This document shows, in pieces, positions 1 to 44,355 of a stretch of DNA of 44,355 bases (its first letter is position 1; the number at the start of each line of letters is the position of its first letter). A program made the position numbers and the translations under genes. The notes beneath the pieces were generated by a model. That model ran no database searches. It was given only the letters and a program-made list of their open reading frames with translations, and was not told the origin of the DNA. This stretch comes from Microthrixaceae bacterium (GTDB lineage Bacteria; Actinomycetota; Acidimicrobiia; Acidimicrobiales; Microtrichaceae): the NCBI GenBank assembly GCA_020027475.1, contig JAHRAZ010000088.1, forward strand, positions 1 through 44,355. Reading direction: 5' to 3'.

Positions 1-1
1 T

Positions 2-133
2 GCCCTCACGGAAGTGATCACCGGCTCCCTGGTGGCCGGAGGACAGGTCGAGGCCTGGGCTTGGCCCGTGCTCATCGTTTGGGGAATCACGACCCCGATT
101 GCAGCATCTGTGCTGTTCCGTTGGGAAAGCTGA
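2..133 (+). CDS. C-terminal end of a membrane protein, possibly an ABC-2 type transporter permease (partial)
   Basis: An open frame runs from the left edge to a TGA at 131-133 and gives about 43 residues. It ends in one hydrophobic helix (from about PVLIVWGITTPIAA) followed by the short tail LFRWES. A last helix followed by an FRWE-like end is common in ABC-2 type permeases, which is why I suggest that family, but only one helix is visible. The gene converges on the oxidase cluster, whose last gene stops at 213. The start lies outside the window. Confidence 0.5.
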   Translation, partial: ALTEVITGSLVAGGQVEAWAWPVLIVWGITTPIAASVLFRWES

Positions 134-212
134 GGCTCATCGGGACAGGTGCAGCAGCGGCGCTCAGCCGACGACCGCAGTCCAGTAACCCTGCCGCAGG
201 GAACCGCTTGGG

Positions 213-1109
213 CTAGACCTCTGCAGCCTCATTGTCCTGGTCCGGTGAAGCATCATCGGCCTCGGGATCATCAACCACCGTGCCATCACGACGAACCAGC
301 TTCCCTCGGTACTTCTGCTTTTCGCCGGGCTGACTGAATGCCCATCGGAAGAAGATGAAGCCGATGATTCCCCAGAGGTAGAAACCCGTGATCACCTTCA
401 TGATCACGCCCGCCAGTTGCTGGTCACCGACCACGTCGAAGCCCCACAGACGAAAACCGTGGTCGTATCCGGAATAGATCACACCTTCGGACACCGTCAG
501 GAAGGCCGCGGGGATCGTGGGAATGATCGACATCAGGAAGATGGTGACCATCTGCATCGGGGGAGGTGCGCGGAGTTCGGGTACAGGCCCGCAGATGGAC
601 ATCCACACGAGAAACGCCGAGAACACGATCAGGGTGTGAAGTCCGTAATGAATCCATCCATAGGTGATGGAGTTGTTCACGATCCAGGCCCAATGGGAGA
701 ACGCAATGAGGAGGTTGTAGACGATCACCGCAGGCATCGGCCTGGCCCAGAAATAGATGAACCGCTTGAACCCGCCCTCACCAATCACCAGTCTCGACAG
801 CCACGTGGGGACCGCCATGAGCATCATCGGCGGCATCACGAGCGTGATCAGGGCGTGCTGGACCATGTGTATCCAGTACAGGCGCTCCTCGGAAATGTCG
901 TGGACGGGCCAGTCCGTGGATACCCAGAACACAAAGAGTCCGGCCCAGAACCAGATCTTCTGATTCCGGCTGATGGCGGGGTGGCCGGCAGCAACCGCCT
1001 TCGGCTGGATGATTCTCGCGACGTAGATGCCGAGAGCGGCAATGGCCGCCGTGAGCAGCCACACCTCAGGATGAGGCTGCCAGCTGGGGAATGCCGACTC
1101 AGCGAACAT
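213..1109 (-). CDS. ctaG: Cytochrome c oxidase assembly factor CtaG, caa3 type
   Basis: A 298-residue membrane protein of the caa3_CtaG family, which helps assemble caa3-type oxidase (needed for function in Bacillus; the exact step is not settled). It has about seven hydrophobic segments. The family signature is seen in the histidine-rich part near residues 69-90 (DISEER, YWIHMVQHALITLV) with a proline-rich turn MPPMMLM. The tail after about residue 260 is charged and acidic. It starts with ATG preceded by GGAGG very close to the start. It is the last gene of the minus-strand oxidase cluster, 21 bases after ctaF. Confidence 0.9.
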   Translation of the reverse strand: MFAESAFPSWQPHPEVWLLTAAIAALGIYVARIIQPKAVAAGHPAISRNQKIWFWAGLFVFWVSTDWPVHDISEERLYWIHMVQHALITLVMPPMMLMAVPTWLSRLVIGEGGFKRFIYFWARPMPAVIVYNLLIAFSHWAWIVNNSITYGWIHYGLHTLIVFSAFLVWMSICGPVPELRAPPPMQMVTIFLMSIIPTIPAAFLTVSEGVIYSGYDHGFRLWGFDVVGDQQLAGVIMKVITGFYLWGIIGFIFFRWAFSQPGEKQKYRGKLVRRDGTVVDDPEADDASPDQDNEAAEV

Positions 1110-1130
1110 ATGGCCTCCGGGGGAGCCCCG

Positions 1131-1679
1131 TCAGCCGCCTTCAGGGACTGTGGTGGTGACTATCTCGGGAGGCGGGTCGTTGAACCAGGGAATGCCACTG
1201 TCGGTCCAGAAGTTCATCGATGACAACGCAATCAGATAGATGGCCAACGCGAACAACACACCGAATATGAAGACCCTCCGCAGAATCTTTGGGTCGAACT
1301 TCAAGTGCATGAAGATCCCGGCGATCATCACGAACTTGATGAACATCAGCGCGAAGAGGACCGTGGTGGCGACGTAGCGCACGGCGTCGGTGTCACCGAA
1401 CCAGTCCGGCCACCAGTACGTGCTCACCTCCAGCACCGTGAGGCCCAGAAGGATCCAGAACACCGTGAAGTACTGGCCATCGGTGGGACCGTGCTCATGA
1501 GCGGGATCCAGATGCCCCATGCCGCGACCGTCGTCAGCACCGCCGTCAGACGTCTTCGGGGCACCGGCCGCGGTTGTTTCGTCTACCGGCGACACAGCGT
1601 CTTGCAACGCGCCCCCGGTGTCGTCGACACTCTGGCCGAAGTGTCCGGAATCATCAGTTTGAGTATCTGTGCTGCTCAC
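1131..1679 (-). CDS. ctaF: Cytochrome c oxidase subunit IV (prokaryotic COX4 type)
   Basis: A small oxidase subunit of 182 residues. The first 70 residues are polar and low-complexity (rich in D, G, T); then come three membrane helices, with the family pattern FVMIAGIFMHLKFDP at about residues 113-127. I chose the GTG at 1679 because AGGAG lies 6-8 bases before it; a longer reading frame to 1727 would run into ctaE. The gene begins 8 bases after the ctaE stop. The protein has no redox ligands and packs against the catalytic core in related oxidases. Confidence 0.85.
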   Translation of the reverse strand: MSSTDTQTDDSGHFGQSVDDTGGALQDAVSPVDETTAAGAPKTSDGGADDGRGMGHLDPAHEHGPTDGQYFTVFWILLGLTVLEVSTYWWPDWFGDTDAVRYVATTVLFALMFIKFVMIAGIFMHLKFDPKILRRVFIFGVLFALAIYLIALSSMNFWTDSGIPWFNDPPPEIVTTTVPEGG

Positions 1680-1687
1680 GACTCTCC

Positions 1688-2317
1688 TCACACCACCAAG
1701 TAGACGACCGTGAAGATCACGACCCAAACGATGTCAACGAAGTGCCAGAACAAGCCCAGCACTTCCACACCTTCTGCCTCAATTTCCCGTTTGAACGACA
1801 AACCGAGCATCGACAACAACATCAGGACACCCACGAACACGTGCGCTCCGTGGAAACCCGTGAGCGTGAAGAATGCAGATGTGGAAACGTTCGTTGTGAA
1901 TCCCGCCCCTTCGGAGACGAACACCGAGAATTCGTAGATCTGGCCGCCGAGGAACAAAGCTCCAAGCAGAGCGGTGGTGCCGAGCCACAGCCTCATGCGT
2001 TGGTGATCGCCCCGCATCGCGGATGTCACCGACAACACCATGGTCAGCGAACTCATCAAGAGGATGAAGGTGGTCATGGAGGTGAAGGGAATGTCGAACA
2101 GCTCGCTGATCTGCAGCGAGCTGCCGGCGAGTCCTTCGATTTCGCCCGGACGGTTCCTGTACACCATGTAGGTGGATATGAGTCCACCGAAGAGCAGGCA
2201 ATCCGATGCCAGATAAACCCACATTGCGAGCTTGGGATTCGAGATTCCGGTGGCTGTGGCGTGTGGATCGTCCGGAAACTCGAGGTCCTGGGCCGGTTCT
2301 AGAGATACCTCAGCCAA
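1688..2317 (-). CDS. ctaE: Cytochrome c oxidase subunit III
   Basis: Subunit III of the caa3 oxidase, 209 residues from the TTG at 2317. Conserved features are Glu129 in GQIYEF, His156 and His159 in GFHGAH, and His192 in FWHFVD. Five to seven helices are predicted. The TTG is preferred because GAGGAGG lies 6 bases upstream; it overlaps the last 8 bases of ctaD (TTGGCTGA), so the two genes are probably translationally coupled. In-frame ATG codons further upstream would place the start deep inside ctaD. The protein helps keep the oxidase stable during turnover. Confidence 0.92.
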   Translation of the reverse strand: MAEVSLEPAQDLEFPDDPHATATGISNPKLAMWVYLASDCLLFGGLISTYMVYRNRPGEIEGLAGSSLQISELFDIPFTSMTTFILLMSSLTMVLSVTSAMRGDHQRMRLWLGTTALLGALFLGGQIYEFSVFVSEGAGFTTNVSTSAFFTLTGFHGAHVFVGVLMLLSMLGLSFKREIEAEGVEVLGLFWHFVDIVWVVIFTVVYLVV

Positions 2318-4376
2318 CGGGGGCCTCCTCGGTCGTGAATTCGGAAGAGTCCGCCTCTTCGGCATCGTCTGATTCGGCTGAGGCTTGCGCCTCACCGGAG
2401 GTCAGCTCAGCCGGTTCACCGGTACTGTCGACGGGATCGGGTCCCTCGAGATCGTCATGATGATCGCTTGGGGCATCCGGCGGTTCCATCACCCAGCCAT
2501 AGATCGCCACGAGCATCAGGAGTGCGCCCGGAAGCGCCCACCACAGGTTGAATATGAGGCCGTAGCCGACCAGTGGGAAGCCGACGGCCATGACCAGCGG
2601 CCAGTAGGAGGGTGAAGGCAGGTGGATGCCGGTGGCGCCACCGTGCTGCGCCACCTCCTCGGTGGGAGCGATTCGCACCAGACGGCCGTCTTCGTCGTGG
2701 CCGTACTTGCGGTGCCAGAACTCGTCGAATTCCTCCACCACGACCGTCTCGTCGAAGTTGTACTCGGGAGTCGGGCTCGGAATCATCCACTCCAGCGACC
2801 GCGCATCCCAAGGATCGGGACCCGGATTCACCGGGTTCCTCTTGTGAGCGCGATAACTCGCCCAGATGTTGACCAGGAAGATGGTCACGGAGACCGCCAG
2901 GGTGAACGCACCGATCGTGGCCACAAGGTTCCACGTGTTGAACCCGTATCCATCGGAGTAGGTCCAGGTGCGACGCATCATGCCTTGCAGTCCGAGCATG
3001 TGCATCGGGCCGAAGGTCAGGTTGAAGCCGATCATCATCAACCAGAAGTGCCATTTGCCCAGCGTCTCTCCCAGGAACATCCCGAACATCTTCGGATACC
3101 AGAAGTAGATGCCCGAGAAGAGGCCCAGCACTGCCCCACCGAAGAGCACGTAGTGGAAGTGGGCAACGATGTAGTAGGTGTCGGTCTGCTGGGTATCAGC
3201 GGGCGCCACGGCGTGGGACACGCCGGACAAGCCACCGATCGTGAACATCGCCACCAGGCCTACCGAAAACAACATCGCAGTGGTGAATCTCAATCGTCCG
3301 CCATACATCGTTGCGCACCAGTTGAGGATCTTCACGCCGGTCGGCACGGCGATGAACATCGTTGCCAGCGAGAAGGCCAACACCGAGATCTCTCCCATGC
3401 CCGAGGCGAACATGTGGTGAGCCCACACACCCCAGCCCATGAAGCCGATCGCAATGCCGGAGCCGACCATGAAGGGATAACCGAAGATCGGTTTCCGGGA
3501 GAACACCGGGATCACCTCGGAGACGACGCCGAAGGCCGGCAAAATCATGATGTACACCTCTGGATGACCGAATATCCAGAAGAGATGCTCCCAGAGGAAC
3601 GGATCTCCGCCCTTGCTGGCGTCGAAGAACGTGGCGCCAAAGAGACGATCGAACATCAGAAGAAAGAGCGCCACGGTAATCACCGGGAGCGCAAAGACCA
3701 GGAGGACCTGCACGATGAAGGTCATCCAGGTGAAAACGGGCATCCGCATCAGCGTCATTCCGGGGGTCCGCAGGTTCAGAACGGTCACCGTCAGGTTCAC
3801 CGCTGACACGGTGGAGGCGATACCCATGATGAGCAGGCCCACCGCATAGAAGTCCATGCCGTGACTGGGAGAGAAGGCAACACCGGAGTTCGGGGCATAG
3901 GCGAACCAGCCACCATCAGCACCGCCGCCGAGCAACCACGACGAGTTGAAGAAGATGGCTCCGAGCAACCAGATCCACAGCGAGAGTGCATTCATTCTGG
4001 GGAATGCAACGTCTCGGGCGCCGATCTGCAACGGCAGGAGGTAGTTCGCAAACGCAGCAGCCAAGGGCATCACCACGAGGAACACCATCGTGACGGCGTG
4101 CATTGTGAAGATCTGATTGTACAACTCCGCAGAAAGCAGATCGCTTCCCGGAATCGCCAGCTGTGTGCGGATCAGAAGGGCTTCGAGCCCGCCCACCAGG
4201 AAGAAGAACAGCGCGGCAGCACCGTACATGATGCCGATTTTCTTGTGATCGACGGTGGTGAACCAGGACTTCCATCCCTGGGTGGCCGTGGGTCGCGTGA
4301 ACACCCCGAGGTGATTTTGAGCCGACGGCTCGCCACCCGGCAGCGCCAGTGGCGTCCGCTCAGAAACAACAGTCAT
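2310..4376 (-). CDS. ctaD: Cytochrome c oxidase subunit I (catalytic)
   Basis: The catalytic subunit of the terminal oxidase, reducing O2 to water and pumping protons. All metal ligands are present: His93 and His408 for low-spin heme a, His406 for heme a3, His271, His320 and His321 for CuB, and Tyr275 of GHPEVY for the His-Tyr crosslink. At 688 residues it is longer than the usual 530-560. After the core come the segment SLEWMIPSPTP, two more hydrophobic helices (from about residue 590) and an acidic tail rich in D, E and S. It starts with ATG behind GAGGAA and follows ctaC by 10 bases. Confidence 0.97.
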   Translation of the reverse strand: MTVVSERTPLALPGGEPSAQNHLGVFTRPTATQGWKSWFTTVDHKKIGIMYGAAALFFFLVGGLEALLIRTQLAIPGSDLLSAELYNQIFTMHAVTMVFLVVMPLAAAFANYLLPLQIGARDVAFPRMNALSLWIWLLGAIFFNSSWLLGGGADGGWFAYAPNSGVAFSPSHGMDFYAVGLLIMGIASTVSAVNLTVTVLNLRTPGMTLMRMPVFTWMTFIVQVLLVFALPVITVALFLLMFDRLFGATFFDASKGGDPFLWEHLFWIFGHPEVYIMILPAFGVVSEVIPVFSRKPIFGYPFMVGSGIAIGFMGWGVWAHHMFASGMGEISVLAFSLATMFIAVPTGVKILNWCATMYGGRLRFTTAMLFSVGLVAMFTIGGLSGVSHAVAPADTQQTDTYYIVAHFHYVLFGGAVLGLFSGIYFWYPKMFGMFLGETLGKWHFWLMMIGFNLTFGPMHMLGLQGMMRRTWTYSDGYGFNTWNLVATIGAFTLAVSVTIFLVNIWASYRAHKRNPVNPGPDPWDARSLEWMIPSPTPEYNFDETVVVEEFDEFWHRKYGHDEDGRLVRIAPTEEVAQHGGATGIHLPSPSYWPLVMAVGFPLVGYGLIFNLWWALPGALLMLVAIYGWVMEPPDAPSDHHDDLEGPDPVDSTGEPAELTSGEAQASAESDDAEEADSSEFTTEEAPVG

Positions 4377-4386
4377 CGTGGATTCC

Positions 4387-5568
4387 TCACTTGAGCGTGA
4401 TCAGGTAGGCAACAAGCTGGTCAATTTGTTCTTCGGACAGACCCATGTTGGGCATTCCCTGCCCATTCTCGGGATCCATCGGCTTCACTTCTTCAGGGTT
4501 CCGCAGCCAACGCTTCAGGTTGTTGGTGTTTGGAATTCCCGGATTCATCACCTCGGGCGAGGCCGGCTCATCGTAAAGAGCAAGCAGCGAGCCAGCGAAC
4601 GTGTCCCGCATCATCAGGTGAGTGAGGTTGGGCGCATTCTGCGCGGACAACGCCGATCCGACAGTTGCCCCGTAATCGGGATCCGGGATCGGTGTGTAGG
4701 CAGGATCTTCGTCGCCCGGCGAAATCCCGTTGATCTGATGGCAGCCGGTGCACTGCTGCACGAACAGCTCCTGACCTGCGATCTGGTCGGCGTCGCTGGG
4801 ATCATCCGGATTCGTGGTCATGATGTCGAGCCAGTCTTCGTATTCCGCTTCTGGCAGAGACTTGACCTGCATGCGCATCACACCATGGGACAGGCCGCAG
4901 AATTCGGTGCATTGGCCTTCGAACACCCCCGGTTCATAGGACTGCAGCACCAGAGGATGGGTTCGGCCGGGAACTGCGTCCTTCTTGCCGTTCAGAGTGG
5001 GGATCCAGAAGGAATGGATCACGTCGTTCGACTGGATCTTGAGGTTCACGTCATGGTCAGCAGGCATGACCAACTGGTTGGCCGTGATGATGTCCACTTC
5101 ACCGTCGCCGTTGGTGTCGTAGCGGAATTCCCACCACCACTGCTGACCAATCACCTCCACCTCGATGGCGTCAGCCGAAGCATCCTCCATCTTGAGGATG
5201 GTGTTCACGTTGAGGACTGCAAGGCCGGCCAGGATGACGGCCGGAACGATCGTCCAGCCGATCTCCAGGCTGGTGATGCCATGAACCTGCCGGGGTTCAT
5301 TCTGACCCTCTTCGTCGGAGTCTTCAGCGCGGAAACGGACGACCATCCAGATGATCGCCACCTCAACCAGGAGGAAGACCACCGCGGCAATTCCGAATAC
5401 CCAATAAGTGAGTGTCTGGATGTAGTCGGCCTTCACACCGTGCGGACTGAGTGTGTTCAACGGGAAGGTGACCGAACTCGTCGCACCACGAAGCATGAGC
5501 CAACCGGAAACGATGAAGACGACCGTGGCCACTATGGCCCAGATCATTGCCTTGGTCTTGTTAGTCAT
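4387..5568 (-). CDS. ctaC: Cytochrome c oxidase subunit II with fused cytochrome c domain
   Basis: Accepts electrons from the respiratory chain. It has 393 residues and three predicted membrane segments (about 8-28, 55-76, 103-123). A cupredoxin domain follows with QQWWWEF and the CuA ligands His185, Cys220, Glu222, Cys224, His228 and Met231. A C-terminal class I cytochrome c carries CTGCH at 273-277, with a likely axial Met in the GMPNMG segment at 371-376. The fused heme domain defines the caa3 type. The ATG is preceded by an AGAGGTAGGA stretch. It lies between a multi-span membrane protein and ctaD in one operon. Confidence 0.97.
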   Translation of the reverse strand: MTNKTKAMIWAIVATVVFIVSGWLMLRGATSSVTFPLNTLSPHGVKADYIQTLTYWVFGIAAVVFLLVEVAIIWMVVRFRAEDSDEEGQNEPRQVHGITSLEIGWTIVPAVILAGLAVLNVNTILKMEDASADAIEVEVIGQQWWWEFRYDTNGDGEVDIITANQLVMPADHDVNLKIQSNDVIHSFWIPTLNGKKDAVPGRTHPLVLQSYEPGVFEGQCTEFCGLSHGVMRMQVKSLPEAEYEDWLDIMTTNPDDPSDADQIAGQELFVQQCTGCHQINGISPGDEDPAYTPIPDPDYGATVGSALSAQNAPNLTHLMMRDTFAGSLLALYDEPASPEVMNPGIPNTNNLKRWLRNPEEVKPMDPENGQGMPNMGLSEEQIDQLVAYLITLK

Positions 5569-5577
5569 TCCTACCTC

Positions 5578-6486
5578 TCAGTACCCGCTGGTACCGGCTG
5601 GCTGAGCGCCCACGGAAGGCGGCGAACTCAATGACGTCTGAATAGTCGGGGACTCGACGAGCGAGATGGCACCTTCTTCCCCGTGGTGCTCCTCAATGTC
5701 GCGCTGGCCTGCGATCCCGGCAGCAATTCCACTACCGATCAGGACCACACCGCCCACGACCAGCACGGTCACGAGAACAGAGCGGGTCAACTCGGGTCTG
5801 CGGGCAAGCAAGTTTGCCAGACCGAAGACCACCACGGCCACGATGATGATCACGAACACGGCCCCGACCTCGGAAACCGCAAGCAGAACCCTCGACATTG
5901 CAACCGCAACCACGCCAATCGTCAACGCGACGACCACCGGGAGTTCGACCGGCGCCAGGATCTGGTTGTGCAGGCCGTCATCTGCATCAGCGTCCCCGGC
6001 AGAGAACTCGGACGAGGACCGCACAACCCATTCGAGAGCCGCTGCAGCGATACCAACGAGGCCCACAAAGAGCAGGAAGGTCGAGAAGGCCGTGCCGACA
6101 GCCACCAATGCGGCGGAAACTGCGGCAACCAGCGGCCAGATGCTGTAGCCGACCGGACTGACGGGTGGCGCGACATCAGCCATCGGTACGGAGTTCACAA
6201 TGGCTATGGATTGAACGTCGGCATCGCGTGTCGCCGTGGTGAGTGCACCCATCAGGGCCATGACCGCGGCGAAGGCCATGAGAACCGAGTAGCCGACGTG
6301 GTCGCCGATGGAACCTTTCCAGCCAAACGTGATCGGACCGACCACAGCCTCGACCACACCGCCGGAACTCAGGGTGGCGAATACTCCACCAGTGGCCGAT
6401 GCTGCTGTCACGAACCCGTAGAAAAGTCCCGAGATCAGACCGATCAGGGCCGCTGAGAAGAAGAGTTTGGAGCCTCGTGTGATCAA
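5578..6486 (-). CDS. Multi-span membrane protein of the oxidase cluster, function unknown
   Basis: A 302-residue protein with about seven or eight hydrophobic helices, a polar loop around residues 160-175 (SAGDADADDG) and a C-terminal exposed stretch with DIEEHHGEEG. I do not recognise a named family. The stretch beginning SPVGYSIWPLVAA, at about residue 113, recalls small actinobacterial oxidase subunits of the subunit IV kind, but this is only a resemblance. The start is TTG with GTGAGG upstream, 7 bases after the preceding gene. It has 9 bases to ctaC, so it is surely co-transcribed with the oxidase genes. It has no heme- or copper-binding motif. Confidence 0.75.
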   Translation of the reverse strand: MITRGSKLFFSAALIGLISGLFYGFVTAASATGGVFATLSSGGVVEAVVGPITFGWKGSIGDHVGYSVLMAFAAVMALMGALTTATRDADVQSIAIVNSVPMADVAPPVSPVGYSIWPLVAAVSAALVAVGTAFSTFLLFVGLVGIAAAALEWVVRSSSEFSAGDADADDGLHNQILAPVELPVVVALTIGVVAVAMSRVLLAVSEVGAVFVIIIVAVVVFGLANLLARRPELTRSVLVTVLVVGGVVLIGSGIAAGIAGQRDIEEHHGEEGAISLVESPTIQTSLSSPPSVGAQPAGTSGY

Positions 6487-6493
6487 CGTCGCC

Positions 6494-7072
6494 TCACTTC
6501 ATCACGTAGACCGCGATCCAGATCGCGGCATAGACGGCAACCATGGAATCCCAGAACAACGCGGTGGCGCTGAGGGCACTCATGTTTCGGGGGGAATAGT
6601 GCCCAGCCAGAGTTCGAAAGGCAATCAGGACGATCATGCACATCCCCACCACCGCCATGGCGATGTGGGAACCGGTGACCGTGTAGAACAACGGGCCTTC
6701 GGGCTGGACTTCGGTGATGCCGACCAGTTTGAACAAGAAGATGCTCTGGTTGATGAATGCGGCACCCAGAATGAACGTCACACCAAGGGCCAGAGCGCTG
6801 GCGGAGCGGTCGTTGTGCCTCATCGACCAGACAGCCCACTGAACTGTGAAGACCGACATCACCAATGCCGCCATCTGCATGTTCGGTTGCGTGAGCGGAA
6901 TGGTGTTGCCTGAGAGCCATTCGGCACCGAAGGAACTTCTCTCGGCCATGTACGCCCCGAGAAGGGCCAACAGGGCCACAACCGTCCCAGCGGACACGAA
7001 GGCCGTTGCAAAAAGAACATCGGGTCTGCCGGGCCGTTCGCCGGCAGGAATGCTCGATGGTTCGACAGACAT
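6494..7072 (-). CDS. Degenerate cytochrome oxidase subunit III-like protein
   Basis: A 192-residue membrane protein that aligns with CtaE of this window almost without gaps from about residue 65: LGAAFINQSIFLF against LGALFLGGQIYEF, TVTGSHIAM against TLTGFHGAH, and FWDSM against FWHFV. The conserved glutamate becomes Leu113, and two of the three conserved histidines become Met139 and Asp175; His136 is kept. The start is ATG at 7072, which shares one base with the TGA of the upstream gene (TGATG) and has AAGGAGG upstream, so translation is coupled. It is the partner of the redox-dead subunit I-like protein encoded just upstream. Confidence 0.8.
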   Translation of the reverse strand: MSVEPSSIPAGERPGRPDVLFATAFVSAGTVVALLALLGAYMAERSSFGAEWLSGNTIPLTQPNMQMAALVMSVFTVQWAVWSMRHNDRSASALALGVTFILGAAFINQSIFLFKLVGITEVQPEGPLFYTVTGSHIAMAVVGMCMIVLIAFRTLAGHYSPRNMSALSATALFWDSMVAVYAAIWIAVYVMK

Positions 7073-8640
7073 CACTCGCCCTCCTTCTCGTCGAGAAGAG
7101 GATACGGCGATTCGATGAGCGGGATTTCCGCCGTCCTCTCGCCGCCCATCGCGGGCGAGGGAGTCTGCCACTCCAGAGTCAATCCGTCGAAGGGGTTCTC
7201 CGGGGCCTCGCCATCCTCGTCCTGCGCCGAAGCGCTCGCTCCAAGCGAGAACACCAAGGCCACTGCAATGCCGGCGAGCATCACCAAGGCGCTTCCCGCA
7301 GCGAGCCAACCGAAGAGGGTTTCACCCGTGTCACCTGAACCCTGGACGAACACTGCCACTGCGAGGATCGTGCCCAGCAGTCCGCCGCCGATGTCCGACA
7401 TCACCACCGACGCGGTTGCCAGTTTGTCGTCTGCTTCGGTTCCCCAGATCTTGACTGACCAGTAGGCCAACCCTGCCACCGCGCCCGTGACGGCGGCGGC
7501 AACCACGAACACCATCTGTGCTTCGGCCAAGGCGGCTGTTCCGAAGTCGAACAAGGTGCCCTTGCCGGCGGTGTTCAAGGACATGATCAAACCAATGACC
7601 ACCGCACCCAACAGGTTGATCAGGGACAAAATCGAACCCACGAGGGCTGCATTCACCCGGGGTTTGCCATGCCGGAGTGAATCGGCGAACCCGCCCAGCA
7701 GACCGAGGAGCGGCAGGGCGATGCCCAGAGTCCACAGGAACCAGAGCGCGGTATCGATCACGGAATTGCTCACGGCCCATGCGCCAAAGGACAGGATTCC
7801 GTATGTGGCAATCAATGCCTGCATCGCCTGGTAGTTGATCAGGCGGCGTTGCGTGGCGGTCACGACCACATCCGCTGCCATACCGAGCACCGGGATGCCC
7901 AGCATGAACACCGCCGGGCCGCGCGTGAGCCATGAGATGTTGCCGGCGAAGTTGGTGAAGTAGTCCGCCGCCCCGCCGTTGAGAACGTGACCGATGAGAA
8001 CAAACGCGACTGCGGCGCCAATCGTGGTTACCCAGATGGCGGCGGAAACCAGGATCGACCAGGAGAAAAGCGGCACACGAGCCAATGTCATTCCCTCGTG
8101 ACGGTGGGTGATCACCGTGGTTCCGACACAGATGATTCCGAGCGCAAGGGCCAGAAGAAGCGCGCCGAAGGAGACGTTTCCGAGCCGGGCGGCGTCAGTG
8201 TCCGCGCCACCAAAGCCGCCATCAAGAACCATCGATGTGAGGAACACGGTGGAGAAGATCAACCAGCCCCACAGCGAGAGCGCTGCGGCCCGGGGGAGCG
8301 CAACCGAGGGTGATCCGATCTGAAGCGGCACAATCACCATCGCCACTCCCAGAAGCAGCGGCAGTACCCCCAGGAAGATGAGGGTGATCATGGAACTGTT
8401 CGTGACCATCTGCTGGTAACCGCCCAGCAGGCCGTTGTTGGTTCCCGTGTCGATCCCCACAAGGATCCGCCCGGTCAGCGAACCAAGCAGAAACACCAGG
8501 GAGAAACCGATGAAAAGCCGACCGATCATCGTGTGGTCGCCCGAACCCAGCAGACCCAAGATCTCGTTTGGCTGACCGGTTTTCGCCGACGCAATCGAAT
8601 CAGGCGCGCTCTGCGGGGATGTCGTCTCTGTGACTGCCAT
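7072..8640 (-). CDS. Redox-dead cytochrome oxidase subunit I-like protein
   Basis: A 522-residue protein with at least twelve hydrophobic segments, clearly related to CtaD: PLQIGSPSVALPR against PLQIGARDVAFPR, EGMTLARVPLFSW against PGMTLMRMPVFTW, and the C-terminal LEWQTPSP against LEWMIPSP. All ligand positions differ: His93 to Ser83, His271 to Gly241, Tyr275 to Phe245, His320-His321 to Val290-Ser291, His406 to Glu373 and His408 to Gln375. It cannot bind heme a, heme a3 or CuB in the usual way. The start chosen is the ATG at 8640 (AAGAGGG seven bases upstream). The frame is open and undamaged, which suggests selection. The role is unknown; a structural or regulatory partner of the true oxidase is a guess. 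Confidence 0.85.
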   Translation of the reverse strand: MAVTETTSPQSAPDSIASAKTGQPNEILGLLGSGDHTMIGRLFIGFSLVFLLGSLTGRILVGIDTGTNNGLLGGYQQMVTNSSMITLIFLGVLPLLLGVAMVIVPLQIGSPSVALPRAAALSLWGWLIFSTVFLTSMVLDGGFGGADTDAARLGNVSFGALLLALALGIICVGTTVITHRHEGMTLARVPLFSWSILVSAAIWVTTIGAAVAFVLIGHVLNGGAADYFTNFAGNISWLTRGPAVFMLGIPVLGMAADVVVTATQRRLINYQAMQALIATYGILSFGAWAVSNSVIDTALWFLWTLGIALPLLGLLGGFADSLRHGKPRVNAALVGSILSLINLLGAVVIGLIMSLNTAGKGTLFDFGTAALAEAQMVFVVAAAVTGAVAGLAYWSVKIWGTEADDKLATASVVMSDIGGGLLGTILAVAVFVQGSGDTGETLFGWLAAGSALVMLAGIAVALVFSLGASASAQDEDGEAPENPFDGLTLEWQTPSPAMGGERTAEIPLIESPYPLLDEKEGE

Positions 8641-8771
8641 TCGTAAGCCCTCTTGGTTGCTTCCGGCGTAGGACAGAATCCGGTCAGCTGTCATCGAGGA
8701 CACTACATCGCTGAGCGGCACTCTAAGAAAAACGTCAGGATTCATTCTGATCCCGACTCTTCAAATCGGCA

Positions 8772-9677
8772 TTACCACCCATTGCGCACAATGACGTCCA
8801 CGGCCATCAGGGCAAAAAGAAGGGTGACATAGGTGATGGAATAGGTGAAGAGCTTGATCGCATCGGCCGTGGACTTCGTGCTTTGGACCTTGATGGTCAT
8901 GGCCAGGAAGAAAACCCCGAGCAGCGCGGCGCCGATCCAGTACAGGATCCCCATCTCGGCGGTGACCGCGAACACCATGGAGCAGGCCACGACCACCACG
9001 GAGTAGATGAGCATCTGCCGCGTTGTTTCATCCAGGGTCTTCACGGTGGGCAACATCGGCACGCCGGCCTTGCCGTAGTCATCCTTGTAGCGAATCGCCA
9101 ACGCCCAGAAATGCGGTGGGGTCCAGAAGAACATGAGGGCGAACAGCACCCAGGCCGAGAGCGAGAGCGAGTTGGTGACGGCCGCCCACCCGATGAGGAC
9201 TGGCGCAGCGCCTGCCGCGCCTCCGATCACGATGTTCTGGGTGGTGGTCCGCTTGAGCCAGAGCGTGTAGACGAACACGTAGAACAGGCACGCTGCCAGG
9301 GCGAGCGCCGCTGAAAGCAGATTGACGAAGTACCAGAGCCACAGAACTGCGAACAATTCCAGCAGGATGGCGAAGACCAGTGCCGAAGTGGGTTGCATGA
9401 CACCGGTCACGAGGGGCCGATTCCTGGTCCGCTCCATCTTGGCGTCGATGTCGCGGTCCACATACATGTTGATCGCGTTCGCACCGCCGGCGCTCAATGT
9501 GCCACCGATGACAGTGGCGACCATCAACCAGACTCCGGGCACGCCGTTGTTGGCCACAACCATCACGGGAACGGTGGTGACCAGGAGCAATTCGATGATC
9601 CGCGGCTTCGTCAGCGCCACATAGGCACCGACAACCGACCAGATCGACTGTTGCGTGGGGACAGCATGGGCGACCAT
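8772..9677 (-). CDS. ctaB: Protoheme IX farnesyltransferase (heme O synthase)
   Basis: Transfers a farnesyl group to heme B, giving heme O, the precursor of heme A for the oxidase encoded downstream. This UbiA-type prenyltransferase has the Asp-rich motif at residues 67-80 (ANAINMYVDRDIDA) and the second loop YKDDYGKAGVPMLP, plus about nine helices. I chose the ATG at 9677, giving 301 residues and a normal N-terminus ending in ALTKPR; a TTG at 9722 would add 15 residues. Neither has a strong ribosome binding site. It is the first gene of the minus-strand cluster and is divergent from ctaA. Confidence 0.93.
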   Translation of the reverse strand: MVAHAVPTQQSIWSVVGAYVALTKPRIIELLLVTTVPVMVVANNGVPGVWLMVATVIGGTLSAGGANAINMYVDRDIDAKMERTRNRPLVTGVMQPTSALVFAILLELFAVLWLWYFVNLLSAALALAACLFYVFVYTLWLKRTTTQNIVIGGAAGAAPVLIGWAAVTNSLSLSAWVLFALMFFWTPPHFWALAIRYKDDYGKAGVPMLPTVKTLDETTRQMLIYSVVVVACSMVFAVTAEMGILYWIGAALLGVFFLAMTIKVQSTKSTADAIKLFTYSITYVTLLFALMAVDVIVRNGW

Positions 9678-9783
9678 TTGGCCCAAACGGTACGGCCCCC
9701 GGACGCGATTCGCCAGAAACAACGAAAACGAACATTCCCTGCCCGTGATCGGTCAACACCCGTGATGGGTCAATATCGCACAG

Positions 9784-10836
9784 GTGTCAGACTTTCTCCC
9801 GATGAGCACAAGCGACCTCGCCCCCAACGACTCCAAAGGGCCCAACGACACCGCTGACCCCGACACCCGTCTCACCAGTGAGCACCACGCGGAGCGTTTC
9901 ACCATCTCCGCAGGAACATACCGGGGGATCGTGCTGGTGGCCCTGATCCTGCTCTGCATGATTGTCCTCACAGGGGCAGCAGTCCGCCTCACGGGTTCGG
10001 GACTCGGGTGTTCAGACTGGCCCAACTGCGAAACCGGCAAGCTGATCAGCGTGTCTGACGGCCACCAGGCCGTCGAGCAAATCAACCGTTTGTTCACCGG
10101 CGCGGTCTCGGCGGGTGTGATTGCTGCCGTGCTGGGAGCGTTTCGCCGGCGCCCCTACGACCGCACCCTGGTCCATGTGTCGCTGGGATTGGTCGCCGGG
10201 GTACTCGCCCAGGCAGTTCTCGGTGGAATATCTGTACTCACCGGCCTGAATCCGATAGTTGTTGGCGGCCATTTCGGCTTGTCCATGGTGCTCGTGTGCG
10301 CCGCAACCGTGTTGCTATGGCGCAGTGGAGACCATGGCCCGCGGGGATCGGAGCCCAATGCCCATTCCGCGATCTGGCTCTCTTGGATGATGATGGCGGT
10401 GGGCACCATCGTGCTGGTGGTCACCGGGCCGATGCTCACCGGCACCGGGCCGCACGCGGGCGACCTCGACGCCAAGAGGATCCAGATGGCGATTCCCGAC
10501 GCGGCCCGCATTCACAGTCTGTCAGCCTGGTTGTTCCTCGGGCTGATTCTGGCGTTGGTGTTCTCCTTGTGGCAACGAGGGGCCGGCCGCATCTTGGTAC
10601 GTGCCTATCCGCTGCTCGTCGCAGTCCTTGTTCAGGGAGGAATCGGCTACGCGCAGTACAGCCTGGGGATTCCGGCTTGGCTCGTGATCCTTCATATTGC
10701 CGGAGCAACCGCCATCACGGTCGCTGCCGCCTGGTTCCACTCAGGACTCCTCCACGACGCAGCCACCACGTCGACGAGTCCACAGCGAACACCCACGGGC
10801 GAGTCCCCCGCCGGAATCAACTCACGGCGCCAGTAG
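9784..10836 (+). CDS. ctaA: Heme A synthase
   Basis: Oxidises the C8 methyl of heme O to a formyl group. The 350-residue COX15/CtaA protein has about eight helices. The first loop carries [15 protein letters not shown] with the Cys76/Cys82 pair of the actinobacterial and Bacillus type. The motif EQINRLFTG (Glu98) has Asn where many homologues have His. Probable heme ligands His131 (LVHVSLGL) and His163 (GGHFGLS) are present. Tail residues after about 320 are polar. The start is GTG at 9784 or possibly the ATG at 9802; no ribosome binding site is clear. It is divergent from ctaB. Confidence 0.92.
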
Positions 10837-10853
10837 AATCGCGATACCTGCAA

Positions 10854-11147
10854 ATGATGACCACAACCGCACCTCAAGAAGTTCTGGATCCCTATCTGGA
10901 CATGGACGAGGAACTCAGCACTCCATGGGTGGTGTTGGTGTGGAACGACCCGATCAACCTGATGAGTTACGTGACGCTCGTTCTACAGAAGTTGTTCGGG
11001 TACTCCAAGGAAAAAGCCACCAAACTCATGATGCAGGTGCACAACGACGGAAAGGCCGTGGTTTCGAGCGGTACCAGATCGGAAGCCGAACGCGACGTCT
11101 TCCGACTCCACGAACATGGTCTGTGGGCCACGATGCAGCAGGACTGA
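10854..11147 (+). CDS. clpS: ATP-dependent Clp protease adaptor ClpS
   Basis: Delivers N-degron substrates to the ClpAP/ClpCP protease. It has 97 residues with the family core: [13 protein letters not shown] at about 25-37, a helix with LFGYSKEKA, and the hydrophobic-pocket region [12 protein letters not shown] with His63. The chosen start is the ATG at 10854 (two ATGs are adjacent). A longer frame upstream lies on top of ctaA and is not believable. It is followed after two bases by a DUF2017 gene, the same pair as in mycobacteria (Rv1331-Rv1332). Confidence 0.93.
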
Positions 11148-11149
11148 CC

Positions 11150-11602
11150 GTGGCAAGAATCGTCAGACGGACCCGGTCGGGCTCCTACAAGATCGATTTG
11201 GCGCCAGAAGTGCGCGACATGATCTCGACCCTGTGCGCACAGGTGGAGGTCCTGCTCGACTCGGACGGTCGCCTGGTTGCCCGGCTGTTTCCGCCTCCCT
11301 ACGAAGACGATGCGGAACGCAACGCCGGTTTCGCAGCGCTGGCCACACCGGAACTAATCGAAAAGCGCCGCGAAGCCATCGGTACGATCCGATCCACGAT
11401 TCACCTGACCACTCTCACCGAAGACGAACTAATGGCCTGGATGCGCTCCATCAACGACATCAGGCTGGTGCTCGGCACCATGTTGGAGGTCGATGACGAT
11501 CATGAGATTCCTTCCGCCCCAGAAGGTATGGAGCACATGTGGGGTGCCTACGAGTACCTGGGCGCCGTGCTGGAGGAGATCGTCATGGCGCTCGGTTCCT
11601 GA
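11150..11602 (+). CDS. DUF2017 family protein
   Basis: A soluble protein of 150 residues starting with GTG two bases after the clpS stop. It matches the DUF2017 family, found beside clpS in actinobacteria. Visible parts are an N-terminal basic segment (RIVRRTRSG), a central acidic stretch with PPPYEDDAERNAGF, and a C-terminal helical part with WMRSINDIRLVLG and WGAYEYLGAVLEEIV. The biochemical role is not known; the lasting link with clpS hints at proteolysis. Confidence 0.82.
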   Translation: MARIVRRTRSGSYKIDLAPEVRDMISTLCAQVEVLLDSDGRLVARLFPPPYEDDAERNAGFAALATPELIEKRREAIGTIRSTIHLTTLTEDELMAWMRSINDIRLVLGTMLEVDDDHEIPSAPEGMEHMWGAYEYLGAVLEEIVMALGS

Positions 11603-11771
11603 ACGCGGTGTCGGTGATGTTGGCGCACGCGGCACCACCATCGCCGCAGGGCACACCAGTTTCACCGGGCCGCACGCCGGTTTCACCCAATGTGGCGACC
11701 GCACGGGGGAATCCAACCTCGATGAAACTCCACTGCGGGCGTAGTTTGTTCCAGCAGTGTGGCGCGGACCT

Positions 11772-11800
11772 TTGGACTCACCATCCTGTACTGCTATGTT
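11772..11800 (+). promoter_or_regulatory. Sigma-70-type promoter of the tRNA cluster
   Basis: TTGGAC (11772-11777) and TATGTT (11795-11800) are separated by exactly 17 bases and lie just upstream of the tRNA-Glu gene. The predicted transcript start is near 11807, about 22 bases before the mature tRNA. A C6-G6 inverted repeat (11808-11821) follows in the leader. The match to the consensus is good, but it was found by eye. Confidence 0.6.
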
Positions 11801-11828
11801 GTCCCGGCCCCCCTCGGGGGGATTGCGA

Positions 11829-11901
11829 GCCCCCATCGTCCAGTGGCCTAGGACGCCGCCCTTTCAAGGCGGTAACACGGGTTCGAATCCCGTTGGGGGT
11901 A
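11829..11901 (+). tRNA. tRNA-Glu (anticodon TTC)
   Basis: A 73-base cloverleaf: acceptor GCCCCCA pairs with TGGGGGT (with one G-T pair), anticodon stem GCCGC/GCGGT flanks the loop CTTTCAA with anticodon TTC, and the T-arm reads CGGGTTCGAATCCCG. The CCA end is not encoded. First of three tRNA genes in a row. Confidence 0.95.
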
Positions 11902-11953
11902 CGGCATCGCAAAATTGGGTTGAACCGCCTCGGCGGCACGACCCTTCAGTTCT

Positions 11954-12028
11954 GGTCCCGTGGTGAAGTCAGGAGTTCACGCCGGCCTGTCAAGCCGGAG
12001 GTCGCGGGTTCAAATCCCGTCGGGACCG
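11954..12028 (+). tRNA. tRNA-Asp (anticodon GTC)
   Basis: A 75-base cloverleaf: acceptor GGTCCCG/CGGGACC, anticodon stem CCGGC/GCCGG around CTGTCAA with anticodon GTC, and T-arm GCGGGTTCAAATCCCGT. The bases after the discriminator G are CCA (12029-12031), so CCA is encoded. The G34 anticodon makes it the possible substrate of the GluQ enzyme encoded at 17413-18330 if the cell makes queuosine. Confidence 0.96.
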
Positions 12029-12031
12029 CCA

Positions 12032-12055
12032 ACCAGCCTCCTTCGGGAGGCTGGT
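12032..12055 (+). other. Stable hairpin in the tRNA spacer
   Basis: ACCAGCCTCC and GGAGGCTGGT form a perfect ten-pair stem capped by a TTCG tetraloop, directly after the encoded CCA of tRNA-Asp. There is no T-run after it, so a classical Rho-independent terminator is doubtful. A second hairpin, CTCAGGA/TCCTGAG with a five-base loop, follows at about 12059-12077. These may mark processing sites between tRNA-Asp and tRNA-Phe. Confidence 0.55.
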
Positions 12056-12097
12056 GTGCTCAGGACCAGTTCCTGAGCAGCAGGTTCGCGCCTGCAT

Positions 12098-12170
12098 GGT
12101 CGGGTAGCTCAGTTGGAAGAGCGACCGCCTGAAAAGCGGTAGGTCACCGGATCGACGCCGGTCCCGACCA
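12098..12170 (+). tRNA. tRNA-Phe (anticodon GAA)
   Basis: A 73-base cloverleaf: acceptor GGTCGGG/CCCGACC, D-arm GCTCAGTTGGAAGAGC, anticodon loop CTGAAAA with anticodon GAA between CCGC and GCGG, discriminator A. No CCA is encoded. The T-loop reads ATCGACG where TTCGANN is usual, an unusual A at the first T-loop position. Confidence 0.93.
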
Positions 12171-12289
12171 CTTCAGAGTCCGTTTCGGTCGTTTGCTCCG
12201 GAGCGGGCTTCTGCAGTTTTGGACCCACCCAGCCGGTTCGCGTCCATCAACCGTTGGATCCACCAATCTGGGCCCAGGGGCACAGGCCG

Positions 12290-12351
12290 GGATCGGCCGC
12301 TCAGCGCCCCGGAGTGGGCGGGATCGGCCGCTCAGCGCCCGGGAGTGGGCG
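12290..12351. repeat. Tandem 31-base duplication over the malic enzyme stop
   Basis: Two head-to-tail copies of a 31-base unit beginning GGATCGGCCGCTCAGCGCCC, at 12290-12320 and 12321-12351, differ at one base (C or G at unit position 21). The second copy contains the stop codon (12332-12334) and last codons of the malic enzyme gene on the minus strand, so the gene's 3' end was duplicated. Confidence 0.85.
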
Positions 12352-13750
12352 GGCGACACACACCGTCGCTCACCGCCGCTGTGGCGCACGCTTCAGCAAC
12401 TGCCGGCGCAACGCGGGTGTTGAATACCGACGGAATGATGTAGTCGGGACTCAGGTCCCCCGGCAGCACGCAGGCGGCAATCGCGTAGGCAGCGGCCACC
12501 TTCATGGACTCCGTCACACTCATGGCACCGGCATCGAGTGCGCCCCGGAACACTCCCGGGAACGCCAGAACGTTGTTGATCTGATTCGGGAAGTCGGAGC
12601 GCCCAGTGGCGATCACCGCCGCCACGTCCTGGATCAGTTCAGGCCTGATCTCCGGATCGGGGTTGGCCATGGCGAACACCACGGGATCCTTCGACATCGA
12701 CTGGACGTCTTCACGGGTGATGAGGTTTGGTCCCGACAGACCGATGAACACGTCTGCTCCGGGCATGACATCGGAGAGGGATCCACTCAGACGTTCAGGA
12801 TTGGTGTTCTCGGCGAACCAGGCCTTCGATCGGTTCAAGCCTTCGCGGCCGGTGTGGACGGCACCTTGGCGGTCACAGCCCACAATGTTCTTCACACCGG
12901 CATTCATGAGGATCTTCGACACGGCCACACCGGCAGCACCAACTCCCGCCACCACGACTTTCACCTCGGCCATCGATTTGCCCACGATCTTCAAGGCGTT
13001 GTCCAGGGCGGCAAGGGTGACGATGGCGGTGCCGTGCTGATCGTCGTGGAACACCGGGATGTCCATCTCGGCATCCAGTCGTTCCTCGACTTCGAAGGCG
13101 CCCGGAGCGGCAATGTCCTCGAGGTTGATTCCACCAAAGGTGGGTTCCAGTCGAAGAACGGTTTCGATTATCTCCTCCACCTCCTTGGTGCGAAGGCAGA
13201 TCGGGAATGCGTCCACACCGGCGAAGTGCTTGAACAGCAGGGCTTTGCCCTCCATCACCGGCATGGCAGCTTCCGGGCCGATGTCGCCCAGACCGAGCAC
13301 GGCGGTACCGTCGGAAACGATCGCCACAGTGTTCTTCTTGATCGTGTAGTCGTGTGCGGCGGCAGGCGTCATTTCGATCTCCCGGCAGATCCGGGCAACG
13401 CCGGGGGTGTACGCCATGGAAAGGTCCTCCATGTCCCGTACGGGAGCAAGGGACAGCACTTCAATCTTGCCGCCCTCGTGCATCCGGTAGGTGCGGTCCT
13501 CGAACTCCAGTATTTCGAGGCCGTCAACGCTCTCGAGCGCCTGTCGTACCTGCTGCTGGTGGGCAACGTCGGTGCAGTTGACCACCAGATCCTCATCGAG
13601 GCTGGCGGTCTTCACCTCGAAACCCTGCAGTGCGGATATGTTCCCTCCCACTTCACCGATGGCTATGGCTACCTTGCCCAGCATGCCCGGCTCATTTGCC
13701 ATCCGGACGCGGACTCGAACTGAATAGGCGGGAGTGGGGGTGTCAGCCAT
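12332..13750 (-). CDS. NAD(P)-dependent malic enzyme with N-terminal ACT domain
   Basis: Decarboxylates malate to pyruvate and CO2 with NAD(P) reduction. Of 472 residues, about 8-85 form an ACT domain (SVRVRVRMANEPGMLGKVA), a ligand-binding fold that suggests allosteric control. The malic core follows: SMAYTPGVARIC, the metal-binding FHDDQHGTAIV, and a Rossmann motif VVVAGVGAAGVAVSK. Length fits the short bacterial type plus ACT. The start is ATG without a clear ribosome binding site. Last gene of the minus-strand run that begins with purA, 82 bases after pyrE. NAD or NADP preference cannot be told by eye. Confidence 0.92.
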   Translation of the reverse strand: MADTPTPAYSVRVRVRMANEPGMLGKVAIAIGEVGGNISALQGFEVKTASLDEDLVVNCTDVAHQQQVRQALESVDGLEILEFEDRTYRMHEGGKIEVLSLAPVRDMEDLSMAYTPGVARICREIEMTPAAAHDYTIKKNTVAIVSDGTAVLGLGDIGPEAAMPVMEGKALLFKHFAGVDAFPICLRTKEVEEIIETVLRLEPTFGGINLEDIAAPGAFEVEERLDAEMDIPVFHDDQHGTAIVTLAALDNALKIVGKSMAEVKVVVAGVGAAGVAVSKILMNAGVKNIVGCDRQGAVHTGREGLNRSKAWFAENTNPERLSGSLSDVMPGADVFIGLSGPNLITREDVQSMSKDPVVFAMANPDPEIRPELIQDVAAVIATGRSDFPNQINNVLAFPGVFRGALDAGAMSVTESMKVAAAYAIAACVLPGDLSPDYIIPSVFNTRVAPAVAEACATAAVSDGVCRPPTPGR

Positions 13751-13832
13751 TGGCGGACACGTTAGTTGTCAGTGGAGGAGGCACTGGATTCGGGGCATCG
13801 GATTGCCGGGATCGGTTCCCTGTGCTGAATTC

Positions 13833-14387
13833 TCAGGGGCCTTCGTACTGGAAGCCCAGATCCACCGCGGTCACCAGCGGCCGGTATTCAATGCCCGCGT
13901 CGGCCGCCATGGCAGCGCAGGTGCCGCCTCTGTCCACAAGCGGCATGATCAGGACAACTTCGGCACCGATTGATTGAACCACTTGCACGGCCTCGAAGAG
14001 GGAGGTTCCCCTCGTGACCGTGTCCTCAGTGACCACAACCCTGTCGGCAGCGGTCAACGGTCCGGCCAGGCGACCGGTCACGCCATGGTCCTTGGCCTCC
14101 TTGCGGATGGAGAAACTGTGCAGGTTTCGCCCTCGGGTGGCAGCAACTGCCGCCACTCCGTAGGCCACGGGATCTGCGCCCAGGGTCAATCCGCCAATCG
14201 CGGTCGCGTCCCGGGGGATCACCGCCAGTGCAGCATCGGTGACCAACTGGATTCCGAGCGGATCGCAAGCAGTCTGTTTGGAATCGATGAACCAGGTGCT
14301 CGACCTCCCGGACTTCAACACGAACTCACCTTCTCGCACGGAATGGGCATGCAGATGCTGGATGAGTTCTGCAGAAGGACCGCTCAC
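13833..14387 (-). CDS. pyrE: Orotate phosphoribosyltransferase
   Basis: Couples orotate to PRPP, giving OMP in pyrimidine synthesis. It has 184 residues with the PRPP-binding motif VVVTEDTVTRGTS (117-129) and the mobile catalytic loop RKEAKDHG (95-102). The start is GTG at 14387, whose bases GTGA overlap the stop of the small gene upstream, so translation is probably coupled. It is the only pyrimidine gene in the cluster. Confidence 0.92.
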   Translation of the reverse strand: MSGPSAELIQHLHAHSVREGEFVLKSGRSSTWFIDSKQTACDPLGIQLVTDAALAVIPRDATAIGGLTLGADPVAYGVAAVAATRGRNLHSFSIRKEAKDHGVTGRLAGPLTAADRVVVTEDTVTRGTSLFEAVQVVQSIGAEVVLIMPLVDRGGTCAAMAADAGIEYRPLVTAVDLGFQYEGP

Positions 14388-14644
14388 TTCCCGTCCACCG
14401 GATCCCGGCCATTCAGGCCGTAGTGGGTGAAGGTGTCGATGAACATGTACTCGTGCATGCCATATTCGACCGCACCAGTCGACGTTTCACAACGTGAAAC
14501 CTGATCCACGAGTCCGAACAGCCGATCCGAATCGTCGGAGTAGTCGAGCCGTACCTCCTGAACCACCTCGGCACCTTGGCACATCCCGTGACACCAGTCC
14601 TCCCAACCCGAAAGCGAGCCATGTGCGGGGATCCTGGTCATCAT
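14384..14644 (-). CDS. Small protein of unknown function
   Basis: An 86-residue acidic protein between purM and pyrE. I do not recognise a family. It has aromatic and acidic patches (EVRLDYSDDSDR, YGMHEYMFIDTF), two close cysteines near the N-terminus (WCHGMC) and no membrane helix. The start is one of two adjacent ATGs at 14644; the stop overlaps the pyrE GTG, which supports it as a real gene. The 67-base gap before it holds an 18-base-period repeat. Confidence 0.65.
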   Translation of the reverse strand: MMTRIPAHGSLSGWEDWCHGMCQGAEVVQEVRLDYSDDSDRLFGLVDQVSRCETSTGAVEYGMHEYMFIDTFTHYGLNGRDPVDGK

Positions 14645-14663
14645 CGCTCAACCCCATTTCTGT

Positions 14664-14691
14664 TGAATTCGGTCATTCAGGTGAATTCGGT
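14664..14691. repeat. Short direct repeat upstream of the small gene
   Basis: TGAATTCGGT occurs at 14664-14673 and again at 14682-14691, a period of 18 bases, in the gap between purM and the 86-residue gene. It might be a regulatory or RNA element; nothing more can be said. Confidence 0.5.
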
Positions 14692-14711
14692 GATCCGGGG
14701 AGGGCCGCTGC

Positions 14712-15746
14712 TCAGTCGGAGAACTTCACGTCGCCCGAACCCTCCACCACCTCACCCAGAACCCATGCCCTGTGACCCTGCGTCCGAAGCGAGTCCAGCG
14801 CCTTCATGGCGACTTCCGAAGGCACGACAGCGACCATTCCGACACCTTGGTTGAACACCTTGCGCATCTCGGCCGTTTCAACCCCGCCGATTCGTTGCAG
14901 TTCACGGAATATTCGAGGCGATTCCCATGAGTCCGTGTCAACCAGCGCGTCCAGATTCGCCGGAAGCACCCGCTTCAGGTTGCCCGGCAACCCACCACCC
15001 GTAATATGCGCAACAGCGTGTGTTTCGATCGTCGCGGTGAGGTCCCGAATGGCGGGCGCATAGATCACCGAGGGACGCAGGAGTTCTTCCTGCACACTCG
15101 GAGCGTGGGAATCGTCCCAGGCCTTGTCCGACAACGAACGCTCGGCCACGTCGAACATGAGGCGCCTTGCCAGTGAGTAACCATTGGATCGCAAGCCCGG
15201 CGAGGGCAAGGCAATCAGAACATCGCCTGAGGCAACCGAGTTCGGCATCATGGCATCGCGCTCGACCACACCAACGGCGAACCCGACAAGATCGAACTCG
15301 CCGGGTTCCATGGCGCCCGGGTGTTCGGCCATCTCGCCGCCCACCAGGGCACAACCCGCCTGCCGGCATCCTTCAGCCACGCCGGCCACCAATTGTTCGA
15401 CCTGCTCCGGGACCAGCGTGCCCACAGCGATGTAATCCAGGAAGAACAGTGGTTCGGCGCCCTGACACACGAGGTCGTCGACACACATTGCCACCAGATC
15501 CTGGCCAATCGTCGAAAACGATCCGGCGGCGCGCGCCACCATGGCCTTGGTTCCGACTCCGTCGGTTGCGGATACCAGAACAGGCTCGCGATATCCCGTC
15601 GGATCGAACTGGAACAGTCCACCGAACCCACCGATTTCACCGATGACCTCCGGGCGGAACGTGGACCGCACGTCCGCTTTGATCCGCTCCACTGCTTCTT
15701 CTCCGGCGTCAATCGAAACACCAGCAGATTCATAGGTTTCAGCCAA
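14712..15746 (-). CDS. purM: Phosphoribosylformylglycinamidine cyclo-ligase (AIR synthetase)
   Basis: Closes the imidazole ring, turning FGAM into AIR with ATP (fifth step of purine synthesis). The 344 residues show the AIRS fold marks: LVSATDGVGTKAMVA near 57-71, IGQDLVAMCVDDLVCQGAEP, and LVGGEMAEHPG. The start is TTG at 15746, overlapping the last 8 bases of purF (TTGGCTGA) with AGAGGAGA upstream, so it is coupled to purF. Confidence 0.96.
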   Translation of the reverse strand: MAETYESAGVSIDAGEEAVERIKADVRSTFRPEVIGEIGGFGGLFQFDPTGYREPVLVSATDGVGTKAMVARAAGSFSTIGQDLVAMCVDDLVCQGAEPLFFLDYIAVGTLVPEQVEQLVAGVAEGCRQAGCALVGGEMAEHPGAMEPGEFDLVGFAVGVVERDAMMPNSVASGDVLIALPSPGLRSNGYSLARRLMFDVAERSLSDKAWDDSHAPSVQEELLRPSVIYAPAIRDLTATIETHAVAHITGGGLPGNLKRVLPANLDALVDTDSWESPRIFRELQRIGGVETAEMRKVFNQGVGMVAVVPSEVAMKALDSLRTQGHRAWVLGEVVEGSGDVKFSD

Positions 15747-17397
15747 GGGAATCGGTCTCCTCTTGCGAAGATCCCAAACCCGCCGGAAACGGGATCAATG
15801 GGGACTCGATCACGGTGGCGCCCTGAAAGAGTGACTGCGACTCAGGTTTGCGAACCTCGCCACCCTCCAGCACGCCCTTGCCGGCATCCGGCGGAACCTC
15901 CACAGGATATTCCCCGGTCAGACAGGCATTGCAGAATCCCGCCCCGGGCGCCCCAACGGCCTCCACCAGGCTGCCAAGCGAGAGATACGCCAAAGTGTCC
16001 ACGCGCAAGTAGTCGCGTATCTCCTCGACCTCCATGTTGGCGGCGAGAAGTTCCCCTCGTGATCCCGTGTCCATCCCGTAGAAACAGGGCCAGCGGTACG
16101 GCGGCGAGGAGATACGCATGTGCACTTCCTCACAACCGCTGTCCCTCAGCATCTGCACCATCGCCCGGGTTGTGGTGCCGCGCACGATCGAGTCGTCGAC
16201 AACCACCAACCTCTGGCCCGCAATGTTGTCCCGGAGCGGATTGAGTTTCATCCGGACTCCCAACGAGCGCATTTCCTGACTGGGAGCTATGAAGGTTCGG
16301 CCGATGTATCGATTCTTGACCAGTCCGTGACCGAACGGGATGCCGGATCGCCGGGCATACCCTTCGGCTGCGGGAATACCCGACTCGGGTACACCCATGA
16401 CCAGATCAGCCTCGACAGGAGATTGGTCGGCCAGATGCTCACCCATGCGAACCCTGGCCTGATGGACGTTTCGGCCGTAGAGCTGAGAGTCTGGTCGCGC
16501 GAAATAGACGAACTCGAACAGACAGAGCTTGGGATCCGGCTGCTCATCGAAGGGTCGCAAGGAACGAACCCCGTCATCGTCGATCACGACCATTTCGCCG
16601 GGATCGATTTCACGAACGAAGTGAGCACCCACGACGTCGAGCGCCGGAGTCTCCGAAGCCAGAACCCAACCTGAATCAATCTTGCCGAGGCACAACGGCC
16701 GGAATCCACGAGGATTGCGGGCACCTATGAGCCGGTCGCGGTCCATGAACACAAGCGAAAACGCACCTTCGAAGCGGGGCAGGACATTGGCCACAGCCTT
16801 GTCCAGCACGCCGGTTTCGTCACGCCCGTGATCAACACACGCATTCGCGATCCATTCGGCCATCGCATCTGTGTCGCTGCTCACCGTTCCGGGGAGCATT
16901 CCCGCCTCTTCCGCGAGGGCGCCGGTATTCACGAGGTTGCCGTTGTGGGCCATTGCGAATTGAGTGTGCTCGACATCACGAAACACGGGCTGGGAGTTCT
17001 TCCACATGCTGGAACCGGTGGTGGAGTATCGGGTGTGGCCGATGGCCAAGTCGCCATCGAGCGCCGCCAGAACGCGATCGTTGAACACATTGGAAACCAA
17101 ACCCATGTCTTTGACAACGGTCAGGTGTTCGCCATCGGAGGTTGCGATACCCGCAGACTCCTGCCCTCGGTGCTGAAGTGCGTAGATACCCAGATAACAG
17201 AGGTGCGCAACCGGCTGGCCCGGTGCATAGACACCGAAAACACCACAGGCTTCACGGGGTTTGCCACCGTCGCGACGATCAGCGTCTGTGAGCTGATCGT
17301 CGGCGAGGTCGGCGCTCAAATCGACCGACACCCCAACGGGGCCAAGCGTGTAGCCATCACGGCCACCATGATTGCACATCGACTCCGGCCGGTTCAT
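15739..17397 (-). CDS. purF: Amidophosphoribosyltransferase
   Basis: First committed step of purine synthesis: PRPP plus glutamine to phosphoribosylamine. The class II glutamine amidotransferase nucleophile is Cys51 (EACGVFGVYA), so a 50-residue N-terminal piece must be cut off, longer than the 11 residues of the Bacillus enzyme. The phosphoribosyltransferase part has VVVDDSIVRGTTT. The late CNACLTGEYP fits the iron-sulfur type. Start ATG at 17397 has GGGGGAG upstream; an in-frame ATG at residue 7 would shorten the propeptide to 44. Confidence 0.96.
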   Translation of the reverse strand: MNRPESMCNHGGRDGYTLGPVGVSVDLSADLADDQLTDADRRDGGKPREACGVFGVYAPGQPVAHLCYLGIYALQHRGQESAGIATSDGEHLTVVKDMGLVSNVFNDRVLAALDGDLAIGHTRYSTTGSSMWKNSQPVFRDVEHTQFAMAHNGNLVNTGALAEEAGMLPGTVSSDTDAMAEWIANACVDHGRDETGVLDKAVANVLPRFEGAFSLVFMDRDRLIGARNPRGFRPLCLGKIDSGWVLASETPALDVVGAHFVREIDPGEMVVIDDDGVRSLRPFDEQPDPKLCLFEFVYFARPDSQLYGRNVHQARVRMGEHLADQSPVEADLVMGVPESGIPAAEGYARRSGIPFGHGLVKNRYIGRTFIAPSQEMRSLGVRMKLNPLRDNIAGQRLVVVDDSIVRGTTTRAMVQMLRDSGCEEVHMRISSPPYRWPCFYGMDTGSRGELLAANMEVEEIRDYLRVDTLAYLSLGSLVEAVGAPGAGFCNACLTGEYPVEVPPDAGKGVLEGGEVRKPESQSLFQGATVIESPLIPFPAGLGSSQEETDSLG

Positions 17398-17412
17398 GTC
17401 TGGGCTCCCCCA

Positions 17413-18330
17413 TCAGGAAGTGACCTCAGCGGAGAGGTCGAAGGTCCACGGGGATCTCGACAGTTCGCCCGGGTCGAACCTGTCGGCCAGCGAGTTCGCA
17501 CTCAGGGGTTCGGCCAGGTCAGTGATTCCGATTGACTCGGCGAGCAGTCGCAGCACCTCCAGTGGTGCCAGCCCAGCGGCGCCCACTTCGGCCAGAGATC
17601 GGGGACCATGTCGCTTGGCGATGCGCCTGCCGTCGGGTCCCAGAACCAGGGGCACATGGACATAGGTGGGAGGTTCGAACCCGAGAACTTGGTGAACGAA
17701 GATCTGGCGTGGTGTGGTTGCAAGCAGGTCATCCCCGCGCGTCACCTGGTCGATGCCCTGGTCGTGATCGTCGACGACCACAGCAAGGTTGTACGCGGCG
17801 ATTCCATCCCAGCGTCTCAACACGAAGTCATCGAGGCGCCCGGATTGGGCTCCGCACAGTTGATCCTCGAAGGAAACCGTCCGGCCGGCGGCGCGGATCC
17901 GCAACGTGGATCTGCCCCGTTGCGCCATTCGCCGCTGCTGTTCGGAGGTGCTCAGGTGCGAACACGTGCCGGGATAGGCACCCTCGGGCAATTCGCCATG
18001 TGGAGCGATCACCGCCTCTGTGATCTCGCGACGCGAACAGAAGCAAGGGTAGGTCAGGTCAGCATCTTCCAACCGCGTGATTGCAGCGGCGTACAGGTCA
18101 CGGCGCTCTGATTGGCGGACCACATCGCCGTCATGATCGATGCCCAGGGCCGCGAGGTCGGCCAGTTGGGCCGATTCGTGATCGGCAGAAGCTTCGGTGG
18201 TCAGGTCTTCCATCCGGATCAAGAAGTCACCACCGGCGGATCGCGCAAAACACAAGGCGAGCAGCGCTGTTCTGAGATTGCCGATGTGCAACGGCCCGCT
18301 GGGGCTGGGAGCGAAGCGTCCAGTGACCAT
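17413..18330 (-). CDS. gluQ: Glutamyl-Q tRNA(Asp) synthetase
   Basis: Adds glutamate to queuosine at position 34 of tRNA-Asp. It is a short class I synthetase of 305 residues: a catalytic domain like GluRS (RFAPSPSGPLHIGN near the start, RIAKRHG as the KMSKS-like motif) without the anticodon-binding domain. A zinc site is seen as CFC in YPCFCSRRE followed by YPGTCSH. ATG start at 18330, 6 bases after purL, inside the purine cluster. Other reading: a non-discriminating truncated GluRS paralogue, less likely. Confidence 0.88.
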   Translation of the reverse strand: MVTGRFAPSPSGPLHIGNLRTALLALCFARSAGGDFLIRMEDLTTEASADHESAQLADLAALGIDHDGDVVRQSERRDLYAAAITRLEDADLTYPCFCSRREITEAVIAPHGELPEGAYPGTCSHLSTSEQQRRMAQRGRSTLRIRAAGRTVSFEDQLCGAQSGRLDDFVLRRWDGIAAYNLAVVVDDHDQGIDQVTRGDDLLATTPRQIFVHQVLGFEPPTYVHVPLVLGPDGRRIAKRHGPRSLAEVGAAGLAPLEVLRLLAESIGITDLAEPLSANSLADRFDPGELSRSPWTFDLSAEVTS

Positions 18331-18336
18331 CAGCAG

Positions 18337-20565
18337 TCAGGCGGACCTGGTGCCGCTCCCCAGGGCGTCCGGCAAACGATCGCGCCAGACAGACGAAACC
18401 TCGCTCACGGAGAGATCCAGGAGGCCCTTCACCTTGAGGCGGTCACCACCACACATCCCGACACGCTCATGAGCAACGGAAGCCTCGTCGATCAGATCGA
18501 TCACCTCGGACATCTGCTCCGGATCAACACATAGAAGGACGCGTCCCGGAGCTTCGGAAAAGAGCGCAACGTGATCCTCGACCCGGGCGATCGTGGCCCC
18601 GATACCGGTAGCGGCAACCATCTCCGCGATCGTCACGCCAAGACCTCCTGCCGACACGTCGGCGGCACCCTGAACTCCCGGGTGATCAACAAGGCGACGA
18701 ACCAACGCCGCAGTTGCCGCAACCGTCCCGTAATTGACCTCCGGCAGGGAACCCTGACCACGCAGACCCGCGGAACGTGCCCAATTCGATCCCGCCAGGC
18801 CACGGGGAGCTTCACCAACCAGGATCAGCCGGGACCCGTCCACCAGATTCCGTCCGGGCGGCCGCCGGCTCAGGTCCGCGACGAGACCCAGGACGCCGAT
18901 CACCGGTGTGGGATCGATATCGGATCCCAGAGACTCGTTGTAGAGGCTGACGTTTCCGCCAATGCAGGGGAATCCGAATGCATCCAGTGCTTCGGACATC
19001 CCGTCGACTGCCTCCGACAACTGCCACATCACTTCGGGATGCTCCGGGTTGCCGAAATTCAGACAATTGACCAAGGCGATCGGTTCGGCTCCGACAACCG
19101 CAAGATTCATCACGGATTCAGCCACGGTCATTCCGGTGCCGAGCCGCGGGTCCACTGCGCACCAGAGATGATTGCCGTCGGTGGTCATCGCCAGGGCCTT
19201 GCCCGTGTCGGACCCGGTCACGGGGTGCTTGAGGCGCAGAACCGCGGCGTCACCGCCAGGTGCTTCCACCGTGTTCAGGAAGAGCATGTGATCGTACTGG
19301 GACCACACCCAGGAGGTGTCGGTCAGCATCGCCAGCAGACTCGCACCCACGTCATCCGGTGCAGGGGCATCACCGGGATCATTCGCTCGCCTGCGCGCGA
19401 GGTCGGCCGGCTCAGACCGTGGACGGTCATACAGAGGAGCCTCTTCCTCCAGCGACTTGGCGGGGACATCGGCGAGAACCTCACCGCCGTCGCTCGACAG
19501 GACCCGCAGACGGCCGGAACCGGTCACGTGGCCGATGACCGAAGCTTCGATCTCCCACTTCCCGGCAATCGCGATCACCTCATCGAGCTTGGCCGGTTCC
19601 ACGATCGCAAGCATCCGTTCCTGCGACTCCGATGTCATGACCTCGAACGGTTCCATCGCCGGTTCGCGTTGGGGAATGGTGTCAACGAAGACATCCATGC
19701 CGGCGCCTCCCTTGGCGGCGGTTTCGGAAGTCGCACAGGTGATCCCGGCACCACCCAGATCCTGCACACCCACCGCCAATTCACGATCCAGGAGTTCCAG
19801 GCAGGCTTCGATCAACCGCTTTTCCTCGAACGGATCACCGACCTGCACGCTCGGCCGCTTCTCGGCGTCCGCCTCTGAGTCGGAGAAGCCGGCGGAGGCC
19901 AGCACGGACACCCCTCCGATGCCATCGCGCCCGGTTGATGCTCCCAGGAGGACCGCGAGATTGCCCACTCCTTCTGCCCTGCCGAGCACCAAACGCTCCA
20001 CCGGCATCAGACCCAGGCACAACACGTTGACCAAGGGATTTCCGGCATATGTCTCATCAAATACCGTCTCGCCGCCGACCGTGGGCACACCAACCGAGTT
20101 GCCGTATCCGGATACACCCGAAATCACACCTTCGGCCACCCACCGGGATCTCGGGTCATCAAGTGGCCCGAATCTGAGGGGATCCATCACAGCGATGGGC
20201 CGGGCACCCATGGAGAAGATGTCTCGAAGGATTCCCCCGACTCCGGTGGCTGCTCCCTGATACGGCTCGATCGCCGAAGGGTGATTGTGGCTCTCGATGC
20301 GGATCGCGGCGGCAATTCCATCACCCACGTCGATCACCCCTGCACCCTCGCCGGGACCAACCAGAACGTTGGGACCCTCGGTGGGGAAGCGGCGAAGGTG
20401 AATGCGCGAACTCTTGTAGGAGCAGTGCTCGGACCACATCACCGAGTACATCGCCAACTCGAGGTGATTCGGCTCCCGGCCCAGCGTGTCGATGATCTGA
20501 TCCAGCTCGTCATCGGTCAGTCCGAGTGCCCGGTGAGTCGGTTCAGCTTCGGAAGCGTCGGTCAT
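18337..20565 (-). CDS. purL: Phosphoribosylformylglycinamidine synthase, large subunit
   Basis: Makes FGAM from FGAR with ammonia supplied by PurQ; PurS bridges the two. The 742 residues fit the small PurL of three-part systems. Conserved marks: SEHCSYKSS (His47) and the ATP/substrate loop [16 protein letters not shown] (His93, His95), and in the second half [13 protein letters not shown] and [12 protein letters not shown]. The ATG has GGAG only one base away, so this start is not set by a normal ribosome binding site. It is separated from purQ by a plus-strand gene. Confidence 0.96.
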
Positions 20566-20713
20566 CTCCAGAAACTACAAGCCAACCATCACACGCGGTG
20601 CCACGCGCCGACGGGCGACCTCCGCGGTCATTCCAGCCCAAAATCTGATCCGGCCTCACCTGTTCACGATTCAGCCGGGAACTCCGAGATGGTCACAAAT
20701 AATGGGACAGGTG

Positions 20714-20742
20714 TTGAATTGCCGATATTGCTCAGCCAGAAT
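20714..20742 (+). promoter_or_regulatory. Possible promoter for a leaderless transcript
   Basis: TTGAAT (20714-20719) and CAGAAT (20737-20742) are 17 bases apart, and the start ATG at 20749 lies where a transcript would begin. No ribosome binding site precedes that ATG, in line with a leaderless message. The -10 match is weak, so this is tentative. Confidence 0.3.
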
Positions 20743-20748
20743 CCGGCC

Positions 20749-21162
20749 ATGGCAAAACGTGGTCCCAAGGAAGTAACCGAACAACACAAGGCAGCCATGG
20801 CCGCCGGAAGGGCCGAAGGTTCGGTGGTGCGAAAGTACCTCGAGGCGCTGCAACAGCAGAAACCAAAACGAGGTCGCCGCCGCACCCCGGACTCCATACG
20901 CCTCAGACTGGTCGAGATCAACAAAACCATGGACTCCGCGGGTGCACTCAACCAATTGGCGATGGCTCAGGAACGCATCGACCTTGAAGACGAACTCAGG
21001 AACCTGGAATCCGCGGTCGATCTGACTCCGCTGAAGAACGACTTCGTGCGGGTCGCATCAGGCTATGCGGCTCGCAAAGGCATCAGCTACGCCGCTTGGC
21101 GCCAGGTAGGCGTGCCCACGTCGGTCCTGAGCGAGGCCGGAATCACCCGTTCGAACCCCTGA
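20749..21162 (+). CDS. Small basic protein, function unknown
   Basis: A 137-residue protein, the only plus-strand gene inside the purine cluster. The N-terminal 50 residues are very basic (AKRGPKEV, KPKRGRRRTP), the middle is helical and charged (AQERIDLEDELRNLE), and the C-terminal part reads GYAARKGISYAAWRQVGVP, which looks like a small helical DNA- or RNA-binding unit. I know no assigned function. The ATG at 20749 is chosen because upstream codons lie over the purL promoter region and no other start has support. Confidence 0.7.
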   Translation: MAKRGPKEVTEQHKAAMAAGRAEGSVVRKYLEALQQQKPKRGRRRTPDSIRLRLVEINKTMDSAGALNQLAMAQERIDLEDELRNLESAVDLTPLKNDFVRVASGYAARKGISYAAWRQVGVPTSVLSEAGITRSNP

Positions 21163-21164
21163 GG

Positions 21165-21842
21165 TCAGCCGACAGTTGCGCCGGCGGCGGCCAGCACCGA
21201 GGCGAGAACAGCAACCCCGTCGATCGAACCCAGAAGCGGATGACAGGCTCGCTCCGGGTGTGGCATCAAACCCACCACGTTTCGCTCCGCATTGCAGATT
21301 CCGGCAATGTCATCGACTGACCCGTTGGGGTTCTCCACATAGCGCAACACGATTCGATCCTCCGCCTGCAGTTCTTCGAGAACCTCGGCTGAACAGGTGT
21401 AATTGCCCTCGAAGTGATTTATTGGAATCTGCAATTCCTGGCCGACTTCAAGTTGGTTCGTGATGCAGGAGTTGTTCGTTTCCACGCGCAACGTCGCGGT
21501 GCCGCAGCGAAACTTCAAACCAGCATTCTTCTGGAGTGCGCCGGGCAATAGATGGCTTTCTGCCAGTACCTGAAATCCGTTGCAGATACCAACCACAGGT
21601 GCTCCGGACTTCGCCAGGGAAACCGTGGCGTCCATTACCGGCGAGAACCTCGCAATTGCCCCGGGGCGTAGATAGTCGCCGTGTGCGAAACCGCCCGAAA
21701 TGATCACCGCGTCGGCATTACCCAGGTCGGCTGAGTCATGGAAGAAGATCTCGGCATCAGCACCCAGACTCCGCACGGCCTCAACCACATCCATTTCGCA
21801 GTTGGTGCCCGGAAACTGGATCACCGCGACGTTGGTCGCCAC
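21165..21842 (-). CDS. purQ: Phosphoribosylformylglycinamidine synthase, glutaminase subunit
   Basis: Class I glutamine amidotransferase that feeds ammonia to PurL. The 225 residues carry the triad: Cys87 in GICNGFQ, His195 and Glu197 in LMPHPERA. The start is GTG at 21842, one base after the purS stop. It converges with the plus-strand gene that separates it from purL (two bases between the stops). Confidence 0.96.
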   Translation of the reverse strand: MATNVAVIQFPGTNCEMDVVEAVRSLGADAEIFFHDSADLGNADAVIISGGFAHGDYLRPGAIARFSPVMDATVSLAKSGAPVVGICNGFQVLAESHLLPGALQKNAGLKFRCGTATLRVETNNSCITNQLEVGQELQIPINHFEGNYTCSAEVLEELQAEDRIVLRYVENPNGSVDDIAGICNAERNVVGLMPHPERACHPLLGSIDGVAVLASVLAAAGATVG

Positions 21843-21843
21843 C

Positions 21844-22104
21844 TCAGGAACCTGTGGCTTCAGTGACGGTGAACGTTGAATCCTCGATCACCGGATTGGA
21901 GAGGAACTTGTGGCACAAGTCGTCCACTTCGGCCTTGGCGGAGGCCGGATCCTCGCTGTTCAACGAGAAGCGTATGGTCTTGCCGACCTTCACTCCCTTC
22001 ACACCATCGAATCCCAGCGCGGGCAACGCCCTCTCGATGGTGGCGCCCTCGGGATCCGAAATTCCCTCTCGATGAGTTATGTCGACAACGACATCAAAGA
22101 CCAT
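21844..22104 (-). CDS. purS: Phosphoribosylformylglycinamidine synthase subunit PurS
   Basis: An 86-residue bridging subunit that dimerises and links PurL to PurQ. Family pattern: DITHREGISDPEGATIERAL near the N-terminus, GVKGVKVGKTIRF in the middle. The ATG at 22104 lies 4 bases after the purC stop; the longer frame would run back into purC. Confidence 0.93.
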   Translation of the reverse strand: MVFDVVVDITHREGISDPEGATIERALPALGFDGVKGVKVGKTIRFSLNSEDPASAKAEVDDLCHKFLSNPVIEDSTFTVTEATGS

Positions 22105-22108
22105 TGGC

Positions 22109-23029
22109 TCACTCTTGCACATCCGGCCAGTCACCCAGACACAGCCCGGTGATGCGTTCGTAGGCGTCGCGGTACCGGCGCGAAGTCTCCGCCACAACTT
22201 CAGGATCCAGGGCCGGAGGAGGAGGTGTCTTGTCCCAGTCGAGTGTTTCAAGATGGTCGCGGACAGGTTGTTTGTCGAATCCCACGGGTGTGGATCCGGG
22301 AACCCAGTCCTCTGCGAGCCAGAACCGCGATGAGTCCGGCGTGAGGACTTCATCCGCGATCACCAATTCTGGACCGTCACCCCGGTTGACGAGTCCCATT
22401 TCGAACTTGGTGTCGGCGAGCAGGAAGCCGGCTTTCTCAGCGCGGGCACTGGCCCGATCGAACATCTCGAGACTCACAGAGCGAGCCTGTTCGGCCAACT
22501 CGCCACCGATGAGGGCAACCGCATCGTCGAAAGAAATGTTCTCGTCGTGGTGGCCGACTTCCGCCTTGGTGGATGGCGTGAACATTGGTTCTCCAAGCCG
22601 ATCAGCTTCCGTCAGACCGGAGGGAACCGCCATTGAGTGGATGGTGCCGCGGGATCGGTACTCCTTCCATGCCGAGCCGGCCACAAATGCGCGAACGATG
22701 CATTCGATCGGGATCATCTCGACCCTTTCACACAGCATGACGCGCCCTGCCAGAGATGGGTGTTGCGCACTCTCGGGCAGGTCTGCAAGATTCGTCGACA
22801 GCAGATGATTGGGAGTCACATCAATCAGTTCATCGAACCAGAATTGCGACATGGCTGTGAGCACACGCCCCTTGTCGGGCACGGGTTCGGCCATCACCAC
22901 ATCGAATGCGCTCAATCGATCCGATGCCACCATGAGCAGCCGGCCGTTGCCGGCATCGAAAAGGTCGCGGACCTTGCCACGATGGACGAGATCGAGGCCG
23001 ACGTCGGGTACCTCGACCAGAGTGCTCAC
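22109..23029 (-). CDS. purC: Phosphoribosylaminoimidazole-succinocarboxamide synthase
   Basis: Joins CAIR and aspartate with ATP, giving SAICAR. From the GTG at 23029 it has 306 residues. Marks: VHRGKVRDLF near the start, the ASDRLSAFDVV loop, VRAFVAGSAWKEY and FEMGLVNRG. The GTG is preferred because GTGA overlaps the purB stop and GAGG lies upstream; an in-frame ATG at 23068 would sit inside purB. This longer, eukaryote-like form is common in actinobacteria. Confidence 0.95.
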   Translation of the reverse strand: MSTLVEVPDVGLDLVHRGKVRDLFDAGNGRLLMVASDRLSAFDVVMAEPVPDKGRVLTAMSQFWFDELIDVTPNHLLSTNLADLPESAQHPSLAGRVMLCERVEMIPIECIVRAFVAGSAWKEYRSRGTIHSMAVPSGLTEADRLGEPMFTPSTKAEVGHHDENISFDDAVALIGGELAEQARSVSLEMFDRASARAEKAGFLLADTKFEMGLVNRGDGPELVIADEVLTPDSSRFWLAEDWVPGSTPVGFDKQPVRDHLETLDWDKTPPPPALDPEVVAETSRRYRDAYERITGLCLGDWPDVQE

Positions 23030-24447
23030 AAAACCTCGTTCCGCTGGTACCCGGTCGCTTCCGGGCATGACTCTGCCAGAACCGCCACGGCAGCAACGAA
23101 CGCACCGACCTGGGACTGGGCCGCCCCGGTGAACGCGAGCGGATCGCCGAGGACGGATTCGATCTGCTCCGCGTCGAGGTTCAGTCGTTCATCGGCAGCG
23201 AGTCGAGCCATCAAATCGTTGCCTTCAGTACCTTGTTCCCGCATTTCCAGAGCCACTGCAACAGCGTGTTCCCCAATTACCTCATGGGCGACTTCACGGC
23301 CGACACCGGCACGGACGGCTGCCATCAGGACCTTGGTGGTGGCGAGGAAGGGCAGATAGCGGTCGAGTTCGCGCTGAACCACCGCGGGATATGCACCGAA
23401 TCCCGACAGCACGTCGAGCAGAGTCTGGAACAGGCCATCGATCGCGAAGAACGCGTCGGGCAGGACGACCCGACGCACCACGGAACAGGCCACATCACCC
23501 TCATTCCACTGCTCGCCGCTCAGTCCGGAGACCATCGTGAGGTGACCGTTGAGAATCACCCGAAACCCGTTGATTCGTTCACAGCTTCGGGCGTTCATCT
23601 TGTGCGGCATGGCCGACGAACCGACCTGGCCTTCCGCGAAGCCTTCAGTGACGAGTTCATTGCCGGCCATGAGGCGAATCGTGGTTGCCAACGACGACGG
23701 CGCCGCTGCCAACTGGACGAGTGCCGAGACCACATCCAGATCAAGTGATCGGGGATACACCTGCCCCACCGATCCGAGAACACGGTCGAAACCCAGATGC
23801 TCCGCAACCGCGACTTCGAGATCCATCATGGATTCATCGCTGCCGTCGAGCAGATCGAGCTGATCGGCCTGAGTACCCATTGGGCCCTTCAGGCCACGGA
23901 GCGGATACTGCTCGAGCAGGGATTCAACACGAGAGAGCGCAATGAGGAGTTCCTCACCTGCGCTGGCGAATCGTTTGCCCATCGTTGTGGCTTGGGCAGC
24001 CACATTGTGGCTCCGGCCCACCATCGCCAGTTCCCGGAATTCGGCTGCCCGTTCCGCCAGCTGAATCAGGGCAGCCACCACCCGGATGCGAATCTGCTCC
24101 AGCGACCGGCGGATCTGAAGTTGCTCGACGTTTTCCGTGAGGTCACGCGATGTCATCCCCAGGTGGAGATACTCGTGGCCGGACAGATCGGCGAACTCCT
24201 CGATGCGGGCCTTCACGTCGTGGCGAGTAACTCGCTCCCGGGCGTGGATCGAGTCGAGGTCAACCTCGGTGATCACTGCTTCGGAGGCGGCAATCGCGTC
24301 GGCCGGGATGTCGATTCCCAGATCGCGCTGGGCCTTCATCACGGCGATCCAGAGTTCGCGTTCAAGGATGATCTTGTGCTCGGGAGACCAGATATCGGCG
24401 ATCTCCGGGCTGGCATAACGAGTCGCGAGGACGTTCGGAACTGTCAC
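23026..24447 (-). CDS. purB: Adenylosuccinate lyase
   Basis: Splits fumarate from SAICAR and from adenylosuccinate, so it serves both IMP and AMP formation. The fumarase-superfamily signature is GSSAMPHKMN; also seen are SGHEYLHLGMTSRDLTEN and MVGRSHNVAAQATTMG. I chose the GTG at 24447 (473 residues, starting VTVPNVLATRY) over an in-frame start at 24537, which would overlap purE and add a non-conserved lead. Confidence 0.94.
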   Translation of the reverse strand: MTVPNVLATRYASPEIADIWSPEHKIILERELWIAVMKAQRDLGIDIPADAIAASEAVITEVDLDSIHARERVTRHDVKARIEEFADLSGHEYLHLGMTSRDLTENVEQLQIRRSLEQIRIRVVAALIQLAERAAEFRELAMVGRSHNVAAQATTMGKRFASAGEELLIALSRVESLLEQYPLRGLKGPMGTQADQLDLLDGSDESMMDLEVAVAEHLGFDRVLGSVGQVYPRSLDLDVVSALVQLAAAPSSLATTIRLMAGNELVTEGFAEGQVGSSAMPHKMNARSCERINGFRVILNGHLTMVSGLSGEQWNEGDVACSVVRRVVLPDAFFAIDGLFQTLLDVLSGFGAYPAVVQRELDRYLPFLATTKVLMAAVRAGVGREVAHEVIGEHAVAVALEMREQGTEGNDLMARLAADERLNLDAEQIESVLGDPLAFTGAAQSQVGAFVAAVAVLAESCPEATGYQRNEVL

Positions 24448-24517
24448 GCGGTCAATTCTCGCCCAGATCGAGGTGTCACGGCGACCTGCGGCCGCCGGCA
24501 TTGTCGGCGGGCAGCAG

Positions 24518-25030
24518 TCACTCCTGATTCTCACCATTCAGCGCAGCGTCCTGAGCCGCTGCATAATTCTCGAGTCCCAAGCGGTATGCCTCGAGGCGAT
24601 CGCCGAGTACTTCATCCGATGTCGCCAGAATTCGCACGGCCAGCAGGCCCGCATTCTTGGCTCCGCCGATCGCCATCGTGGCCACCGGAACACCTCCTGG
24701 CATCTGGACTATCGAATGCAGGGAATCCTGACCGCCCATTGTTCTGGTGGGAACCGGTACGCCGATCACCGGCAGAGTGGTCAACGAAGCAACCATGCCC
24801 GGCAGGTGGGCAGCACCACCAGCGCCTGCGATGACAACACGAAGACCCGCATCGGCCGCTCCCCTGGCGTATTCGTACATCCTGGTGGGGCTGCGATGCG
24901 CGGACACCACACGAACCTCATGCGGAATCCCGAACTCGGTCAGAACCTCACTGGCAGGCGCCATTACATCCGAGTCGGAGGAGCTGCCCATGATGATCCC
25001 GACCAACGGGTTGTCCGCGTTGCCAGTCAT
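24518..25030 (-). CDS. purE: N5-carboxyaminoimidazole ribonucleotide mutase
   Basis: Class I PurE, turning N5-CAIR into CAIR. The 170 residues show [13 protein letters not shown], the [13 protein letters not shown] loop with the catalytic histidine, and [15 protein letters not shown] at 25030 with GAGGA eight bases upstream. purK, its partner, lies directly upstream with a 79-base gap. Confidence 0.96.
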
Positions 25031-25109
25031 GCCACGATCCTCATCTCTCGAATCCGAATTCCACTGTGCCCAACACTACGTCTACCCGCTCCGGGCACGG
25101 CCTGAACAC

Positions 25110-26252
25110 TCATGATGATGCGGTTCCTTCGAGAACGCTTGCCGCGGCCTCCGCCAGGGCTACCGTTTCGGCTCGGTCCGAACCGAGCACGGTCACGTGA
25201 CCCAGCTTTCGCTTCGGACGGGACTGCTTTCCGTACAGATGGATCCGGGCACCGGGAACCGCGGCAAGGGTCGCGCCCTGGGCCTGGCGGGGATCCACCG
25301 TCTCGCCACCAACCACGTTGACCATCGCGGCGACTTCACAGAGTTGACCGACCGGCCCCAGGTTCCAGCCAAGGATTGCCCGAAGGTGCTGCTGGAACTG
25401 CGAAGTTTCACTCGCGTCGATCGTGAGGTGACCTGAGTTGTGAACCCGCGGCGCGACCTCGTTGATCAGGAGTTCTCCACCGACCACGAACAATTCCACC
25501 GCCAGAATCCCCACGATCCCCATCAGGTCCGCAACCCTCTCCGCAATCAACTGCGCCTCGGTTGCCATCGGCTCCGGCACATCAGCAGGCATGATCACCA
25601 GACGACACATCCCCTCGTGCTGGATCGTGTCCACCACCGGCCATGAACGGATCTCTCCACCGGCTGATCTTGCCACCACCACAGCCAGTTCCCGCTCCAG
25701 CGCAAGCTCGGGTTCAAGCACCAGGGGCGAACCCTCGTACTCATCGAGAAACGAGTCCAACCCATCCGCGGCCAGCTTCCATACCCCGCGCCCGTCGTAT
25801 CCTCCTGTGGAAGCCTTGGCCACCAGGGAGCCACCGTGTTCGGCACAGAAGTCTGCCGCTGCCGCGTGATGATTCTCGACTGACTCATCGAGCACAAGGT
25901 GCTCGGGAACCGGGAGTCCCTCTTTGGCGAAGCTCCGTCGCTGATGAGCCTTGTCGGCGAATCGGATTGCACCTGCCGAGGGAGCAACAGCGACTCCCGC
26001 AGAACGAAGCTCGGCCAAGGTTTCGAGGTTCACGTTCTCATGGTCGATCGTTATTACGTCACAGGACTCGGCCAGTTCGCGAATCGCCTCAGGATCCATC
26101 GGCCCTCCGATCAGGGCGTCGGGGACGACCTCGGGAGCACCTTCATCGGAGGGCGAGGCAAGCACGCGCACCGAGATGCCCATCGGTGCTGCTGCCAGAG
26201 CCAACATCCGGGCGAGTTGGCCGCCGCCGATCACTCCAACAGTCGGCGACAT
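25110..26252 (-). CDS. purK: N5-carboxyaminoimidazole ribonucleotide synthase
   Basis: An ATP-grasp enzyme that carboxylates AIR to N5-CAIR. The 380 residues begin with GVIGGGQLARMLALAA; the ATP-grasp core includes VAKASTGGYDGRGVWKL, and INEVAPRVHNSGHLTID is the classic C-terminal metal-binding segment. The ATG shares one base with the purD stop (TGATG). Confidence 0.96.
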   Translation of the reverse strand: MSPTVGVIGGGQLARMLALAAAPMGISVRVLASPSDEGAPEVVPDALIGGPMDPEAIRELAESCDVITIDHENVNLETLAELRSAGVAVAPSAGAIRFADKAHQRRSFAKEGLPVPEHLVLDESVENHHAAAADFCAEHGGSLVAKASTGGYDGRGVWKLAADGLDSFLDEYEGSPLVLEPELALERELAVVVARSAGGEIRSWPVVDTIQHEGMCRLVIMPADVPEPMATEAQLIAERVADLMGIVGILAVELFVVGGELLINEVAPRVHNSGHLTIDASETSQFQQHLRAILGWNLGPVGQLCEVAAMVNVVGGETVDPRQAQGATLAAVPGARIHLYGKQSRPKRKLGHVTVLGSDRAETVALAEAAASVLEGTASS

Positions 26253-27475
26253 CAGCCGCCTGCGGTATGTGCAGCGATGTCACTGCGGTACTGCATTCCG
26301 GGCCAGGAAACCTTCGAGACTGCTTCGTAGGCCCGCGAGCGAGCCTCCAAGATGGAATCGCCGGATGCACACACGCTCAGCACCCGTCCCCCGGCGGTGA
26401 CAAGATCGCCCTCATCGTTCTCGGCGACGCCGGCGCAGAACACTTCGACACCTTCGAGTTCGCGAGCGTCTTCGATGCCCTTGATCACGTCACCGATTCG
26501 TGGGCTGCCCGGATAGTTCTCCGACGCGCAAACAACGGTGACATGCGCCTTCGAGGAAAACTCAGGCTGACTCTTCAGTTCGCCAGCCGCGGCTTCGGCG
26601 AGCAACTCGGCGAGGTCCGAGGTGAGACGCGGCAGCACCACCTGCGCCTCGGGGTCACCGAAACGCACGTTGTATTCGAGCATCTTCGGACCGGACGGCG
26701 TGAGCATCAAACCCGCGTACAACACGCCCCGGTAGTCGATTCCACGGTCCCTCAAAGTGCTCAGTGTCGGCAGCACGCAGTTGTGGACAATGTCATCCAC
26801 GAGATCCTGGCCGGCCACAGGCACAGGCGAGTACGCACCCATCCCACCGGTGTTGCGGCCCTCGTCGCCATCATCGATTCGTTTGAAGTCCTGGGCGGGG
26901 GCCAGCGCCACGGCGTTGGTTCCGTCGCACACGGCCAGCAGCGACACCTCCGGGCCGACCAATCCTTCTTCGATCACCAGTCGCCGGCCGGCTTCGCCGA
27001 AGGCCTCACCGGAGAGATAACGGTCCACTGCTGCCTGCGCCTCTTGCTTCGACTCCGTGACCAACACGCCCTTGCCCGCGGCGAGCCCATCAGTCTTGAC
27101 GACATAGGGAGGTTCAAGCGTGTCCAGGAAGGCCAGAGCATCACCACGCTCCACGAATGTTCCGAAATCTGCGGTTGGGACACCAGCCTCGGCCAGAAGT
27201 CCCTTCATCCAGGCCTTTGAACCCTCCAGCATCGCTCCATCGGCTCCTGGGCCGAAGACAAGTTTCCCGTCGGACCGGAGCCGGTCGGCAAGCCCGTCGA
27301 CCAATGGAGCCTCGGGGCCGATTACGTAGAGGTCGGCGTCGATCTCCTCCGGCGAAGCATCCGTGGAGTTCGCGATTCCGGGATTTCCCGGGGTGACGAC
27401 CACATCCGCGGTGCGACCAAGCACCGAAGCAAGGGCATGCTCCCTGCCTCCTGCACCGACAACACAAACCAGCAC
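26252..27475 (-). CDS. purD: Phosphoribosylamine-glycine ligase (GAR synthetase)
   Basis: An ATP-grasp ligase for the second step of purine synthesis, of normal length (407 residues). Marks: VVGAGGREHALA at the start, YVVKTDGLAAGKGV, GNTGGMGAYSP-like NTGGMGAYSPV, and MLEYNVRFGDPEAQ with metal-binding Glu and Asn. The start is GTG at 27475 with GAGGAG eight bases before it. Confidence 0.96.
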   Translation of the reverse strand: MLVCVVGAGGREHALASVLGRTADVVVTPGNPGIANSTDASPEEIDADLYVIGPEAPLVDGLADRLRSDGKLVFGPGADGAMLEGSKAWMKGLLAEAGVPTADFGTFVERGDALAFLDTLEPPYVVKTDGLAAGKGVLVTESKQEAQAAVDRYLSGEAFGEAGRRLVIEEGLVGPEVSLLAVCDGTNAVALAPAQDFKRIDDGDEGRNTGGMGAYSPVPVAGQDLVDDIVHNCVLPTLSTLRDRGIDYRGVLYAGLMLTPSGPKMLEYNVRFGDPEAQVVLPRLTSDLAELLAEAAAGELKSQPEFSSKAHVTVVCASENYPGSPRIGDVIKGIEDARELEGVEVFCAGVAENDEGDLVTAGGRVLSVCASGDSILEARSRAYEAVSKVSWPGMQYRSDIAAHTAGG

Positions 27476-27502
27476 TACTTGCTCCTCAGACGGTATTTCT
27501 GG

Positions 27503-27832
27503 TCAGGCGTCCGCTGACGGAATCTGCTCGATCACTTCGAAGCTCATCAGCGATGACCCGGTTGTGACCGGTTTCTGCTGCTCACCCGGTCGGCCGGCAT
27601 CGGCATGGCCCTTCGCGAAGTCCCGGCTGTCCATCCAATTCTGGAATGATTCCTCGCTGTCCCACCAGGTCATGACGAAGTAGCGAGTCTCACCTTCGGT
27701 TGGACGCAGAAGCTGAAACGCCTCGAAACCCGGAGAGTTCTCCACCGCGCCTGCGCGCGCAGCGAACCTTTTCTCGAGCTCGGGGCCGGCCCCCGGTGGA
27801 ACCTCTATCGCATTTACCTTCACCACTGACAT
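27503..27832 (-). CDS. MhuD-like heme-degrading monooxygenase
   Basis: A 109-residue protein of the antibiotic-biosynthesis-monooxygenase fold, closely resembling mycobacterial MhuD, which opens heme and frees iron. The key residues line up: Asn7 (KVNAIEV), Trp66 (FQNW) and His76, one residue later than MhuD His75. Conserved stretches such as GAGPELEKRF and VENSPGFEAFQLLRP are as I recall from the mycobacterial protein. The start is ATG at 27832 with GAGGT seven bases upstream; the frame to 27970 overlaps purA. It sits between purA and purD. Confidence 0.85.
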   Translation of the reverse strand: MSVVKVNAIEVPPGAGPELEKRFAARAGAVENSPGFEAFQLLRPTEGETRYFVMTWWDSEESFQNWMDSRDFAKGHADAGRPGEQQKPVTTGSSLMSFEVIEQIPSADA

Positions 27833-27842
27833 GTTTTGTACC

Positions 27843-29123
27843 TCACGCGTTGAAATGGACATATTGATCTCGACCGGGGCCGACTCCCACAAACCCGATC
27901 GGTGCACCGACCTGGTCCTGCAAGAATTGGAGATAGGCAACTGCTTCAGCCGGCAGGTCCTTCTTCTCACGTACCTCTGTGAGATTCGTCTGCCAGCCCG
28001 GGAGTTCTACGTAGATCGGCTTGGCCACATGCAGATCCGACTGGTGATACGGGAGCCGGTCGTGGCGTCTGCCATCAACGTCGTACCCGACGCAGACCTT
28101 GAGCGTTTCGAAACTATCGAGAATGTCCAGCTTTGTGATGGCCAGCTCCGACAACGAGTTCAGCCTCACTGCATGGCGCATCATCACGGCGTCGAACCAC
28201 CCCGGGCGACGCCGTCGGCCGGTGTTGGTTCCGAACTCATGTCCCCGGTCGACCAGGGTGTCGCCGTGGGCATCGAAGAGTTCCGTGGGGAACGGGCCGG
28301 CACCCACGCGGGTGATGTAAGCCTTGGCGATGCCGATGATCCGCTGAATGTCGAGCGGACCGATCCCTGCTCCCGGGCATGCTCCGCCGGCCACCGGGTT
28401 GGATGAAGTCACGAACGGATATGTTCCCTGATCCAGATCCAGGAACGTTGCCTGCGCACCCTCGAAGAGAACGTGCTGATCAGCATCAAGGGCCTCGTGC
28501 ACCAAACCTACGGTGTCGGCGATGTAGGGCGACAGGCGGGGAACGACCTCGGTGAAAATCCGGTTCGCCAACTCGTCGGCATCGAAGGGAAGGCGGTTGT
28601 AGACCTTGGCAAGTAAACGATTCTTGTCTTCCAGTACCGCATCCAGCTTCTGACGGAAGATCTTCTCGTCGAGCACATCCTGGGCTCGTATGCCCACCCG
28701 CATGGCCTTGTCGGCATAGGTCGGTCCGATCCCGCGTTTCGTGGTTCCGAGCTTGTTCTTGCCCAGGTACCGCTCAGTGAGCATGTCCAGTTCCTGATGG
28801 TACGGCAGGATCAGGTGCGCATTGCCGGAAACCTTGAGCCGCGAGCAGTCGACGCCTTTGGCTTCCAGAGTGTCAATCTCGGCGAGCAGCACGAATGGAT
28901 CCACCACCACGCCGTTTCCGATCACTGGCGTGATGTGCGGGTAGAGAACCCCGGAAGGCACCAGTTGGAGCGCGAAGCTCTCACCATCCACGACGAGCGT
29001 GTGCCCGGCGTTGTGGCCGCCTTGATAGCGCACCACCATCTGCATTTCCTTGGCCACAAGGTCTGTGAGCTTGCCTTTGCCCTCGTCACCCCACTGGGTG
29101 CCGACCACGACGGTTGCTGGCAC
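27843..29123 (-). CDS. purA: Adenylosuccinate synthetase
   Basis: GTP-dependent first step from IMP to AMP. Of 426 residues, Asp13 and the P-loop-like GDEGKGK (12-18) and His41 in GGHNAGH are the catalytic marks; [15 protein letters not shown] and [17 protein letters not shown] follow. The start is GTG at 29123 with GAGGT nine bases upstream. First gene of the long purine run; 167 bases separate it from clpB upstream, where its promoter should be. Confidence 0.97.
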
Positions 29124-29225
29124 GGATGTTCACCTCGACAAATTTGGAGACGAGCCATCGTAGCGCCATCACATGGATGCATCGCACGCAGGGAAAAGGA
29201 TTCGGCCTGCGTGATGTGCGGCGCG

Positions 29226-29244
29226 ACCCGGATCCGCTCCGGGT
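29226..29244 (-). terminator. Possible hairpin after clpB
   Basis: ACCCGGA (29226-29232) and TCCGGGT (29238-29244) form a seven-pair stem with a five-base loop in the clpB-purA gap, about 50 bases after the clpB stop. No clear T-run follows on the minus strand, so termination is only possible. Confidence 0.25.
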
Positions 29245-29290
29245 TGGAAGGCTCCGGCGACCTTGCCGGCTCACGGGAGCACTGCCTGGC

Positions 29291-31813
<2,523 letters not shown>

Positions 31814-31958
31814 CTCGTGTTCTCCAGTTGTTCTCGTCCTTGTCCGGAACCATATCGAGGTTTTCCGGGCACCGTGTCGAGTTCATGTTCGGGTTGATTG
31901 CGATCTTGCCCGGGCCGCGGACGGAAACGGAACACCGTGTGGACTACAGCAACCAGAG

Positions 31959-32418
31959 TCAGTCTAGCAGGAAACTTGAGTGTGTACTACTCAAGTTCCC
32001 TCTGTCGGCGGAATCGTTCGCGCCGAGGGACACCACCAGGGCATCGGTAGGGGTCTGAAGGTTCCAGTGATGATGCGCTCCCCGGCCCCTGTGGAAAGAC
32101 TCTGTCGGGTATCAACCTCGGCGTTGAATCCGGCCTCGGAAAAGGCCGACTCAATCGAATCGCGGGCCCCGAGCAGAATGCCGTCACCCACAACCACAAC
32201 CCTGGCGGATGGCAATCGAGCGAGATTCTCCAGTTGCGCGGGGGTCTGCGGATGCGCGGGTTCCTCGAGCTGCACGCTGGGGTCAGGCCGCGAAGGGGCC
32301 GACGCCGCCACAGGCAGAGGGGTGACCCGAGACCAAGGCAGGGCGAGGGCTGCGGCGAATTGTCCGGTTGCCAGCATCACCAGAACCGGCACCAACAACC
32401 GGCGCCGGATCTGAACAC
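31959..32418 (-). pseudogene. Frameshifted, truncated SGNH-hydrolase-like gene
   Basis: It starts with GTG two bases after the hspR stop, behind AAGGAAG. The N-terminus has one membrane or signal helix, a proline-rich linker, then VVVVGDGILLGARDSIESAF, which is SGNH block I with the catalytic Ser of GDS changed to Gly. The frame breaks between about 32045 and 32075; in the next frame DALVVSLGANDSADRGN, the GxND block, continues to a TGA at 31959-31961. The rest of the domain, with the final Asp-His block, is missing. Three separate defects point to a pseudogene. Confidence 0.7.
31975..31995. promoter_or_regulatory. HAIR operator (HspR site) upstream of clpB
   Basis: CTTGAGT-N7-ACTCAAG, a perfect inverted repeat at 31975-31981 and 31989-31995, the published HspR-binding pattern. 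It lies 162 bases before the clpB ATG and over the 3' end of the decayed SGNH gene. A weak -10-like TAGACT follows on the minus strand at 31966-31961. Confidence 0.9.
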
Positions 32419-32420
32419 GG

Positions 32421-32795
32421 TTACTTCCTTCGACTGTCGTACAGGACCACCGCTTGTTTGACCGGGACCAGATCACGGCGGTACTGACGGTGAACGTCTT
32501 GCACTGCGTCGGCGGCGCTGGCCTCCAGGTCATTCAGCTCGGATTCCAGTCGCTTCACACGCGCTTCCAGTGCGAGAACACGTTTGACGCCTGCCAAGTT
32601 CAGACCCTGGTTGGTCAGATCCTGAATTCGCTGGAGGAGTGCAATGTCGGCGTCGCTGTACCTTCGGCTCCCGCCCTGGGTGCGACCCGGTTCCACCAAA
32701 CCCTTCCGCTCATATATTCGCAGGGTTTGGGGATGCACTCCGGCGAGTTCGGCCGCCACCGAAATCACGTAGACGGACTGATGGTACTCAGGCAT
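32421..32795 (-). CDS. hspR: Heat-shock repressor HspR (MerR family)
   Basis: Represses the dnaK operon and clpB by binding HAIR sites, with DnaK as co-repressor in Streptomyces and Mycobacterium. The 124 residues hold a MerR-type winged helix-turn-helix (about 9-55: [31 protein letters not shown]) and a coiled-coil (about 72-95). ATG at 32795 with GGAGG eight bases upstream. Last intact gene of dnaK-grpE-dnaJ-hspR, 55 bases after dnaJ. Confidence 0.95.
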
Positions 32796-32849
32796 GCCGA
32801 ACGCCTCCGCGCGACCCCAACGGGGGGTGCTCAGGGTTCAGCCGCAGCA

Positions 32850-33980
32850 TCACAGGTTCGCCGTTTCACCCATGCGGGGAGACGGCGTGACTGCTCCATA
32901 GGCTTCAAGAGCCTCACGCTGTTCATCGGTCAGGTTCTTGGGAATGTCAATCACTATGGTCACCACGAGATCGCCCACCCGTTTCTTCGTCTTGACTCCC
33001 CGTCCCCGTACCTTCATCTTGCGACCACTTTCGGACCCTTCGGGCACAACGATCGTCACTGAGTCCCCGTCGAGAAGTGGCACGGCGATGTTGGCACCGA
33101 GCGCAGCTTCTGACACCGTAACCGGGACCGAAATCGTGAGGTTGTCCCCCGACCTGCCGAAAACCGGGTCAGGAGTCACCTTGACCACCACGAAGAGGTC
33201 ACCGTCGGGACCGCCATTGGCTCCGGCAGCACCGCGCCCCTTCACTCGAACCCGCTGACCATCACGAACACCCGCGGGGATCTTCGCCTTGATCGTACGC
33301 GGCCGATGAGCGACTCCCTCGCCACGGCACGTCGGACAGGGATCGTCGATCACATGACCGCTACCGCCACAGAGCATGCAGTGTCGACTGAACGAGAAGG
33401 GACCTTGTTCGTCGATGACCGAGCCGCTGCCGCCGCATTCCGGACAAATGCGCGGCGCAGTGCCCGCAGCGGCTCCGCTGCCGGAGCAGTCCGGGCACTT
33501 CACATCCGATGAAGTCTGGATTGTCACCGTGGCACCGTGCACAGCCGATTGGAAGTCAAGGGTGACCCCCGCTTCCAGATCTGCTCCGCGTCTGGGACCC
33601 CGGTCGGCCGCCTGACCAGGCTGACCGCGACCGAACAGGTTCCCGAAGATGTCTCCGAAGTCGCCCATGTTCCGGGAACCACCGGGTGCCCCACTCGGCG
33701 CGCCACCTCCGGGAAACCCGCCATAACCACCAGCCATGGGACCCATCTTGCGGACCTCGTCGTAGCTGTCCCGTTTTTCGGGGTCACCGACCACCTCATA
33801 GGCGGCACTGACCTCTTTGAACCTCTCCTCGGCAGCGTCGTCGCCGGGATTGGCATCCGGATGCAGCTTCCGTGCAAGTTTTCTGTATGCGCTGGTGATC
33901 TCCTTCGGAGTGGCCGTTTCTGCCACACCCAGGACCTTGTAGTAGTCCTTCTCGAACCAGTCGCGCTGAATGTCACTCAT
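32850..33980 (-). CDS. dnaJ: Chaperone DnaJ
   Basis: Co-chaperone that delivers substrates to DnaK and triggers its ATPase. The 376 residues have a J-domain (12-75) with HPD at 40-42, a Gly-rich linker (GGYGGFPGGG), four zinc-finger repeats (CPDCSGSG, CPECGGSG, CMLCGGSG, CPTCRGEG) and the two C-terminal substrate-binding domains. ATG with GGAGG five bases upstream; 15 bases after grpE. Confidence 0.97.
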   Translation of the reverse strand: MSDIQRDWFEKDYYKVLGVAETATPKEITSAYRKLARKLHPDANPGDDAAEERFKEVSAAYEVVGDPEKRDSYDEVRKMGPMAGGYGGFPGGGAPSGAPGGSRNMGDFGDIFGNLFGRGQPGQAADRGPRRGADLEAGVTLDFQSAVHGATVTIQTSSDVKCPDCSGSGAAAGTAPRICPECGGSGSVIDEQGPFSFSRHCMLCGGSGHVIDDPCPTCRGEGVAHRPRTIKAKIPAGVRDGQRVRVKGRGAAGANGGPDGDLFVVVKVTPDPVFGRSGDNLTISVPVTVSEAALGANIAVPLLDGDSVTIVVPEGSESGRKMKVRGRGVKTKKRVGDLVVTIVIDIPKNLTDEQREALEAYGAVTPSPRMGETANL

Positions 33981-33995
33981 GAGCGCCTCCGCGCA

Positions 33996-34618
33996 TCAAC
34001 CCCGCACCTTGACCATTGCAGGTCGCACAACTCGACCATTCCACATGTAGCCGGTGCGCAGAACCTCCGCGACAGTCGGCTCACCGTCGCCTTCCTCGTG
34101 CATCACGGCCTCGTGGACGTTCGGGTCGAAATCGCCACCCGATTCGGACAACGCGCTCAGACCCTTTCGTTCGAGCGTCTGCACGAGCTGGGTGCGAACG
34201 GGCTCAACGTCGAGATGACCCTGACTGATGGCTGCATCACAGGCATCCAGAACCGGGAGCAGCTCCGACACCAGATCTGCAGCCGCCTGCTCGCGCTGAT
34301 CCTGTCGCTGCGAATCAATCCGCCGCTTGTAGTTCTGGAACTCAGCTTGGACTCGCTGCAACTGATGGAGGTAATCATCTCTCTCAGCCTGGAACTCAGC
34401 CAGTTGGGTGCGGACCTCCAAGTCATCCGAATCGGAAATCTGATCGGCTTCAATAACGGATTCCAGGGTCTCGATATCCTCCTCGATATCAGCCGCTTCG
34501 GCCTCAAGTGATCGTTCGGCGATCTCTTCGTCGCTGAGAGTTCGCGACTGCCCACCGGACTCTTCCGCTGGTTCCCCGGCGGAAGAGTTGGTGGGATCCG
34601 ATGAATCTCGGGGCAGGG

Positions 34619-34622
<4 letters not shown>
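33996..34622 (-). CDS. grpE: Nucleotide exchange factor GrpE
   Basis: Speeds ADP release from DnaK. The 208 residues have an acidic N-terminal tail, a long coiled coil (about 55-110, with [16 protein letters not shown]) and the C-terminal beta-wing ([16 protein letters not shown]). Start GTG at 34622 overlaps the dnaK stop as GTGA, so it is coupled to dnaK. Confidence 0.96.
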
Positions 34623-36469
<1,847 letters not shown>

Positions 36470-36659
36470 AATTCTTGCTCCTGTTTCCTAACGAGAAATT
36501 CTGTGATGAGTCGCGTTTGCCTCGCTCGGGCCACCTCCATAAGGCAACACAAGGGATTCGGCACCCAGACCCGACACCAAGTCTCCAAGGTGCCGCGGCC
36601 GTAGGTTGCTGCAGAGCGGACGATGATCCGCGCAGGCGCTTTCGACTGTGTCAGACAAT

Positions 36660-36688
36660 AGTATCAAACTTGAGTGGGGTATTGTCAA
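36660..36688 (-). promoter_or_regulatory. dnaK operon promoter
   Basis: On the minus strand TTGACA (36688-36683) and GATACT (36665-36660) are exactly 17 bases apart. The -35 box overlaps the right arm of the HAIR operator and the left arm lies in the spacer, so bound HspR would block RNA polymerase. The predicted start near 36653 leaves a leader of about 185 bases. Confidence 0.7.
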
Positions 36689-36689
36689 G
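36669..36689. promoter_or_regulatory. HAIR operator (HspR site) of the dnaK operon
   Basis: CTTGAGT (36669-36675), seven bases, then TGTCAAG (36683-36689): the HAIR pattern with the right arm differing from the perfect ACTCAAG at its first two bases, which is what makes the -35 box TTGACA. Confidence 0.8.
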
Positions 36690-36808
36690 ATTTCCGGCGA
36701 TGGCCGCCGGTCAGCTGAGATCGCTCACAGCCAGACGTGCAGACCGTAAGGACTCAGTGCGATCTGATTCGGTGCACCCTGCGCTCTGTCGGCGCGATCA
36801 GGGTTGGA

Positions 36809-37777
36809 TCAATGTGTGTGGTCGGCCCGCCCCACCAACCTGAAACCCGAAAAACCCGATCTGACAAGATTGTATGTCCACTCACCGCCATATTTGAGCG
36901 CTGACGCCCCCAGGCCGAGTCGCCAACAAAGCGGATCACGCCAACGCTCCGGCTGATGGCGCACTGCGGAACGCCGGTAGGCCAGCGCCGCATCGGCGTC
37001 ACGGTCATCGTTGAGCGAATGCCAGCCCAGAATCAGATCCACATTCGCGGTGGCCGCTCCCTGCATGGCCATTCTTTGCGGATCCTGATTCTTGAACACT
37101 TCCTCGAGCAGGTTCCTGTAGGCCAACTCGAGCGACGCCGTGTTGTTCGAAGAATTGGATTCGTGGCGACGATGGTGACAGATCACCTCGGGTACCAGCG
37201 CCACCGGGTACAGATCCGCTATCCGAATCCACAGCTCCCAGTCCTCCACGTCGATGGGGAAGCGGTCGCGATTCACCTGGAATCCCCCCACAGCATCGAG
37301 GACCGCCTTCGGAACCATCGAAGCGGACGTAGCCACGGGGTTCACAGTGACGAGCTGCTCCCAGACGTCGCCCTCGAAGTCGTAGGCCTCGACCCGCCCC
37401 GTAGGTTGGCCCTCGGAATCGATTACGTCGTAGTGACCGTAGATCAGTCCGGCTTGCGGCATTCGGTCGAACGCCGCCACCATCAATGCCAGCAGATTCC
37501 GAACCCACAGGTCATCGGAGTCACAGAAAGCGATCAGCTCGCCGGCGGCGGCGGTGACGCCGAGATTGCGCGCCGCCGAAACACCGGCATTGTCCTGGCG
37601 CACGACCCGCACTCGCTCGTCACCGAGTTCGCCGGCCCAGGCGGCGAGATCATCGCTGCCGCCGTCGTCCACCAGAATCACCTCGAAGTCATCGAAGCTC
37701 TGGGTGAGCACGGAGTCCAGCGTCTGGGGCAACCAACGCAATGAGTTGAAACAGGGAATCACCACGCTGACCCGCAT
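36809..37777 (-). CDS. Family 2 glycosyltransferase
   Basis: Transfers a sugar from a nucleotide donor; substrate unknown. The 322-residue protein starts MRVSVVIPCFNS; the GT-A fold motifs are VDDGG (36-40) and CDSDDLW (85-91), the DXD metal site. EDWELWIRI near 190-200 is the usual acceptor-side acidic motif. There is no membrane helix. I use the ATG at 37777; a longer frame to 38533 runs antisense through gpmA. No clear ribosome binding site. It is divergent from gpmA. Confidence 0.85.
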   Translation of the reverse strand: MRVSVVIPCFNSLRWLPQTLDSVLTQSFDDFEVILVDDGGSDDLAAWAGELGDERVRVVRQDNAGVSAARNLGVTAAAGELIAFCDSDDLWVRNLLALMVAAFDRMPQAGLIYGHYDVIDSEGQPTGRVEAYDFEGDVWEQLVTVNPVATSASMVPKAVLDAVGGFQVNRDRFPIDVEDWELWIRIADLYPVALVPEVICHHRRHESNSSNNTASLELAYRNLLEEVFKNQDPQRMAMQGAATANVDLILGWHSLNDDRDADAALAYRRSAVRHQPERWRDPLCWRLGLGASALKYGGEWTYNLVRSGFSGFRLVGRADHTH

Positions 37778-37957
37778 GGTTCGCGAGTGTAGGGACTGCG
37801 GGCTTGGCCCGGCGAGGCCGGCTGGTGCAGCATCTTGGGAACGCCGCCGACGCCGGGAGCTTTCGGCGGCCACCATCTGCACCCGTGGCTGACAGAAGCA
37901 ACGCCGGCCCGGACTCAGGACGAACTCCAGAATCAACACGAACTCCAGGAGCCCGCA

Positions 37958-38719
37958 ATGCATCAACTCGTACTTCTCCGACACGGTCAGAGTGAGTGGA
38001 ACAAGCTGAACCTGTTCACTGGCTGGTACGAGTGCGACCTGACCGAGGTGGGCCGGGGCGAGGCCACCGCCGGCGGGGAAATGATGGCCGAAGCGGGATT
38101 CGCCCCTGACATCGCGCACACCTCGGTGCAGGTACGGGCGGTCCGCACAGCCAACCTGGCTCTGGACGCCATGGATCGACTGTGGCTTCCGGTACGTCGG
38201 AATTGGCGGCTCAACGAACGCCACTACGGCGACCTGACCGGGCGCAACAAGGCCGATACCACGCAGATGCACGGCGCCGATCAGGTGAAGGTCTGGCGAC
38301 GCAGCTACGACACCCGGCCGCCACCCGTGACTGCGGAGAACGAGTACAACCCCAACGACGACCTGCGCTACGCGAACCTCCCGCCGGAACTGATTCCGGA
38401 GGCCGAATGCCTCAAGGACGTCGTCGAGCGGATGCTCCCGTACTGGTACGACTCGATAGTTCCGGACCTGGCTGCCGGCCTGAACGTGCTGGTGGTCGCC
38501 CACGGACACTCGCTGCGGGCGCTGGTCAAACACCTTCAGGGAATATCCGACGACGAAATCACGGAGCTCAACATCCCCACGGGTGTGCCGTTGCTTTACG
38601 AACTCGCCGACGACTTCACTCCACTGGAAGAGAAGTCTGTGGAGGACCGCTACCTGATGGACGCCGAAGCGGTAAAGGCCAAAGCGGAGGCGGTGGCCAG
38701 GCAGGCTTCAGGAAACTGA
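37958..38719 (+). CDS. gpmA: 2,3-bisphosphoglycerate-dependent phosphoglycerate mutase
   Basis: Interconverts 3- and 2-phosphoglycerate in glycolysis and gluconeogenesis. The 253 residues match the cofactor-dependent type: [10 protein letters not shown] with phospho-His9, [11 protein letters not shown] with Glu87, and [12 protein letters not shown] with the second histidine. The ATG at 37958 has AGGAG seven bases upstream; longer frames lie over the glycosyltransferase start region. Confidence 0.95.
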
Positions 38720-38783
38720 GTCTGCGAGTGGCGGAGGTCAGCAAGCGCCGGCACCGCGGAATCGGCCACAGGAAGTGCCCGAG

Positions 38784-39524
38784 CTACAGGTCGAGACGGT
38801 CTTCGATCTCTCCCCAGAGTTGGCGAAAGGACTTCGCGGATAGATTCTGCGGTGACGCGATCACGGCGGGAACCTGTTCGAGGCCCATACGCTCCACCGA
38901 GGACGACAGCGGTACGACCGACAACGCGAACCGGCGATCACCCTTGACGCTCTCGATCATCTGTCGGTGCAGCACTTTGCGACGATCGACCATCGACAGC
39001 ACCGCGAGTGTGGGCAACCCATCTCGATGTTCCTCGACGAAATCGCTCAGCTGATCGAGGCTGCGTATGGACAACGGAGCGGGGATCACCGGGACCACCA
39101 GCAGGTCACTCGCAGTCACCACCGCTTCGGCCACCACACCGAGCCCCGGCGGACAGTCCATGATGACCACGTCGTAACTACCGGCAAGTGGTCGAACGAG
39201 CTTGCGGATCGCCTTCTCGGGCCAACGCCTCGTGGACAAGACCATTTCGGCCGCACGAAAAGTCTTGTCCGAGGGTATGACGTGCAACTTCTTGTAGTCG
39301 GTCTTGCGAATGTAGGTCTCGAGATCCCGCTTACCGCCGAGGAGTCTGGGAGCGCCTCCCTTGACCTTCGCCTTGAGCCTGTAACAGTGCGTGGCAGCCG
39401 CCTGGGGATCCAGATCCCAAAGCAGTGTCCGGTTGCCCGCTCTTGAGGACAGCATGGCGAGATTCACAGCCAGAGCGGTCTTGCCGACCCCTCCTTTGGC
39501 TCCTGCCACGGCTACCACTCGCAT
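38784..39524 (-). CDS. ParA/MinD-like ATPase
   Basis: A 246-residue P-loop ATPase with the deviant Walker A KGGVGKT (10-16), WDLDPQAAATH (Walker A') and VIMDCPPGLG (Walker B). No parB or parS-like site lies next to it, so it is likely an orphan used in positioning or regulation of a cell structure and not the main chromosome-partition ParA. The start is ATG at 39524 with GAGGGGG seven bases upstream. It converges on gpmA and is divergent from etfD. Confidence 0.85.
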   Translation of the reverse strand: MRVVAVAGAKGGVGKTALAVNLAMLSSRAGNRTLLWDLDPQAAATHCYRLKAKVKGGAPRLLGGKRDLETYIRKTDYKKLHVIPSDKTFRAAEMVLSTRRWPEKAIRKLVRPLAGSYDVVIMDCPPGLGVVAEAVVTASDLLVVPVIPAPLSIRSLDQLSDFVEEHRDGLPTLAVLSMVDRRKVLHRQMIESVKGDRRFALSVVPLSSSVERMGLEQVPAVIASPQNLSAKSFRQLWGEIEDRLDL

Positions 39525-39659
39525 CCATTGACCCCCTCTTGTCGTTCGTTCCATTCAAGCCCAAACGGACCCACCGGTAGTGCCATCATCGCCGCATTCG
39601 CCGACAATGCCGCCTGAGGATGCCTTCGGGGTGCGTGGCGCGGTAGGTTTCAAGGCGCT

Positions 39660-41936
39660 ATGAGCGCCACTGACACCGCCACGGAAGACGCAACCGTTCC
39701 CGGCCCGAAACGGCTTCAGCCGTACCAGATCGCGATCACCATCGGTGTTGTGGTCGCGCTGATTACCGTTTTCTCCGGAATCTTCGCCACCATCACACAA
39801 TGGCACGATGAGAGCTCGGTCACGCGGGAAGTGTTCGGCGGGATTCCTGCATGGTTGAAGGTGGTCTTCTACACGGTCATCCCGGTGGCGATCATCTGGG
39901 GAGCCTTCAGCTTTGCCCAGAGAATGAAGAACTGGGTCCGTGGTGGCCCTGATCGACGTGACATCACCCCGAAGAACGCCAAGAAGCGCTTCGAGGACCT
40001 GCGCTCCGGGCTCTACATGCAAACACTGCTGCGTGATCCCGCAGCGGGAGTCATGCACTCCATGATGTACTTCGGGTTCCTGATCCTGCTGGCAGTGACC
40101 ACGGTGCTGGAGATCAATCACCAGCTGCCCGAGAGTGCAAAGTTCCTCCACGGAGGCGTCTACAAGGCATACGCCTTGGTGGGCGACGTGGCCGGCATCG
40201 TGTTCCTGGTCGGCGTGATCTGGGCAATTGTTCGCCGCTACATCCAGAAGCCGTACCGCATCCGGATCAAGACCAAACCCGAGCACGCTTTGATCCTCGG
40301 CGTGCTGCTCACGATCGGTCTCACCGGGTTCATAGCCGAAGGCGCCCGCATTGCGCTCGACGGCCGCCCCGATTTCGAGCAATGGGCGATTATCGGCTGG
40401 CCCCTGTCGGCACTGTTCGATCAGTTGAGCCCCGGCACCCTCGGTACGACGTATCAGGCCCTCTGGATCATCCACGTGTTGAGTTTCGTGACCTTCCTGG
40501 TGATCCTGCCGATCACCATGTTGCGCCACATTTTCACCTCGCCTCTGAACATGTATCTCAGCGACAGGGAACGCCCGAAGGGCGCCATGAAGGCCATGCC
40601 GAACCTCATGGAGACCGAGATGGAATCCTTCGGCGCCGCCGTGGTGGAGGACTTCACCTGGAAGCAGTTGCTCGACACCGACTCCTGCACCATGTGCGGG
40701 CGTTGCACCGCACAGTGCCCTGCACAGAACACGGGCAAACCCCTCGATCCACGCGAGATCGTGCTCAAGGTGGGCGAAGTGATGGCAGCGACGGGAAACC
40801 CGGTGGTTTCGCCGCCACTGGGAGACGACCCGGAAATCGTCATCACGGCAGATTCCGTGTTCGAACGGATCACACCCGAGGAGATCTGGTCATGCACAAC
40901 CTGCAAGGCCTGCGACGAGAACTGCCCGGTCAACATCGAGATCCTCGACAAGATCCTCGACATGCGCCGGTACCTGACGCTCATGGAATCGGACTTCCCG
41001 ACCGAGTTGGGAACTGCCTATCGAGGCATGGAGAACTCCGGCAACCCATGGGGCCTGTCACAGACCGAACGCGCCGACTGGACCAAGGACATCGAAGGCA
41101 TAGAAATCCTCGATGGCGGCGATCCCCTTGATGCCGAGTACCTCTACTGGGTCGGCTGCGCCGGCTCCTTCGACGACAAGAACCGCAAAGTCACCCAGGC
41201 AATGGCCAAGTTGCTCAAGCGGGCTGAGGTCAGCTTCGCAATTCTGGGACCGGCGGAGAACTGCACCGGCGATCCTGCCCGCCGATCGGGCAATGAGTAC
41301 ATCTTCCAGATGCTGGCAATGCAGAACATCGAAACCCTCGACGGGATGGGCGTCAAGAAGATCATCACCCAGTGCCCCCACTGCTTCAACACTCTCGCCA
41401 ACGAGTACCCGCAGCTCGGTGGTCACTACGAAGTGCTGCACCACAGTCAGTTCCTCGAAGAACTCATCTCTCTCGGTCGCCTCGACCTGACCGGAGCCAA
41501 GCTGGATGAGCGAATCGTGTACCACGACTCCTGCTACCTCGGGCGTCAGAACGACATCTACATGGCTCCGAGAAATGTCATCGGGGCGATCGATGGTGTC
41601 GACATGGTTGAAGCCGAACAGAACGGCACCAAGGGAATGTGCTGTGGTGCCGGTGGTGCCCGCATGTTCATGGAGGAACACATCGGCAAGCAGATCAACG
41701 TGGAACGGTCGCAGGGTCTACTCGCAACGGGTGCATCGCGCATCGCTACTGCCTGCCCGTTCTGCTACATCATGATCGATGATGGCGTGAAGGCCCAGGG
41801 TGTGGAAGACGACGAGGTCATGGTCGGCGACTTGGCGATGCATCTGGTCGATGCTCTCGAGAATGCAGAACCGTTCGCGGCGGTCAGCACCCCGGCGGCC
41901 CCCGAGGAAGCACCCGCCGCTGACACGGCTGACTGA
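39660..41936 (+). CDS. EtfD-like membrane Fe-S oxidoreductase
   Basis: Probably takes electrons from electron-transfer flavoprotein (fatty-acid oxidation) to menaquinone, as mycobacterial EtfD (Rv0338c). The 758 residues have a NarI-like cytochrome b part (about 20-300, His133, His154, His272, His290), two 4Fe-4S sites (Cys343/346/349/353 and Cys412/415/418/422) and two CCG domains of the HdrB type (CPHCFNT, CCGAGGAR, CPFCYIM). The tail is Ala- and Pro-rich. No etfA or etfB is in the window. The ATG has no strong ribosome binding site. Confidence 0.88.
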   Translation: MSATDTATEDATVPGPKRLQPYQIAITIGVVVALITVFSGIFATITQWHDESSVTREVFGGIPAWLKVVFYTVIPVAIIWGAFSFAQRMKNWVRGGPDRRDITPKNAKKRFEDLRSGLYMQTLLRDPAAGVMHSMMYFGFLILLAVTTVLEINHQLPESAKFLHGGVYKAYALVGDVAGIVFLVGVIWAIVRRYIQKPYRIRIKTKPEHALILGVLLTIGLTGFIAEGARIALDGRPDFEQWAIIGWPLSALFDQLSPGTLGTTYQALWIIHVLSFVTFLVILPITMLRHIFTSPLNMYLSDRERPKGAMKAMPNLMETEMESFGAAVVEDFTWKQLLDTDSCTMCGRCTAQCPAQNTGKPLDPREIVLKVGEVMAATGNPVVSPPLGDDPEIVITADSVFERITPEEIWSCTTCKACDENCPVNIEILDKILDMRRYLTLMESDFPTELGTAYRGMENSGNPWGLSQTERADWTKDIEGIEILDGGDPLDAEYLYWVGCAGSFDDKNRKVTQAMAKLLKRAEVSFAILGPAENCTGDPARRSGNEYIFQMLAMQNIETLDGMGVKKIITQCPHCFNTLANEYPQLGGHYEVLHHSQFLEELISLGRLDLTGAKLDERIVYHDSCYLGRQNDIYMAPRNVIGAIDGVDMVEAEQNGTKGMCCGAGGARMFMEEHIGKQINVERSQGLLATGASRIATACPFCYIMIDDGVKAQGVEDDEVMVGDLAMHLVDALENAEPFAAVSTPAAPEEAPAADTAD

Positions 41937-41959
41937 TCAGCTGCAGGCCCTCTTGGGCA

Positions 41960-42424
41960 TCAGCCGCCTGATTCGCTCTCTGCCGGGGTTCCAAGCCACA
42001 GGAAGATCCTGTGAAAGAGCTCCCGGGTGATCATCAGCGCCAGGACGAGGGCCAGGACTTCGACGAAATGACCCAGCTGGGCCTTGTCTCCGAACACGAA
42101 GTTCACGGCTTCGAGGATGAACAGTTTCCCGACAAACAGGATCGCGAACAGGGACACCGCACCCAATACCCGATAAATGATCCCGTCGCGCCGGGCAAAG
42201 TAGTCGCGTACTCGTTCTTCGGTGTCCATGACCAGATCCAGGAGGATCTTGAGGAGGATGGCGGTGAGGATCGAGATGGTGAAGGACTCGATGATGACAT
42301 TGGACGCGTACTCCACGAAGAGGTTGAGGACCACGGTGTATATGAGGACATCGGAGGTCCAGGAGTAGAAGACCTCCTGCTGCTTCGTCAGTGTGACCGT
42401 GCGCGTGCCATTCGATGCGCTCAT
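41960..42424 (-). CDS. Small membrane protein, function unknown
   Basis: A 154-residue protein with four predicted helices (about 27-45, 50-68, 83-103, 118-138), a charged loop MDTEERVRDYFARRDG and a cytosolic-looking N-terminus. I do not recognise the family. ATG at 42424 with GAGGA six bases upstream; the frame to 42535 overlaps dcd. It follows dcd by 7 bases, so the two are co-transcribed, and it converges on etfD. Confidence 0.75.
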   Translation of the reverse strand: MSASNGTRTVTLTKQQEVFYSWTSDVLIYTVVLNLFVEYASNVIIESFTISILTAILLKILLDLVMDTEERVRDYFARRDGIIYRVLGAVSLFAILFVGKLFILEAVNFVFGDKAQLGHFVEVLALVLALMITRELFHRIFLWLGTPAESESGG

Positions 42425-42431
42425 AGTTTCC

Positions 42432-42998
42432 TCACGAGTCGAAGTTCTTCCAGTACTGACTGGGAGTGGGTCCGACCTGACCGCTGTACTTGCTGCCGAG
42501 CGAGCCGGATCCGTACGGAGTTTCGGCTGGTCCATCCATGCGCAGAAACGAGATCTGTCCGATCTTCATTCCCGGATACAACGTGATGGGCAACGTCGCC
42601 ACGTTGGAGAGTTCCAGAGTCAGGAATCCCTCGAACCCGGCATCAACGAACCCTGCGGTGGTGTGGATCAGAAGTCCGAGTCGTCCGAGTGAGCTCTTGC
42701 CTTCGATTCGCCCCACGATGTCATCGGGCAGCCCAACTCGCTCCGCAGTGGAACCGAGTACGAACTCGCCGGGGTGGAGGATGAACGGCTGTGAATCGCT
42801 GGCGGTCACCATCTCGGTCAGGTCAGTCAGGTCCTGCTTCACGTCAATCACCGGACGTGTGTGGCTGCGGAAGACCAGGAAACGATGATCCAGGCGCACG
42901 TCGATCGAACTCGGCTGGATCATCGCCGGATCGAACGGGTCCACAACTATCCGGCCCGACTCGATCTCACTGCGAATTGTTCGGTCGGAGAGAATCAC
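42432..42998 (-). CDS. dcd: dCTP deaminase, probably bifunctional (dCTP deaminase/dUTPase)
   Basis: Turns dCTP to dUTP and, in the mycobacterial and Methanocaldococcus type, on to dUMP. The 188 residues follow the M. tuberculosis enzyme closely: [25 protein letters not shown], the [11 protein letters not shown] loop (100-110) and [19 protein letters not shown] (114-132) with the catalytic Glu. The second activity is inferred from likeness. I prefer the GTG at 42998; GTG at 43007 and an upstream ATG are in frame too. Confidence 0.92.
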
Positions 42999-43092
42999 GC
43001 AAAGCACGGTAGCCGTGTGGAACCGACCTGATCGCACGCGGGTATGGTGTGAACCGAATTGGCGGGGTGCGAACAGCTCACCGGCAAATCCT

Positions 43093-43163
43093 GCGGGTGT
43101 AGTTCAATGGTAGAACATCAGCTTCCCAAGCTGAATACGGGAGTTCGATTCTCCTCACCCGCT
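43093..43163 (+). tRNA. tRNA-Gly (anticodon CCC)
   Basis: A 71-base cloverleaf: acceptor GCGGGTG/CACCCGC, D-arm TTCAATGGTAGAA, anticodon stem TCAGC/GCTGA around TTCCCAA with anticodon CCC, T-arm GGGAGTTCGATTCTCC. No CCA is encoded. An integrase gene follows within 120 bases, so its 3' end is a likely integration target. Confidence 0.95.
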
Positions 43164-43167
43164 CCGC

Positions 43168-43205
43168 CTAGATCCCTTTGTCTACAAGGATTCTTGGAGA
43201 TCTAG
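43168..43205. repeat. Inverted repeat next to tRNA-Gly
   Basis: CTAGATC (43168-43174) and GATCTAG (43199-43205) are perfect inverted arms with 24 bases between them. Position just after the tRNA suggests a part of an attachment or regulatory region; this is a guess. Confidence 0.45.
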
Positions 43206-43224
43206 TCTCCGCCTGTCACACTGG

Positions 43225-43278
43225 CGTGCCTACAACGTGCCTACAAGATCAGGCAGTTGTAGGCACGGATGTAGGCAC
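43225..43278. repeat. Four copies of a 9-base motif before the integrase
   Basis: GTGCCTACA stands at 43226-43234 and 43237-43245 (11 bases apart), and its reverse complement TGTAGGCAC at 43258-43266 and 43270-43278 (12 bases apart). The inner parts extend to CGTGCCTACAA and its exact complement. Two pairs set about one helix turn apart look like arm-type sites for the integrase or an operator for it. Confidence 0.7.
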
Positions 43279-43280
43279 AG

Positions 43281-44355
43281 TTGGGCACGACCAGACGATT
43301 CGGGAACATCAGGAGGCTGGCGAGCGGCCGCTATCAGGCGCGCTATTGGCACCTCGGCCGGCAGATCCCAGCGGAGGTGACGTTTGGGGCCAAAGCCGAC
43401 GCGCGGGCTTGGTTGGCCTCGGTCGAGACCGACATTTCCTCCGGACGCCATCTCAGTCCAAATGCTGGCCGGCAGCGTTTCGGCGAGTTCGCCCGGGGCT
43501 GGCTTGCCCAACGCGATCTGCGTCCAAGGACACGCGACACCTACGCCTCACAGCTGGATCACATCCTCGCGGAGTTCGAGACCGTCGAACTCGGGTCTGA
43601 TGCATCACTCCATCTGCTGTGCGAGCTTGGCACGGTTGCCTGGCGGGCTCAAGCCTGCACGCCAACACGGTGGCGAAGGTGTACCGACTGTTCCGCACGA
43701 TGATGGACACCGCGGTCGATGATGGTCTGCTCAGAACGAACCCGGTTCACATCAAGGGCGCCGCGGTGGAGCGCTCCGTTGAACGCCCCGCACTGCACTG
43801 GGACGACGTGCAACACATCGCCGACGCGATCGAGCCGAGGTTCCGCTCGCTGGTGTGGGTTGGCGCGACCTCTGGCCTGCGATTCGGCGAGCTCACCGGA
43901 CTGACCCGCCGTCACGTCGACCTCAGTGCGCGAACGGTCCGAGTCTCACAAGCGCTCACGTTCATCCGACATCAGGGCCCGACCCTCGGTCCACCAAAAT
44001 CAGCGGCTGCGCATCGGACCGTGACCATTCCGAACAGTGCCGCTGAGATGCTCGCCGACCACATCGACAACTTCGTCGAGGAGGATCCTGACGCCCTGGT
44101 ATTCAGGTCGGTCAAAGGCAGCCCCCTGCTCAACCGATACTTCGCGCCGTACTGGAAGCGAGCCTTGCGGGAAGCCGAACTCCATGAGAGCACTCGCTTT
44201 CACGACCTCCGCCATCTGGCCGGCACGTCGGCGGCAACAGCGGGCGTGGCACTGAGAAAGCCGGGCACGGTCGCCAGCCACTGGATCGTGGGAGGCCGAC
44301 ACCAGTCAAGGCTCCTACTCGCCGAAAGCTGCGTTGGTCAGAGGTTGAAAGAAAG
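43281..44355 (+). pseudogene. Tyrosine recombinase (phage-type integrase), frameshifted and cut by the window end
   Basis: N-terminal arm-binding part RFGNIRRLASGRYQARYW and SAM-like core-binding part run in one frame from a TTG at 43281 to about 43597. The reading then shifts: ITPSAVRAW, HANTVAKVYRLFRTMMD and the catalytic domain continue in another frame from about 43601. Catalytic Arg (SGLRFGELTGL), the beta-strand Lys (PPKSAAAHR) and the HxxR box (HDLRH) are seen. After that the usual LGH box and the Tyr nucleophile are not recognisable in any frame, so a second lesion is likely. A sequencing error could explain the first shift alone. Confidence 0.75.

Follow-up and report, generated by a model that had tools for sequence, protein, structure and literature searches.

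What keeps a cytochrome oxidase subunit I gene in place once all of its metal ligands are gone? The question is raised by a gene cluster in a 44,355-nucleotide contig of a Microthrixaceae bacterium (order Acidimicrobiales), the whole of which is called the window below. Next to the genes of a caa3-type oxidase lies a module of three genes, COX1', COX3' and the gene of P0003, a membrane protein of 302 amino acids (Table 1). COX1' and CtaD are the two COX1 matches of the window genome, and CtaD keeps all metal ligands (ligand string HHEYHHHH). The ctaB-like gene presumably encodes haem O synthase, judging by context. Beyond it, a divergent gene at 9784-10836 (+) appears, by its motifs, to resemble haem A synthase (ctaA).

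Table 1. Genes of the oxidase cluster and of the three-gene module, with their positions in the window
Feature	Coordinates	Strand	Evidence
ctaG-type assembly factor	213..1109	-	PF09678 1.9e-35
ctaF-like subunit IV, start uncertain	1131..1727	-	PF03626 3.2e-10; TIGR02229 34.5 bits, just below cut-off 37.25
ctaE, subunit III of active oxidase, start uncertain	1688..2395	-	PF00510 2.6e-17
ctaD, subunit I, all ligands, with fused C-terminal subunit IV-like piece	2310..4376	-	PF00115 508 bits, PF12270 36 bits
ctaC, subunit II with fused cytochrome c (active caa3-type oxidase)	4387..5568	-	PF00116, PF02790, PF00034
P0003, third module protein, membrane, TTG start	5578..6486	-	profile matches to P0003 relatives
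COX3' (P0002), subunit III-like	6494..7072	-	Pfam COX3 4.2e-8, 33.8 bits, cut-off 23.8
COX1' (P0001), subunit I-like, no metal ligands	7072..8640	-	Pfam COX1, predicted fold, ligand columns
ctaB-like UbiA prenyltransferase	8772..9722	-	PF01040 6e-67

The COX1' frame is open throughout, from ATG to TGA (522 amino acids). It has an AAGAGGG box 7 nucleotides ahead of the start codon and shares one base of its stop codon with the start codon of COX3' (TGATG, 7074-7070), which bears out the intact frame, the ribosome binding site and the coupling described in a previous sequence-only reading of this DNA. The match to Pfam COX1 (PF00115, 1.1e-20, 74.3 bits) is above the curated cut-off of 34.8, whereas the scores with TIGR02891 (CtaD_CoxA, 97.5 bits) and NF050116 (actinobacterial aa3, 74.6 bits) are below the cut-offs of 670.75 and 880, respectively. 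The AlphaFold2 model, built with 37 sequences, has twelve long helices (pLDDT 85.8, pTM 0.90). Foldseek searches with this model yielded oxidase entries in all 50 matches listed, and in VIA-align it was superimposed on subunit I of E. coli cytochrome bo3 (8qqk_A) over 490 residues, with Z 39.3 and rmsd 2.8; at rank 50 Z was still 31.6. COX1' is predicted to adopt the cytochrome oxidase subunit I fold over nearly its full length, in agreement with the previous reading.

None of the cofactor sites remains. In alignments with CtaD and with the relatives of COX1', the low-spin haem pair His93 and His408 of CtaD corresponds to Ser83 and Val377, and the proximal ligand of the high-spin haem, His406, to Gln375. 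The three Cu(B) histidines His271, His320 and His321 are replaced by Gly241, Val290 and Ser291, and the cross-linked Tyr275 by Phe245; Glu273 corresponds to Ala243. The earlier claim that the six ligand histidines and the tyrosine are changed holds, but its pairing of His406 and His408 with Glu373 and Gln375 was off by two positions. There are five histidines in COX1' (36, 179, 181, 218, 324) and none of them is in a ligand column, so the ligands are not merely displaced in register, a point on which a check had been proposed. The D-path columns Asp122 and Asn129 (CtaD numbering) are occupied by Ser and Ala, and the K-path column Lys350 by Leu; because of these losses the proton-conducting role suggested previously is weakened.

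The gene is nevertheless under constraint. Comparison of the window with the nearest genome (90% identity), a single genome pair, gave Nei-Gojobori dN/dS values of 0.13 for COX1', 0.12 for COX3', 0.12 for P0003 and 0.03 for a 451-codon stretch of ctaD; the Yang-Nielsen values were 0.13, 0.11, 0.13 and 0.03, respectively. Pseudogene drift is not what this ratio for COX1' indicates, and the view that selection maintains the gene next to the true oxidase is upheld for this pair. Frameshifted relatives or a dN/dS near 1 had been named as observations that would speak against the earlier reading. The ratio is far from 1, and no internal stops are reported among the matches listed; the exception is one incomplete genome, where COX1' is split across two frames (locus L077, genome G024). 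With a fold that is predicted to be kept under selection and catalytic residues that are gone, COX1' is a pseudoenzyme in the general sense. It evolves several times faster than CtaD: on the tree path from the window to locus L054 there are 1.01 changes per site for COX1' and 0.17 for CtaD.

The three genes travel together. In the 121 module loci, defined by the presence of COX1' and a P0003 relative, COX3' adjoins COX1' in 118. Among loci with enough flank, 103 of 104 have a ctaB homologue on the upstream side of the module, ctaC is the next gene downstream in at least 89 of 111 (a lower bound from a single-query search), and 84 of 90 have a C-type ctaD, the type of the window CtaD, no more than 3.5 kb away. 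The six misses are of several kinds. In L113 the gene is present and its open stretch begins inside P0003; in L150 it extends over two frames; in L050 it is about 6 kb away; and in the genome of L139 a C-type match lies farther on in the contig. No C-type ctaD was found within the stretches of L038 and L133, which come from one genome. In L050 (5857-10553, family f29) several genes stand between the module and ctaC; on visual inspection they look like a metal ABC transporter and a Fur-type regulator.

P0003 has a composite appearance. The middle of its profile matches the C-terminal extension of CtaD, part of which is called subunit IV by Pfam (PF12270). Pfam finds no domain in the window copy, PF12270 and Cupredoxin_1 both being absent; among 27 aligned P0003 proteins, PF12270 is detected in 7 at E <= 0.1 (best 0.0002) and Cupredoxin_1 in 3 at E up to 0.1, the copper motif agreeing. 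Several P0003 relatives inside the order contain a blue-copper domain with its ligand motif, which is absent from the window copy. This domain was scored by a motif of our own with an assumed ligand order; of six in-order proteins submitted to Pfam, four match (one below the cut-off), and the two missed are missed by the motif as well. In other orders and classes of the phylum, the match to the C-terminal half of P0003 is an apparently independent protein, encoded close to the end of ctaC-ctaD-ctaE-ctaF-ctaG clusters. Such small membrane-anchored proteins were seen in L089-L104 and L106, and the four that were submitted to Pfam, as open stretches of 217-269 amino acids, all have a blue-copper match. 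Two P0003 relatives (L107:6208-7353 and L049:4850-6361) have long C-terminal tails with no copper motif, by eye maybe decayed copper domains. The structure model of P0003 is weak (pLDDT 69.5, pTM 0.43) and was left out of the reasoning.

Judged by the P0003-relative profile (E <= 1e-8), the module is present in 200 of 298 sampled Acidimicrobiales genomes, COX1' itself having been viewed in part of these. In 296 genomes of the phylum, all matches to the P0003 profile at 1.4e-43 or better fall within the order (16 genomes), and the next-best match, outside the order, reaches 2.3e-26 and covers the C-terminal half only. Relatives from outside the order are, among the matches listed, at the match level of ordinary CtaD. 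Twenty-nine COX1' loci were found among the best 80 of 520 candidates, all in metagenome-assembled genomes. Ten of these are labelled only at the phylum or class level (Actinomycetota, Actinobacteria, Actinomycetes) and the other 19 within Acidimicrobiia: 5 Acidimicrobiales, 2 Acidimicrobiia, 7 Acidimicrobiaceae, 4 Ilumatobacter or Ilumatobacteraceae, and 1 Ferrithrix. These labels point to Acidimicrobiales as the order concerned. Since three single-contig genomes (G005, G034, G038) also carry the module, it is not an assembly artefact.

The module accompanies one type of oxidase. Of the 200 genomes that carry the module, 182 have a C-type ctaD (called as a match to the window CtaD at E <= 1e-200), compared with 3 of the 98 module-negative genomes, as raw counts that ignore kinship. 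The three genomes with C-type ctaD and no detected module are G056, G597 and G660, where it may be lost or may have been missed in fragmented assemblies; among 31 module-negative genomes picked by hand, C-type ctaD was seen in one (G056). The converse, the module with no C-type match at E <= 1e-200, is observed in 18 genomes. The module and another oxidase, the T-type (called at 600 bits or more, plus one partial match with 72% identity) tend not to share a genome: both are found in 30 genomes, the module only in 170, the T-type only in 80, and neither in 18, again ignoring kinship and taking the 298 genomes as the same draw for the module, C-type and T-type counts.

The T-type subunits are also the phylogenetic neighbours of COX1'. 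In a quick tree of 76 sequences, COX1' forms one clade (support 100) that groups, also with support 100, with the T-type, the active aa3-type subunits I of Actinomycetota and some Chloroflexota, apart from C-type CtaD. A joint clade of COX1' and C-type CtaD is rejected (p-AU 0.0015). The earlier description of COX1' as a copy of the neighbouring CtaD does not hold, and a recent ctaD duplication is rejected by the tree and the AU test, with caution owing to the long COX1' branches, the quick tree and a chosen outgroup that does not form one side of a branch.

Some relatives of COX1' have lost less. In 98 loci with a COX1 gene upstream of P0003, chosen with no condition on Cu(B), since counts inside a class defined by lacking the Cu(B) set would be circular, the three Cu(B) histidines are found in none: 94 have no such histidine and 4 have one (in three of the 98 loci the column of the first haem ligand is gapped). 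The set is likewise missing in all 26 loci of this arrangement among the best 80 of the 520 candidates. The low-spin haem pair, on the other hand, is kept in 30 of 114 distinct COX1' sequences, obtained from the 121 loci after setting aside six loci whose stretch contains no COX1, three that are gapped at a ligand column, and sequences shorter than 430 amino acids. In nine of the 98 loci (e.g. L046, L048, L051) the high-spin haem histidine is kept together with the low-spin pair. Such relatives may bind haem, as their retained ligand residues suggest.

The haem pair and the copper domain occur together in 22 of the 114 sequences, the haem pair only in 8, the copper domain only in 2, and neither in 82 (Fisher 7e-15). 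By parsimony, the haem pair changed 7 times and the copper domain 4 times. About one of six independent pairs on the tree is informative and the sign test is not significant; coupled loss of the two, strong in the raw counts, has too few tree pairs behind it, and we therefore limit the claim to both old states sitting in the same lineages. The relatives appear to form a series, from proteins with no Cu(B) site that keep the haem histidines and a blue-copper domain, through those with the haem histidines only, to those with nothing. Because 30 of 114 keep the haem pair, 22 of them with the copper domain, the ancestor was probably a redox protein.

The reading we favour, to which we give about even chances on the evidence of the sequences, is that the module is a former oxidase core turned into a cofactor-free structural partner of the caa3 oxidase. 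A second oxidase core, comprising subunits I, III and IV and a membrane-anchored blue-copper protein, would have given rise to COX1', COX3' and P0003. The Cu(B) site would have gone early; the lineage of the window would then have lost all of its haem and copper sites. The old aa3 oxidase may have been replaced as the enzyme by the caa3 oxidase, its core surviving as a partner; this would fit the ancestry of COX1'. At present, the three proteins would form one cofactor-free pseudo-oxidase complex that binds the caa3 oxidase of the adjoining downstream genes and assists in its assembly, stabilisation or docking, redox chemistry being left to the active partner. The full sequence of events, from a second core through a haem and blue-copper complex lacking Cu(B) to a conserved partner or scaffold, with living intermediates of each stage in one order, is offered more tentatively.

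The partner reading is proposed because a full-length COX1 fold is predicted and dN/dS is low in all three genes; because the module is linked to ctaB, ctaC and C-type ctaD and co-occurs with the latter; and because conservation is lowest in the outer loops, where an electron donor would dock. It would also be consistent with ligand loss, an ancestry apart from ctaD and the graded losses in relatives. In 90 sequences with no haem pair, the information per column is 2.38 bits on the cytoplasmic side, 1.67 in the outer-side loops and 2.16 in the helices; the corresponding values for C-type CtaD are 3.44, 3.65 and 3.47. Relative to C-type CtaD, the best-conserved parts of COX1' are helices III-V (0.69-0.76) and, on the cytoplasmic side, several stretches; the outer loops are conserved least (0.35-0.65; loops V-VI, VII-VIII and IX-X, 0.35-0.46). 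Helices III-V of subunit I face subunit III in known oxidases.

Several observations count against the partner reading. The conserved cytoplasmic face of COX1' is largely common to all subunit I proteins, and the cytoplasmic loop VI-VII is as depleted as the outer loops (0.41). The rate of COX1' given above, several times that of CtaD, is loose for a tight scaffold. The 3 genomes with C-type ctaD and no detected module, and the 18 with the module and no C-type match, are exceptions to a strict partnership. Finally, linkage and co-occurrence are expected equally of an assembly factor, and polar residues at the former ligand sites of many relatives could mean a function of the pocket.

The main rival of the structural partner is the first of these, an assembly device that serves the caa3 oxidase, in which a decoy pair of subunits I and III would hold an intermediate or help to pass haem A or copper, and leave before the enzyme is complete. 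In most of the loci with sufficient flank the module is located between the genes ctaB and ctaC; this, the relationship of P0003 to a membrane-anchored copper protein and the association with one type of ctaD all fit such a device. However, the cluster already has ctaB- and ctaG-type genes, and the window type, whose mapped columns contain neither a haem nor a copper ligand and which has no copper domain, would have to work without binding cofactors there. We consider this explanation unlikely, though deserving serious attention.

The pocket has its own claim to attention, as COX1' could be a channel, carrier or binding protein that uses the old active-site cavity for an ion, a lipid or a small molecule. 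The predicted twelve-helix fold is kept, and in the 90 relatives with no haem pair the His320 (66), His271 (50) and His406 (50) columns are most often occupied by Gln, while 50 have Arg next to the first haem-ligand column, inside helix II. For some members of the COX1' family, these residues may mean that the pocket has a function. However, they are seldom found together (all three Gln in 15 of 90, three Gln with Arg in 8 of 90), and the window protein has Met84, Gly241, Val290 and Gln375 at these columns, sharing Gln375 alone. With the D- and K-path residues also gone, a channel or carrier is an improbable description of the module.

It is also improbable, and a shade more so, that haem or another cofactor is still bound through ligands of a non-oxidase type, COX1' being a redox or sensor protein. 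The relatives that keep the haem pair, most of them with a blue-copper domain, speak for it; against it, no histidine of the window COX1' stands in a ligand column, the copper domain is gone from the window P0003, and Pfam finds no sensor domain in COX1'. That the module is a decaying relic on its way to loss is very improbable: the fast evolution of COX1', the loss of every cofactor site and the gene in two frames in L077 would agree with decay, but the low dN/dS, the P0003 profile matches in two thirds of the sampled genomes and the three genes remaining together disfavour it.

The role of a bridge to a canonical actinobacterial bcc complex was considered as well and is weakened, as the two cytochrome b matches of the window genome are in split b6/petD-type loci. 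These loci (L251 and L252; G000:C138 and C74) contain separate b6-like and petD-like pieces; one is beside Rieske and cytochrome c genes and the other next to a 4Fe-4S protein. A search for NrfD of alternative complex III gave no match in the window genome.

Metal ligands are the hallmark by which the haem-copper oxidase superfamily is recognised. A branch that has none of them and is yet conserved and widespread would mean that the fold can be kept for a role other than the chemistry of oxygen or NO, and suggests a task for the oxidase fold besides the consumption of oxygen. The prediction for Acidimicrobiales is an unrecognised partner complex of the caa3 oxidase, and the relatives of COX1' may serve as a natural series for following the loss of redox function in a respiratory complex. 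The earlier statement that no function has been described agrees with our finding no description of a metal-free oxidase subunit I protein in the open-access library that was searched; oxidase evolution and assembly are treated in PMC8239418 and PMC9145763.

Among known systems, the T-type aa3 subunits I share with COX1' the fold, the cytoplasmic motifs and a C-terminal TLEW..SPP stretch, but keep the six metal-ligand histidines and the tyrosine. In Acidithrix ferrooxidans (L178) a T-type gene stands beside ctaC and qcrB; its product passes TIGR02891 and scores 773.6 bits with NF050116, itself below the cut-off. CtaD of the same cluster has about 28% identity to COX1' and the same fold and cytoplasmic motifs; unlike COX1', it retains all metal ligands and proton-path residues, and it belongs to a separate lineage. 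The membrane-anchored cupredoxin of cta clusters is related to the C-terminal half of P0003; it is apparently a separate protein with a blue-copper match, whereas in the window P0003 this half is joined to a subunit IV-like piece and has no copper domain. For the proposed role itself an analogy is CydB of cytochrome bd, a haem-free paralogue of the fold of the catalytic subunit that acts as a structural partner. CydB belongs to an unrelated family and is an established subunit, which COX1' is not; like CydB, however, COX1' is a paralogue of a catalytic fold, has no haem ligands in the mapped columns, and would be a structural partner of the active enzyme.
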